A DNA stretch of 57,571 bases from Xanthobacter agilis (GTDB taxonomy: Bacteria; Pseudomonadota; Alphaproteobacteria; Rhizobiales; Xanthobacteraceae). The position numbers were made by a program, and so were the translations under genes. Positions 1 through 57,571 of this stretch are shown in pieces; position 1 is the stretch's first letter, and each line of letters starts with the position of its first letter. A model generated the notes under the pieces. That model ran no database searches. It was given only the letters and a program-made list of their open reading frames with translations, and had not been told where the DNA came from. The stretch covers positions 1-57,571 of the forward strand of contig NZ_JABWGX010000030.1 in the NCBI RefSeq assembly GCF_021730435.1. The letters run 5' to 3'.

Positions 1-23
1 GCAGGTGGCCGCCCCGACCCTCC

Positions 24-2180
24 TCAAACCTGAGTGGAATCAGCGCTCGGTTCGGTCACGTCCCGCAACAGCCGCCGGCATTCCCCCAGTTCATAAAGAG
101 CCGCCTGCAGGCGGTGCACATCGTCCCGAGACAAGAGAGGCTGCACGCCGCCCTGCCCTACGCCGCCCTGCCCTGTCACGCGCGGCGCCTCGCCGCGAAG
201 ATGTGGCGGCAGATACGAGTCGATGGGTGCGGCGGATGCCGCCGGCTCCTCGAACACCCCCCGTTGTCCGTGCCATGGCGCAGCCGGCGCGGCTGGCGCC
301 GGCGGCCTCGTTTCGCGCGGGCCGGCGGGCTGCTGCAAGCCTCGGCCCCAGGGGCCCGACCCCGCCGGCGGCAGGGTCACCGGCGTATCATCTTCCAGCG
401 GGCCGGTCAGCGGCCCCACGCGACGGGGCGCCGGTTCCGAAGCCGGTGCGGCCGGAGATCGCTGGGGCGGCGCGACCGGACGCAGCGGGGCGGCGCTTTC
501 CACCTGGGCTTGAACCTTGCGGGCGCTGGCGGGTTGAGAGGGCATAGCGGCCTCGCGATGGATGGAGGGGGGCAGGCGCATCGCGCTGCCAACACCGGGC
601 GCGGCATTCAAAGACGCCATCCCCAGCCGGGCCGTCACCGGCGCGCTGACCTGGTATGACGTCACGCTCGGTTCGGGTTCCGGCTCCGGCGCGAAATCGT
701 CGGGCTCCCGCTCAAAATCGTCGTTGTCGTCGTCATGCGGGCTCCAGGCATCGGGCCCCTCATCGTCCGGAACCTCTGGCTCATCGCGCGCGCTGCCCCG
801 CCACGCGTCGTCGAGGGGGGGCTCGGCCTCGGCCTCGGATGTGGCATAGGCCGCCTCATCGTCATGCCAGAAGTCCTGCTGCGACGGGAAAACCTCCTCC
901 GGGGGATCCACCGGGCGCAGGTGTTCGTGCCAGGCCGCGAGGTCCTGCTCCGCCGCCGCGGCGGCGCGCGCGAATTCAGGCCACGCCGTCGCGGAGCCCG
1001 CGCCACGGCCGTCCGCCGACGAACGCTCCTGCCGGGCGGCCACTGCGCGCTGCTCCTCCGCGAGGGGGGCACTTTCATGTGGCGGGGCGGAACGCTGACG
1101 CAGCTTCGGCGGTAGATATTCCTCGGGTGGCCCCGAATCCCGCGCCTTGAGCCGCCGAATCCGTTCTTCCAGCGGATCGGCAACAACGGCCGGGGGCGGT
1201 TCATGGTGCATGAACGGCAGCAGCGGATCGTCGAACGCCTCTGCCGGCGCCGTCGAGACGTGCGCGGCCGGCCCGCGTGTCGGGCGACGCTGCGGCAGCG
1301 GGCCGGGGCGGGACGCCCGTTCCGGCGCGAAGGAGGGCGCCGGAGCCGTCATGGAGGCAGCTCCAGGAGCGACAGACGACGCAACCAAGGGGTCGGCCAT
1401 CGGCGGAGACGGAGCGGCGCGACGCTCCGCGTCCGGTGCGGGTCCGGCGCGCCGCGTCGGGGCCATCTCGGGCGGCTCATCGGGCGTGTAGGCGCGACGC
1501 TGTGGCGGTCGCTGCGTCAGACGCTCCTCGTGGGCGAGATTGGGTTCCCTGCGGGGCGCTGGCTCCACCGAGAACTCCCGCTCCTCATAGACGCGCTCCT
1601 CATAGACGCCATCATCATAATGGCGCTCGGAAAGGCTGTGGGCACGGGCCTGTATGCGCGGGGGTAGGGGCGCCACCGGCTCCCCGTGATCCTCCGCAAG
1701 ATCCCGGTCGGCCTCCGCGTCGGGGAACGGAAGCGGCAGCTCGACATCGCGCGGCAGCGCGCCGGGCTCGGCCTCGTCCTGCCCCTTGGTGCGCCGACGC
1801 GGCAGCAGGCCGAGCAGGCCGCCGAAGATGACTCCATCCTGTGCGGTTGCGGGTCGCTCTGCGGGGACCGACCGCATCACCGCCACGTCGCGCTCGACGC
1901 CAATGTCCTGGACATGCCGAATCCCCTGCTCTTTCAGGATCTTCTGCACGCCTTTTATGGTGTAGCCTTCGCGATAGAGAAGCTGGCGGATGCCGCGCAG
2001 CAGGTCCACGTCCTCCGGACGATAGAACCGCCGCCCGCCGGCGCGCTTCACCGGCTTGATCTGCGGAAAGCGGGTTTCCCAGAAGCGCAGCACATGTTGC
2101 GGCAGGTTGAGGTCGTCAGCGACCTCGCTGATGGTCCGGAAGGCGTCCGGATCCTTTTCGGTCTCGCGCGCGTCGCCCAC
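24..2180 (-). CDS. MerR-family transcriptional regulator with long disordered tail
   Basis: Predicted DNA-binding regulator of 718 residues. Residues about 14-85 form the MerR winged-helix domain, seen as [19 protein letters not shown] followed by [14 protein letters not shown]. The remaining ~620 residues are rich in Pro, Ala, Arg and Glu, with acidic stretches, and look disordered. Two copies of a short motif, YLPPKLR (about residue 352) and YLPPHLR (about 652), stand out, and the C-terminus ends in an amphipathic segment [15 protein letters not shown]. MerR proteins beside ihfA in Rhizobiales are usually much shorter. It lies 133 bp downstream of ihfA on the same strand; a dyad at 2294-2313 may be its own operator. 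Effector and targets are unknown. The reading frame is open throughout, so the tail is probably real. Confidence 0.85.
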
Positions 2181-2293
2181 CTTGCGTCACCCTCTGCCTG
2201 CCCCGCCCGCTCAGCGGTTCCAGCCTCGACGAATCGAGGCCCGCCGCATGCGGAACGCGGGAATCATATCGGCATCGGCATAGCGCGAAAAGG

Positions 2294-2313
2294 TAAGGTG
2301 AAATGTAACCTTA
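2294..2313 (-). promoter_or_regulatory. Dyad between ihfA and merR, possible MerR operator
   Basis: A 20-bp inverted repeat, TAAGGT-N8-ACCTTA, sits between the ihfA stop and the merR gene. Read on the minus strand it is preceded by a -35-like TTGATA. MerR proteins typically bind a dyad inside the spacer of their own promoter, so autoregulation is plausible. This is inference from position and symmetry only. Confidence 0.4.
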
Positions 2314-2631
2314 TCAATCCTCTTCCGTGCCATCCGGCGTGGTGCCGTTGATGCGGTGCTTGAGGATGCTCGATGGCTTGAACACCATCACTTTGCGCGG
2401 CTCGATCGGCACTTCCTGGCCGGTCTTCGGGTTGCGCCCGATGCGCTCGCCTTTCTCGCGCACGACGAAGGAGCCGAACGAGGAGAGCTTCACGGTTTCG
2501 CCCCGCGCCAGGCAATCCGCAATCTCCTTCAGCACCTGCTCCACCAGTGCGGCGGATTCGGTGCGCGAAAGCCCCACTTGCTGATAGACGGCCTCACATA
2601 GATCCGCCCGCGTCACAGTCCGACCAGCCAT
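2314..2631 (-). CDS. ihfA: Integration host factor subunit alpha
   Basis: Small DNA-bending protein of 105 residues that works as a heterodimer with IhfB in recombination, replication and transcription. The HU/IHF fold is complete: [18 protein letters not shown] at the start, the beta-arm region [20 protein letters not shown] and the conserved FKPSSILK tail. The ATG at 2631 (MAGRTVTR) is the usual family start; a TTG six codons upstream is also open. The neighbours fabH upstream and merR downstream are the common alphaproteobacterial order. Confidence 0.95.
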
Positions 2632-2862
2632 ATGTTTCCCCGACCCCAAGGAGAGCCCGCCGCGGAAGCCAGGGGCGTTGCTCGGCGACTTCAGCCCTCA
2701 GACCCCATGGATATCAAACCGATAAGGCTTCACGATGATGACGGTGCAGCCGCGATCTCTTCGCGATGCATCAGCCTAGCGACCATAGAAAAACTAGCCG
2801 CCGCGCAGTGGCTTGGTCAACGCAATTCCCTCAGGTCCTTCGCATCGGCGCCAAAGAATGCA

Positions 2863-3837
2863 TCACCAGCGCAGCAATGCCGACGCCCAAGTGAAGCCCC
2901 CTCCCATGGCTTCGAGCAAGACCAGTTGCCCGCGCTGCACGCGACCGTCCCGCCAAGCCACATCCAAAGCCAGGGGAATGGAGGCTGCGGAGGTATTACC
3001 ATGAAGGTCGACCGTGGTCACCACCTTCTCGGGCGCGATGCCGAGCTTCTGTGCGCTGGCGTCGATGATCCGCCGGTTGGCCTGGTGCGGCACGAACCAG
3101 TCGATGCTGTCCGCGCTCTCGCCAGTGGCCGCGAAGGCATCGGTGATGACGTCGGTGATCATGCCCACCGCGTGCTTGAATACCTCGCGCCCTTCCATGC
3201 GCAGATGGCCGACGGTGCCGGTGGATGAGGGGCCGCCATCCACATACAGCTTGTTGCGATGGCGACCGTCAGAGCGCAGATGGGTGGTGAGCAGGCCGGC
3301 GCCGCGGGCGTCGTCCTGCTGCACGGCTTCCAGCACCATGGCGCCGGCGCCGTCGCCGAACAGAACGCAGGTGCCCCGGTCCTCCCAATCCAGAATGCGG
3401 GAGAAGGTCTCGGCGCCGATCACCAGCGCCCGTTCGAAAGCGCCGGACTTCAGAAGCGCATCGGCCGTGGCGAGGGCGAACACGAACCCCGAGCACACCG
3501 CCTGGACATCGAACGCGGCGCCACGGGTGATGCCAAGCTCCGCCTGCACCGTTACCGCCGTCGCCGGGAAAGTCTGATCGGGCGTTGCGGTCGCCAGCAC
3601 GATGAGGTCAATGTCGCCCGGCGCGAAGCCCGCGTCGGTCAGGGCGCGCCGGGCCGCCACGAGCGCCAGATGGGAGGTGAGCTCCCCCTCGGCCGCGACG
3701 TGGCGCTGGCGAATGCCCGTGCGCTGCACAATCCATTCATCGGTCGTGTCAATCCGCTGCGACAATTCCGCATTGGTGACGACACGTTCCGGCAGATACG
3801 AGCCGATGCCCCGGGCGACAGACCTGATCCCGCTCAC
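2863..3837 (-). CDS. fabH: 3-oxoacyl-ACP synthase III
   Basis: Beta-ketoacyl-ACP synthase III (KASIII), which condenses acetyl-CoA with malonyl-ACP to begin fatty acid synthesis in the cytoplasm. It has 324 residues, the usual length. The catalytic triad is visible: Cys in [10 protein letters not shown], His in [10 protein letters not shown] and Asn in [10 protein letters not shown]. The start is GTG at 3837, preceded by GGAAGG at a good distance, and overlaps the plsX stop by 4 bp (GTGA), so the two genes are translationally coupled. plsX and fabH together supply phospholipid and fatty acid synthesis. Confidence 0.97.
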
Positions 3838-4898
3838 GATTGACCTTCCACCCCAGCAGGCTGCGGCGCAGGCGTAACGGATGCCGCATGGCCGACAAGA
3901 CTTTTTTCGATGCGCGCGAGAAGCTCATAGCGCACCATGTCGTAAGCGACATCCACCGCGGAGGCGAAGCCTTCCGCATCGGTGCCGCCGTGGCTTTTGA
4001 TGACGATGCCGTTGAGGCCGAGGAAGACGCCGCCGTTGGAACGGCGCGGGTCCATCTTCTCCTTCAAGGCCTGGAAGGCGTCCCGGGCGAACAGATAGCC
4101 GATGCGCGCGCGCAGCGACCGCCCCATGGCGGCACGCAGATAGGACGCAAGCTGCTTGGCGGTGCCTTCGGCGGTCTTCAGGGCGATGTTGCCGGCGAAG
4201 CCTTCCGTCACCACCACGTCCACGGTGCCGGCGCCGATGTCGTTGCCCTCGACGAAGCCGTGGTAGTTCACGCCCCAATTCTCTTCGCGCAGGATGCGCG
4301 CCGCTTCCTTCACCTCCTCGACGCCCTTGATCTCCTCGACCCCCACGTTGAGCAGGCCGACTGAGGGGCATTCGATGTCGAACAGCACCCGCGCCATGGC
4401 GGACCCCATCACCGCCATCTCCACGAGGCTTTTCGAGGTCGCTCCGATGGACGCACCCACGTCCAGCACCACGCTTTCGCCGCGCAGCGTGGGCCAGATG
4501 CCGGCGATGGCGGGTCGGCTGATGCCCGGCATGGTGCGCAGGTTGAAATTGGCCATGGCCATAAGCGCGCCGGTGTTGCCGGCGGACACGGCGGCGTCCG
4601 CCTCCTTGAGCTTCACGGCATCGATGGCACGCCACATGGAGGATTTGTAGCGACCGCGCCGGAGCGCCTGGCTCGGCTTGTCGTCCATGCCCACCACCAC
4701 GTCGGTGTGGACAACGCGCGAGGCCGCCGCCAGCTTGGGATGATGCGCGAGCACGCCATTCACACGCGCCTCATCGCCATACAGGATGAAGCTCATGTCC
4801 GGGTGGCGACCGAGGGCGATCTCCGCACCGGAAAGAACCGTCTCTGGACCATGGTCTCCGCCCATGGCGTCGAGAGCGATGCGGACGGGTGCGGTCAT
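3834..4898 (-). CDS. plsX: Phosphate acyltransferase PlsX
   Basis: Converts acyl-ACP to acyl-phosphate, the donor for PlsY in phospholipid synthesis; a peripheral membrane enzyme. It has 354 residues and the family signature near the N-terminus ([20 protein letters not shown]), with the conserved [10 protein letters not shown] segment around residue 98. It is followed directly by fabH with a 4-bp overlap. The ATG at 4898 has no clear Shine-Dalgarno sequence. A 337-bp space separates it from the DUF177 gene upstream. Confidence 0.97.
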
Positions 4899-5235
4899 TT
4901 AAAAAGCAAGTCCCATTGGTTTCATGCATGCCGGATGGCCAGCGTCGGGCCGGGCAACATCGCGCAGGGCGAACACCACGGCGCAGCCCGCTCTGAGTCT
5001 CGATACCTTCATACCGTCATACAGGGCGCATGACGACATGGGGAATGAGGTTCGCATGCCGCAACGCGCCGCCGTGCCCGGGCGGGCGGACAATAGCGGC
5101 TCACGGGCACATGGCAAGGGCACAGAGCGCCACCGCGCGGCACTGGCACGCGGCATCGGCGACCGGGTCTGGCGAGAAAGCGAGGAAAAGGCCGGGTTGG
5201 TAGGGGATGGCGATCCATTCGGTGGGCAGGAAACC
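4899..5235. other. Gene-free stretch between DUF177 gene and plsX
   Basis: About 337 bp without a convincing gene. In some bacteria rpmF (ribosomal protein L32) lies between the DUF177/YceD gene and plsX, but no L32-like sequence (MAVPKRK start, CxxC) is seen here. Open frames across it on both strands have low-complexity Arg/Pro/Ala composition and are judged non-coding. It probably carries the plsX promoter. Confidence 0.6.
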
Positions 5236-5766
5236 TCAGGCATCGCCCTCGCCCTTGAGGCGCGACAGCGCGGAGAAGGGCGAAATGGCCGCCGCATCCT
5301 CCGCCGGCGGCTCGAACACGGCGCCGGGCTTGCGCGGATAAGGATCAATGCCGAGCGCCAGGAACTCACTGGCGAGAGCCCCGACATCTATGGCGCCATT
5401 GACGATCTCGTCTGGCGGATCATAGCTCTCGTCGTCTTCCGCCGGCGCCGGCAAGGCGGTGCCTTCGGGCACGAAATGCACGTCGACCGGCTCCCGGACG
5501 GGGGCCTCGAAGGGCTCCAGCGTGACGCCGCAGGTTTGCACCACCGCCGCATCGACGGTGCCCGTCACATGCAAGCCTGCCGCGCCCTCCGGCGCGATGT
5601 GGAGCGTCGCGACGAAGGCGGGCATCGCGAGCACGCCCATGTGCTTCGCCATGGCGGCGCGCACCGCCTCGGTCGGCTCAAGACGCAGGTCGAGCCCGTG
5701 TGGCGGGACCTCCGCAAGGCTCAGGACGTGGCGAAAGGGCAGGTCGATCGGAGCGGATTGGGTCAT
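5236..5766 (-). CDS. DUF177/YceD-family protein
   Basis: Member of the DUF177 family, linked in bacteria to 23S rRNA accumulation and often encoded near plsX. It has 176 residues. The family core is recognisable: a Cys-containing segment VVQTCGVTLEPFEAPV, a VDVHFVPEG strand and the acidic YDPPDEIVNGAIDVGALASE region, which matches the usual E-I-DLG motif. The start ATG at 5766 overlaps the stop of the CBP3-like gene by 4 bp, so the two are translationally coupled. The exact function in Rhizobiales is not settled. Confidence 0.9.
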   Translation of the reverse strand: MTQSAPIDLPFRHVLSLAEVPPHGLDLRLEPTEAVRAAMAKHMGVLAMPAFVATLHIAPEGAAGLHVTGTVDAAVVQTCGVTLEPFEAPVREPVDVHFVPEGTALPAPAEDDESYDPPDEIVNGAIDVGALASEFLALGIDPYPRKPGAVFEPPAEDAAAISPFSALSRLKGEGDA

Positions 5767-6323
5767 GATGTCAGCCTCGCATCACCTTCCGGCCGCGGCA
5801 GACTCAGCTCGCCGCGCGCCAGACTCTCTAACGGAGTCGCCGCCAATTCACGCACAGCGGCGCGGACATAGGCGGCGAGTGCGGAAACCGGCCGCGCGTC
5901 GGCGTCCGTTTCGAAAATATTGCGCGCCAGGGCGGCCGTGAGCAGACCATCATCCTGCGCCGCCAGCGCCGTGTCGTATGCGGCCGCGCGACCGTAGAAG
6001 GCGCCGCCGATCTTTTTCATCTTCTTTGGCACTGAAAGGTCGCCAATCCCCATTTCCCGCAAGGTGCGGTCCATGTCGGAGGCGAAGGTGTCGAACACCC
6101 CCTGGGACAGCGCGCGTTCGGCCTCGACACCATCCTTCAGGCGATGACAGACGAGAATCGTGTGCAGAAGCACCATTTCGAACCGGCCCTCCAGCGTGTC
6201 GGGCACGCCGAAGTCGGTGTAGAACGCCTCTCGCCGCGACTGTGCCACGATCGCGCCATACAGGCGCTCGATGGTCGCGCGGAATGCCGCGCGGGTCTTG
6301 GAGGGGCGAAACAGTTTGAACAT
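5763..6323 (-). CDS. Ubiquinol-cytochrome c chaperone (CBP3) family protein
   Basis: Relative of mitochondrial CBP3/UQCC1, which helps assemble cytochrome b of the bc1 complex. The protein has 186 residues from ATG 6323, chosen because AAGGA lies just upstream and because residues before it are an Arg/Pro-rich, non-conserved extension. Typical family sequence includes YGAIVAQSRREAFYTDFG, LHTILVCHRLK and the VPKKMKKIGGAFYGRAAAYD segment. It is coupled to the DUF177 gene by an ATGA overlap. A role in respiratory chain assembly is taken from the family. Confidence 0.9.
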   Translation of the reverse strand: MFKLFRPSKTRAAFRATIERLYGAIVAQSRREAFYTDFGVPDTLEGRFEMVLLHTILVCHRLKDGVEAERALSQGVFDTFASDMDRTLREMGIGDLSVPKKMKKIGGAFYGRAAAYDTALAAQDDGLLTAALARNIFETDADARPVSALAAYVRAAVRELAATPLESLARGELSLPRPEGDARLTS

Positions 6324-6618
6324 CGCATCCTTGAAGGATCTGCTGGAATGCGCCAAACGGCGAACCGGCCTTGGGCCGAAGGGTCTGGCCAGCGGCGTAA
6401 CGCGCCGTCGGCGGCGGCGCAAGAGTCCTGCGGCGCAAGATGCTTCCTGAGCAGGAGCTCCTGCGCAGACGAAGCGGTGCCCCGCCGGGGCTGGGGCTCG
6501 GCGCCGCGGTGTCGATCGGCCATTGGCCGAGGATGAGAAAGCATGGCGCGAGCGCCCGCGCTCGTGTGGTATGTCAATCGGGCGGCGGCGTCCGGCCATG
6601 GGCCGGGGGCGTCAACTT

Positions 6619-7161
6619 ATGGGGATGCGTGTGGTGACACGGCACATCGGACACTCGCGGTGGGCGCCGCAAAAGCAGGACGCAGCGGCCCGCGACCGCC
6701 GCCGCGGAACAGCGCCGGCGGCGCTGGCCATGTTGTTGGCCGCAACATCCCTTGCCGGCTGCGCCAATGCGGTTGGTGGCTCCGGCACATCCGTGTCCGG
6801 CATCACGCGGATCTACCAGCGTGGCTATGTGTTGAGTGAAGGCGCGCTGGAACAGGTGCCCGTCGGCTCGAGCCAGGAACAGGTGCTGCTGGTGCTCGGC
6901 ACCCCCTCCACGGTCGCCACCGTGAACGGGCAGGTCTTCTATTACATCTCCCAGACCGCCAAGAAGGTCGCCTTCCTGAAGCCGGAGATCACCGAGCAGA
7001 AGGTACTCGCCATCTATTTCGACAAGAACAACCGGGTAACCCGCATCGCCCAGTACGGGATGAAGGACGGCAAGGTGTTCGACTTCGTGTCGCAGACCAC
7101 GCCCACCAGCGGCGAAGACCTGAGCCTGGTGCAGCAGCTTATCGGTCTCGTCAGCTTCTGA
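6619..7161 (+). CDS. bamE: Outer membrane protein assembly factor BamE (SmpA/OmlA)
   Basis: Lipoprotein of the beta-barrel assembly machine. About 180 residues from ATG 6619 (an ATG at 6625 is also possible). A hydrophobic signal ends in a lipobox, SLAGC near residue 46, so the mature protein should be lipid-anchored in the outer membrane. The SmpA/OmlA domain follows, with VPVGSSQEQVLLVLGTPS, a VFYYISQ strand and YFDKNNRVTRIAQYG. The N-terminal stretch before the hydrophobic core is long and basic, so the true start may be further in. Divergent from the CBP3 gene across about 295 bp. Confidence 0.88.
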   Translation: MGMRVVTRHIGHSRWAPQKQDAAARDRRRGTAPAALAMLLAATSLAGCANAVGGSGTSVSGITRIYQRGYVLSEGALEQVPVGSSQEQVLLVLGTPSTVATVNGQVFYYISQTAKKVAFLKPEITEQKVLAIYFDKNNRVTRIAQYGMKDGKVFDFVSQTTPTSGEDLSLVQQLIGLVSF

Positions 7162-7171
7162 TCCGGCGGCC

Positions 7172-7210
7172 CCCGAGCGGGAAAGGGCGAAAGCGCCCTT
7201 CCCGCTCGGG
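7172..7210. terminator. Convergent hairpin between bamE and tpiA
   Basis: A long inverted repeat (arms 7172-7189 and 7194-7210, AAAG loop, one extra base in the left arm) lies between the converging stops of bamE and tpiA. There is no clear T run on either side. It probably acts as a two-way terminator or 3' stabilising stem. Confidence 0.6.
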
Positions 7211-7222
7211 CTTCGGGGCGCC

Positions 7223-7981
7223 TCAGATCGCGGCGCGGGCGATGGCGAGAAAGTCCGCAGCCTTCAGGCTCGCGCCCCCCACCAGGGCGCCATCCACATC
7301 GGGGACAGCCAGAAGAATCGCGGCATTGTCGGGCTTCACCGACCCGCCGTAGAGAATGCGGATGCCCTGCGCCTCGGCCGCGAATCGCTCGGTGAGAACC
7401 GCGCGGATGGCGTGGTGCACTTGCGCCACATCCTCAGGGGTGGGGGTGCGACCGGTGCCGATGGCCCAGATGGGCTCATAGGCGACCACCAGATTCTGAG
7501 CCGTCGCCCCTTCCGGAATCGACTGGCGGATCTGCCGCGCGACCACGGCGGCGGCATCGCCCGCATCGCGCTCGGCGAGGGTCTCGCCGACGCAGACGAC
7601 CGGCAGCAGGCCCGCGCGCCATGCGGCCTTCGTCTTGGCATTCACCACGGCATCGCCCTCGCCATGGTCGCCGCGCCGCTCGGAATGACCGACGATCACC
7701 GCCACCGCCCCCGCGTCCTTCAACATGTCCGGGGAGATGTCGCCGGTATGGGCGCCCGAGGCGTTGAAATGGCAATCCTGGCCACCCAGCATGATCGGGC
7801 TGCCCGCCACATCGGCGGCAAATCCCGCAAGCAGGGTTGCCGGCGGGCACACCAGGAGATCCACCTTGGATTGCAGGGTCGGGTCAAGACCTGCCACGAT
7901 TCCCCGCAGCTCGCTCTTGGCCGCGCGCAGGCCGTTCATCTTCCAATTGCCGGCGATGAGAATGCGGCGGGCTGGGGACAT
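7223..7981 (-). CDS. tpiA: Triosephosphate isomerase
   Basis: Interconverts dihydroxyacetone phosphate and glyceraldehyde 3-phosphate in glycolysis and gluconeogenesis. About 252 residues, a full TIM barrel. Catalytic residues are present: Asn/Lys in AGNWKMNG, His in IVGHSERR and Glu in [11 protein letters not shown]; the phosphate loop [10 protein letters not shown] is intact. The ATG at 7981 was chosen because GGAG lies six bases upstream; ATG 7987 and TTG 7993 are open but poorly spaced. Divergent from ppiD with 179 bp between. Confidence 0.97.
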
Positions 7982-8160
7982 GGGCATCTCCAAAAGGTGT
8001 CGTTGCGATCCTTGTTATGGGGATGTCACCTAGCAGAGCCCGCAAAAGCCCGCAAACGGGCGCAATTGCGTGGTGAACCGCCGTTGCGGGGTCCCCTGCC
8101 GCTCCCTATGATGCGCCGCCTCAGCGCCGGCCCGCGCCGCGCCTAGCGAACGAATGGACG

Positions 8161-10053
8161 ATGGTACTTCAGACTCTCCGCAAGGGTGCTTCCGGCTGGA
8201 TCGCCAAGATCTTCCTTCTCCTGTTGACCGCCAGCTTCGTGGTGTGGGGCATCGCCGACGTGTTTCGCGGCTTTGGCGCGACCACGGTGGCGACCGTGGG
8301 CGACACGGATATCTCCGCGGCCGAATACCGCAACCAGTTCCTGGAGCAGATCCAGCGCATCGGTCGCAGCACCGGCAAGGGCCTCACCACCGAGCAGGCC
8401 CGCGCTTTCGGTCTCGACCGGCAGATCCTCAACCAGATGATCGCCGATGCCACCTTGGATGAGGAGGCGCGGCGCCTGGGTCTTGCGGTGGGGGACGCGC
8501 AGATCGCCGCCGCCATCGCCAGCAATCCCAATTATCGCCGGCCCGGCGCCGACAGCTTCGATGCCGCTTATTTCGACCAGTTGTTGCGCGCCAACGGCCT
8601 GACCGAGCAGCGCTTCGTCGCCAGCGAAAAGAAGCGCGCCCTGCGCGGGCAGGTGATCGACGCCCTCGGCGCCGGGATCGTCGCGCCGAAAACCTTGCTC
8701 GACGCCCTGCATCGCTATGACGGCGAATTGCGCAACGTGTCCTACCTCCTGGTGACAGCGGGGGCGGCCGGCGCCCTCCCCGCCCCCACGGACGCGCAGC
8801 TCACGGCCTATTTCGACGCGCACAAAGTGGCCTTCCGCGCTCCCGAATATCGCAAGATCTCGGTGCTGGCGCTGACGCCCCAGGCGCTTGCCGCCGGCAT
8901 CACGGTCACCGACGCGGACGCGCGCGCCGCCTATGACCGCGACCTGTCCCGCTTCGGCACGCCGGAGCGCCGCGAGGTACAGCAGATCGTCTTTTCCAAG
9001 CCGGAGGAGGCGGCTGAAGCGGCCGCGAAGATCAAGGCCGGCAGCGCGTTCGCCGACATTGCCGCGGCCCGCGGCCTGACGCCGAAGGACACCGACCTGG
9101 GTCTGGTCGCCAAGGCCGGGATCATCGACCCGAAGATCGCCGAGGCCGCCTTCGGCTTGGCGGACGGGGCCACGAGCGAGCCGGTCCAGGGTCGATTCGG
9201 CACCGCTTTGGTGCATGTGGCGAAGATCGAGCCCGGCACCACACGCCCCTTCGACGACGTGAAGGCCGATCTGGTGCAGGAACTGGTGTTGGCCAAGGCC
9301 CGCCGCGAGCTGCTCGACAAGCATGACGCGGTGGAAGACCAGCGGGCTTCCGGCGCCACCCTGGCCGAAACCGCGGAGAAGCTTGGCCTCAAGATCCAGG
9401 TGTTCGACGCCGTTGATCGTTCGGGCCATGACGCCGTGGACAAGACGGTGGATGTACCTGGTGGGCAGGAGGTGATCTCCGGGGCGTTCGCGGCGGCGCC
9501 GGGCGTGGAGACCGACACCGTCCAGCTTCCGCAGAACGGCGGCTTCATCTGGTACGAGACCAACGCTGTCACCCCCTCACGCGATCGCACGTTCGAGGAG
9601 GCCAAGGCGGCCGTCGCCGCCCGCTGGACCGAGGAGGAAACCGCCAAGGCGGTGGATGAAAAGGCCAAGGCCCTGCTCGCCAAGGCAGAAGCCGGCACCC
9701 CCCTGGCCCAGGTGGCGGGCGAGGCGGAGCTTCCCCTCCAGGTCGCCGATGCCCTGCGGCGCGGGCGGGCGGAGGGCAACTTCTCCCCCGAGAGCCTCCA
9801 GGCCGTGTTCGATGCCAAGGACGGCGGCTTCGGCCTTGCTCCCGCCGCCAAGGAACCGGGCCGCATCGTGTTCCAGGTCACCAAGGTGATCGTACCGCCG
9901 CCGACCGACGCCGATGCGCGCGTGGCCGAGGACCTGTCCCGCCAGCTCGAAAACGACTTCCTGGTGCAGTATCTCAGCGCCCTGCAGAAGCAGATCGGCG
10001 TGAAGATCAACCAGCACGTCTACGCCCAGTCGGTGGGCGCACCGACCAAATGA
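8161..10053 (+). CDS. ppiD: Periplasmic peptidyl-prolyl isomerase (PpiD/SurA-type), membrane-anchored
   Basis: Chaperone of the periplasm, 630 residues. A single N-terminal membrane helix (FLLLLTASFVVWGIADVF, residues ~17-35) anchors it, followed by a SurA-N-like chaperone region (YRNQFLEQIQRIGR to about residue 190) and a parvulin-type rotamase domain around residues 270-365 (RREVQQIVFSKPEEA; GRFGTALVHVAKIEPG). A second degenerate parvulin region follows. trpE begins 13 bp downstream, so the two genes are probably one transcript, an arrangement common in Rhizobiales. The parvulin domain may be catalytically weak, as in other PpiD proteins. Confidence 0.93.
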   Translation: MVLQTLRKGASGWIAKIFLLLLTASFVVWGIADVFRGFGATTVATVGDTDISAAEYRNQFLEQIQRIGRSTGKGLTTEQARAFGLDRQILNQMIADATLDEEARRLGLAVGDAQIAAAIASNPNYRRPGADSFDAAYFDQLLRANGLTEQRFVASEKKRALRGQVIDALGAGIVAPKTLLDALHRYDGELRNVSYLLVTAGAAGALPAPTDAQLTAYFDAHKVAFRAPEYRKISVLALTPQALAAGITVTDADARAAYDRDLSRFGTPERREVQQIVFSKPEEAAEAAAKIKAGSAFADIAAARGLTPKDTDLGLVAKAGIIDPKIAEAAFGLADGATSEPVQGRFGTALVHVAKIEPGTTRPFDDVKADLVQELVLAKARRELLDKHDAVEDQRASGATLAETAEKLGLKIQVFDAVDRSGHDAVDKTVDVPGGQEVISGAFAAAPGVETDTVQLPQNGGFIWYETNAVTPSRDRTFEEAKAAVAARWTEEETAKAVDEKAKALLAKAEAGTPLAQVAGEAELPLQVADALRRGRAEGNFSPESLQAVFDAKDGGFGLAPAAKEPGRIVFQVTKVIVPPPTDADARVAEDLSRQLENDFLVQYLSALQKQIGVKINQHVYAQSVGAPTK

Positions 10054-10066
10054 GCCGGAGGGAGAA

Positions 10067-11578
10067 ATGAACGCACCTTCGGACTTCGAGCTGTTCGCGC
10101 GCCGCTATCTCAAGGGCGAGGCGCAGGTGGTCTCCACCACTTTGGTGGCCGATCTCGAAACCCCCGTCTCGGCCTTCCTGAAGCTGGCCGGCGACCTGCC
10201 CAACGCCTTCCTGCTCGAATCGGTGGAAGGCGGGCAGGCGCGCGGGCGCTATTCCATGATCGGCCTCAAGCCCGACCTGCTGTTCCGGGTCGAGGCGGGC
10301 AAGGCCGAGATCAACCGCGCGCCGGGCATCGACGCCGGAGCTTTCTCCCCCTGCTCCGAGCCGCCGCTCGCGGCGATTCGCAGCCTCCTTGCCGAATCCG
10401 CCATCGACCTGCCCGAAGGCGCGCCGCCCATGGCGGCCGGCGTCTTCGGCTACCTGGGCTATGACATGGTGCGGCAGATGGAGCGCCTGCCGGCGGCCAA
10501 GCCCAATGTCATCGGCGTGCCGGATGCCCTGCTGATCCGGCCGACACTCATGGTGGTGTTCGATTCGGTGAAGGACGAGCTGACGGCGGTCACCCCCGTG
10601 CGCCCGAAGCCCGGCGTGACGCCGCAGGCCGCCTATGAGTCGGCGCTCGAGCGTCTTGACGGGGTGGTGGCGGCGCTGGACAGCGCGGTGGTCCATCCGG
10701 ACCCGGAGCCGTTCCACGAGGCTGTGGAAGCGCACTCCAATACCGATCCGGCCGAATATCGCGCCATGGTCGAGAAGGCCAAGGAATATATCGGCGCCGG
10801 CGACATCTTCCAGGTGGTGCTGTCGCAGCGATTCGAAAGCGCCTTCACCCTGCCGCCCTTCGCGCTGTATCGCGCGTTGCGGCGGGTCAATCCCGCGCCG
10901 TTTCTCGTCTATTTCAATTTCTCCGGCTTCTCGGTGGTCTGTTCAAGCCCGGAAATCCTGGTGCGTCTAAGCGGGGGCCAGGTCACCATCCGCCCCATCG
11001 CCGGCACGCGCCGGCGTGGTGCCACGCCGGCGGAGGACGAAGCCCTCGCCGCGGAACTGCTCGCCGACCCCAAGGAGCGGTCCGAGCATCTGATGCTGCT
11101 CGACCTCGGCCGCAACGACGTGGGGCGGGTGGCGAAGGTGGGCACCGTCACCGTCACCGACAGCTTCTTCATCGAGCGCTACAGCCAGGTGATGCACATC
11201 GTTTCCAACGTGGAAGGCGAGATCGATCCGCGCCGCGATGCCCTCGATGCGCTGGCCGCGGGCTTCCCGGCGGGCACCGTGTCGGGCGCTCCGAAGGTAC
11301 GGGCCATGCAGATCATCGACGAGCTGGAGAAGGATGCCCGCGGCATCTATGCCGGCGCCATCGGCTATTTCAGCGCCAATGGCGACATGGACACCTGCAT
11401 CGTCCTGCGCACCGCCGTGGTCAAGGACGGCCGCATGTATGTGCAGGCGGGCGCCGGCATCGTCTACGACTCGGTGCCCGAGAGCGAGCAGCAGGAATGC
11501 GTGAACAAGGCCAAGGCCCTGTTTCGCGCCGGGGAAGAAGCCGTGCGCTTCGCCGCCAACGCTCGCAAGGGGCAGTGA
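10067..11578 (+). CDS. trpE: Anthranilate synthase component I
   Basis: Large subunit of anthranilate synthase, which makes anthranilate from chorismate in tryptophan synthesis. 503 residues with a GGAGGGAG ribosome site. The Trp-feedback element is visible (FLLESVEGGQARGRYSM), as are chorismate-binding motifs: PIAGTRRRGATP, HLMLLDLGRNDVGRV and FPAGTVSGAPKVRAMQII, then AGAGIVYDSVPESE. It is the unfused form, lacking the glutamine amidotransferase domain. No trpG or trpD follows; the next gene is on the other strand. There is no room for a leader peptide between ppiD and trpE, so attenuation immediately upstream is unlikely. Confidence 0.97.
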   Translation: MNAPSDFELFARRYLKGEAQVVSTTLVADLETPVSAFLKLAGDLPNAFLLESVEGGQARGRYSMIGLKPDLLFRVEAGKAEINRAPGIDAGAFSPCSEPPLAAIRSLLAESAIDLPEGAPPMAAGVFGYLGYDMVRQMERLPAAKPNVIGVPDALLIRPTLMVVFDSVKDELTAVTPVRPKPGVTPQAAYESALERLDGVVAALDSAVVHPDPEPFHEAVEAHSNTDPAEYRAMVEKAKEYIGAGDIFQVVLSQRFESAFTLPPFALYRALRRVNPAPFLVYFNFSGFSVVCSSPEILVRLSGGQVTIRPIAGTRRRGATPAEDEALAAELLADPKERSEHLMLLDLGRNDVGRVAKVGTVTVTDSFFIERYSQVMHIVSNVEGEIDPRRDALDALAAGFPAGTVSGAPKVRAMQIIDELEKDARGIYAGAIGYFSANGDMDTCIVLRTAVVKDGRMYVQAGAGIVYDSVPESEQQECVNKAKALFRAGEEAVRFAANARKGQ

Positions 11579-11722
11579 GACCGGCCCGAGCCCCTTCTCC
11601 GCCCGGACAGTGGAAAGGGAGGGGCCGGGCGCCTCAACCTTTGCACGAAGAATTGGAAATTAACTTTAATATCAAAGTGATGCTGGAATTTCCTCGCGCA
11701 TCACTGGAGCGGATGCGTGGAC

Positions 11723-12535
11723 TTAGCCTGCCGGCATATGGGCCGAGAGGTCGGTAATTGTGGGCGTCTCCCCCGTCAGCGGGTTGTCGGGATCCCAGGC
11801 GTAGGTCAGCGTTTCGAAGCGCATGTCGGCGGCGTCGATCATCAAGAGGCGACCCACCAGCCCCTCGCCGAAACCGACGATGGCGCGAATCGCCTCCAGC
11901 GCCGCGATCGACCCGGCGAGGCCCGCGACCGCCCCCAGCACGCCGGCTTCCGCGCAGGCGGGCACCAGGCCGGGCGGCGGCGGCTCCGGAAACAGGCAGC
12001 GATAGGTGGGATTCGGCACGCCATCGGGGCGACGCTCATGGGCCCGGATGGTGGTGATGGTGGCATCGAAGGTGCCGAGCGCCGCCGTCACCAATGGCTT
12101 GCGCGCCAGGACGCAGGCGTCCGAGATCAGATATCGCGTGGCGAAATTGTCGGAGCCGTCCACGACCACATCTACCGTTTCGATGAGACCCAGCGTGTTG
12201 CGGGCATCCAGACGCACCGGAATGGCGTCCACGCTCACATGAGGGTTCAGGGCGGAGATAGCGTCGCGCGCGCTGTCCGTCTTTGCACGGCCGATATCGT
12301 CGGTGCGGTGAATCACCTGCCGCTGGAGATTGGAGAGCGAAACCGTGTCGTCATCCACCACCACCAGGTGGCCGACGCCCGCGGCGGCCAGATATAGCAG
12401 CGCCGGGGCGCCGAGGCCGCCCGCGCCCACCACGAGCACGGTTGCCCCCTTCAATCTCTGCTGACCGGGACCGCCCACGTCGCGCAGAACGATATGGCGG
12501 GCGTAGCGCTCGATTTCTTCAGCAGAGAAGACCAT
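11723..12535 (-). CDS. moeB: MoeB/ThiF/HesA-family adenylyltransferase
   Basis: E1-like enzyme that adenylates the C-terminus of a sulfur-carrier protein such as MoaD or ThiS. 270 residues. The ATP-binding loop VVGAGGLGAPAL and the LSNLQRQVIHRTDDIG segment are typical, and a family Cys is found in VPACAEAGVLGAVAG. The two CxxC pairs that bind zinc in E. coli MoeB are incomplete: CYRC is TYRC here and the C-terminal pair is absent. No rhodanese domain is fused. ccmG lies 24 bp away on the same strand upstream. Whether it serves molybdopterin or thiamine synthesis cannot be told from sequence. Confidence 0.85.
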   Translation of the reverse strand: MVFSAEEIERYARHIVLRDVGGPGQQRLKGATVLVVGAGGLGAPALLYLAAAGVGHLVVVDDDTVSLSNLQRQVIHRTDDIGRAKTDSARDAISALNPHVSVDAIPVRLDARNTLGLIETVDVVVDGSDNFATRYLISDACVLARKPLVTAALGTFDATITTIRAHERRPDGVPNPTYRCLFPEPPPPGLVPACAEAGVLGAVAGLAGSIAALEAIRAIVGFGEGLVGRLLMIDAADMRFETLTYAWDPDNPLTGETPTITDLSAHMPAG

Positions 12536-12559
12536 GGGACGACCCGACGCCCCCGCCCG

Positions 12560-13180
12560 TCAGGAGGCCGGCGCGGAGAGTTTGGCGATGAGGGGCAGAA
12601 GGGTGGTGTTGACCGTCTCCTGGGTCAGCGGCCCGACGAATTTGTGGACGATCATGCCGTCGCGATCGAGCACGAAGGTTTCCGGCACACCATACACGCC
12701 CCAGTCGATAGCGGCGCGCCCCTTGGGATCGACACCGACGGCGGCATAGGGCAATCCGTTCTGCCCCAGGAAGCGGCGGGCATTGTCCGGCGCATCCTTA
12801 TAGTTCAGGCCGACCAGGCGCACGCGGGGATCCTGCGCGATCCGCATCAAAAGCGGATGCTCCTCCCGGCAGGGCGCGCACCAGGAGGCCCACACGTTCA
12901 CCAGGGTCGGCTTGCCCTTCAACTGCGCCACGTCGAAGCCGGGGACCGGCTCGCTGCCGCGATTGAGGCCGGGCAAGGGCTCCAGCACCACTTGCGGCGC
13001 CGGGCGCCCCACCAGGGCCGACGGAATGCGCGAGGGATCGCCGCCGGTTTCCAGACGCGAGAAGAACAGCGCCGCGAGGGCCAGGAACAGCACCAGGGGC
13101 AGCGCCACCAGCCAGAGCCGCCGGCGCGGCTTCGCGATCTGCGGATCGGCGGCGGGCGGCGGGGACGTCGGCTCGGTCAT
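12560..13180 (-). CDS. ccmG: Cytochrome c maturation thioredoxin-like protein CcmG/DsbE
   Basis: Membrane-anchored periplasmic thiol reductase that keeps the apocytochrome c CxxCH thiols reduced for heme attachment. 206 residues: a basic N-terminus, one membrane helix (LWLVALPLVLFLALAALFF, residues ~22-40), then a thioredoxin fold with the active site WCAPC in LVNVWASWCAPCREEHP and the cis-proline region YGVPETFVLDRDG. It overlaps ccmD by 4 bp. It ends the ccmC-ccmD-ccmG operon. Confidence 0.95.
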   Translation of the reverse strand: MTEPTSPPPAADPQIAKPRRRLWLVALPLVLFLALAALFFSRLETGGDPSRIPSALVGRPAPQVVLEPLPGLNRGSEPVPGFDVAQLKGKPTLVNVWASWCAPCREEHPLLMRIAQDPRVRLVGLNYKDAPDNARRFLGQNGLPYAAVGVDPKGRAAIDWGVYGVPETFVLDRDGMIVHKFVGPLTQETVNTTLLPLIAKLSAPAS

Positions 13181-13401
13181 TTCGGCTCCACCAGCGGATC
13201 ACTTCGGGACGCGCCGGCAGCGCCGTCCCTGGCCGTTCCTTGGGATGCGGCGGGGCGGGCGCGACGGCGCAGGCCCCGAGCGTCCAGTTCGGCCAAGGCC
13301 CGTTGCTCATGACGATAGGACATGAGGGCCCACCCCGTCAGCAAGCCGAGCCCGAGGAGGGAGACGCCATAGGCGGCGGCGATGAAGAACAGATGGTCCA
13401 T
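13177..13401 (-). CDS. ccmD: Heme exporter protein CcmD
   Basis: Small membrane protein of the CcmABCD complex that releases heme-loaded CcmE. 74 residues from ATG 13401 (MDHLFFIAAAYGVSLLGLG); earlier codons in the same frame are non-conserved. It has one membrane helix and a basic cytoplasmic tail (YRHEQRALAELDARGLRRR), as is usual. It sits 10 bp after ccmC and overlaps ccmG by 4 bp. Confidence 0.92.
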   Translation of the reverse strand: MDHLFFIAAAYGVSLLGLGLLTGWALMSYRHEQRALAELDARGLRRRARPAASQGTARDGAAGASRSDPLVEPK

Positions 13402-13411
13402 GGGCGCGCTC

Positions 13412-14143
13412 CTAGGCCATGGCCTCGGCGGCCGCACGTGCTTCCAGCGCCTGAACGCGGCGCCGCAGGATCTCAGTGCGCATGCCAATCATGTGAAGCG
13501 TCATGAACATCAAGGTGAAACCCACGGCACAGGTCAGGAGCGGCCACAGCAGGCTCGAATCGATGGTGGAACCGCCCATGCGGAACACCGACGCCGGCTG
13601 GTGCAGGGTGTTCCACCAGTCCACCGAGAATTTTACGATGGGCACATTGATGAAGCCCACCAGGGTGAGCACGGCGGCGGCGCGACCGGCGCGATTCGAA
13701 TCGTCGATGGCCGCGCGCAGCGCCATCAGGCCGAGATAGAGCAGCAGCAGCACCAGCATCGAGGTGAGCCGCGCATCCCACACCCAATAAGTGCCCCACA
13801 TGGGCCGCCCCCACAGCGAACCGGTGATGAGGCACAGGGCCGTGAAGGTGGCGCCGATCGGCGCGGCCGCCTTATGCGCCACGTCCGCCAGCGGGTGGCG
13901 CCATACCAGGATGCCGATGGAGGACAGCGCCATCAGGCTGTAGCCAAACATGCCGAGCCAAGCGAACGGCACATGGATGTACATGATCTTGACGGTCTCG
14001 CCCTGCTGGTAGTCGGGCGGCGCGCGGAAGGCGAGCCAGAATCCCACGGCCAGCACCAGCACCGTCGCCGCCGCCAGAACAGGCAGCAGGCGGGCCGAGA
14101 GGCTCAAGAAGCGAACCGGATTGGCGAGGTCGAGAAGCGACAT
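13412..14143 (-). CDS. ccmC: Heme exporter protein CcmC
   Basis: Inner-membrane heme handling protein that loads heme on CcmE during cytochrome c maturation. 243 residues with six predicted membrane helices. The tryptophan-rich heme-binding motif is seen as WGTYWVWDARLTSMLV, and conserved His residues flank it (MYIHVPFAWLGM). The first gene of the ccmC-D-G operon here. In related genomes ccmB usually lies directly upstream; here ccmB is 2.1 kb away, beyond three unrelated genes. Confidence 0.96.
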   Translation of the reverse strand: MSLLDLANPVRFLSLSARLLPVLAAATVLVLAVGFWLAFRAPPDYQQGETVKIMYIHVPFAWLGMFGYSLMALSSIGILVWRHPLADVAHKAAAPIGATFTALCLITGSLWGRPMWGTYWVWDARLTSMLVLLLLYLGLMALRAAIDDSNRAGRAAAVLTLVGFINVPIVKFSVDWWNTLHQPASVFRMGGSTIDSSLLWPLLTCAVGFTLMFMTLHMIGMRTEILRRRVQALEARAAAEAMA

Positions 14144-14249
14144 GTGACATGTTCTAGAGCGCGCGTGCGGCGGAGGGAAGGTGCACGCCGTTGCCTCACG
14201 GTCGCAGGCGCGCCGCCGGCGACCGGACGCTGACTCCCCTCTTGACCTG

Positions 14250-14273
14250 CGCTATATCTCACTGAATATAGCG
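14250..14273. promoter_or_regulatory. Mo-box-like inverted repeat upstream of the 14315 gene
   Basis: A perfect inverted repeat CGCTATAT-N8-ATATAGCG, 24 bp. The half sites and the 8+8+8 layout resemble the operator of molybdate-responsive ModE (CGTTATAT-N8-type halves). It overlaps a possible promoter (TTGACC at 14242-14247) 42 bp before the ATG of the small hypothetical gene. A ModE-like protein is encoded 1.6 kb away at 15903. Binding is inference. Confidence 0.5.
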
Positions 14274-14314
14274 TTGAAGGTGCTGATCCGATCATATCAG
14301 GGAGTGACGGCGAC

Positions 14315-14722
14315 ATGCCACGCCAGGAGATCGTCGGGCAGGACCTCGTGAGCTGCGAAATGGCCGTGGACGGCAGCCGTTTCCGCATGGGGTTCGCCCA
14401 GCCGGATGGCTCCATCTGCGACCTCGACCTGCCGAGCGCATGTCTTCAATCCTTGGTGATGACACTGCCGCGCATGATGGCCGCGCTACTGCGCGCCCGC
14501 CATGGGGATGAAAGCCTGCGGTTCGTCTATCCGACCGCGCAGGTGCGGATCGAGCAGGCGGCCGAGCCCGGCAAGCTGATCTTGACGCTGACGACGGCCG
14601 ACGGGTTCGAGATGGCGTTCTCCCTGAACGACGCCTTGTTCAAGGCCTTCGAAATTGCCCGCCACCGGCTCGAGCGCGAGGCGCCGAACGCGCCATCCTC
14701 CGCCGTGTCGCCGCTCAATTAG
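14315..14722 (+). CDS. Conserved hypothetical protein, 135 aa
   Basis: Soluble protein of 135 residues with no family I can name. It has alternating strands (MAVDGSRFRMGFAQPDGSIC, VRIEQAAEPGKLILTLTT, FEMAFSLNDALFKAF) and one central helix of Arg-rich character. A GGGAG sequence precedes the ATG at 14315 and a Mo-box-like dyad lies upstream. It is the first of three genes that separate ccmC from ccmB. Composition is that of real genes, not of a shadow frame. Function unknown. Confidence 0.7.
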   Translation: MPRQEIVGQDLVSCEMAVDGSRFRMGFAQPDGSICDLDLPSACLQSLVMTLPRMMAALLRARHGDESLRFVYPTAQVRIEQAAEPGKLILTLTTADGFEMAFSLNDALFKAFEIARHRLEREAPNAPSSAVSPLN

Positions 14723-14845
14723 CTGTTTCAAGCCTTCAGCGGCGCGCCGCCGCTTCCCCGAACTCCGTGGTGGGAGTACTCGACGCGACAGACACCGGGC
14801 GCAGGCGACTGTGCCCGGTGTCGACACAACGCGCAGAGCCTCCCA

Positions 14846-15784
14846 TCACGCGTGCGCGGGCTCACGAATATCGGCTTTCGCAGGTGATGGCTCATGACGC
14901 TGCTGGGCGTGCCGCAGCAGCGCGGCCGCCAGGGGCGCCGGCGGATCGCGATCCGAAATCGCCAGGCAGACGAGGGATCGCCACTCGGGCTCAATCAGCG
15001 CGAGAGCCGCGATGCCCCCCGGCAGATCGATGGTTTCGATAAAGCTGTGGGGCACGATGGTGGCCCAGCCACCCGTACGCACCTGCGACCATGCCGCGGG
15101 AAAATCCCCGACCTCCACCCGTGGCTGTGACGCTACATCCAGGCTGGCCCATATGCGGTCGATGATGCGCCGGCTTTCAGTGTCACGCGTCAGCAGACAG
15201 AGCGGATATTCGGCGGCGTCCGCCCAGGAGACGACGCCCATGGCGCCACGCAGGGACGCGGGGTGGCTGGTGAGCAGGACATATCGTTCCTCATAGAGGT
15301 CCGCGGTCCGCACTCGGGCGAGAGGATCAAGGGCGGTGATGGTCACGGCGGCATCCAGCTCGCGTTCGTCCAGGCGGCGCTGAACCTCCCCGGCGGCGAG
15401 CGGCAGCACCTGGACCCGCACATCCGGATAACGCCCACAGAAGCTGTTCACCAATGAGGACAGCACCGGCATGGCGGCGGCCACGGCCCCCAGGCGCAGC
15501 ACACCGCACAGGCCGGCGGAGGTCCCCGACAATTCCTGAAGCAGGCCGTCATAGTCCGCCACCATGCGCCGGGCCCAGGTGAGCACGCGCTCGCCGTCCT
15601 CGGTCAGTCCCAGGAAGCGGTGCGAGCGGATGACCAGGGGCAGGCCCAGCTCGTCCTCCAGCCGACGGATGCCCGCCGACAGGGTGGGCTGGGAGACGTG
15701 GCACGTCCCCGCCGCGCGCCCGAAGTGCCCCTCGCGCGCGACCGCGACGAGATATTGCAATTGCCGGACGAACATGAACGCCAT
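14846..15784 (-). CDS. LysR-family transcriptional regulator
   Basis: DNA-binding regulator of 312 residues. The N-terminal winged helix (residues ~5-65) reads LQYLVAVAREGHFGRAAG then VSQPTLSAGIRRLEDELG, and the C-terminal LysR substrate-binding domain covers about residues 92-295. The start is ATG 15784 or, three codons in, ATG 15775 (MFVRQLQYL), which fits the family better. It is divergent from the ModE-like gene across 118 bp that contain an inverted repeat and a Mo-box-like sequence, so the pair may share control. Effector unknown. Confidence 0.9.
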   Translation of the reverse strand: MAFMFVRQLQYLVAVAREGHFGRAAGTCHVSQPTLSAGIRRLEDELGLPLVIRSHRFLGLTEDGERVLTWARRMVADYDGLLQELSGTSAGLCGVLRLGAVAAAMPVLSSLVNSFCGRYPDVRVQVLPLAAGEVQRRLDERELDAAVTITALDPLARVRTADLYEERYVLLTSHPASLRGAMGVVSWADAAEYPLCLLTRDTESRRIIDRIWASLDVASQPRVEVGDFPAAWSQVRTGGWATIVPHSFIETIDLPGGIAALALIEPEWRSLVCLAISDRDPPAPLAAALLRHAQQRHEPSPAKADIREPAHA

Positions 15785-15830
15785 TCCCCGTTGCGTGTCA
15801 TCATAACGTTATATCGCAACGGGAATAGCG
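15783..15830. promoter_or_regulatory. Nested dyads between lysR and modE-like gene
   Basis: Two overlapping symmetric signals. The first is an inverted repeat with arms of 12-13 bp (15783-15795 and 15815-15826, one base bulged), overlapping the lysR start and enclosing the palindrome ATAACGTTAT (15803-15812). The second is CGTTATAT at 15807-15814, then eight bases, then GAATAGCG at 15823-15830, which repeats the 24-bp Mo-box layout with a degenerate right half. Likely control of one or both divergent genes. Confidence 0.5.
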
Positions 15831-15902
15831 ACAAGGCGTGTCCGCATTTGTTAGAGTGAAGGCCAGCACCGCCACCGGTGGCGGTGCTCCGGCCGGGAAA
15901 GC

Positions 15903-16280
15903 ATGATGGCCTCGCTGAGCGTGAGAATTGACCTGAAACCGGGCAGCCGCATCGGACCGGGGAAGATCGAGCTTCTGGAGAAGATCGCGGCCTTCGGCTC
16001 CATCTCCGCCGCCGGACGCGCCATGAACATGTCCTACCGGCGGGCCTGGGAACTGGTGGAGGAGCTGAACAAGTTGTTCCCCTCCCCGCTCGTGTCCGCC
16101 CGCACCGGGGGCAAGCACGGCGGCGGTACCGCCTTGACCCCGCTCGGCCTCGCGGTGGTGACGCGCTATCGCGCCATCGAGCAGGCGGCCACCGAAGCCG
16201 CGCGTCAGCATTTGTCCGCGCTTCAGGCCGAGTTGGCTGCGGCACCGCTCGCCGTGGAGGAGGTGGAGCCCCGCCCCTGA
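15903..16280 (+). CDS. ModE-type winged-helix DNA-binding protein (no molybdate-binding domain)
   Basis: Protein of 125 residues equivalent to the N-terminal DNA-binding half of ModE. The family signature is clear: IGPGKIELLEKIAAFGSISA, then GRAMNMSYRRAWELVEELN, and GGKHGGGTALTPLGLAVV with its wing. The C-terminal Mop domains that bind molybdate in E. coli ModE are missing, so it may act as a one-domain regulator or sense another signal. It converges with ccmB, with 13 bp between the stops, and is divergent from the LysR gene. ATG 15903 and 15906 are adjacent alternatives. Confidence 0.85.
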   Translation: MMASLSVRIDLKPGSRIGPGKIELLEKIAAFGSISAAGRAMNMSYRRAWELVEELNKLFPSPLVSARTGGKHGGGTALTPLGLAVVTRYRAIEQAATEAARQHLSALQAELAAAPLAVEEVEPRP

Positions 16281-16293
16281 TGGCGGGCGCGGC

Positions 16294-16965
16294 TCAGCCC
16301 CGCGCCGCCCGCAATGCCGCGGCCGCGGCCACCGGCCCCAGGACCACGGAGAACAAGGCGAGCCCCAGCAGCACCCGGAACGGCGTGTCGAACGGCACCG
16401 GCCCGGTCACCGCCGAAGTCGTGGCGGCCACGGCGAAGATCAGGACGGGAATCGTGAGGGGAATCACGAGCACCGCGATCAACAGCCCGCCGCGCCTGAA
16501 CGCACCGGCGAACGCCGCGCCCACGAGCCCTAGGAAAGTGACCGCCGGCGTGCCCACCAGCAGGGTCAGCACCACGGCGGCGATGGCCGCCGGCTCCAGG
16601 TTCAACATCAGCGCGAGCACCGGAGCCGCGACCACCAGGGGTAGGCCGGTGGCGATCCAGTGGGCGAGACCCTTGGCGGCGGCGGTCAGCTCCAAGGGCA
16701 TGGCCGACAAGGTGAGAGCATCCAGGGAGCCATCTTCCGCATCGGCGGCGAACAGGCGTTCCAGGCCGATGAGGCTGGCCAGAAGCGCCCCGATCCACAA
16801 AATGGCGGGGCCGATGCGCGCGAGCAGCACCAGATCCGGCCCCACGGCAAACGGCAGCACCGTGACCACCGACAGGAAGAACACCACACCCAGCCCCGCG
16901 CCCCCGCCGGAGCCCATGGAGAGCGCGAGATCGCGCCGCACCACGGCGAAGAAGGCGCCCATCAT
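16294..16965 (-). CDS. ccmB: Heme exporter protein CcmB
   Basis: Membrane subunit of the CcmAB ABC transporter needed for release of holo-CcmE. 223 residues with six predicted helices. The conserved cytoplasmic segment GLERLFAADAEDGSLDAL (residues ~67-84) and the LPLVVAAPVLALML helix are typical. It overlaps ccmA by 4 bp. In this window ccmC does not follow it; the operon stops here and a convergent gene begins. Confidence 0.95.
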   Translation of the reverse strand: MMGAFFAVVRRDLALSMGSGGGAGLGVVFFLSVVTVLPFAVGPDLVLLARIGPAILWIGALLASLIGLERLFAADAEDGSLDALTLSAMPLELTAAAKGLAHWIATGLPLVVAAPVLALMLNLEPAAIAAVVLTLLVGTPAVTFLGLVGAAFAGAFRRGGLLIAVLVIPLTIPVLIFAVAATTSAVTGPVPFDTPFRVLLGLALFSVVLGPVAAAAALRAARG

Positions 16966-17615
16966 GAGTCGAACTCCTCGGTGCGCAGGGGAATCGCTCG
17001 CCCCGACAAATTCAATTCATCCGCTTCGCCGAGATCGAGCGGCGCATGGGTGGCGGCGACAAGAATGCCACCGGCCGCCAGGTGCGCGCGTCCGAATGCC
17101 GCAAATTGCGCCTGCGCCTTCACATCGAGGGCCGTGGTCGGCTCGTCGAGGATCCAGATGGGCCGCTGCGACACCAGGAGCCGGGCGATGGCGAGCCGCC
17201 GCTTCTGCCCCGCCGAAAGCACCGATGCGCGAAGCCGCCCCAGCCCGCCGAGCCCGACCTCGTCCAATGCTTCTTCCACGTCGCTGCCCGTGGGTCCGAG
17301 CACCTGCCGCCAGAAATCAAGGTTCGCGGCCACCGTGAGAGCCCCCTTCACCGCATCGTCGTGGCCTAAATAATGCAGATGCTCCCGCAATCCGCCCTCC
17401 TCCGGGCCACCGGACAGGCGCACGTTTCCCGCGCTTGGCGCGAGCAACCCAGCCAGGAGGCGCAGCAGCGACGATTTGCCGGCCCCGTTCGGTCCCGTCA
17501 CCACCAGCGCGCGGCCGGCTCGGGCGGTGAGGTCCAGGTCTCGAAAAAGCGGCTTGAAACCGCGCCGGCAGCTCAGTTTGTCGCCGGTGAGGGCAGCGAT
17601 GGAAAAGCCCGTCAT
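16962..17615 (-). CDS. ccmA: Cytochrome c biogenesis ATP-binding protein CcmA
   Basis: ATPase of the CcmAB transporter. About 217 residues from ATG 17615 (MTGFSIAALTG); an ATG nine codons upstream at 17642 is also open. Walker A is TGPNGAGKSSLL, the ABC signature is LSAGQKRRLAIARLL and Walker B is IWILDEPTTALD, with the switch His in VAATHAPLD. Overlaps ccmB by ATGA. It is divergent from acnA across roughly 140-165 bp, a neighbourhood common in Rhizobiales. Confidence 0.95.
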   Translation of the reverse strand: MTGFSIAALTGDKLSCRRGFKPLFRDLDLTARAGRALVVTGPNGAGKSSLLRLLAGLLAPSAGNVRLSGGPEEGGLREHLHYLGHDDAVKGALTVAANLDFWRQVLGPTGSDVEEALDEVGLGGLGRLRASVLSAGQKRRLAIARLLVSQRPIWILDEPTTALDVKAQAQFAAFGRAHLAAGGILVAATHAPLDLGEADELNLSGRAIPLRTEEFDS

Positions 17616-17780
17616 GACCCCTGCTTTGGATGCATTGCGCATTCCCTCTTCTTAGCGCATGACCGCGCTTTGAAATGGCTCTATAAAGCCGCCAAACCGC
17701 ACCTTTCGAGGTGGTGGGGTGCCGCTCCGACCACCTTTGATTATTGGCGTTGATCGTCATTACAACGGAGAGAACGCGCC

Positions 17781-20477
<2,697 letters not shown>

Positions 20478-20498
20478 TCGCCTGAAGCGACATCAAAC

Positions 20499-20531
20499 GG
20501 CCGGCCCGGAGCAATCCGGACCGGCCTTTTT
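20499..20531 (+). terminator. Rho-independent terminator after acnA
   Basis: GC-rich hairpin with arms 20499-20510 and 20515-20526, one internal mismatch and a GCAA loop, followed directly by five T residues. It lies 22 bp after the acnA stop. Confidence 0.85.
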
Positions 20532-20660
20532 CATGCCTGTCGCAATGCGCGACGGACTTTGTGCCCGGACGAAGGGCGTGACACCCCTTTGTGACTGGTG
20601 GAGGCGGGCCGCGTCCGCTATCCCCAATGCGGCTTCCTTTCAGCATCGATCATTGCGAAG

Positions 20661-21395
20661 ATGATGTTCACGCGCACAGCTCTCGCCTTCGCCATATCCC
20701 TTGTTGCCGTTCCGGCCGTGGCGCAGAGCCAGCCCAAGGCGGTGGTCGAGCTGTTCACGAGCCAGGGATGCGCGTCCTGTCCCCCGGCTGATGCTTTATT
20801 TGCCGAGCTGGCCAAGGATCCGCGGCTGATCGTTCTGACCATGCCGGTGGACTATTGGGACTATATCGGCTGGAAAGACACGCTGGCGCTGCACGGCCAT
20901 TCCGTGCGCCAGAAGGCCTATGCGGAGAAGCGCGCCGATCACAAGATCTACACGCCGCAGGCGGTGGTGGATGGCGTGCACGCGGTCAAGGGCAGCGACC
21001 GGGCGGCGCTTCAGCGCGCGATCATAAGCGACCCGAGCAACGGCCGGGCCTTGAGCGTCCCCATCAAGGCGCGGCGGAACGGGGATGTGATGGAAATCGA
21101 GATTCCCGAGTCCGCGGCCCCTCCGGAAGGCGCCGAGCTATGGGCTTGCCCGGTGGCCAGCTCCAAGTCGGTGACCATCGATCGCGGGGAGAACGGCGGC
21201 CGTGATGTCACGTATTCCAATGTCGTGCGGGGGTGGATGCCGCTCGGCACATGGGACGGCGCAAAACAGCGCCTGAAGATCAAGCTGAGCGATATCCAGC
21301 GGGACGAGGTGGACCAAATCGCCATCCTCCTGCAAGCCGGCACCTCCTCGGCGCCCGGCCCCATTCTCGGCGCGACGCTCCTCGCCCTTCAATAG
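20661..21395 (+). CDS. DUF1223 secreted thioredoxin-like protein
   Basis: Predicted periplasmic protein of 244 residues. A signal peptide (FTRTALAFAISLVAVPAVAQ) should be cut after AVA. The DUF1223 fold follows, with VVELFTSQGCASCPPADALF, a thioredoxin-like CxxC motif, and conserved MPVDYWDYIGWKD and YTPQAVVDG segments. ATG codons at 20661 and 20664 are both possible; upstream residues are not conserved. The family is widespread in Rhizobiales and its function is not known; a thiol redox role is inferred from the CxxC. Confidence 0.88.
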   Translation: MMFTRTALAFAISLVAVPAVAQSQPKAVVELFTSQGCASCPPADALFAELAKDPRLIVLTMPVDYWDYIGWKDTLALHGHSVRQKAYAEKRADHKIYTPQAVVDGVHAVKGSDRAALQRAIISDPSNGRALSVPIKARRNGDVMEIEIPESAAPPEGAELWACPVASSKSVTIDRGENGGRDVTYSNVVRGWMPLGTWDGAKQRLKIKLSDIQRDEVDQIAILLQAGTSSAPGPILGATLLALQ

Positions 21396-21427
21396 CTGAC
21401 GACGGGCGCGCGACGCCTGCGCGCACC

Positions 21428-21457
21428 TCAAAAAAGAAGCCGCCCGTAAGGGCGGCT
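21428..21457 (-). terminator. Rho-independent terminator of the small-RNA candidate
   Basis: Read on the minus strand: an 8-bp perfect GC-rich stem (21438-21445 with 21450-21457, 4-base loop) followed by TTCTTTTTT. This is a textbook intrinsic terminator and fixes the 3' end and strand of the RNA that ends here. Confidence 0.85.
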
Positions 21458-21590
21458 CAACTTGGGGGTCTGAAGTTGTTGCGTAGCAGTGGCCGGTTCG
21501 GATTCGCCCCGGTGGGGCTGGGGGGCTGGGATAACCGGGGCGCCTCACGAACCGGCCCTGCTACGAGAAACACTTTCGTCCCTCCGAACG
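21430..21590 (-). ncRNA. Candidate structured small RNA with C-rich loops
   Basis: A minus-strand transcript is suggested by three stems in a row. First a 17-18 bp stem (21548-21564 with 21483-21500, one bulged base) capped by a 9-bp stem (21534-21542 with 21505-21513) and a 20-base loop made almost only of C with a few A, G and T. Second a 6-bp stem (21473-21478 with 21458-21463) with the loop CAGACCCCC. Third the terminator at 21428-21457. C-rich loops are typical of trans-acting small RNAs that pair with ribosome sites, but the class is not one I recognise. The 5' end is a guess. It lies between DUF1223 and DUF2794 genes, antisense to neither. Confidence 0.65.
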
Positions 21591-21780
21591 GCGGGCAATG
21601 GGCCGAAATCCGGCGACACTGTGATTCTCCTAACGTTGGCGTGATGGGCACGGCGGCATCAAAAAAGGCCGACCTCAGTGCGCCGCCGGCTACGGACCCT
21701 CTTGAAAGGGCGCGCCCCCCCGACGATCATGGAGCGTCGGCAATGTTGTGCGCCGCGCCAGCCAATGGGAAGGAGAGGCA

Positions 21781-22134
21781 ATGGGAGACGTGGAGCCCAT
21801 AAGCTTGGCCCGTGCGGCGGGCTCACCCCCGGGCCTGACGGCACGGGTGACTTTCGATCGCAGGGAACTCGACCGGATTCTCGATCTCTATGGGCGGATG
21901 GTGGCGTGTGGCGAATGGCGCGACTATGCCATCGACTTCACCCGCGACAAGGCCGTCTTCTCCATCTTCCGTCGGGCCTTGGATGTCCCGCTTTATCGGA
22001 TCGAGAAAGACCCGCGTCTCGCCCGTCGGCAGGGGGCCTATGCGGTCGTTTCTCAGACCGGGCTCATCCTGAAGCGGGGACATGACCTGCCCCGCGTTTT
22101 GGCGGTGTTGGAAAAACCCCTGCGCGAGGTTTGA
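21781..22134 (+). CDS. DUF2794 family protein
   Basis: Small alphaproteobacterial protein of 117 residues, family DUF2794, of unknown function. Recognisable by VTFDRRELDRILDLYGRMVA, EWRDYAIDF and the C-terminal QGAYAVVSQTGLILKRG. ATG 21781 was chosen because AAGGAGAGG lies just upstream; the open frame begins earlier but those residues are not conserved. It is free-standing between the small-RNA candidate and irr. Confidence 0.9.
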   Translation: MGDVEPISLARAAGSPPGLTARVTFDRRELDRILDLYGRMVACGEWRDYAIDFTRDKAVFSIFRRALDVPLYRIEKDPRLARRQGAYAVVSQTGLILKRGHDLPRVLAVLEKPLREV

Positions 22135-22229
22135 ACCGCCGCCTTGCGCGCGTCCCGAATCCGCCGGTTGGGCGAGGCCCATGAAGGCGGAGCGAATGCT
22201 CTTGCGGGGACGGCTCATCCTGAAATGAA

Positions 22230-22279
22230 AACGCGCGCCGCAGCCTCCCCACCCCGAGGAGGCTAATGGCACGCGCGTT
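22230..22279 (-). terminator. Double-stem hairpin downstream of irr
   Basis: Nested inverted repeats: AACGCGCG/CGCGCGTT outside (22230-22237 with 22272-22279) and AGCCTCC/GGAGGCT inside (22242-22248 with 22258-22264). On the minus strand the outer stem runs into TTTTCATTTC, so it may end the irr transcript about 105 bp after the stop. It could also be a separate structured RNA. Confidence 0.45.
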
Positions 22280-22384
22280 CATGAAAACTACGCTCTTGAG
22301 CCCGCTCCAAGGTCAAGCACGACGGGCACGGTGCAGGCCGAAGCCGCTCCCGAGACCTTCGGCCACCTCAGAAGAGGGCCGCCT

Positions 22385-22930
22385 TCAGGATGGACGATTG
22401 CTCTTGCGGCGCAGCCGCACCACCACATCCACCCGTGCCACTTCGTAGCCTTCCGGAGGTTCGGGCAAAAGGTTCACCACCACGTCGCTGGCCGGAATGT
22501 CCACCAGATCGTTCTGACCTTCGAGATAGAAATGATGGTGGTCGGATGAATTGGTGTCGAAATAGGTCTTCGACCCATCCACGGCCACCTCGCGCAGCAG
22601 GCTGGCTTCGGTGAACTGGTGCAGCGTGTTGTAGACGGTGGCGAGAGACACCGGGAAGCGCGCTTTGATGGCTTCCTCGTGCAAGATTTCCGCCGTCACA
22701 TGGCGGTCGCCCTTGGCGAACAGCAACCAGCCGAGGGCGAGACGCTGACGAGTCGGGCGCAGCCCCACCTCGCGCAGCATCTCCCGCACGTCATGGAACG
22801 GACAGCCGGTGCGGCGCGCGACCGTGATGTCGCGGAGCTGGGCCACCGGAAGCAAGGGTTCATCACGACCTTCGGTGCTCTGGGCAACGGGAATACCGAA
22901 GGTGGATCGGGATCGGGGCATCTCGTTCAT
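22385..22930 (-). CDS. irr: Iron response regulator Irr (Fur family)
   Basis: Heme-responsive repressor/activator of iron metabolism in Rhizobiales. About 181 residues from ATG 22930 (a TTG four codons upstream is also open). The N-terminal part holds the heme regulatory Cys-Pro motif in GCPFHDVREML, followed by the Fur winged helix GLRPTRQRLALGWLLF and LATVYNTLHQFTEASLL. The histidine cluster SDHHHFYLEG marks the second heme or metal site, and the usual Fur C-terminal CxxC pairs are absent, as in Irr. Likely targets such as acnA are nearby, but no ICE motif was identified. Confidence 0.94.
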   Translation of the reverse strand: MNEMPRSRSTFGIPVAQSTEGRDEPLLPVAQLRDITVARRTGCPFHDVREMLREVGLRPTRQRLALGWLLFAKGDRHVTAEILHEEAIKARFPVSLATVYNTLHQFTEASLLREVAVDGSKTYFDTNSSDHHHFYLEGQNDLVDIPASDVVVNLLPEPPEGYEVARVDVVVRLRRKSNRPS

Positions 22931-23181
22931 TTCGGTCCGCAATCGTTATGGCTATCACCAAAATATGCCAGCGGAGGGGAAACGCAATGCGAATGCCTCC
23001 GAAGACGACTAGCAACTTATACCCCATGTTGCGCTGCGGAGCCATACGGGAAGGGTGAGTAGGAATAACTCCAAGGTACGAATGTGCCGTCATGGTCACA
23101 GACGCGGCATTGGGGCGCCGGAGCATGGACAGGGCGGCATGGCAGGTCTATCGCCATCGCCACGCGCCTCGGCGAGGGCGT

Positions 23182-23721
23182 ATGCGACAAAACAGCGACA
23201 GAGGCCCGCGCGTGGCAACCCGACCCCTCCCTTCCCCGGCCTCTCCCGTGGCGGCGGCCATCCTGGTCACGGCGGGCTCCGCATTCGCCGTGGCGGCGGC
23301 GTGGTTTTTTCAACTGGTGGTGGGGCTGGCGCCCTGCCCGCTGTGCCTGGACCAGAGGATTCCTTATTATATCGGCCTTCCCCTGGGTCTCGTGGCGATC
23401 GCGGTGCTGGCTGCCGGTCATTCACGCACGGGGCGTGTGCTGCTCGCGGTGCTAGCATTGCTGATGCTCGGCAATCTGGGGCTGGCAGTCTTCCATGCGG
23501 GTGTGGAATGGCGCTTCTGGTCCGGCCCGACCTCCTGCACGGGAGCCCCGACCATGGTGACGGGAGACATCCTTTCAGCGCTGAAGGGGGCGAACGTGCC
23601 ACGCTGCGACGAGGCCGCGTGGCGGCTCCTCGGCCTATCCATGGCGGGATGGAACGCCATCATCGCGGCGGCATTGGCCCTGGTGGCCGGCCGTGCAGCG
23701 GCAACAGGTCGCACGCTCTGA
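23182..23721 (+). CDS. dsbB: Disulfide bond formation protein DsbB
   Basis: Inner-membrane quinone reductase that re-oxidises DsbA. About 179 residues from ATG 23182, chosen for GAGGG just upstream; GTG 23212 is an alternative. Four membrane helices are predicted. The first Cys pair is in LAPCPLCLDQRIPYY and the second periplasmic pair is formed by Cys in GPTSCTGAP and VPRCDEAAW. Divergent from irr. Confidence 0.9.
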   Translation: MRQNSDRGPRVATRPLPSPASPVAAAILVTAGSAFAVAAAWFFQLVVGLAPCPLCLDQRIPYYIGLPLGLVAIAVLAAGHSRTGRVLLAVLALLMLGNLGLAVFHAGVEWRFWSGPTSCTGAPTMVTGDILSALKGANVPRCDEAAWRLLGLSMAGWNAIIAAALALVAGRAAATGRTL

Positions 23722-23779
23722 GGCATCAGGACCGCACGGCTGTCACCGCGCGGGCTGTCAAACCCACGTCGCGAATCGC

Positions 23780-24337
23780 TTACGGGTCCAGTTCGGTATC
23801 CCAATAGAGATAATCGAGCCAGCTTTCATGCAGATAGTTCGGGGGGAAGTGTCTGCCGTTCTGGTGCAGGTCCTGGACGGAAGGCTGAAACGGCATCTGT
23901 GCCGGCCACATATCCAGGTCACCCGGCATATAGCCGCCCTTGCGCAGATTGCAGGGGGAGCAGGCGGTGACGACGTTTTCCCAGGTGGTCTGTCCGCCCC
24001 GGGAGCGCGGAATGAGGTGGTCGAAAGTCAGGTCGTCGCGCGAGCCGCAGTATTGGCAGGAGAAGCGGTCGCGCAGGAAGACATTGAAGCGCGTGAAGGC
24101 CGGTTGTCGGGTCGGTTTGACGAATGTTCTTAGGGAAACGACGCTCGGCAACCTGATTTCAAATCCCGGACTTCGGACCGCCTTGTCGTAATATTCGACA
24201 ATATTGACCCGATCCAGGAAGACCGCCTTTATGGCGTCCTGCCATGACCAGACCGACAGAGGGTAGTAGCTCAATGGGCGGTAGTCCGCATTGAGCACGA
24301 GCGCCGGCCAGGCACCTGGTGACAAAGCAGTGGTCAA
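23780..24337 (-). CDS. HNH endonuclease family protein
   Basis: Protein of 185 residues with a C-terminal HNH nuclease domain (residues ~85-140): FSCQYCGSRDDLTFDHLIPR supplies the first CxxC and the catalytic His, and NVVTACSPCNLRKGG the Asn and second CxxC. The N-terminus ALVLNADYRPLSYYPLSVW is typical of a family that is highly conserved and single-copy in Rhizobiales chromosomes, so it is not obviously mobile. The start appears to be TTG 24337, behind GAGGAG. The cellular role is not known. Confidence 0.9.
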   Translation of the reverse strand: MTTALSPGAWPALVLNADYRPLSYYPLSVWSWQDAIKAVFLDRVNIVEYYDKAVRSPGFEIRLPSVVSLRTFVKPTRQPAFTRFNVFLRDRFSCQYCGSRDDLTFDHLIPRSRGGQTTWENVVTACSPCNLRKGGYMPGDLDMWPAQMPFQPSVQDLHQNGRHFPPNYLHESWLDYLYWDTELDP

Positions 24338-24451
24338 AGACCGAACTCCTCGTCCTTTCCCATCGAATCGAGCCAGTCGATCACGATGCGCGGCGATACT
24401 CTATATTCACCATGTCAGTGTTGTGAAGGCCGGGCGTGTCGCACCCCTGCT

Positions 24452-25159
24452 TCAGCGGGCGCCGTGGCTTCGGCCACCAAGGCTCTGCGCCAGGAACGAG
24501 CCGGCGATGGCAAGCTCCGCGTCATCGATGCCGTGGCCGAGGCCGGGGCTAAGATGCCATTCCACCGGAACGCCGGCGGCCGCCAGCGCCTTGGCTGAAC
24601 CGAACAGGGCCTGGGCGGGAATGACCTCATCATCCTCGCCGTGCAGCAGCAGCACCGGCGGCGGATTGGAAACCGGAGCCGGATGGGGCGCGGAAGCATC
24701 CACCCACATGCCGGAAAAGGCCACCACGGCAGCCGGCCGCAGATCTTCCGCGAGCCCCACCTTCAGCGCCATCATGGCACCCTGGCTGAAGCCCACGAGA
24801 GCAAGGCGCTCTGGCGGCAGAGCGAGCTTGGCCAGTTCCACGTCCAGGAAGGCGCGCAGCAGCGGCGCGGCCGCCTGCGCGCCGCGCGGCAATTCGTGCG
24901 GGTCACGGAAGGTGAGCGGAAACCACTGCCGCCCCACCGGCGCCTGTCCGCACGGCTCGGGGGCATGGGGCGAGACGAAGGCGGCATGGGGCAGAAGGTC
25001 CGCCCAGGCGTTGCCCAGGTCAATCAGGTCCCGTCCGTCGGCGCCATAGCCATGGAGCAGAACCACCAGGCTGTCGGCGGCACCCCCGGCTTTTGGACGC
25101 AAGCGCGGCCCGTCGAGAAGGGGCGCGTCCAGAGAAACGCCGTCGAGCGGAAATGACAT
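24452..25159 (-). CDS. Phospholipase/carboxylesterase (alpha/beta hydrolase)
   Basis: Cytoplasmic serine esterase of 235 residues from ATG 25159; the frame is open upstream into poorly conserved sequence. The oxyanion segment LVVLLHGYGADGRDL, the nucleophile elbow GFSQGAMMAL (Ser), the acid in GEDDEVIPAQ and the His in SPGLGHGIDDAEL make a complete triad. This is the carboxylesterase 2 / acyl-protein thioesterase-like group. The AlkA-type gene lies just upstream (32 bp) on the same strand and may be cotranscribed. Confidence 0.9.
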   Translation of the reverse strand: MSFPLDGVSLDAPLLDGPRLRPKAGGAADSLVVLLHGYGADGRDLIDLGNAWADLLPHAAFVSPHAPEPCGQAPVGRQWFPLTFRDPHELPRGAQAAAPLLRAFLDVELAKLALPPERLALVGFSQGAMMALKVGLAEDLRPAAVVAFSGMWVDASAPHPAPVSNPPPVLLLHGEDDEVIPAQALFGSAKALAAAGVPVEWHLSPGLGHGIDDAELAIAGSFLAQSLGGRSHGAR

Positions 25160-25191
25160 GGTGCAATGCCCCCCAGTCCGGCCGTATCGGC

Positions 25192-25869
25192 TCATCCCGG
25201 CACGCCGGCCCGCGCGCGCCGGGCGCCATAATAGGCCCATAGGAGGTGAGCGGCTACGCCCCTCCAGGGCCGCCAGTCCTCCGCGATGGCCAACGCCCCC
25301 TCTTCCGTGCAGCGCCCGCCGAGCGCGAAAGCCTCGCCCAGCGCCACCTGCAAGGCCAGATCGCCGCTCGGGAAAGCGTCCGCGCGACCGAGGCTGAACA
25401 GAAGGTAGAGATCCGCCGTCCAGCGCCCGACACCGGGCAAGCGCATCAGCTCCGCCACCGCCGCCTCCGCAGGCGATCGGCCGATCGCATCAAGGTCCAC
25501 CGCGCCGCTGTCGAGGGCCGTGGCGAGGCCGGTCAGGGTGCGGATCTTTGGAGCGGAGAGGCCGGCGGCACGAAGCGCTTCCGGCGTCGCGCGCAGAAAT
25601 CCGCCGGTGGTTGCGGCGCCGTCGAGCACCTCATCGAGCCGCGCCGAGATGGCGCGCGCCGCGGCCACCGAAAGCTGCTGGGCCACCACCATCCCCATGA
25701 GCCCCGCAAAGCCGGCGGGCCGGCGCCGCAGCGCGGGTATTCCGGTCAGTTGAGCTAAGGGCTCGAGCCGCGGGTCGGCTTGAAGAAGGCCGGTGAATGC
25801 GGACTCAAAGGCCGTCTGGTCGGTGAGAACCCGTTCGCCGGAGGGTTGCACGGGCAGCTCACCGGCCAT
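25192..25869 (-). CDS. DNA-3-methyladenine glycosylase II (AlkA-type)
   Basis: Base-excision repair enzyme that removes alkylated purines. 225 residues, lacking the N-terminal domain of E. coli AlkA. The helix-hairpin-helix motif is LMRLPGVGRWTADLYLL (about residues 138-155) and the catalytic Asp follows in AFPSGDLALQVALG. ATG 25869 begins MAGELPVQPSG. The divergent neighbour gluQ begins 44 bp away. Confidence 0.92.
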   Translation of the reverse strand: MAGELPVQPSGERVLTDQTAFESAFTGLLQADPRLEPLAQLTGIPALRRRPAGFAGLMGMVVAQQLSVAAARAISARLDEVLDGAATTGGFLRATPEALRAAGLSAPKIRTLTGLATALDSGAVDLDAIGRSPAEAAVAELMRLPGVGRWTADLYLLFSLGRADAFPSGDLALQVALGEAFALGGRCTEEGALAIAEDWRPWRGVAAHLLWAYYGARRARAGVPG

Positions 25870-25913
25870 GCGGTGGCTCCGGCCGGTCGGCGCGCGTGGT
25901 AAGCCAGGGCATC

Positions 25914-26807
25914 ATGAGTCTCCTTCCCGGTCCGTTCGTCTGCCGTTTTGCGCCCAGCCCCAATGGGCGGCTCCACCTCGGCCACGCCTATTCCGCGATG
26001 GTGAACGAGGCGGCCGCCCGCCGGGCGCGCGGCACCTTTCTGTTGCGTATCGAAGACATCGACGCCACCCGATGCCGCCGCGAATATGAAGCAGGCATCA
26101 TGGAAGACCTCGCCTGGCTTTCCATCACGCCCGACGGGCCGCCGCGCCGGCAATCGGAACATTTCGCGGAGTATGCGGCCGCGCTCGCCCGGCTCGAAGC
26201 GCTGGGCCTCGTCTATCCGGCGTTCGAGAGCCGCGGCGAGATCCTGCGCGCGGTGCGTGCCCGAGAGGCCGAAACCGGCCTGCCCCATCCGCGCGATCCC
26301 GATGGCGGGCCGCTCTTTCCCTTTGCGCGCGAGAGCATGAGCGACGCCGCGCGCGCGGCCCGGCGCGCGGCGGGGGCGCCGTTCGTGATGCGGCTCGACA
26401 TGGCGCGGGCCCTCGCCACGCGCGATGCGCCCTTGTCCTGGCTGGAGGCGCAGGGAACGCCGGAGGGGCCGCTTCTCGCCGTTCCGGCCGAGCCGGCGCG
26501 GTGGGGCGACGTGATCCTGGCCCGGCGCGAGGTGCCAACATCTTACCACCTTTCGGTTGTGATGGACGATGCGGCCCAGGGCATCGGCCACGTCATCCGG
26601 GGCATGGATCTCTTCGAGGCGACGGCCGTGCACCGGCTGCTGCAGCATCTGCTGCGCCTGCCTCCGCCGGTCTATCACCACCACCGGCTCATTCTGGACC
26701 AAGCCGGCCGCAAATTGTCCAAGAGCAGCGATGCCACCAGCCTTGCCGCGCTTCGGGCCGCCGGCGTCACGCCGCAGGAGGTCCGCCAGCGGCTGGAACT
26801 GTTCTGA
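25914..26807 (+). CDS. gluQ: Glutamyl-Q tRNA(Asp) synthetase
   Basis: GluRS paralogue that attaches glutamate to queuosine in tRNA(Asp). 297 residues from ATG 25914 (a GTG six codons earlier is open). The HIGH-like motif is PSPNGRLHLGHAYSA and the KMSKS-like motif is RKLSKSSDATSL; the anticodon-binding domain is absent, as expected. The zinc cysteines of the E. coli enzyme are not present. It converges with the AEC carrier gene, 4 bp between stops. Confidence 0.94.
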   Translation: MSLLPGPFVCRFAPSPNGRLHLGHAYSAMVNEAAARRARGTFLLRIEDIDATRCRREYEAGIMEDLAWLSITPDGPPRRQSEHFAEYAAALARLEALGLVYPAFESRGEILRAVRAREAETGLPHPRDPDGGPLFPFARESMSDAARAARRAAGAPFVMRLDMARALATRDAPLSWLEAQGTPEGPLLAVPAEPARWGDVILARREVPTSYHLSVVMDDAAQGIGHVIRGMDLFEATAVHRLLQHLLRLPPPVYHHHRLILDQAGRKLSKSSDATSLAALRAAGVTPQEVRQRLELF

Positions 26808-26811
26808 CCCT

Positions 26812-27750
26812 TCAGCCGACCCCGAGCACCAGCAGCCAGAAAGCCACCGTGACGACGGCGCAGGCGGTGGAGAGGGACACCGCGCTGGTGGTGGTGCTCA
26901 CCGCCACGCCATAGCGCTGCGCCAGAAGATAGCCGTTGATGCCCGAGGGCATGGCCGCGAACAGCACCGCCACGCCGGCCCACACCGGCGGCATGGGCAG
27001 GATCCGGGTGAGCAGGAATACCGCAGCCGGATGCACCATGAGCTTAAGAAAAGTGATGACGACCGGCGGGCGGACATCGCCGGTGACGCCGTAATGCCGC
27101 AGCGACAGGCCGAGCGCCACCAAAGCGCACGGCGTCGCCGAGGCGCTCAGGAGATCCACGAGCTGCCGGGGGATGCCGGCGGCATGAATCCCGAACACCT
27201 GCGCGATCCCGCCCGCATAGATGCCGACCAAAATGGGATTGAGCGCCAGCAGCTTCGCAAGGCGCACGATGGTCGCGCGCGAGAAGCCGGCCCCGCCTTC
27301 GAGCAGCACCGTGGCCGCCACCATCATGATGGGCAGGTGGATGGCGATGAGCAGGAACAGCGGCACCGCGCCGGCCTCCCCATACGCTTTCAGAATCAGC
27401 GGAACGCCCACGAACACGGTGTTCGCCTGCCCGGCCGCGAAGCCGTGGATGACGGACTCCTGATGGCCTCGATGGAACAGCCGCCGCGCGATCAGCATGG
27501 CGAGACCGAACACCAAGAAGGCGCCCGCGAAATACGCGATCCAGTACCCCCAGGGCTGGGCCTGCGGCAGCTTGGCTTCCGACAGCGTGCGGAAGATCAG
27601 CACCGGCAGGGCCAGGTTGAAGACGTATTCGGCAAGCCCATCGGACGCCTTCTCGCTCACGAGGCCCACCCGCGCCGCGCCATAGCCGATGGCCACCATG
27701 CCGAACACCGGCAGGACGATGACGGCGATGTCGGCGATGGTGGACAGCAT
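26812..27750 (-). CDS. AEC-family (auxin efflux carrier-like) transporter
   Basis: Inner-membrane permease of 312 residues with about ten predicted helices. The family pattern is seen in FGMVAIGYGAARVGLVSEKA, ALPVLIFRTLSEAKLP and the C-terminal MPSGINGYLLAQRYG, with helix-breaking Asn-Pro in LALNPILVGIYAGG. Substrates of bacterial members are often dicarboxylates such as malate or malonate. ATG 27750 is preferred to the TTG two codons earlier. A small ACT-like gene lies 33 bp upstream on the same strand. Confidence 0.9.
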   Translation of the reverse strand: MLSTIADIAVIVLPVFGMVAIGYGAARVGLVSEKASDGLAEYVFNLALPVLIFRTLSEAKLPQAQPWGYWIAYFAGAFLVFGLAMLIARRLFHRGHQESVIHGFAAGQANTVFVGVPLILKAYGEAGAVPLFLLIAIHLPIMMVAATVLLEGGAGFSRATIVRLAKLLALNPILVGIYAGGIAQVFGIHAAGIPRQLVDLLSASATPCALVALGLSLRHYGVTGDVRPPVVITFLKLMVHPAAVFLLTRILPMPPVWAGVAVLFAAMPSGINGYLLAQRYGVAVSTTTSAVSLSTACAVVTVAFWLLVLGVG

Positions 27751-27783
27751 GGGCAAGGTCGTCTTCTTCCGGCGGATGGCGGT

Positions 27784-28086
27784 TCAGGCTGCAACGGTGA
27801 GCGGCTCGGCCCCCACCTGCGGCGCGGCCGATTCGAGGCTCACGCACCACACCACCGGCAGCACCGAAAGGCGCATCTTCAGCCGTTCGGCGACGTCCCC
27901 GGCGGCCCGAAAGGTGACGGCAAGGCGCAAAGCGGCCCCCTCCGCGCGGCTTTCCATGCGAAGGGGCAGGACGTCATGGATCACGAACGGCTCAAGCAGG
28001 CGCAGGAGCACATTGGCGGACGGTTCCGCCTCGACGACGAGGCGATGGAGTGCGCCGCCCGCGGGCGCGGAAACGGTAGACAGCAT
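27784..28086 (-). CDS. Small ACT-like domain protein
   Basis: Protein of 100 residues from ATG 28086. The pattern HRLVVEAEPSANVLLRLLEP, FVIHDVLPLRMES, LRLAVTFRAAGDVAERLK resembles an ACT domain, as in the regulatory subunit IlvM of acetolactate synthase, but there is no enzyme domain. It may be a free-standing regulatory domain. It lies directly upstream of the AEC carrier on the same strand. The assignment rests on pattern only. Confidence 0.6.
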   Translation of the reverse strand: MLSTVSAPAGGALHRLVVEAEPSANVLLRLLEPFVIHDVLPLRMESRAEGAALRLAVTFRAAGDVAERLKMRLSVLPVVWCVSLESAAPQVGAEPLTVAA

Positions 28087-28203
28087 GATGGATGTTCCGG
28101 AACGAGGGATGCGTGTGCGGCGCGGCGCATCTACGAAGACCGGGAGCGGTCGCGATCGCCAGTGGGCGCCTGTAGTGGCGCATCGACACACAGCGCCTGA
28201 AGC

Positions 28204-28217
28204 CGGCCTTAAGGCCG
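28204..28217. repeat. 14-bp perfect palindrome
   Basis: CGGCCTTAAGGCCG, a perfect palindrome in the space between the ACT-like gene and the small membrane protein gene. It is 118 bp upstream of the ACT-like start. Possible operator; nothing else supports a role. Confidence 0.4.
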
Positions 28218-28479
28218 ACGCGTCATTTCACCCGGCCGACTTGGTCGACCGGGCGGGGAATTCGCCGCGCAACGGGGGCGAAAGCCGACGGCTGGGCTCC
28301 GGAAAAAGACATGTTATTATTGTTAAGGGGCCACCGACGGCCCGTCAACCGCCTGTCGAACGGATCGGCCAGTCCCCTTCAGTACCCTGCCCTTGGCGCG
28401 CTGGGGCGAGGGGTCTAATCTAACGGGAACCTGCAGAGGAGCCTCCTGCACCAGAGCGCTCCCGTTCCGGACTTTCGCC

Positions 28480-28713
28480 ATGCGCCTCAGCGGCCACAGA
28501 TCGACATTCGCACCCCTTCCCGCCCCCCTTCCCGCGCCCCTGCTGGCGGTGCGCGAGCCGGATGCCACGCTCGCGTTCTGGAGCCGCATCGGCCTCTGGC
28601 TGGCCGCGGCGCTGGCGGGCGCGCTGTTCGCGGCGGCGCTGCTGCTTTGGTTGCGCCACGGGGCCACGGTGTTCTTCGACACGCTGTCGGCGGGCATCGG
28701 CGCCTGCATGTGA
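28480..28713 (+). CDS. Small membrane protein
   Basis: Predicted 77-residue protein from ATG 28480 with a proline-rich N-terminus and one membrane helix (IGLWLAAALAGALFAAALLL), ending in HGATVFFDTLSAGIGACM. Small proteins with a similar VFF...ACM tail occur in Rhizobiales near respiratory genes. It lies 57 bp upstream of SCO1 and is probably in the same operon. Function unknown. Confidence 0.6.
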   Translation: MRLSGHRSTFAPLPAPLPAPLLAVREPDATLAFWSRIGLWLAAALAGALFAAALLLWLRHGATVFFDTLSAGIGACM

Positions 28714-28770
28714 GGGGGCCGGATCGCGCCCGCCGTCCTGTCCCTGCGTCTTTCTTCCATGGGTGGATCC

Positions 28771-29361
28771 ATGTCGCCGCGCCTCAAGCTGATGACCCTT
28801 TTCGGCGCTTTCGCTGCTGGCGCCCTCATTCTTGTGGTGGGGGTCACGATGCTGCTGCCGGGACGGCCGCAGATCCAGACCTCCGCCGCCGTCGGAGGAC
28901 CTTTCGCGCTGGTGGATCAAAATGGGGTGCCGGTCACCGAGGCCGTGCTCAAGGGCAAGCCCAGCCTCATCTTCTTCGGCTTCACCCACTGTCCGGACGT
29001 GTGCCCGACGGCCTTGTTTGAAATGTCTGAAATCTTTGGCGCGCTGGGTCCGGACGCCGACAAGGTTCAGGCCTTCTTCGTCACCGTGGACCCCGAGCGC
29101 GACACCCCCGCCCTCATGAAGTCCTACCTCGGCAGCTTCGCACCGCAGATTCGCGGCCTGTCCGGGAGCGCGGAGAACACCGACGCCATCAAGAAGGAAT
29201 ACCGGGTCTATTCCCGCAAGGTGCCTCTGAGCGGTGGCGACTACACCATGGACCACACCGCCGTGGTCTATCTCATGGACAAGACGGGAACTTTCGTCGC
29301 ACCCTTCGATTCCAAGCAGCCGCCCGAACGCGCCGCGGCGGAACTCAAGCGCTATTTCTGA
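28771..29361 (+). CDS. SCO1/SenC copper chaperone
   Basis: Membrane-anchored thioredoxin-like protein that helps insert copper in cytochrome c oxidase. 196 residues from ATG 28771 (ATG 28759 also open). One membrane helix (LFGAFAAGALILVVGVTML) is followed by the domain with the copper ligands: FGFTHCPDVCPTALFEM (CxxxC) and His in MDHTAVVYLMD. The 3' end overlaps the 3' end of the convergent glycosyltransferase gene by 17 bp. Confidence 0.93.
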   Translation: MSPRLKLMTLFGAFAAGALILVVGVTMLLPGRPQIQTSAAVGGPFALVDQNGVPVTEAVLKGKPSLIFFGFTHCPDVCPTALFEMSEIFGALGPDADKVQAFFVTVDPERDTPALMKSYLGSFAPQIRGLSGSAENTDAIKKEYRVYSRKVPLSGGDYTMDHTAVVYLMDKTGTFVAPFDSKQPPERAAAELKRYF

Positions 29362-31348
29362 GCCGTCGGGACCACAGGGGGAGCCGGCGGGTGGAAATGC
29401 CATGGGCTGTCTTCTCCCAATGGTAGGGTCTGCGGATCAGTTCGATCACGGCGCGCCAGGCGGCGAGCGACAGCAGGAGCCAATAGAGGGGGATGGTCCA
29501 GAACAGGCTGCCGCGCAGCCGGTCTCCGCGCCGGGCAAGGCCGACAGACATGGTGAGGGCCGTGCCGCCATAGCCCACCGCCAGGGTGGCATAGGTCAGC
29601 GCGGACGTGAAAACCTCCATCCAATTGTCGCCCAGCGCGCCCAAGGTGCCGCGCGCGAGGTTCCATCCCAGCAGCGCCATGCCGAACGGATGCAGCAAGG
29701 CGGACACGAACGGACCCAGGGTCAGAACCCCCACGGTGGCCGCGCCGCGCCAGCCGAGATCCCGCAGCAGGCTGCGCGGGTGCCGGCCATGGACGAGAAG
29801 GGTCTGCGCCCAGCCCTTGAACCAGCGTGTGCGCTGCCCGAGCCACCCACCCAGGCTGACCGGCGCTTCCTCGAATGTGGTCGATGCGATGACCTCCGTG
29901 CGCCACCCCGTGCGGGCAAGGCGGATCCCGAGATCGGCATCCTCGGTCACGTTGAAGGCGTCCCACCCGCCGAGGTCCTCCAGAACATCCCGGCGGAAGT
30001 GGTTGGAGGTACCACCCAGCAGAATCGGCAGCTTCAGGGCGCTGAGGACCGGCAGCAGCACGTCGAACTGGCCTGCGTATTCAGCCGCGAAATGGCCGCT
30101 GATCCAGCGCTCCGCCCCATTGTCCACGCGCAACTTCGCCTGCACGCAGGCCACGCGCCGCCCACCCCTTCGAAACGCGGCAAGGGCGCGCCGCAATTGG
30201 TCCTCCTCCGGCTGGTCCTCGGCGTCGAACACCGCGACATAGGTTCCCCGCGCGAAGGTCAGCCCCATGTTGAGGGCCTTTGGCTTGGTGCGCGGGCCCA
30301 CATTGGGCACCACCACTTCCTCCATCTGGGGCGGCAGGCCGGCGGCCGCGATGGCCGCGCGGGTCTCCCCGTCGTCGGCCTCGACCACCAGCTTGATGTC
30401 CAATTTCTCCGGCGGATAGTCGAGCGCCCGCATGGCGGCCAGCAGCCGGGGCACGCTCGCCGCCTCTTGATAGAGTGGGATCAAGAGGGTGTAGACCGGC
30501 AGATGGCGGTCCTCGATCGCCGGATCTTGAGCCGGCAGCGGTTCAGTCTCGTCGGCGTCGAACCGGCAGCCGGCCAGGCGCAGGGCGATCCAGGACAGGA
30601 AGATCAGCGAGAGCAGCGCCAGTGTCGCCAGAAAGGTGAGCTCGGGTGCCAGCACTGCGCCCCCACCCGCCACGGCGGCGATCACGACGGTGAGGGCCAG
30701 CAGCGCGCGGGAAGCCTTCAGCGCCCCGGCCGACTGGTCGGGCGCTGCATCTCGAAAGGCAAAGGCCGCGTCATGGGCGATCGCCTCGCCCGCCTCTTCC
30801 ATCACCTGCCGTCGCAGCGCATCCGGGGCGATCAACCGCAGGCGCGCGCGCAAGCTAGGATCCACGCGGAGCGCGCGCGCCAGGCGGCGCACCGCCCGCC
30901 CCCGCACGGCCAGGGTGAAAACAACCCGCCGGCTGGCATCAAACCCAGCATGCACGCCGGTGCGCAACAGACCCTTGGCCCAATCCGCCACCGCCGCCGG
31001 CACCGGGGATGCGGGGACGAAAAGGCCGTCCACCGCCTGCACCAGGGGAAGACCGAGATGATCGGCCAGCGCCTGCGCCATCTCGTCATCCCGCACGCGC
31101 CCGGCACACCTCAGCACTTCATCGCCACCCGCGCCCACCCGCCGCGCCCGGTCGTGGACGGCGGAGAGAAACGCGGCAGGCAAAAGGCCGCCGCAGGCGG
31201 CAAGCTCCACCGGCAGGACGGGTCCATCACTCGGGCGTCGATCCATCCGCGCCGGCCCGATACCCGGATCGCAGACCCGCGCGTTCGGCGTCGCTCCTGT
31301 CTGTCGCCCCGGCGGCCCCTTGCCGGCGCGAGCGGCCTCCATCACCAT
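29345..31348 (-). CDS. Family 2 glycosyltransferase with N-terminal GspE-N-like domain
   Basis: Membrane glycosyltransferase of about 667 residues from ATG 31348; the frame is open further upstream but that part overlaps the next gene's promoter and is not conserved. Residues ~75-150 (DDEMAQALADHLGLPLVQ) resemble the N-terminal module of GspE/MshE proteins. Two helices follow, then the GT2 domain: YTLLIPLYQEAASVPRLL, the metal-binding DAEDQPEEDQL, EDADLGIRLARTGW and QRTRWFKGWAQTLL (QxxRW). C-terminal membrane helices complete a synthase/exporter layout. It probably makes a cell-surface polysaccharide; product unknown. Confidence 0.88.
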   Translation of the reverse strand: MVMEAARAGKGPPGRQTGATPNARVCDPGIGPARMDRRPSDGPVLPVELAACGGLLPAAFLSAVHDRARRVGAGGDEVLRCAGRVRDDEMAQALADHLGLPLVQAVDGLFVPASPVPAAVADWAKGLLRTGVHAGFDASRRVVFTLAVRGRAVRRLARALRVDPSLRARLRLIAPDALRRQVMEEAGEAIAHDAAFAFRDAAPDQSAGALKASRALLALTVVIAAVAGGGAVLAPELTFLATLALLSLIFLSWIALRLAGCRFDADETEPLPAQDPAIEDRHLPVYTLLIPLYQEAASVPRLLAAMRALDYPPEKLDIKLVVEADDGETRAAIAAAGLPPQMEEVVVPNVGPRTKPKALNMGLTFARGTYVAVFDAEDQPEEDQLRRALAAFRRGGRRVACVQAKLRVDNGAERWISGHFAAEYAGQFDVLLPVLSALKLPILLGGTSNHFRRDVLEDLGGWDAFNVTEDADLGIRLARTGWRTEVIASTTFEEAPVSLGGWLGQRTRWFKGWAQTLLVHGRHPRSLLRDLGWRGAATVGVLTLGPFVSALLHPFGMALLGWNLARGTLGALGDNWMEVFTSALTYATLAVGYGGTALTMSVGLARRGDRLRGSLFWTIPLYWLLLSLAAWRAVIELIRRPYHWEKTAHGISTRRLPLWSRRLRNSA

Positions 31349-31358
31349 GGCTATCCGA

Positions 31359-31388
31359 TTGCCCCCAGATGCAACCGAAAGATATAAT
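31359..31388 (+). promoter_or_regulatory. Putative promoter of the solute-binding protein gene
   Basis: TTGCCC (31359-31364), 18 bp, then TATAAT (31383-31388). The -10 element lies five bases before the ATG at 31393, so the transcript would be leaderless or would use a later start codon. Sequence match only. Confidence 0.35.
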
Positions 31389-31392
31389 AGGT

Positions 31393-32301
31393 ATGATTGC
31401 ACAACGAAGTCATCCCAGGCTTTGGTTGCTGCTGGCCGGCACGGTGCTGACGCTTCTGTTGTCGGTGACGGTGCACGGAGACGCGCGCGCGGAAACGCCG
31501 CGTCCGGATGCACCGACCCGCGGGCTCACCGCGCCTGTGGTCGTGCCAAGTTTCTGGAATTCCGAACGGCGCCTGGAGCGTCCCGACGCCGCGGATCTGC
31601 CCAAGGAACTGCGAATCGTCACCTCCGACGATTATCCGCCCTTCAACTTCCTGAGCGCCGAGGGCGTGCTGACCGGGTTCAACGTGGATCTCGCCCGCGC
31701 CATCTGCGCCGAGTTGCAGGTGGCCTGCGCCATCCAGGCCGTGGCGTTCGACAGCCTGATGGAGGCCATAGAGCAGGGCCGGGCCGATGCGGCCCTCGCC
31801 GGGCTCGTGGCCACCCCCGGCAATCGCGCCGGGCTCGACTTCTCGGAACGCTATCTCGGCACGCCCGCCCGCTTCGTGGCCCGCAAGGGGCAGGCGCCGG
31901 CCGATGCCGTGCCCGAGACCATCGCCAGCAAGCGCATCGCGGTGGTGTCACGCACCGCCCACGAGGCCTACCTGCGCTCCTTCTTCAACGAAGCCGCCAT
32001 TCGTCCCTATCCGGATCTCAAGAGCGCGCAGACGGCGCTCCGCAACGGCGACGTGGACCTGCTGTTCGGCGATGGCATCACCCTGGCGCTCTGGCTCAAC
32101 GGCGCCGATTCCGCGGGCTGTTGCGTGTTCGCGGGAGGGGCGTTCACGGAGAGCCGCTTTTTCGGCGAAGGGTTCGCCGTGGCGGTGAAGGCCGGAAACG
32201 ACAAGCTGCGCCACGCCATCGACTACGCGCTCCAGCGCATCTGGGAAAAGGGGGTCTATACCGACCTCTATCTGCGCTGGTTCCCCATCGGCTTCTATTG
32301 A
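31393..32301 (+). CDS. Amino acid ABC transporter solute-binding protein-like
   Basis: Periplasmic binding protein of family 3, about 302 residues from ATG 31393 (ATG 31369 also open). A signal peptide (LWLLLAGTVLTLLLSVTVHG) precedes the domain, which begins LRIVTSDDYPPFNFLSAEG and contains FNVDLARAICAEL, RADAALAGLVATPGNRAGLD and the C-terminal AIDYALQRIWEKGVYTDLYL. No permease or ATPase gene is nearby, so it may serve a transporter encoded elsewhere or act in signalling. Its 3' end overlaps the convergent TetR gene by 7 bp. Confidence 0.88.
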   Translation: MIAQRSHPRLWLLLAGTVLTLLLSVTVHGDARAETPRPDAPTRGLTAPVVVPSFWNSERRLERPDAADLPKELRIVTSDDYPPFNFLSAEGVLTGFNVDLARAICAELQVACAIQAVAFDSLMEAIEQGRADAALAGLVATPGNRAGLDFSERYLGTPARFVARKGQAPADAVPETIASKRIAVVSRTAHEAYLRSFFNEAAIRPYPDLKSAQTALRNGDVDLLFGDGITLALWLNGADSAGCCVFAGGAFTESRFFGEGFAVAVKAGNDKLRHAIDYALQRIWEKGVYTDLYLRWFPIGFY

Positions 32302-32945
32302 GGCGTGCCGGCCAGCGTGCGCGCCATGATTGTGATGTCCTCCGGATCGTCCGCGATCTGGTCCGTCAACAGACGGTACCAGTTGAAGCCGATGTAGAGC
32401 GGGAGCAGATGCGGCACCGCCTCCGGGCGGATCTCGCCGCGGGCGGCCGCTTCATCGAACATGTGCCGCACATCCTTCAGCCGCTCCGGCAGGAATTTGT
32501 CGCGCAGCGCGACCAGCGCCGGCGTGCTGGCCTGGGCCTCGGCGATCAGGGCGCGGAAGGTGCGCCCCGAAGGCGTGTCACGCCAAAAGGCCCATAGGGC
32601 GCGCGTGTAAGCCAGAAGATCGCTCCACAGCGCCCCCGTCTCCGGCGGCACCAGCGCCGCGCTCTTTTCGGCGCTGTAGACGTCGATGAACAGATCCGCC
32701 TTGGTCGGCCACCATCGGTAGATGGTGGGCTTGCCGGCCCCGGCGCGGCGCGCGACCTCATCAATGGAAAAGCCCGAATAGCCGCGCTCCGCGAGCAGCG
32801 CACGGGCCGCGTCCAGGATCGCCTCCTCCGCCTGCGGGCTGCGCCGCGCGCCGATGGATGCGCGGCGATGGCCGTCACGCGTCGACGCCGGTTCGATCGC
32901 CTGCGCCCGGGATGGGTCTCGCTTCACGTCGCCGCTCCCTTCCAT
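32295..32945 (-). CDS. TetR-family transcriptional regulator
   Basis: Repressor-like regulator of 216 residues. The TetR helix-turn-helix is at about residues 39-85: AILDAARALLAERGYSGFSI, DEVARRAGAGKPTIYRWW and TKADLFIDVY. The basic N-terminal extension (~35 residues) is longer than usual. The C-terminal ligand domain has no family I can name. A perfect inverted repeat 79 bp upstream, at 33024-33043, is the likely operator and lies before a divergent small membrane protein gene. Confidence 0.92.
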   Translation of the reverse strand: MEGSGDVKRDPSRAQAIEPASTRDGHRRASIGARRSPQAEEAILDAARALLAERGYSGFSIDEVARRAGAGKPTIYRWWPTKADLFIDVYSAEKSAALVPPETGALWSDLLAYTRALWAFWRDTPSGRTFRALIAEAQASTPALVALRDKFLPERLKDVRHMFDEAAARGEIRPEAVPHLLPLYIGFNWYRLLTDQIADDPEDITIMARTLAGTPQ

Positions 32946-33023
32946 CCTTGCCCCGGAAATTCGTGCGCCAGGGACATCACCCCTTGATAAACGAAACGAT
33001 CCGTATATATCAAACCCAAAATA

Positions 33024-33043
33024 GAAACGGACCGTTCCGTTTC
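33024..33043. promoter_or_regulatory. TetR-type operator
   Basis: Inverted repeat GAAACGGA-CCGT-TCCGTTTC in the divergent region between the tetR gene and the 33062 gene, ending 18 bp before the latter's ATG. A related half-site, GAAACGATCCGT, occurs at 32993-33004. Position and symmetry fit a TetR operator that controls both genes. Confidence 0.6.
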
Positions 33044-33061
33044 AACTCGCCGGGGCTTGCC

Positions 33062-33280
33062 ATGATCCGCCTGCCAACCTTGTCCCACCTGCGTTTTCTC
33101 GGAGTGATGATGATCGGGGCCTATGTCCTCATCAATCTGATCCTGGAGGCTCTGTCTCCGCTCACGGCCGGCTGGCCGGTATGGGCGACGACATTGTGCG
33201 CCGTGCCGCCCATGGTGGTGGGCATGGTTCATGTGGTGCTGCCGCTGGCGCGGACCCGCACCCCCTCTCGTGCGCGTTGA
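33062..33280 (+). CDS. Small two-helix membrane protein
   Basis: Predicted protein of 72 residues with two membrane helices ([20 protein letters not shown] and a second ending [16 protein letters not shown]). It begins 18 bp after the TetR-type operator and is divergent from tetR, so it is the probable target of that regulator. It resembles short DUF2798-like membrane proteins in layout, but I cannot confirm the family. Confidence 0.6.
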
Positions 33281-33330
33281 CGCAACCGCTGCGCCTTCCT
33301 AAGTATCGCGCTCCTTTTCTGGAGTTTGTC

Positions 33331-35019
33331 ATGACTGAAGCCTCGTCCGCCTTTGCTGTTCCGGCTGAACTTGCCGGTGAGCTGAAGCGCGTCGCCGAGA
33401 CGGCCACAGCCTGGCCGTTCGAGGAGGCCCGCAAGCTGGTGGAACGGCTGAAGCGCAAACCCAAGGGACACGGCCCGGACGAGATTCTGTTCGAGACCGG
33501 CTATGGCCCCTCGGGTCTTCCGCACATCGGCACCTTCGGCGAGGTGGCCCGCACCACCATGGTGCGCCACGCCTTCCACATCCTCACCGAGGGCAAGGTG
33601 AAGACCCGCCTTGTCGCCTTCTCGGACGACATGGATGGCCTGCGCAAGGTGCCGGACAATGTGCCGAATAAGGAGATGCTGAAGGCCGCCATCGGCCTGC
33701 CGCTCACCAAGGTTCCCGACCCGTTCGGCACGCATCCGAGCTTCGGCGCGCACAACAACGCCCGGCTGCGCAGCTTCCTGGACGCTTTCGGCTTCCAATA
33801 CGAATTCATGTCGGCCACCGATTGCTACCTCTCCGGCAAGTTCGACGCGACCCTGCTCAAGATCCTGGCGAACTATGAGAAGGTGATGGAGATCATGCTG
33901 CCCTCGCTACGCGAGGAGCGGGCATCGTCCTACTCGCCCTTCCTGCCGCTGTGCCCGCGCACCGGCCGGGTGCTCCAGGTGCCGATCCTCTCTCACGACG
34001 TGGCGGCCGGCACCGTGACCTATGAGGACCCGGAGACGCGGGAAAACGTGACGGTTCCCGTCACCGGCGGTCATTGCAAGCTGCAATGGAAGCCCGACTG
34101 GGCCATGCGCTGGGTCGCCATGGGCGTCGATTATGAGATGGCGGGCAAGGACCTCATCGATTCGGTGAAGCTCTCGGCCAAGATTGCTACCGCACTTGGT
34201 GGCGATCCCCCCGACGGCTTCAATTACGAGCTGTTCCTCGACGAGAAGGGGCAGAAGATCTCCAAGTCCAAGGGCAACGGCCTCTCGATTGAAGAGTGGC
34301 TCCGCTATGCCTCGCCCGAGAGCCTTGCCCTGTTCATGTATCAGTCGCCCCGCTCCGGCAAGCGTCTGTTCTTCGATGTCATTCCGCGCAATGTGGATGA
34401 CTACTTCAACTTCCTCGCCAAATATCCCGAGCAGGATTGGAAGCAGCGTCTCGGCAATCCGGTGTGGCACATTCACGCCGGCAATCCGCCCCAGGTGGAC
34501 ATGCCCGTGTCGTTCACCATGCTGCTGAACCTCGCCTCCGCCTCGAACACCGAGGACGAATCGGTGCTGTGGGGCTTCCTCAACCGCCATGTGCCTGGGG
34601 TGTCGGCGCAGACCCACCCCAAGCTCGCCGAGCTGGTGGGCTATGCGGTGAAGTATTTCCACGACTTCGTGAAACCCAACAAGGTGTTCCGGGCACCGGA
34701 CGAGGTCGAGCGCGAGGCCCTGGCGACGCTCGACGCGGCACTGGCCGCCCTGCCCGCCGGCGCCAATACGGACGACATCCAGAACGCGCTTTACGATGTG
34801 GCCCGGCCGATTCCCCGCTACCAGGACCTGAAGGCGAAGGGCGCGACAGCGGAACGGCCCGGGGTCTCCATCGAGTGGTTCAACACGCTCTATCAGGTGC
34901 TGCTGGGTCTGGAGCGGGGGCCTCGGTTCGGGTCGTTCGTGGAGATCTACGGCATTCCCGAAACGCGGGCGCTCATTGCGAAGGCGCTGGGTGGTACCTT
35001 GGCCAGCGGCCAGGATTGA
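33331..35019 (+). CDS. lysS: Lysyl-tRNA synthetase, class I
   Basis: Charges tRNA(Lys); the class I (archaeal-type) enzyme that replaces the class II form in most Alphaproteobacteria. 562 residues from ATG 33331 with GGAG upstream. The HIGH-like motif is [19 protein letters not shown] and the KMSKS motif is [16 protein letters not shown]. The C-terminal alpha-helical cage domain is complete. No second lysS is in the window. Confidence 0.97.
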
Positions 35020-35082
35020 GCGGTAGTATGACACCTTCTTGTCCACCGCCGCCGCATGCTCGGGCGGCGGTGGACAGACCGG

Positions 35083-36474
35083 TCAGAGCGGCGCCGGGGG
35101 CTGCCCCGGCGCGTCGGCGTCCTCTTGCGGCGCGACGATAAAGCGGTTGCGTCCGAACGCCTTGGCCCGATAGAGCGCCTGATCGCCTTTGCGCAGCAGC
35201 TCGTCCAGGTCGAGCCCGCGGGCCACCATGGCCGAGCTTGCGACGGCAATGCCGATGCTGGTGCCGACCTCGACCGAGGCGCCGCGATAACTGATGGGTT
35301 GCGCCATCATCTCGATCAGCCGCTCCGAGAGGCGCTCGGCGGCGGCACCGGGCGCGGGGCAGCAGCGCAGGACGACGATGAATTCATCGCCACCAAGCCG
35401 CGCGACGAGGTCCTCTTCCCGGCTCGCCTGCTGGATGCGGATGGCGGCGGAGCGCAGAACCGCGTCTCCCGCCTCGTGTCCATAGGCGTCGTTCACCTGC
35501 TTGAAGTGATCGAGATCGAGGCATAGCACGGCAAAGCCGGTGCCGGTCCGCTGCCCGCGGGTCCGTTCTTCGCCCAGCCGTTCCTGAAGCCGGCTGCGGT
35601 TGGCAAGGCCCGTGAGCGCATCATGCGTCGCCAGATGGGCGAGATGGTCCTCGGCTGCCTTGCGGCGGGAGATGTCGCGCACCGAAACCACATACCCGTC
35701 GCGCCGGCCCGTTGTCTTGTCGGAGGTGAGGCGGATGAACGCCTCGATCCAGACCCATTGACCATTCTTGTGCCGCTGGCGCTGCTCACTCCGCCCGCGC
35801 TCGATCCGCCCTTCGCGGATCTGCCGCATCAAGGCCTGGAACTCCGGCAGGTCCTGCGGATGCACGAGTTCCACCGCCCGCCGGCCCACCAGCTCCTCAG
35901 GCGTGTAGCCGAGCAGGCTATGCACGGCCGGCGACACATAAAGGCGGACACCGTCAAGATCGCCACGCACGATTGTATCGGTCGAATGATCGGCGAGAAG
36001 CCGGTAAAGCGCGGCCTCCGCGGAGGCCCGCCGGGCGGCCTCTTCCAGCCTTAGTTGTGCGGCGGCAAGGGCCCCGAGCTCCGCAAGCCTTTGTTTCAGA
36101 TGCGGCGGAAAAACACGGGGCATGGGGTCAGCCAGCACAAGGGTGCCCAGCAGCGGCGCCTCCGGCTCCCCGGCAAACAGAGGGGTCGCGGCGCAAAAGC
36201 CGGCGACCGGACAGTCAGGCCCGAACGCCACATCCGCAAGGCCGGCCTCGGCCGCGACATCCTCCACCACCACCACGTCGCGACATGCGGCGGCACGCGC
36301 GCACATCTCCAACACTCCCGGCGGCAGAGGCTCGGCCGGTGCCGATGCAGAAGACAGGAAGGCCGCCGTCACGTTGAAACCGGCACGGGCAAATCGGCAA
36401 ACCGCCCCTTGGGCCACCGGCGCACAGTGTGCGTCCCCCTCGCCCGTCACCCGCTTCTCGTCCTCCGCGATCAA
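35083..36474 (-). CDS. Diguanylate cyclase with GAF-like, PAS and GGDEF domains
   Basis: Makes the second messenger cyclic di-GMP. 463 residues. Residues ~20-135 look like a GAF sensor (CARAAACRDVVVVEDVA, AGFCAATPLFAG), residues ~145-265 are a PAS domain (LLADHSTDTIVRGDLDG, QWVWIEAFIRLTSD), and residues ~275-440 the GGDEF domain. The active site is RLGGDEFIVVL, intact; the inhibitory RxxD site is REED five residues before it, so product feedback is likely. There is no EAL domain or membrane helix. The start seems to be TTG 36474 behind AAGGAG; GTG 36450 is possible. Confidence 0.92.
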   Translation of the reverse strand: MIAEDEKRVTGEGDAHCAPVAQGAVCRFARAGFNVTAAFLSSASAPAEPLPPGVLEMCARAAACRDVVVVEDVAAEAGLADVAFGPDCPVAGFCAATPLFAGEPEAPLLGTLVLADPMPRVFPPHLKQRLAELGALAAAQLRLEEAARRASAEAALYRLLADHSTDTIVRGDLDGVRLYVSPAVHSLLGYTPEELVGRRAVELVHPQDLPEFQALMRQIREGRIERGRSEQRQRHKNGQWVWIEAFIRLTSDKTTGRRDGYVVSVRDISRRKAAEDHLAHLATHDALTGLANRSRLQERLGEERTRGQRTGTGFAVLCLDLDHFKQVNDAYGHEAGDAVLRSAAIRIQQASREEDLVARLGGDEFIVVLRCCPAPGAAAERLSERLIEMMAQPISYRGASVEVGTSIGIAVASSAMVARGLDLDELLRKGDQALYRAKAFGRNRFIVAPQEDADAPGQPPAPL

Positions 36475-36603
36475 TGGACCGGAACTCCTTCCTCTCGCCC
36501 GTGGGCGTCACTGGGCTATGCGCATCATAGGGACACCACGCGCACAACGCATCCTCCCCGCGGCGACCTGAAAAAACCCGCACGCGCGCCCCGAACCAAA
36601 TAT

Positions 36604-36640
36604 CTTTTTATCTATGGATTTAATGTTATAATGAGATATT
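36604..36640 (+). promoter_or_regulatory. Promoter region of the peroxiredoxin gene
   Basis: A/T-rich stretch in a GC-rich genome, with TATAAT at 36627-36632 placed 39 bp before the start codon. AATATCT and AGATATT flank it as an inverted repeat. No OxyR site can be assigned with confidence. Confidence 0.4.
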
Positions 36641-36671
36641 CGCTTGATTTCAGTGTGAATTGGAGCCCGAT

Positions 36672-37307
36672 ATGAGCTTGCGTCTTGGGGATACGGTTCC
36701 CGACTTCACCGCCGAGACCACGGAAGGCCCGGTCAGCTTTCACGCCTGGCTTGGAAACGATTGGGGGATCTTGTTTTCCCATCCGAAGAATTTCACGCCC
36801 GTCTGCACCACCGAACTGGGGCAGGTTGCTCGTCTCAAGGAGGAGTTCGACAAGCGGGGCGTGAAGGTCATCGGCCTGTCGGTCGACACGGTGGAAAATC
36901 ATCCGGCCTGGGTACAGGACATCAAGGACGCCACCGGCGCCACCTTGAATTTCCCGCTCATCGCCGATGCCGACCGGACGGTTTCTGGCCTCTACGACCT
37001 CATTCACCCCAACGCGAGCGACACCGCGACCGTGCGCTCGGTGTTCGTGATCGGTCCCGACAAGAAGCTGAAGCTGTCCATCACCTACCCGGCGTCCACC
37101 GGCCGCAATTTCGATGAAATCCTGCGCGTCATCGATTCCCTTCAGCTCACCGCCAACCATTCCGTGGCAACGCCGGTGAACTGGACCTCCGGGGACGATG
37201 TCATCATCGTGCCGTCCCTGTCCGATGCCGCGGCGAAGGAAAAGTTCCCCGAGGGCTGGAAAGCCGTGAAGCCCTATCTGCGGTTCGTGCCTCAGCCCGG
37301 CAAGTGA
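36672..37307 (+). CDS. 1-Cys peroxiredoxin (Prx6 family)
   Basis: Thiol peroxidase that reduces hydrogen peroxide and organic peroxides. 211 residues from ATG 36672 with GGAG upstream (a TTG four codons earlier is open). The peroxidatic Cys is in NFTPVCTTELGQVARL (about residue 45), and the supporting Arg lies in the TATVRSVFVIGPDKK region. The long C-terminal domain (NHSVATPVNWTSGDDVIIVP) marks the Prx6 group; no resolving Cys is seen. A 20-bp tandem duplication covers its stop codon. Confidence 0.94.
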   Translation: MSLRLGDTVPDFTAETTEGPVSFHAWLGNDWGILFSHPKNFTPVCTTELGQVARLKEEFDKRGVKVIGLSVDTVENHPAWVQDIKDATGATLNFPLIADADRTVSGLYDLIHPNASDTATVRSVFVIGPDKKLKLSITYPASTGRNFDEILRVIDSLQLTANHSVATPVNWTSGDDVIIVPSLSDAAAKEKFPEGWKAVKPYLRFVPQPGK

Positions 37308-37343
37308 AGCTGCGCCCTCGCGAGTGAAGCTGCGCCCTCTCGA
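37304..37343. repeat. 20-bp tandem duplication over the peroxiredoxin stop codon
   Basis: Two adjacent copies of a 20-base unit beginning AGTGAAGCTGCGCCCTC, with one difference near the end. The first copy contains the TGA stop of the peroxiredoxin gene. It appears to be a recent slippage or duplication event. Confidence 0.75.
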
Positions 37344-37360
37344 GGCGCGGACATCCATCC

Positions 37361-37389
37361 TCCGGTCGGCCGCGACGGCCGACCGGAGC
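37361..37389. terminator. Convergent hairpin between peroxiredoxin and CBS genes
   Basis: Perfect 12-bp GC-rich stem (37361-37372 with 37378-37389), five-base loop, placed between the two converging stop codons. No T run, so it is probably a two-way terminator or 3' stem. Confidence 0.55.
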
Positions 37390-37394
37390 CTGCA

Positions 37395-37826
37395 TCAAGC
37401 CGACATGATGTATTCGCGCAGCTCGGCGTGCTCGCGCTCCATCTCCTCCACGCGGTATTTCACCACGTCGCCAATGGAGATGATGCCCACCAGACGATCA
37501 CCGTTCACCACCGGCACATGGCGGAAGCGCCCGCGTGTCATGCGCTCCATGATCATGGGAACCGTCTCTTCTCCCGTGCAGGTGACCACGGCGCGTGTCA
37601 TCACGGTGTCGAGGGGCGCTGAAAGGGCTTCCGTGCCCCGCTCGCCCAGAAGGCGCACCACGTCGCGCTCGGAAATGATGCCTTCCACGGCCATGTGCTC
37701 GTCCACGATCACGATGGCACCGATGTGATGCCGCGCCAGGCGCTCGACGGCCTCGCTCAGGGTGGCCCGAGGCGAGATGGTGACGATATCCCCGCCCTTT
37801 TGCTGCAAAATCCTGCTCACCGACAT
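37395..37826 (-). CDS. CBS-domain pair protein
   Basis: Cytoplasmic protein of 143 residues consisting of two CBS domains, which commonly bind adenine nucleotides. ATG 37826 (MSVSRILQQKG) follows GGGAG; the open frame upstream is not conserved. CBS1 has VERLARHHIGAIVIVDEHM and GIISERDVVRLLGE; CBS2 has RFRHVPVVNGDRLVGIISIGD. No enzyme or transporter domain is attached, and the neighbours give no hint of a partner. Confidence 0.92.
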   Translation of the reverse strand: MSVSRILQQKGGDIVTISPRATLSEAVERLARHHIGAIVIVDEHMAVEGIISERDVVRLLGERGTEALSAPLDTVMTRAVVTCTGEETVPMIMERMTRGRFRHVPVVNGDRLVGIISIGDVVKYRVEEMEREHAELREYIMSA

Positions 37827-37997
37827 TGGCGTCCACTCCCTTCCTGCGCCGGCCGGGGCCCGGTATGGCCCGGTTGTTTTTGCCCGCGCCGACCTGCTCG
37901 AAGGGAAAGGATCCATCGCAATGCCGGTTGACGCAAGTGCGTTTCACACATGCGCAACGTCAGGATGTACGCAGATACCAGGAAGGCGGTCCGCGTC

Positions 37998-38741
37998 TCA
38001 CGTCACCCGGAGCCGCGGGACGGGATCGAACAGGCCGAACAGAAGAAGCCCCGCAAGGAACCCGCCCACATGGGCCTGCCACGCCACCTCCGCCCCATCC
38101 GCGCCGGGCACTGAGACGCCAAGCCCGAACAGCAGATTCAGGGCGAACCAGATGGCGATGAAGATCAGCATCTGCGGATTCTTCAGGCTGTCGAGGAGGG
38201 ATTCGGCCGGGTGGTGATCCCCCGCGCCCCTGCCCCCGGCGAGAATGCCGCCCGGTGACACGGCAAAACGCATGGCCGCCGCCATGGCGCCGGACACCGT
38301 CGCCGATGCGCCGATCAAGGGCATGATGCCATCGGGGTGGCTGAGATAGTGGGCCCCCGCCCCCGCCGCGGCCGTCACCGCGCAGAACAGGAGGAAACGC
38401 AGGGTTCCGAACCGGCGGGCGACCGGCGTGCCGAAGGCCAGGAACCAGACCAGGTTGACGCCCACATGCATCCAGTTGGCGTGGAGCAGCGCGTAGCTGA
38501 CCACCGACCACACCTTCGGCCCGAACCCGCCCGGCAGGTAGAACAAAGTGTCGGGCAGGGTGTAGCGCGCGGGGATGAAGGCGAAATAGGTCAGCACCTC
38601 CACGTCAGCGCCGGTGCTGAGGACGAGAACCCGCACCGCATGAATGGCAATCAGCGTGAGCGACACGCCGACAATGCTGGCGGGCAGGTTGAAGACCGGC
38701 TCACGGGCCGGCGCGGGCGGAAAGGGAGGGCGGTACAGCAC
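37998..38741 (-). CDS. Rhomboid-family intramembrane serine protease
   Basis: Predicted intramembrane protease of 247 residues with six helices. The rhomboid pattern is visible: YALLHANWMHVGVNLVWFLA, the nucleophile segment PLIGASATVSGAMAAA (GxSx) and the catalytic His in AWQAHVGGFLAGLLLFG. The start seems to be GTG 38741. Substrates are unknown. Confidence 0.9.
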   Translation of the reverse strand: MLYRPPFPPAPAREPVFNLPASIVGVSLTLIAIHAVRVLVLSTGADVEVLTYFAFIPARYTLPDTLFYLPGGFGPKVWSVVSYALLHANWMHVGVNLVWFLAFGTPVARRFGTLRFLLFCAVTAAAGAGAHYLSHPDGIMPLIGASATVSGAMAAAMRFAVSPGGILAGGRGAGDHHPAESLLDSLKNPQMLIFIAIWFALNLLFGLGVSVPGADGAEVAWQAHVGGFLAGLLLFGLFDPVPRLRVT

Positions 38742-38827
38742 CCCCTCGACATAGGCAGCCCAGCGCGGCGCGGCAAGAAAAATCCCCGCCCACGCACATT
38801 CCGCGTGGTCGCCCCAGTCATATCCAA

Positions 38828-38906
38828 AACCTTAACGGGAATTAAGGTTAACGGAAGGTTGACGGCGCAATTACGGTCGATCTGCGGCATTATCATTTTA
38901 TTAACC
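38828..38906 (+). promoter_or_regulatory. TTAA-rich promoter region with inverted repeat
   Basis: AACCTTAA-CGGGAA-TTAAGGTT (38828-38849) is followed by TTAACGG and, close to the ATG, TTAACC (38901-38906). The motifs resemble half sites of the alphaproteobacterial cell cycle regulator CtrA (TTAA-N7-TTAA, TTAACC), although the spacing in the main repeat is six rather than seven. Confidence 0.35.
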
Positions 38907-38913
38907 GCTGCGG

Positions 38914-39582
38914 ATGCCCGCGATGTCGAAGCGCCTGCCCCAGACCCTGCTGCAGATCCTGCTCACCATGGCTCTGCTTTATGCCGGCTTCGGCCCCGCG
39001 ACCGCGCAGGAGCAGCGGTTCGCCAATCTTTCACCCGCCTTCGCCCCCCGGCACCTCGCCGATGGGCGCGCGACATCCGCGCCGGCGGGCTACACCCGCT
39101 TTTGCGCCGAGCACCCGCGCGACTGCGGCATTTCAGGTGCGCATGTCGCCGTCATCCACCTGGACGAGCAGAAGGTGGCGGACATCGACCGGGTCAACCG
39201 CGGCGTCAACGCCCGCATCCAGCCGGAAACCGACCTCGAGCATTATGGCGAGACCGAGCGCTGGGCTTATCCCGACGACGGCAAGGGGGATTGCGAGGAC
39301 TATGTCCTGGAAAAGCGCCGCACGCTCCTTAACCTGGGCTGGCCAGGGTCGGCGCTGCTCATCACCGTAGTTCGCGACCGCGAGGGAGACGGCCACGCCG
39401 TGCTCACGGTGGTGACCGACCACGGCGACCTGATCCTCGACAATCAGGAAGATGAAATCCTGTCCTGGAAGGAAACCGGCTATCGCTATGTGAAGCGGCA
39501 GTCGCAGGCGCGCCCGTCCGAATGGGTGTCCCTAGGGGAGACCCTCGTTCCGTCGCCGCCGGTGGTGGGTGGCGGGCGCTGA
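38914..39582 (+). CDS. BTLCP-family transglutaminase-like cysteine peptidase
   Basis: Secreted protein of 222 residues. A signal peptide (LLQILLTMALLYAGFGPATA) precedes the domain. The catalytic triad is visible: Cys in GKGDCEDYVLEKRRTL, His in DGHAVLTVVTDHG and Asp in LILDNQEDEI. This fold includes LapG, which cleaves adhesins, but that role needs a LapD/LapA pair not seen here. ATG 38914 and 38923 are both possible starts. Confidence 0.92.
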   Translation: MPAMSKRLPQTLLQILLTMALLYAGFGPATAQEQRFANLSPAFAPRHLADGRATSAPAGYTRFCAEHPRDCGISGAHVAVIHLDEQKVADIDRVNRGVNARIQPETDLEHYGETERWAYPDDGKGDCEDYVLEKRRTLLNLGWPGSALLITVVRDREGDGHAVLTVVTDHGDLILDNQEDEILSWKETGYRYVKRQSQARPSEWVSLGETLVPSPPVVGGGR

Positions 39583-39620
39583 GGCGCCCTCCCCGATTGC
39601 CTGCCCGATTGCCTCCCGGG

Positions 39621-40151
39621 TCAGTCGACCCGCACCAAACCTTGCGCATAACGCAGGGCATTGCGTTGGTAATTGAGCGCGCTCTTGGCCAGCCCCTCCA
39701 CCGCCGCATCATCCAGACTGCGCACCGCCTTCGCCGGTGAGCCGACGATCAGGGACCGCTCGGGAAATGTCTTCCCTTCCGTCACCAGAGCTCCGGCGCC
39801 CACCAGGCAATGCGACGGGATGATCGCGCGATTGAGCACCGTGGCCCCCATGCCGATCAGGCTGTGGTCGCCGATGATGCAGCCGTGCAGAATCACATTG
39901 TGGCCCACCGTGACATCGGATCCGATGGTGAGCGGACACCCGGGATCGGTGTGGAGCACGCTGTTTTCCTGGATGTTGCTGCCCTCGCCAACCACGATCG
40001 GCTCGTTGTCGCCGCGCAGCACGGCTCCAAACCAGATGCTCGCGCCTTCCTTGACGATCACCTTGCCGATGAGCACCGCCGTGGGCGCGATCCAGAAGTT
40101 TCCGGATGCGGGAAGCTCGGGGGCAATCCCATCGATGGCATAAAGGGGCAT
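39621..40151 (-). CDS. Gamma-carbonic anhydrase family protein
   Basis: Left-handed beta-helix protein of 176 residues, hexapeptide repeat family. The three metal-binding His residues are present in NSVLHTDPG and [15 protein letters not shown]; repeats continue through IGMGATVLN and [11 protein letters not shown]. Similar proteins (YrdA, PaaY, CaiE) may or may not have carbonic anhydrase activity. Free-standing gene. Confidence 0.92.
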
Positions 40152-40272
40152 GGCGAGTCCTCCTGTGGGTCCGGGGGCTCCCCTCCCCTACCGCCATTGA
40201 CCGGCGAGCGCCAGAGCGGCGCCCGCTCTTGCGCTCGCCCTGTGCCCACCCGGCGCGCGGAGGAAGGCGCGG

Positions 40273-41970
40273 TCAGGCCGCCGCCGCGAAATCCTTCACG
40301 AACCCCTCGACGACATGGCGCAGGTCGGAGGCCTGGCTCGACAGCCCGCCGGAGAGGGCCAGCAGCTGGGTGGATGCGCTGCCGGTGGTCTCGGCGGCTC
40401 GCCCGACGGTGGAAATGTTCTGCGTCACCTGCTGGGTGCCGGTGGCCGCCTGCTGGCAGCTCTGGGCGATCTCCGAGGTGGCCGCGCCTTGTTGCTCGAC
40501 CGCGGTGGCGATGACGGACGCGTTTTCCTTGATGGCGGCGATCACCCGCACGATCTCCGTCATGGATCTGACGGTGCCGTCGGTTGCCAGCTGGATCTCG
40601 GCGATCTTGGTCGCGATCTCCTCCGTGGCCTTGGCGGTCTGGCCGGCGAGATCCTTCACCTCGGCGGCGACCACGGCAAAGCCCCGGCCCGCCTCACCGG
40701 CGCGCGCCGCCTCAATGGTGGCGTTGAGCGCCAAAAGGTTGGTCTGCGTGGCGATGGTCTTGATGATGGCGATGACGTCGCCGATGGCGGAGGCGGAGGC
40801 CGCAAGCGCCCCGATCCGCGCATTCGAAGCCTCGGCCTCGGCAAACGCCGTGTCGGCGACGCTCGCCGACCGCACCACCTGGCCGTTGATCTCGTGCACG
40901 GAGGCCGCCATCTGCTCCGAGGAGGCCGCCACCGTCTGCACGTTGATCGCCGCCTGTTCGGCCGCGGCCGCCACGGTCTGAGCCTGGCGGGACGTTTCCT
41001 CCGCCGTGGTCGAAAGACCCTTGGCGGCATCCGCCACCTCGCTGGACGATTGCACGAAGCCGGCGGCGAGGGTCTGCATCCGCGCGATGAAGGCGTGCGC
41101 CAGCTCCTCGCGCCGTTCGAGCAGATCCCGCTCGCTCCGCTCGCGCTCCTCCGCGTCCTGGCGCAGGCCCTCGGCGGCGCGCAGATGACCGCGCAACGTC
41201 TCCAGCGCCCGCGCGATGGCGCCGATCTCCTCCTTGCGGTCCGTGCCCGTCACAGTGACGTCGAGGTCCCCTCTGCCGAGCGCGGCCATCACGGCCATCA
41301 TGCGCTGGACCGGACGGACCACCGCGAGGCGTACCGCGAGGGCCGCCAGGAGGATGACGAGCAAGGTCGCCCCCGACATGGCGATCAAAGTCAGCCACGC
41401 GGTGTCTTGCGCGGTCGTCGAAAGGATCACTTTCTCGCCCGCGATGTCCTTGGTGAGCTGTCGATTGAATTGGGTCAGCCGGTCGATCACGGCATCCAGT
41501 GCCGGATCGCAGGAATCCTTCATGGCTTCCGCGAGCTTGGCCTTCTTTTCCGCGGAGGCACCCTCCGCGATGGTAATGGCGTCGGCGCAAGGGCCGTCGA
41601 CGGCCTTCTGGAAGTCGGCCAATAGGCCGCCGAGCTCGGCCGCACGGTCCGGCAGAAGCTCCTTGGCCTTTTCGATGTTGCTTTTAAAGCCATCCAGCCC
41701 CACATCCAGCAGCGTGGAGGTGCGGAACATGTCCATGGTATTGTCCGCGTCCGCCCGTTGCGGAATGGCGGCACTGTATTTGGCGATGTAGCGCCCCGCA
41801 TCGGCAAGGTTCACGCCCGCGGTCGCTTGATGGTCGAGGAGTTCTGAATAGATCTCGTCTATCCAAAGCATCTTGGAGGTGGCGAAATAACCACCGCAGA
41901 GACTGACCGCACCAAGTACGAACAGAAGGCTAATGACCTTCCAGGTGAGAGGCCAATTCTTGAACCACAT
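40273..41970 (-). CDS. Methyl-accepting chemotaxis protein (copy 1)
   Basis: Chemoreceptor of 565 residues. An N-terminal membrane helix ([19 protein letters not shown]), a ~150-residue periplasmic sensor with two conserved Cys ([11 protein letters not shown] and [13 protein letters not shown]), a second helix near residues 190-212, a HAMP domain ([20 protein letters not shown]), then the MA signalling domain with the hairpin tip [20 protein letters not shown]. There is no C-terminal CheR-docking pentapeptide. A strong GGGGGA ribosome site precedes the ATG. It is closely related to the next gene, same length and order. Confidence 0.95.
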
Positions 41971-42381
41971 CGCAGTCCCCCAATCGCCGCTGGCAGTCCT
42001 CGGAAAGGACCAATAGCTGCCCCGCGCTTCGGCTCCCGGAAAACGATCATGCCACGCGCCATCTCAACTTTTGCGACATGGCAACGCTTCAGGAATGATT
42101 TAGCTTATGTATAGTATACTACCTCCATTCAATTCGGATTTCAATTGACATTTCCATGACAGTGCGCCGGAAGTCCTTTCTTCAAGAAAGGACTTCCGGA
42201 TATTTCGAGCAAAGAGTTTTAGGAAGAAGGGGTTGGCAGCGCGGATCGGCAGGCGCGAGGTGCGCGCCATGCCCTCTTCCGTTTGCCGGTCGCGCCTTCA
42301 CGCCCATGGGCCAATGCCGCGGGGGCCTGCGTCAGGTCCCCGCTTGCTCCGGCCCCCGTTTGCGCGCGCGGCGCGCCTGCC
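41971..42381. other. Spacer between the two chemoreceptor genes
   Basis: About 411 bp with no convincing gene. It holds the promoter of copy 1, an A/T-rich stretch around 42100-42160 and the perfect palindrome at 42167-42199. The composition is more A/T-rich than the flanking genes. Confidence 0.6.
42167..42199. repeat. 33-bp perfect palindrome
   Basis: Two 16-base arms (42167-42182 and 42184-42199) beginning CCGGAAGTCC and mirrored exactly around a single C. It would form a long hairpin. It is about 180 bp downstream of copy 2 and 196 bp upstream of copy 1, with no T run, so a simple intrinsic terminator is unlikely. Confidence 0.85.
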
Positions 42382-44079
42382 TTACGCGGCGTCGGCGAAG
42401 TCCTTGACAAAGGTCTCGACCGTGCTCTTGAGGTCGCCGGCGCGACCCGACAGCCCCGTGGATAGCGCTGCGAGCTGCGTCGAGGCGCTGCCGGTCATCT
42501 CCGCCGCCTCGCCGACGCCGGTGATGTTCTGTGTCACCTGCTGCGTGCCGGCCGCGGCCTGCTGGCAGTTCTGAGCGATCTCCGCGGTGGCGACCCCCTG
42601 CTGCTCCACCGCGCCGGCGATGGCGGTAGCGGTTTCCTTGATGGTGGCGATCACGCGCACGATCTCGGCCATGGATTTCACCGTGCCCTCGGTCGCATGC
42701 TGGATCTCGCCGATCTTGCTCGAGATCTCTTCGGTGGCCTTTGCGGTCTGACCCGCCAGGTCCTTCACCTCGGCCGCGACGACAGCGAACCCCCGGCCCG
42801 CGTCGCCCGCCCGCGCCGCCTCGATGGTGGCGTTGAGGGCCAGGAGGTTGGTTTGCGCGGCGATGGTCTTGATGATGTCGATCACCTCGCCGATGGCGTT
42901 GGCCGCCGCCGCCAGCATGCCGATATGCCGATTCGATTCCTCAGCCTCGCTGAAGGCAGTGTCCGCCACTGTGGCGGAGTGAGACACCTGCCCGTTGATC
43001 TCGTGCACCGAGGCGGCCATCTCCTCCGAGGAAGCGGCCACCGTTTGCACATTGGTCGAAGCCTGCTCCGCGGCGGCGGCGACCGCCTGGGCCTGGCGCG
43101 AGGTCTCCTCGGCCGTAGCCGAGAGGTTCCGCGCGGCATTGGCGACCTCGCCCGAGGATTGGACAAAGCCGGAGGCCAACTCCCGCATGCGATCGACGAA
43201 GTTCTGCGCCAGCTTGTGGCGGCGTTCCAGCAACGCGTTCTCGTGGGCGGCGTGGGCGGCGGCCTCGGTGCGGATGCGATCCGCCGTGCGGAGCTGGTCG
43301 CGCAGCGCTTCCAACGCCTTCGAAATGGCTCCGATCTCCTCGCGGCGCTCGGTTCCGGTCACGCTCACGCCGAGCTCGCCCTGCCCCAGCGCTGCCATGA
43401 CGTCAATCGACTGGCGCAGGGGACGGACCACGCTGAGGCGGAGTGCCATCACCGCGATGAGAGTGACCAGCACCGTCGCCAAGCTGATGGCGAGGAGAGT
43501 TGCCCAGGCGGTGGCGCGGGAGGAGGCAGTCAGCTCCGCCTCCTCTTTGGCAACCGCGACATCAAGATCGCGGTTAAAATCGACCAAGCGGGCGACGACG
43601 GCATCCAGGACCGGGGCGCAGGCCGAGGCCACTGCGTCCACGGCCTTCAGATTGCCTCCGTCCGCGCCTCCGTTTGCCAGCCGGACCGCATCCTGGCATG
43701 GGCCGTCCACCACGGCGAGGAAGTCGCGCCGCACCGAATCGAGCTGCTCGGCATGGACCGGGAGAAGTCTGATCGCCTCGCCCATGTTCTCATTGAAGCC
43801 GTTCAGTGCCTCACTCCGGAGACGGAAGGCGCTGTCGGTCTGCGCGGCGTCGCGCGCGCCGGCCGCCTGGTGAACGGCGTCGCTGTAATTGGCAATGAAG
43901 CGTCCGACGCGAGCCAACCGCTTGGCCGCGACGGCTTCATGACCGAGAAGCTCGCCATAAGCCCCATCGATGAACAGCATGTTCGACGCAGCGTAAATGG
44001 CTCCGCCCAGGCTCACCACGCCGAGCGCGAGAAGAAGGCTGACCACCTTCCATGTCAAGGACCAGTTCTTGAATGACAT
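42382..44079 (-). CDS. Methyl-accepting chemotaxis protein (copy 2)
   Basis: Chemoreceptor of 565 residues, the same length as copy 1. ATG 44079 ([16 protein letters not shown]) is chosen because it aligns with copy 1 and has an equivalent GGGGGA ribosome site; the open frame upstream is not conserved. The layout is the same: membrane helix, periplasmic sensor with two Cys ([26 protein letters not shown]), second helix, HAMP ([20 protein letters not shown]) and MA domain ([20 protein letters not shown]). The sensor has diverged more than the signalling domain, so the ligand may differ. No CheR pentapeptide. Confidence 0.95.
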
Positions 44080-44533
44080 TGTGTTCCCCCAACACTGCCG
44101 GCACGGATGTCCGGGCAAGATTGAACACCAACAAAACGTGCAGTGGTCATTGGTGCGCGCTGCGAAACACGGATATTGCGTCGAAGTCCACCTAGTGTCG
44201 CCGGTCCGACGCCCTGAATCGCGTCGAGGCCCCAGGCTTTCCTCTCGGTGGCGCCACATCGCCGGTGTTTGATCCGGCGGCGGGAGTATGATCCGCATGC
44301 CGGCTACCGACGCTTGAAGCTCATCACGTCCCAGCCATCGCACCAAAATACCTCCTGCCTTCTTCTACAAAAGTCGGAGGTGAAGTCATTGCCTTAGGTC
44401 AATACCGCTCCGGATGTCGGCCGGCCCCGTCCGTTGCGGCGCGGGTGCCGCGGACGGTCCTTTCGCGCTCGACGATTGACAGATGGAGCCCGGCGACGGA
44501 GGAGTCCGTTTTTGCTCTGTTTCGGGTGATGCG
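44080..44533. other. Divergent spacer between chemoreceptor copy 2 and mtnN
   Basis: About 454 bp without a gene. A hairpin with arms CCGTCCG (44427-44433) and CGGACGG (44451-44457) lies 76 bp before the mtnN start and could be part of its leader. No riboswitch fold for S-adenosylhomocysteine or S-adenosylmethionine could be recognised. Confidence 0.5.
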
Positions 44534-45199
44534 ATGGACGATCCAGCCCGCCACCTCCTTTCGGTGGGTGGCCTTAGCGTGCTGTTCGTGATGGCGACGG
44601 ACCAGGAATATGGTCCCCATCTCAAGACGCGCATCGACCCGCTCATCATCGGCGTGGGACCGGTGGAGGCGGCGGTGGAAACCGCGCGGGCCCTCGCCCG
44701 GCTCGACCATCGGGGCCGGCTGCCGGATGTCGTCTTCTCCCTCGGTTCCGCCGGCTCGCGCCGCCTGGACCATGCGGCGGTGTATCAGGTCTCTCACGTC
44801 GCCTATCGCGACATGGACGCGTCCGCCCTCGGGTTTGAAAAGGGCCGCACGCCGTTCCTCGACGAGCCGGCGCGGGTCGAGCTGCCGCATTATATCGAGG
44901 GCGTGCCTTCCGCGTCCTTGTCCACCGGCGGGGCCATCATTTCCGGCGCCGCCTATGACGCCATCACCGAGGACATGGTGGACATGGAGAGCTTCGCCGT
45001 GCTGCGCGCCGCCCGCCGTTTTCACCTGCCGATCATGGGATTGCGCGGGATCACGGACGGCAAGTCCGAACTGACGCGCTATGAAGACTGGAGTGATTAC
45101 CTGCATATCATCGACGAAAAGCTGGCCCAGGCCCTCGACCTGTTCGTGGCGCAGACCACGACGAGCGGGCTCAAGCCAGTGACGGAGCGCCAGGCATGA
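44534..45199 (+). CDS. mtnN: 5'-methylthioadenosine/S-adenosylhomocysteine nucleosidase-like protein
   Basis: Nucleosidase of the PNP/UDP phosphorylase fold, which recycles methylthioadenosine and S-adenosylhomocysteine. 221 residues from ATG 44534 (ATG 44483 is also open). Family features: VLFVMATDQEYG, IIGVGPVEAAVETARALARL, VFSLGSAGSRRLDHA, VDMESFAVLRAARRF with the catalytic Glu, and the base-binding Asp in LRGITDGKSELTR. Its stop overlaps the rsmB start by 4 bp, so the two are cotranslated. Confidence 0.88.
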   Translation: MDDPARHLLSVGGLSVLFVMATDQEYGPHLKTRIDPLIIGVGPVEAAVETARALARLDHRGRLPDVVFSLGSAGSRRLDHAAVYQVSHVAYRDMDASALGFEKGRTPFLDEPARVELPHYIEGVPSASLSTGGAIISGAAYDAITEDMVDMESFAVLRAARRFHLPIMGLRGITDGKSELTRYEDWSDYLHIIDEKLAQALDLFVAQTTTSGLKPVTERQA

Positions 45200-46497
45200 C
45201 ACCCGCCGCCCGCATCTCCGCCGCCATCGAGATCCTCGCGGCGCTCGCCGCCCGCTCGCGTCCGGTGGCCGACACCCTGAAGGATTGGGGCCTGTCGCAT
45301 CGCTTCGCCGGCTCCGGCGATCGTGCCGCCATCGCCGGGCTCGTCTACGACACCTTGCGCCGGCGCGCTTCGGCCGCCGCCGTCATGGGCTCGGAGGCGC
45401 CGCGTGCCCTCGTGCTCGGCATGCTCGCGACCCTGCGGGGCCTCGATGTGGCGGCCATCGCCCGCTATGCCGATGACTCGCGGTTCGCGCCCGCGCCATT
45501 GAGCGCCGATGAAGAAGCCCGCCTCGCAAACCCGAGCCTCGCTGACGCCCCCCCCTTCGTGCGCGGCGATTACCCCCAATGGCTCCATGCGTCCCTGCGC
45601 CATGTGTTCGGGGAGGATGTGGTGGCCGAGGGCCAGGCCCTCGCCGCCCGTGCGCCGCTTGATCTGCGGGTGAACTCCCTGAAGGCCACCCCAGAGGCCG
45701 CCCGCGCCGCCCTCTCCCATCTCAATCCGGAGCCGGGCCGCTATTCGCCCCTGGCGCTACGCATCGTGCTCGATGCCGACGGCAAGGCGCCCCCTGTCTC
45801 CGCCGAGCCCGCCTTTCTGCATGGCGAGGTGGAGGTCCAGGACGAGGGCTCCCAGATCGCGGCCATTCTCGCGCAGCCGTTGCCGGGCACCCAGGTGCTC
45901 GACCTGTGCGCCGGGGCCGGCGGCAAGACGCTGGAATTCGCCGCGCTGATGGACAACAAGGGCCAGATCTACGCCCATGATGCCGACATCCGCCGCCTGA
46001 AGCCCTTGCATGAGCGCCTCACCCGCGCCGGCGTGCGCAATGTCCAGGTGCGCAGCCCGCGGGGTGCCGAGCCGGTGCTTGCCGACCTCGAAGGCCATAT
46101 GGACCTCGTGCTGGTGGACGCCCCCTGCACCGGCACCGGCACATGGCGCCGCAACCCGGATGCCAAATGGCGGGTGCGCCCCGGCGCGCTCGCCCAGCGC
46201 ACGGCGGAGCAGGCCAAGATCCTGGAAGAGGCGACCCAATATGTGAAGCCGGGCGGGCGACTGGCCTATGTCACCTGCTCGCTGCTGGACGAGGAGAACG
46301 GCGCCCAGATCCGCGCCCTCATGGCCAAGTGCCCGGATTTTGCGCCCATCCCGCCGGCGGAAACCGTGCTCGCCCTCGGCACGCCGGGCCTCGCCCTGAA
46401 GGACGCGGCCCTGGCCAGTCGCGAGGGCCTGCTGCTCACGCCCCGGCGCACCGGCACCGATGGCTTCTTCGTGAGCGTGTTGCGGCGGGCCGTCTGA
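45196..46497 (+). CDS. rsmB: RsmB/NOP-family rRNA cytosine-C5 methyltransferase
   Basis: S-adenosylmethionine-dependent methyltransferase that makes 5-methylcytosine in 16S rRNA. 433 residues. The N-terminal NusB-like domain is recognisable but shortened ([22 protein letters not shown]). The catalytic domain has the SAM loop [18 protein letters not shown], the first Cys in [17 protein letters not shown] and the second in [12 protein letters not shown]. Coupled to mtnN by ATGA. Confidence 0.92.
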
Positions 46498-46624
46498 GGC
46501 CCCTGCCCCACGCATGGCCGCCGTGCGCTCCGCTTCAGGGCGGAAACCGCACGGTGGCTTTTTCAAACCGGACTTTCCGGCTAAAGGAAGCCCTCAAGCG
46601 CCCACGTTGGAAAGCCCTCGCCCC

Positions 46625-48187
46625 ATGTCCGCTCCCACGTCCCAAGACACCGTCCTCATCATCGATTTCGGCAGCCAGGTGACCCAGCTCATCGCCCGCC
46701 GCGTGCGCGAGGAAGGCGTCTATTCGGAAGTCGTGCCGTTCCAGAAGGGCGCGGAAGCGGTGGCCCGGCTGAAGCCGAAGGCCATCATCCTCTCCGGCGG
46801 GCCTGCCTCGGTGATCGAGGGCGAGAGCCCGAAGGCTCCCGATGCCGCGTTCACCGCCGGGGTGCCGGTGCTGGGCATCTGCTACGGCGAACAATGCATG
46901 GCCGCCCAGCTCGGCGGCACCGTGGAAGCCGGCCACCATCGCGAGTTCGGCCGCGCCGAGGTGACCATCAAGAAGGTCGTGCCCCTGTTCGATGGGGTAT
47001 GGAAGGATGGCGAGCGCCACACCGTTTGGATGAGCCATGGCGACCGCGTCACCGCGCTGCCGGAAGGCTTCGAGGTGGTGGCCACCTCCGATAACGCCCC
47101 CTTCGCCGCCATCGCCGACGTGGCGCGCGGCTATTATGGCGTGCAGTTCCACCCGGAGGTGGTGCACACGCCAGACGGTGCGCGCCTGCTCTCCAATTTC
47201 GTGCGCAAGGTGGCGGGGCTCGAGGGCACCTGGACCATGGGCGCCTTCCGCGAGCGGGCCATCGCCCGCATCCGCGAGCAGGTCGGCACCGGCCGGGTCA
47301 TCTGCGGCCTCTCCGGCGGCGTCGACTCCTCGGTGGCGGCGGTGCTGATCCACGAGGCGATCGGCGAGCAGCTCACCTGCGTGTTCGTGGACCACGGCCT
47401 GATGCGCCAGGGCGAGGCCGACGAGGTGGTGTCCCTGTTCCGCGGCCACTACAATATTCCGCTTGTGCATGTGGACGCCGCCGACCTGTTCATCGGCGCA
47501 CTCGAAGGCATCGAGGACCCCGAGCAGAAGCGCAAGACCATCGGCAAGCTGTTCATCGACGTGTTCGAGGCCGAGGCCAAGAAGGTGGGTGGTGCGGATT
47601 TCCTGGCTCAGGGCACCCTTTATCCCGATGTCATCGAGAGCGTTTCGTTCGCCGGCGGCCCCTCGGTGACCATCAAGAGCCACCACAATGTGGGCGGCCT
47701 GCCCGCGCGCATGAACATGAAGCTGGTGGAGCCGCTGCGCGACCTGTTCAAGGACGAAGTACGTGCGCTGGGCCGTGAATTGGGCCTGCCGGAAACCTTC
47801 GTCGGCCGCCACCCCTTCCCCGGCCCCGGCCTCGCCATCCGCTGCCCCGGCGGCATCACCCGCGAAAAGCTCGAGATCCTGCGCAAGGCGGATGCCATCT
47901 ATCTGGAAGAGATCCGGTACGCGGGACTTTACGACGTGATCTGGCAGGCTTTCGCGGTGATCCTGCCGGTGCGCACCGTAGGCGTGATGGGCGACGGGCG
48001 CACCTACGACCACGTCTTGGCCCTGCGTGCCGTCACTTCCGTGGACGGCATGACGGCCGACTTCTACCCCTTCGACATGGGCTTCCTTGGCCGCGTGGCA
48101 ACCCGGATCATCAACGAGGTCAAGGGCGTCAACCGCGTCGTCTACGACGTCACCTCCAAGCCGCCAGGCACCATCGAGTGGGAATGA
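46625..48187 (+). CDS. guaA: GMP synthase (glutamine-hydrolysing)
   Basis: Converts XMP to GMP with glutamine and ATP. 520 residues from ATG 46625 (MSAPTSQD). The amidotransferase domain has the nucleophile in [15 protein letters not shown] and His/Glu in [10 protein letters not shown]; the ATP-pyrophosphatase loop is [14 protein letters not shown]; the dimerisation domain ends normally with GTIEWE. The 3' end is intact although an integrase gene follows. guaA 3' ends are a known island insertion site in bacteria, and the reading frame is preserved on integration. Confidence 0.97.
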
Positions 48188-48190
48188 AAT
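48150..48190 (+). other. Probable island attachment site (attL) at the guaA 3' end
   Basis: An integrase gene oriented away from guaA begins 316 bp after its stop. In known guaA-associated islands the core att sequence lies in the last codons of guaA. A second copy of the last ~25 bases of guaA was looked for to the window end and was not found, so the core boundaries and attR are undefined. Confidence 0.45.
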
Positions 48191-48301
48191 GATGTGGTAC
48201 GCAGCGTTTCGCGAACTATCGCCACATCCTCATAACTAGCTGAAATCAAACAAAAAGTCAAGCATTCACTATCGGAGCCTATCGCCCTTAAGCGATGGGC
48301 T

Positions 48302-48455
48302 CTGACGGTGCGCGCGACGGTATGCGTTTTTCGCCGTCCGCCGAAATTTCACCCTACCGTCAGGCCAAAAACCGAAGCGCCCCGTTAAAAATCAGTCTAA
48401 TATACTGATATGTAACGATTATTCTAAAAGATTGACGGTATCAGATTTGACGGTA
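48302..48455. repeat. TGACGGTA repeats before the integrase
   Basis: Exact copies of TGACGGTA at 48433-48440 and 48448-48455, an inverted exact copy at 48355-48362, and one-mismatch copies at 48302-48309 (TGACGGTG) and 48315-48322 (CGACGGTA). A further exact copy is at 48569-48576, inside the integrase gene, and another (inverted) at 53967-53974. The grouping suggests arm-type integrase sites or operator repeats. Confidence 0.6.
48391..48409 (+). promoter_or_regulatory. Possible integrase promoter dyad
   Basis: ATCAGT-CTAATAT-ACTGAT inverted repeat, with a TAATAT -10-like core, 95 bp before the integrase ATG and between the TGACGGTA repeats. Weak evidence. Confidence 0.3.
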
Positions 48456-48503
48456 AAATTGGGGCTCAAAAAGGCGTTTTCGATCGTCAACGAGGCCGTC
48501 CCC

Positions 48504-49760
48504 ATGCTCACTGACATGGCCATCAAGAGACTGAAACCAAAGGATAAATTGTACAAGGTGGCCGATCGTGACGGTATGTACGTTTCCGTCGCCACAACAG
48601 GTCAAATCACCTTCCGGTACGACTACCGTCTGAACGGCCGCCGGGAGACGCTGACGATCGGCCCCTACGGCCCCGATGGCTTCACGCTCGCCGAAGCGCG
48701 CGAGCGCTGCATCGCGGCCCGCAAGCAGGTGGCGGAGGGGCTTTCTCCGGCCCACGAGAAACAGCGCGACAAGCGGCGCAAGGCCATGGAGCGCAGCTTC
48801 GGCGCGGTGAGCGCCTTATGGATTAAGGAAGCGCGCATGGCGGAGAGCACCCGCTCGATGCGCAAGGCCATCCTCGACCGCGACATTCTTCCCGCATGGA
48901 AGAACCGCCTTCTGACCGAGGTGACGCCGGACGATCTGCGACAGCTCTGCGCCAAGGTGAAAGAGCGCGGCGCGCCGGCGACCGCCATCCACGCGCGCGA
49001 CATCGTCAAACAGATCTTCGCCTTCGCCATCCTGCATGGTGAGAAGGTGCCGAACCCGGCCGACGAGGTGGGGCCAGCCTCGATCGCGACCTTCCAGCCG
49101 AAGGACCGGGCGCTGTCGCCGGCCGAAATCAAGATCATGCTGCAGCAGATCGAGCATGTGCCGACCCTGCCGACCATCCGCCTCGGCTTACGCCTGATCC
49201 TGCTCACCATGGTGCGCAAGAGCGAACTGCAGGATGCCACCTGGGACGAGGTGGATTTCGAGAACGCCGTCTGGACGATCCCGAAGGAGCGCATGAAGCG
49301 ATCGAAGGCGCACAACGTCTATCTCGCGCAACAATCGCTCGACATCCTCATCGCCCTGAAGACCTGTGCCGGCAACTCGCGCTTCCTGTTGCCGTCCCGC
49401 TATGACGCCGACGCCCCCATGTCGCGCGCGACCTTCAATCGCGTGACCACGGCCGTCGTGGCGCGTGCCAAGAAGGAGGGGCTGCCACTGGAGCCGTTCA
49501 CGGTCCACGATCTGCGGCGGACCGGCTCGACCCTCCTGAACGAGATGGGCTTCAACAGCGACTGGATCGAGAAGTGCCTCGCCCATGAGGACGGTCGTTC
49601 ATCGCGCGGCGTCTACAACAAGGCCGAATACGAACCGCAGCGCCGCCACATGCTCCAGGAATGGGCCGACATGATCGACGCCTGGGTGAACGGCCAGAAG
49701 CGGGCACCGACGCTGTTGCCGCAGTCAATGCCGTTCATGGGCGCTGAGGCGGTGTCGTGA
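48504..49760 (+). CDS. P4-type tyrosine integrase
   Basis: Site-specific recombinase of 418 residues that would catalyse integration at guaA. ATG 48504 (MLTDMAIKRLKPKDKLY) is the usual start for the family; the frame is open back to 48432 but across the repeats. The N-terminal arm-binding DUF4102 domain covers residues ~1-85 (YVSVATTGQITFRYDYRLNG), followed by the core-binding SAM-like domain and the catalytic domain: Arg in LLTMVRKSELQDATW, HxxR in TVHDLRRTGSTLL, His in KCLAHEDG and Tyr in RGVYNKAEY. All catalytic residues are present. Confidence 0.93.
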   Translation: MLTDMAIKRLKPKDKLYKVADRDGMYVSVATTGQITFRYDYRLNGRRETLTIGPYGPDGFTLAEARERCIAARKQVAEGLSPAHEKQRDKRRKAMERSFGAVSALWIKEARMAESTRSMRKAILDRDILPAWKNRLLTEVTPDDLRQLCAKVKERGAPATAIHARDIVKQIFAFAILHGEKVPNPADEVGPASIATFQPKDRALSPAEIKIMLQQIEHVPTLPTIRLGLRLILLTMVRKSELQDATWDEVDFENAVWTIPKERMKRSKAHNVYLAQQSLDILIALKTCAGNSRFLLPSRYDADAPMSRATFNRVTTAVVARAKKEGLPLEPFTVHDLRRTGSTLLNEMGFNSDWIEKCLAHEDGRSSRGVYNKAEYEPQRRHMLQEWADMIDAWVNGQKRAPTLLPQSMPFMGAEAVS

Positions 49761-49975
49761 CTCCGTATTGCCGTTGAAGATGTCGACCATTGCCTCCCCC
49801 GTTCGTCGCAGAATTAGTCAAGAGGCTTGGCACCCCTGAACTGCGAACAATAATCGCTAGGGAGTTCTTTCTACGACTGAACTTACCTCACCGTGCGCGA
49901 CAATGGCGTGAAAATTCAGCGTGCGGCTGCTACATTCATACACGCTAGGCGGCGAAGAACGCTTGGGGAGGGGCC

Positions 49976-52090
49976 ATGAAACTGAGCGCAATTGCCATCC
50001 GAAACTTTCGGCGCCTTGAGGACGTCTCGATTGATATCGAAGAAAAGGAAACGATCTTCGTCGGGCCGAACAACAGCGGCAAAACATCGGCTACCGCGAT
50101 CTTCCGATGCTTCCTTGGCGGTCGTGAGTTCAGGATCTACGACTTCTCGGTCGCGCGGATGGCCGACTTCGAGAAGTTCGTGGAATCCGGCAATCCCGCG
50201 GATCTCCCACAGATCAGTTTGGACCTGTGGTTCACGATCGATCCGAACACCATTGCGTTTGGGCGGGTGTTCACCCTCCTGCCGAGCCTGTCCGACTTCA
50301 CACGCGTGGGGTTCCGGCTTTCGTACGGGATTGACGATGCCAAAAAGCTGCGCGAGCAATATTTCGCCGCCTATCCGTTGACCGACGGGACACGATCAAA
50401 GACGCTTTTCCAATACCTCGCAACGGACAACAATCTCGCCCGGCATTCGCTGGTCCGCTATGCCTCGCTAGAGGAAAAGGCGGTCGAGGGCAGCGTGGTC
50501 GAGGTTGTTGCCACCCCGCTCGAGCCTGAGGAGGGCAAGCGCCTCGTCCGGAATCTCGTGCGGGTCGAGTTCGTGGACGCGCAACGAAATATCAATGACG
50601 ATGATAGCAGCCGCAGCAACCGTCTCTCGGCTGCGTTCGCAGCCTACTATAGGAAGAACCTTGAACAGGCCGATCAGGCTGCCGAGGCACACAAGGTCAT
50701 AGATGAGAATAACCGGCAGTTGACCGGGCACTATAAGACGCAGTTTGCCCCTCTGATCGGCCTTATTGCAGGTCTCGGAGTACCATCAGTGAATGATCGC
50801 GAGCTTCGCATCATCTCATCGCTGAGCCCCGAAACCGCGCTGCGCGGCAATACCGAGTTGCTCTATGTCGACCCTGGCCGGAAGCATGAGCTACCGGAGC
50901 TCTATAACGGTCTCGGGTTCAAGAACCTGATCTACATGGCCATTCAGGCTAGGCACTTCCATTCGCAATGGCTTATGACGGCCGAGAGTCGGCCCTTGTG
51001 CCTCCTCATCTTCATCGAGGAACCCGAGGTTCACCTTCACGCGCAGGTGCAACAGACTTTCATCGCGAATATCTGGAGCGTTATCGACCAGTCCGCCAAG
51101 GACGCGAAGCAGCCCGACTTGGTTCCGCAGCTTGTCGTGACAACCCATTCGTCGCACATCCTCGACGCTGTCGACTTTGAGAAAGTCCGCTATTTCCAAC
51201 GATGCCACTTGACCGGCGAGGAGGCGCACGAGGGAATTCGCAACGCCTCTGCTGTTCGAAGCCTTCGCGCCTTCCGGCCGGAAGCGGACGTCATCGACGG
51301 TGCCACGATCTCGCCTGAACAGGCGCTCGCGTTCCTGAAGCGATATCTCCGCCTCACGCATTGTGACCTATTTTTCGCGGACGCCGCTATCCTGGTGGAA
51401 GGCGCCGTCGAAAAGTTGCTGATGCCCTCGATGATAGAAACATCGGCCAAGCGGCTGCGAACCACCTACCTTACCGTCTTGGAAGTCGGCGGGGCCTATG
51501 CGCACCGCTTCGAGGGATTGCTCGCCTATCTGCGCATCCCATACCTCATAATTACCGATCTCGATTCCGTCGTTCCGACCGGATACCCGAGCGCGTGCCG
51601 CGCTGATGTCACCGGCGCCCGCACGTCGAATGCGTCCCTGAAATCGCTGTGCGGCAAAGAAACGGTCGCCGATCTGATCGCGATGTCGCAGGCCGAAAAG
51701 ATCGTCGTAGCCAAGGATCGCTGCGTGGCTTTTCAGATGGACGTTAAGGTTAGTGAGAACGGCGTCAACCTCGCGATGCGCCCACGCACGCTCGAGGAGG
51801 CAATCGCGTATGAGAATTTCGCCCGCATCAGATCCAAGGCGATTAGCATCGGTATCGATATCCCCGCCGCGCTGCCGGACGCGTATCAGGCGCTCTATGA
51901 CCGTATTCGCTCGGAGAACTTCAAGAAGACGGATTTCGCGATGAGCCTGTTGGCGGGCACCGCCGACTGGAATGTGCCGGCCTATATCGCAGAGGGCTTG
52001 GAATGGCTCGAATTGCGCCTGTGCGGGCCGGCACCTGAGCCCAGCAATTCGTCGGCCGTGCCGCCGAGCATTGTCACCGGCGAGGTATGA
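49976..52090 (+). CDS. gajA: GajA-like OLD-family ATPase/TOPRIM nuclease
   Basis: Nuclease subunit of a Gabija-type anti-phage system; in studied systems GajA nicks DNA when nucleotide levels fall. 704 residues. The ABC-type ATPase has Walker A at residues ~30-37 (VGPNNSGKTSATA), Walker B in LLIFIEEPEVHLHAQVQ and the H-loop in VVTTHSSHILDAV. The TOPRIM domain follows: ILVEGAVEKLL with Glu475 and Glu479, LIITDLDSV with Asp528 and Asp530, and a later Lys in KIVVAKDR. The prototype from Bacillus cereus has 578 residues, so extra sequence is present here. A strong GGGGAGGGG ribosome site precedes the ATG. It overlaps the helicase gene by 4 bp. Confidence 0.9.
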   Translation: MKLSAIAIRNFRRLEDVSIDIEEKETIFVGPNNSGKTSATAIFRCFLGGREFRIYDFSVARMADFEKFVESGNPADLPQISLDLWFTIDPNTIAFGRVFTLLPSLSDFTRVGFRLSYGIDDAKKLREQYFAAYPLTDGTRSKTLFQYLATDNNLARHSLVRYASLEEKAVEGSVVEVVATPLEPEEGKRLVRNLVRVEFVDAQRNINDDDSSRSNRLSAAFAAYYRKNLEQADQAAEAHKVIDENNRQLTGHYKTQFAPLIGLIAGLGVPSVNDRELRIISSLSPETALRGNTELLYVDPGRKHELPELYNGLGFKNLIYMAIQARHFHSQWLMTAESRPLCLLIFIEEPEVHLHAQVQQTFIANIWSVIDQSAKDAKQPDLVPQLVVTTHSSHILDAVDFEKVRYFQRCHLTGEEAHEGIRNASAVRSLRAFRPEADVIDGATISPEQALAFLKRYLRLTHCDLFFADAAILVEGAVEKLLMPSMIETSAKRLRTTYLTVLEVGGAYAHRFEGLLAYLRIPYLIITDLDSVVPTGYPSACRADVTGARTSNASLKSLCGKETVADLIAMSQAEKIVVAKDRCVAFQMDVKVSENGVNLAMRPRTLEEAIAYENFARIRSKAISIGIDIPAALPDAYQALYDRIRSENFKKTDFAMSLLAGTADWNVPAYIAEGLEWLELRLCGPAPEPSNSSAVPPSIVTGEV

Positions 52091-53931
52091 TCATGGCGGA
52101 GAAGATCGAGACTGACGCCGACAAGGCGGTCCGTGCATGCCTAGACAGTCATCGAAGCTTCGCCCTGATAGCGGGAGCTGGTTCGGGAAAAACCAGCTCA
52201 CTTGTCGAGGCGCTGGAGCGCATCCGCGAGCGGGAGGGGCGGCCCCTCCGCCAAAACAGTCAGCGTGTCGCGTGCATTACATTCACCAAGCGCGCGGTCG
52301 AGGTGATCAAGACACGCCTCGGTTTTGATGATCTCTATTTCGTATCGACTTTGCACAGCTTCGTGTGGGACCAGATCGGTCGCTTCCAATCCGATATTCG
52401 TGAGGCGCTACGTGAGCACCGGTTGCCGGCACTGATCGCGAAGGAGCGCGAAAAGGATAATGGCGGGGCGAGCCGGACTGCGCAGGAGGCGCGGGCTAGG
52501 GCGGATCGGTTCGAGCAGGAATTGGCGGCACTCGAGTCCGTTGCGCGCTTCGAATATACAGACACCAGGTTCGGAGACTATACAAACGGAAAGCTGGGTC
52601 ATGACGACATCATCGAAGTCGCAGGCTATCTCTTTGAGAAAAATGTTACGTTCAGGCGCATCACAGGGCTGCGCTTCCCGTACATCTTCGTCGACGAGGC
52701 CCAGGACACGTTCGAGGGGATCGTCGCAGGGCTGAATCTTGTCGGCGCCGGTGACGGGCTTCCGGTCGTTGGTTATTTTGGCGATCCATGGCAGCAAATC
52801 TATGATCGTAGCGCCGGGACCTTCGCACCGCCTGCCAATGGCGAAACCATCACCAAGACTGAGAATTTCCGTTGCTCGGAAAGCGTCATCCGGCTGCTCA
52901 ACGCCTTTCGCCAGGACGTGAAGCAATATGCCGCGGGCGAGAACAGGGGCCGGAAGGGCAGCGTCCTGTTCCGCCTCGTGAGGGCGGAGAAGCCCGAAGG
53001 TCCACGCAATACCTACACGGACGCGCAGATTGTGCGTGCCTTGGAGCGGATGGATGCGGCAGTGACCGAATGGGGCTGGAGCAACCGGGATGACGTCATA
53101 AGACTGTTCCTTGCTCGCCAGATGATCGCGCGGCGGATGGGCTTCGCCGATCTGAACCGCCTGTTCAACGGGACGTACGCCTCCTCGCGTGCCGAAGACC
53201 AGTTCGAGGCGGGAGAGCATTCTCTCCTTCTGCCGCTAACGACGACGGTACTTCCGCTGATCGTGGCGCATGAAGCAGGTGACAGCCGCCGGATCATCGA
53301 CGTTCTCAGGCGCGATAGTCCGGCATTCGCGGTGGATGGTGTCAATGCGGCAAACACGCTGAAGACGATGATCGACACCTCCGTCACACTGGTCGACCAA
53401 CTTGCGTCTCTTTGGGGATCGGCAACGATCGGCGACGTGCTCCGATTCTGTGTCGATAAGCAGATTGTCCACGCGTCAGATCGTTTGCGCGGTCATCTTG
53501 AGCGTCCGCCCCGCGCAGAGGAATACGATGAAGCGCAGCACAGCGTTGATAAGGGGGATTGGCTCGCCGATGCGTTCTTCAAAATGGCGACCACCGAACT
53601 TCGTCCCTACTCGGCGTTCATCGCGAACAACACAGCCTACAGCACGCAGCATGGCGTCAAGGGGGAGGAATACTCCAAGGTCATGGTCGTGTATGATGAT
53701 GTCGAGGCGAACTGGAACAACTACAGCTTCGGGAAGATATTGACTCCGGGAACAGCTGGGGAGCCCACGGAGGGGCAACTCTCCCGTGGCCGTAAGCTCG
53801 TCTATGTCTCGTTCTCTCGCGCGCTCGAGGATCTCCGGGTGTTGTTCTTCTCCAGAGACCCTGACGCGGCCCGGCAGGAACTGATCGACAAGAAGTTGCT
53901 AGAGCCAAGCCAGATCGAGGTGGTCGCATAG
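52087..53931 (+). CDS. gajB: GajB-like UvrD-family helicase
   Basis: Superfamily 1A helicase partner of GajA; GajB is thought to sense DNA ends or termini made during phage replication and to activate GajA. 614 residues, longer than the ~494 of the prototype. Motifs in order: Walker A IAGAGSGKTSSLV (residues ~29-37), Ia ITFTKRAVEVI, Walker B FVDEAQDTFEG (Asp203, Glu204), III GYFGDPWQQIYD, IV TENFRCSESVIRLLN, V QHGVKGEEYSKVMV and VI LVYVSFSRALEDL. The ATG overlaps the gajA stop (ATGA), so the two are cotranslated. ATG 52093 is a possible second start. Confidence 0.9.
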   Translation: MIMAEKIETDADKAVRACLDSHRSFALIAGAGSGKTSSLVEALERIREREGRPLRQNSQRVACITFTKRAVEVIKTRLGFDDLYFVSTLHSFVWDQIGRFQSDIREALREHRLPALIAKEREKDNGGASRTAQEARARADRFEQELAALESVARFEYTDTRFGDYTNGKLGHDDIIEVAGYLFEKNVTFRRITGLRFPYIFVDEAQDTFEGIVAGLNLVGAGDGLPVVGYFGDPWQQIYDRSAGTFAPPANGETITKTENFRCSESVIRLLNAFRQDVKQYAAGENRGRKGSVLFRLVRAEKPEGPRNTYTDAQIVRALERMDAAVTEWGWSNRDDVIRLFLARQMIARRMGFADLNRLFNGTYASSRAEDQFEAGEHSLLLPLTTTVLPLIVAHEAGDSRRIIDVLRRDSPAFAVDGVNAANTLKTMIDTSVTLVDQLASLWGSATIGDVLRFCVDKQIVHASDRLRGHLERPPRAEEYDEAQHSVDKGDWLADAFFKMATTELRPYSAFIANNTAYSTQHGVKGEEYSKVMVVYDDVEANWNNYSFGKILTPGTAGEPTEGQLSRGRKLVYVSFSRALEDLRVLFFSRDPDAARQELIDKKLLEPSQIEVVA

Positions 53932-54197
53932 GCAACGCTCAATCGCGAGCCTACATTTCGGGAAAGTACCGTCACGTCCCTTGACCCAATCTGCCACGAC
54001 TGCGCTCCCGATCGGATCGTTAGCCGCTCATTCCTGCGGTTGAAACGCGCGGATGACCACCGACCTAAGCTCTTGTTGGCGAGACAATCGTCTCGCTTGC
54101 CAAAGGGCGCAAAAAACGGATGCGCGTCCTTCTTCAAGCTGGCATATGAATGCTGCCGAATCGAGTGAGCTTTTACTTCTATATTCAAGTAGTTCCG
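53932..54197. other. Spacer downstream of the Gabija-like pair
   Basis: About 266 bp with no gene I can support. It holds an inverted copy of TGACGGTA (53967-53974) and a hairpin at 54076-54103 (7-bp GCGAGAC/GTCTCGC stem with a short extension and AATC loop), which could end the gajAB transcript. Short open frames here on both strands have no recognisable features. Confidence 0.5.
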
Positions 54198-54620
54198 TTA
54201 CCTCCGGCGTGAAGTGGGCGCTGTCGCTGTCACCACTTCTGATTGCTGAAGCGCCCCCTTGACCGGGCGCGTGCGCCGCTGATGAACATCCGGTGTAGGT
54301 GCTTTGCGAAAGGTGTCCGCTTCCGATGCGTGGCGTCGTTCGTCGAGCCACGCTTCAACCTCGGCCAAATCCCACACCACGCAACGCGAAGTCAGAAAGA
54401 AGCGCTTTGGGAACTCGCCGCGCTGTTCCATCTCGTAGATCGTCGTGTCAGCGAGTGGCACGATTTTGCGAAGCTCTGGGCGACGGATAACGCGCTTGAA
54501 CAGGTCGGCAGGTGGCCGAAACCGTTTGGAGGTGGTTTCGGCCGGTCCTTTGACGGAAGGCTGCGTGGTCTCGACGTCCAGAGCTTTATCTTCGTGAGGA
54601 ATGGTTTGTTCGCGTCGCAT
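54198..54620 (-). CDS. AlpA-like DNA-binding protein
   Basis: Small MerR-like helix-turn-helix protein of 140 residues from ATG 54620, chosen because GAAGG lies eight bases upstream; the open frame upstream is not conserved. The core, VIRRPELRKIVPLADTTIYE then QRGEFPKRFFLTSRCVVWDL and EVEAWLDERR, is the pattern of AlpA, an activator of excision in prophage CP4-57. Its N- and C-terminal tails (Thr/Pro and Arg rich) are extra. It could act as excisionase or excision regulator for the island. The gene runs towards gajB. Confidence 0.85.
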   Translation of the reverse strand: MRREQTIPHEDKALDVETTQPSVKGPAETTSKRFRPPADLFKRVIRRPELRKIVPLADTTIYEMEQRGEFPKRFFLTSRCVVWDLAEVEAWLDERRHASEADTFRKAPTPDVHQRRTRPVKGALQQSEVVTATAPTSRRR

Positions 54621-54751
54621 GTCGATCGCCTTCGATCGCTGTGGAATGACTGCGACCAAGGTGATGTATCTTGCTCGTGTATTGAAGGCGTCTGGCGTCG
54701 GCGGGCGGGAAACGGCGGCGATGGCGAACATTTCGGAGGGGTTGCTCCGCC

Positions 54752-55927
54752 CTATCGTGCGATCGCAGCATAAAGTGCACGGCTGATGTCGGCGGAGAAG
54801 CGGCCGCCATTCGACATGCCTTCGAGCGCGGTGTTGGTGAAGGCGACCAGCGTCAGATCCTTGCTGGGATCGACGAACCAGCTATGACCATAGGCGCCAC
54901 CCCACCGCCAAGTGCCTGGGGACTCGGTCACACTGGCGGCTTCCGCATCGCGCAGGATCGAGAAGCCGAGACCATAGCCCCAGCCGGGTGAGCCTTCGAT
55001 ATCGAGCCCGGCAATCTGATCGCGTGCCATGTCCGCGACCTGTTCGGGCGCCATCAACGGCCCGCCGCTCGATCGCAGCGCTTCGAGCAGGGCCATCGTG
55101 TCGAGGGCCGAGCCGATCATGCCGGCGCCGCCGGACGGAAAGGCTTGCGCGTCGAAGGCGCGTGACGGGTCCATGCTGAGGCCGGGGAGACCGGGAAGAA
55201 ACGGTACCTGGTCCGGCTCGCGCATCCGCCGCGGACGCGGGATGTCGTCGGCATAGGCGGCTGCGAGCCGGGTCGTGTCCGGAATCGAGAAGCCGGTGTC
55301 GTTCAGCCCGAGGGGCTCGGTCACCAGCATTTGCACCGCCTGCGGCAGCGCCAACCCCGTCGCGGCCTCGATCAAGGCGCCAGCGACATCGAGGGCGAGC
55401 GAATAGCAAAACCGCGTGCCTGGCCGAAACAGCAACGGCACCCCGGCGAGGCGGGAGAGGTTCTCGGCCAGCGTGATGCCGGTTCGGTCCATGCCATCTG
55501 AGACGCCGGCTCGATGCAGCGGCCCATCATCCGCCTCCAGAAAGCCGTAGCCAAGGCCGGACGTGTGGGTGAGGAGGTGGCGAAGCGAGATCGCGGCGGG
55601 CTCGCCCTCGAAACGCGGTTGGAAGTGCGGAAGCCATTCGGCGATCGGTCGATCGAGATCGAGTTTACCTTGCTCGACCAGGGCCATGGCCGCCGCCGCG
55701 ACGAAGAGCTTGGAGACCGAGGCGAGGCGGAACTGCGCATCTTCGCGCATCGGGAAACCGGTCTCGCGATCTGCCAGGCCGGCGGCCCGGGTGTAGATCG
55801 GCTGGCCGTTCTGGCGCACCAGGACGACGGCGCCGACGATCCGCTCGGCCGCAATCGCCCCATCGATGACGGCGTCGAATCTCGTGGAGAGCGTGGTGGA
55901 AGAAGTCTGAAGAGGGCGTTCGAGCAC
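54752..55927 (-). CDS. Serine hydrolase, beta-lactamase class C-like
   Basis: Penicillin-binding-protein-like esterase/amidase of 391 residues from GTG 55927, chosen because GGAG precedes it; TTG 55948 overlapping the MFS gene is also open. The SxxK nucleophile motif is LASVSKLFVAAAAM, the second-motif Tyr is in RFCYSLALDVAGAL and the third segment is GGAYGHSWFVDPSKDL. No signal peptide is evident, so it is unlikely to be a classical periplasmic beta-lactamase; it is closer to EstB-type esterases. Directly downstream of the MFS gene, probably one operon. Confidence 0.88.
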   Translation of the reverse strand: MLERPLQTSSTTLSTRFDAVIDGAIAAERIVGAVVLVRQNGQPIYTRAAGLADRETGFPMREDAQFRLASVSKLFVAAAAMALVEQGKLDLDRPIAEWLPHFQPRFEGEPAAISLRHLLTHTSGLGYGFLEADDGPLHRAGVSDGMDRTGITLAENLSRLAGVPLLFRPGTRFCYSLALDVAGALIEAATGLALPQAVQMLVTEPLGLNDTGFSIPDTTRLAAAYADDIPRPRRMREPDQVPFLPGLPGLSMDPSRAFDAQAFPSGGAGMIGSALDTMALLEALRSSGGPLMAPEQVADMARDQIAGLDIEGSPGWGYGLGFSILRDAEAASVTESPGTWRWGGAYGHSWFVDPSKDLTLVAFTNTALEGMSNGGRFSADISRALYAAIAR

Positions 55928-55944
55928 GGGAGCTCCGTTTCGGG

Positions 55945-57159
55945 TCAAGGGGCGAAGGAGATGGGAAATCCGTGCCGGTAGGCGCGGTGTGCGGCGATAA
56001 AGGCCGCGGCCAAGAGCAAGAGCGCGACGGGTGCAAAGGCACCGGCTCCAAAATGATCGAGCAACACCCCGCCGATGATGCCGCCGCCGGCGATGGCCGC
56101 GTTCCAGGCGGTGACGAGCATCGATTGGGCGAGGTCGTGCATGTCTCCGGCCGCCTTGGCGAGGGCAGTCTGAAACAGGGTGGCGATGCCGCCAAAGGCG
56201 AGTCCCCAGAGCCCTGCGGCGCTCAAGACGATGGTCGGTGCATGACCGGCGATACCGAGCGCGAGCGCCGCGAGGCCGAACGACGCGATGCTGATCAGCG
56301 TCAGGCTCCTAAGGTGACGGTCGATCAGGACGCCGACGATCCAGATCCCGGCCAGCGCGGCGATTCCGAAGACGAGCAGAGCAAGATCGGTCCTGGTGGC
56401 TCCGCCAATACTGCCGAGCAAAGGGGCGATGTAGGTGTAGAGAATGTTGTGCGCGAGCACGAAAGTCAGAGTGACGAACAGAACCGGCCGGATTCCGGGC
56501 AAGGCGAATACGTGCGTGAGCGGAAGCCGCTCGTCCTCGGTCTGTCCCGGGAAGTCGGGGACTTTCATCGTCACCCAGGCAATCAGGATCAGGGTCAGGC
56601 CGCTCATGACCCCGAACGAAGCCCGCCATCCGATCGCGGCGCCCAGGTATGTTCCTGCCGGAACGCCGAGCGACAGCGCCAGCGGCGTGCCGATCATCGC
56701 GACGGCGATGGCGCGTCCCTTCGATCCTTCCGGCACCATCCGCGCGGCATAGCCGGCGATCAGTGCCCAGAGCAGTCCGGCGGAAACACCAGCGAGGAAC
56801 CGGGCGACGAGCGTCAGTCCATAGCTATCCGATAGCGCCGTCGCCGTGTTCGCCACCGCAAATCCGGAGATGGCGAGGAGCAGGAGCGGCCGTCGCCGCA
56901 TGCCTTGCGTCACGGTCGTCAGGGGAATGGCTGCGGCGAGCGAACCGATGGCGTAGAGCGTGACGAGCTGCCCGGCGAGCGCCTCGGAAACGCTGAGATT
57001 CGCACTGATCTGCGGCAGCAGACCGGCCGGAAGCGCCTCGGTCAGGATGGTGATGAACCCGGCCATCGCGAGCGCCAAGAGGTTCGACCACGGGAATGAA
57101 GCCGAGGTCGGTCGGACGCGGCCGGCCACGTCGTGGGAGCATGTCTTTGTCATGTCCAT
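55945..57159 (-). CDS. MFS efflux transporter (DHA1, AraJ/SotB-like)
   Basis: Inner-membrane exporter of 404 residues with twelve predicted helices. The family pattern includes FITILTEALPAGLLPQISAN at helix 1, VTQGMRRRPLLLLAISGF after helix 2, and the motif AGVSAGLLWALIAGYAARMV. Substrates of this group are sugars or drugs. It is divergent from the LysR gene across 60-87 bp that contain two dyads and precedes the beta-lactamase-like gene in the same direction. Confidence 0.9.
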   Translation of the reverse strand: MDMTKTCSHDVAGRVRPTSASFPWSNLLALAMAGFITILTEALPAGLLPQISANLSVSEALAGQLVTLYAIGSLAAAIPLTTVTQGMRRRPLLLLAISGFAVANTATALSDSYGLTLVARFLAGVSAGLLWALIAGYAARMVPEGSKGRAIAVAMIGTPLALSLGVPAGTYLGAAIGWRASFGVMSGLTLILIAWVTMKVPDFPGQTEDERLPLTHVFALPGIRPVLFVTLTFVLAHNILYTYIAPLLGSIGGATRTDLALLVFGIAALAGIWIVGVLIDRHLRSLTLISIASFGLAALALGIAGHAPTIVLSAAGLWGLAFGGIATLFQTALAKAAGDMHDLAQSMLVTAWNAAIAGGGIIGGVLLDHFGAGAFAPVALLLLAAAFIAAHRAYRHGFPISFAP

Positions 57160-57169
57160 GAGACTAGCG

Positions 57170-57206
57170 GTATCGCCGATACGGAATAATCAGGCTATAA
57201 TTCCGT
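57170..57206. promoter_or_regulatory. Operator dyads between MFS and LysR genes
   Basis: Two inverted repeats in the divergent region: GTATCG-C-CGATAC (57170-57182) and ACGGAAT-N12-ATTCCGT (57181-57206). The second has the arm spacing of LysR-type sites. Both lie between the MFS start (57159) and the LysR start, as expected for control by the adjacent LysR protein. Confidence 0.5.
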
Positions 57207-57246
57207 TGATATCGGACATATGAGTCCGCAATCTCGGAAAGCTGCC

Positions 57247-57571
57247 ATGGAACATCTCGGCGCGCTCAATGCCTTCGTTCAGACGGCCGAGGCCGGCAGC
57301 TTTGCCGCCGCCGCGATCAAACTCGGCATTTCGGCCTCCGCAGTGGGCAAGGCGGTCGCCCGACTCGAGGAAAGGCTCGGTGTGCGCCTGTTCCACCGCT
57401 CGACCCGGTCGCTGACCCTCACGCCGGAGGGCGAGCTCTTCCGCGACCGCTGCCGTCGCATCTTCTGCGAGATCGAGGCGGCGGAACTCGAACTGTCGCA
57501 GACCCGCGCGGCGCCGCGGGGAAAACTCCGCGTCAGCCTGCCACTCATCGGCATGCTGATGATGCCGGCGG
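57247..57571 (+). CDS. LysR-family transcriptional regulator (partial, cut by window end)
   Basis: First ~108 residues of a LysR regulator; the gene continues beyond the window. The winged helix reads ALNAFVQTAEAGSFAAAAIK, LGISASAVGKAVARLEERLG and LFHRSTRSLTLTPEGELF. ATG 57247 (MEHLGALNAF) is the usual start; ATG 57220 in frame is also possible. It is divergent from the MFS-hydrolase operon and is its likely regulator. Confidence 0.9.
   Translation, partial: MEHLGALNAFVQTAEAGSFAAAAIKLGISASAVGKAVARLEERLGVRLFHRSTRSLTLTPEGELFRDRCRRIFCEIEAAELELSQTRAAPRGKLRVSLPLIGMLMMPA

Follow-up and report, generated by a model that had tools for sequence, protein, structure and literature searches.

The window, a 57,571-nt stretch of Xanthobacter agilis DNA (contig NZ_JABWGX010000030.1), contains an island at the 3' end of guaA. 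Its order is guaA, a 3'-end core, an integrase gene, gajA and gajB, and the AlpA gene. The integration target guaA (GMP synthase; 46514-48187, forward strand) is an ORF with 84-93% identity to guaA of the genus, and its true start may lie further inside. Its 3' end forms a putative attL core (48171-48187, forward strand) that contains the published GIsul2 site GAGTGGGA. The tyrosine integrase that follows (48432-49760, forward strand) matches Pfam Phage_integrase (1.6e-23), Arm-DNA-bind_3 and Phage_int_M, in agreement with a sequence-only reading of this DNA that had placed an integrase after guaA. On the far side of gajAB lies a gene for an AlpA-like regulator (54198-54731, reverse strand; Pfam Phage_AlpA 4.2e-11), which is 72% and 84% identical in two islands of the genus genome G004. 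It is succeeded on the reverse strand by genes for a beta-lactamase-family (PF00144) serine hydrolase-like protein (54752-55948) and an MFS transporter (55945-57159), the G004 counterparts of which both lie between two guaA cores.

The gajA frame (49976-52090, forward strand; 704 aa) is uninterrupted across its full span in the ORF listing, and a purine-rich GGGGAGG lies upstream of its ATG. Pfam and PADLOC both show an N-terminal ABC ATPase (Walker A G30-T37, EEPE 348-351) joined in a single protein to a C-terminal OLD-like TOPRIM nuclease (E475, G505, D528, D530; K650/K651); the Pfam matches are AAA_15 (1.9e-44, residues 1-395) and OLD-like_TOPRIM (3.5e-17, residues 466-530). The top-scoring PADLOC model, the GajA model PDLC00093, matches residues 1-685 at 9e-207 and 687 bits, near-complete for protein and profile, and 24 of the best 25 among 103 matching families (E 0.01) are GajA models. 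The closest PDB sequence for GajA alone is the B. cereus GajA chain, at an E-value of just 6.5e-10. In that comparison (phmmer) an ungapped block aligns window residues 426-531 with B. cereus residues 330-435, and E475, G505, D528 and D530 fall without a gap on E379, G409, D432 and D434, which are described as the TOPRIM active site of B. cereus GajA (PMC10781630). The acidic residues E379, D432 and D434 thus have their counterparts in E475, D528 and D530.

Relatives were collected by a pattern scan of a one-genome-per-species collection with short peptide patterns, which detects close relatives only. The scan gave 26 loci with 58-79% identity in the best segment. The GajA alignment holds the window and 25 of them (26 rows), L034 being excluded because its gajA is cut at a contig edge. 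E475, G505, D528 and D530 are unchanged in 26/26 rows, as are the Walker A positions 30, 31 and 35-37 and E348-P350; altogether 19/19 positions checked are invariant. The ATPase-TOPRIM protein with its catalytic motifs, as read from the letters, is borne out for every motif checked. Cleavage by B. cereus GajA is reported to require D511 and K541 as well (PMC8136825). Sequence alignments of the window protein end short of that region, and the invariant E607/E608 and K650/K651 are candidate equivalents; in a divergent GajA alignment the K651 column holds K in 8/9 rows.

The second gene, gajB (52087-53931, or from 52093, forward strand; 614 aa, or 612 aa), is likewise an uninterrupted frame over its full span in the ORF listing and encodes a UvrD-like SF1 helicase (Pfam UvrD-helicase, 1.2e-13) with the Walker A sequence GAGSGKT and a DEAQD box. 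Its top PADLOC model covers residues 4-612 at 5.6e-182 and 605 bits, and GajB models account for 24 of the best 25 among 44 matching families (E 0.01). The closest PDB sequence for GajB alone is the B. cereus GajB chain, with an E-value of just 1.2e-6, and a GajB family profile places Rep slightly ahead of GajB in the PDB (5e-7 vs 9.9e-7). Each of the 26 relatives has a gajB frame immediately after gajA, and it is full length in 23. The remaining three were excluded, which leaves the window and 23 relatives in the GajB alignment (24 rows): L013 has a 100-N gap inside gajB with no gajB match beyond it, L024 meets the contig end, and L034 is partial, aligned from window residue 62 onward only with the Walker A part absent, a point against the reading as Gabija. 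The Walker A sequence, apart from an S/A exchange, is kept in 24/24 rows, as are the DEAQD box, R260, K523 and R576 (612-aa numbering); variation is confined to three of the 22 positions checked (26 I/V, 31 S/A, 573 S/C). The claim of an SF1 helicase with its motifs therefore holds for the motifs checked.

The two genes are adjacent and in the same direction, and with the coordinates given above the gajB start and gajA stop codons overlap in a 4-nt ATGA, which the sequence-only reading took as translational coupling. The same ATGA overlap is found in 7/26 relatives (L012, L013, L014, L017, L018, L020 and L033). In these seven, blastp offsets place the gajB start at window residue 3, which is encoded by a second in-frame ATG of the window gene at 52093, and therefore the true start of the window gene may be 52093. 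The overlap is present in the DNA, but the product would then have 612 aa and the overlap would be replaced by a 2-nt gap.

With GajA at 687 bits and GajB at 605 bits, both near full length, the assignment of the pair to Gabija stands, and no other OLD-helicase family came out ahead in the profile search: the top other PADLOC family is AriA for GajA (2.9e-48, 163 bits, residues 1-396) and RTasHel for GajB (8.9e-18, 62 bits). The AriA match, together with weak matches of the PtuA and retron Eco8 models to GajA, would fit a different OLD-ATPase system (PARIS AriA+AriB, a P2-type single-gene OLD, or a retron/Septu-type ATPase) that a helicase adjoins by chance, and class 1 TsOLD tops the Foldseek list for the GajA model. 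We consider such an origin very improbable: at 163 bits AriA falls far short of the 687 bits of GajA, the PtuA and Eco8 matches are far under their cut-offs (50 vs 500 bits and 44 vs 250 bits), and the downstream gene is a gajB-like helicase frame in 26/26 relatives. In PARIS the AriB partner adjoins AriA; the neighbours of GajA are the GajB helicase and the integrase, with no AriB beside it. The PARIS, P2-type OLD, retron and Septu ATPase identities were rejected on scores and partner gene. The predicted GajA model is poor (pLDDT 66.6), and TsOLD is only narrowly above GajA in it with TM-scores to both below 0.3; for these reasons the GajA fold evidence was set aside. For the GajB model, the first GajB hit comes at rank 33, far behind UvrD and PcrA. 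The structure models may thus be taken as weak support for the family assignment.

We are highly confident that an intact Gabija pair is carried here by an integrase/AlpA island at the guaA 3' end. The pair looks complete and is probably working, and we infer its function, as the sequence-only reading did, from the intact motifs. It might instead be silent or impaired, a passenger of the island that provides no defence at present, and indeed gajA is preceded by just one promoter-like site (49827-49854), which is at chance level (2 in the region, mean of 1.6 in shuffles); promoter and terminator scans of the locus gave counts about equal to those of shuffled sequence. Against a silent pair, both frames run uninterrupted at full length with all checked motifs intact and the GGGGAGG stretch precedes the gajA ATG, and we regard it as unlikely.

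The 26 relatives come from Alpha-, Beta- and Gammaproteobacteria, Acidobacteriota, Myxococcota, Verrucomicrobiota, Planctomycetota and one metagenome-assembled genome labelled Actinobacteria (phyla partly taken from record titles), and several of the loci are metagenome-assembled genomes. The nearest relative is from Granulicella (79%), the 13 same-genus genomes contain no close homologue (the longest or full-length matches are 35-37% identical), and the GC content of gajA and gajB is 0.58-0.59 vs 0.67 for guaA. These three observations together point to horizontal gain of gajAB. Phage and plasmid records gave distant matches only, in 4 phage records (every one below 60% identity) and 323 plasmid records (every one below 60%, best 53%).

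We compared the island with the same position in other genomes of the genus. In G004, two places match both flanks of the window (79-91%, blastn) around unrelated cargo, which delimits a cargo slot at 49753-54246 that holds gajA, gajB, the last bases of the integrase gene and the AlpA C-terminus; the borders are 49752/54247 against L063 and 49743/54259 against L064. Within the slot there is no blastn match to the DNA of the G004 islands save 60 bp within gajA. At L063, between a guaA-integrase part (87%) and AlpA (79%), lies another Gabija pair (GajA 917 bits, GajB 801 bits). It shares with the window pair the PADLOC GajA model PDLC00093 and the guaA-integrase/AlpA slot, but its GajA is only 34% identical to the window GajA, and it is no vertical copy of the window pair. 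At L064, an acetyltransferase gene lies between the core-integrase part (90%) and the AlpA-bla-MFS part (91%), and the integrase frame appears broken. In G011, an integrase 94.5% identical to that of the window adjoins guaA and is followed by a BilD match (525 bits) and a UvrD-PD-(D/E)XK protein, with a type I restriction subunit further on; no AlpA was seen in stretch L070 of this genome (L081 lay outside the comparison). A guaA match was present in 13 genus genomes; an integrase profile found a full-length integrase beside guaA in nine of these and a fragment in one (G005), and no match in the fetched stretch of G003, G008 and G012.

The guaA core itself, at two mismatches or fewer, occurs in at least one copy in 14/14 genus genomes, and eight of them (G001, G002, G003, G004, G009, G010, G011 and G013) have it two or three times on the same strand of a single contig, with neighbouring copies approximately 10-71 kb apart. 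A reversed-core control gave none in any of the 14. In the window and its own genome one core only was found, with no right att repeat, and the contig ends at 57571. The integrase, the exchanged G004 cargo and the att-core repeats in relatives all support the proposal of a mobile cargo at guaA, although a right repeat was sought in its own genome without success.

Among the gajAB relatives, a guaA-type core with two mismatches or fewer is found at 2/26 loci (L026 and L029, each with one mismatch), and the reversed core gives 0 matches at the same 26 loci. In locus L026 of P. carotovorum (7659-12146), gajAB lies alone between two cores that are 4,487 bp apart and have 53 identical bases in common, with no match to the integrase profile. 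At L029, from M. psychrotolerans, gajAB lies behind a core and an integrase fragment. When three mismatches are allowed, the 26 loci give 9 core matches in total vs 1 for the reversed core; the single three-mismatch matches in L017, L020, L022, L033, L034 and L037 were rejected as sites.

A further-reaching reading would make the guaA integrase/AlpA island a true plug-in slot that swaps whole operons with clean borders, with the integrase-less Gabija between guaA repeats in P. carotovorum as a minimal cassette that a resident guaA integrase could mobilise in trans. We hold this as a tentative possibility and somewhat doubt it. Its cargo would comprise two Gabija pairs distant from each other, one gene outside defence and, perhaps, the Bil genes of G011. 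The genes that follow the genus integrases were scanned as chosen sets (10, 10 and 8 proteins, partly overlapping) picked by position and size, with the genes of G004 stretches L082-L084 outside the cargo scan. No PADLOC match was obtained for the L072, L075 and L077 proteins, the 1234-aa L078 protein and the L074 protein. Three RecD-like PADLOC matches (L073, L078 and L080) were rejected as evidence of defence; Pfam identifies those of L073 and L078 as MobA/MobL relaxases (L080 was outside the Pfam scan).

By analogy with published systems, GajA would assemble into a tetramer whose TOPRIM nuclease is gated by the ATPase, and GajB helicases would dock on this tetramer. Together they would act on incoming linear phage DNA with ends free of the host end-processing nuclease, and would cut or block this DNA before circularisation and replication. 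The gajAB pair itself probably travels as cargo of the integrase/AlpA island, whose insertion site is the guaA 3' end. The assembly, nuclease activity, DNA-end trigger and defence are all extrapolated from other Gabija systems in the literature, and the DNA-end trigger is less sure than the intact Gabija pair on the island. GajA is described as tetramerising alone, with GajB docking on it and the assembly required for defence (PMC10781630). For P. aeruginosa PA14, a preprint describes a non-abortive Gabija that stops circularisation of injected DNA before replication and is licensed by the absence of RecBCD from DNA ends (PMC12407980). The X. agilis genome has AddA over the cut-off (1167 bits) and RecB under the cut-off only; since the host has AddA, AddAB is the likely equivalent of RecBCD and would be the protecting end-processing complex here. 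The trigger might also be nucleotide sensing, in which the nuclease is freed as NTP and dNTP pools drop, rather than the sensing of ends free of RecBCD/AddAB. This mode is described from in vitro work on B. cereus GajA (PMC8136825), but the block of circularisation before replication and the non-abortive action of the PA14 system (PMC12407980, preprint) argue against it, and we think it rather unlikely for the window pair. A host with AddA rather than RecB offers a setting for the end-protection model of self/non-self discrimination. Gabija has been studied in B. cereus and P. aeruginosa; the locus extends it by a distant subfamily of wide range, and also provides a clear case of defence operons exchanged at one guaA-island position.

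The Gabija family itself is well known and the window pair is an ordinary new member. Like B. cereus VD045 Gabija, it combines an ATPase-TOPRIM nuclease with an SF1 helicase and has the TOPRIM E/G/DxD residues, Walker A and the DExQD box. At 704 and 614 aa, the window proteins exceed VD045 GajA (578 aa) and GajB (494 aa) in length and are far from them in sequence, and the complex, cleavage and defence are predicted here. Among the published islands, GIsul2 is described as a guaA island with the site GAGTGGGA, an integrase, alpA and more than two att sites (PMC9376610). The GIsul2-type features of the window are the insertion at this site in the guaA 3' end, int and alpA, all in common with GIsul2 as described there; the GIsul2 cargo is the sul2 unit, unlike that of the window, and the likeness is one of site and gene content. 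Element I23, acquired by P. fluorescens SBW25, is described with the order int-Gabija-...-alpA and flanking direct repeats (PMC12595487). It resembles the window in gene order, with Gabija directly after a tyrosine integrase and alpA at the opposite end, but inserts at tmRNA, whereas the window element is at guaA. A guaA-flanked defence island is also described in S. maltophilia (PMC11680222), and guaA is given as an IME site in S. suis (PMC12479173). As far as these descriptions go, guaA islands with this core and alpA, and an int-Gabija-alpA element at tmRNA, are already published; new here is the setting of a Gabija pair between a guaA integrase and AlpA.

At the P. carotovorum locus L026, one of the 26 relatives' loci with gajA, gajA and gajB are enclosed by a direct repeat of the guaA 3' end (stretch 7659-12146), the two copies of which are 4,487 bp apart and share 53 identical bases. 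Nothing else is present between the repeats, and a profile search of the locus found no integrase; this is a minimal Gabija cassette without an integrase. In M. psychrotolerans (L029, 7188-7784), a guaA-type core, the putative att site, together with a 120-aa integrase fragment is located upstream of gajAB. ORFs of phage-like appearance precede this core and fragment.

The X. agilis genome itself carries a further integrase of the same family as the guaA-adjoining one on contig C20 (L085, 3662-5017), guaA being on a different contig. A second copy of the beta-lactamase-family and MFS genes (93% DNA identity) was found on contig C65 (L067, 5651-8570). ORFs resembling transposase genes adjoin it.

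Further observations concern three same-genus genomes. The guaA integrase of G011 is near-identical to that of the window and is followed downstream (L070, 41-5496, and L081) by a BilD match, a UvrD-PD-(D/E)XK protein and a type I restriction subunit. In G003, the reading frame of a GajA homologue (L069, 2177-4252) is broken by a TGA. In G004, the stretch bounded by the guaA cores includes AbiEi/AbiEii as well as the C-terminal portion of a type III restriction enzyme (L064, 8545-11990), and the slot equivalent to that between integrase and AlpA in the window holds a second Gabija pair (L063, 1785-5983; proteins of 773 and 626 aa), distant from the window's own.
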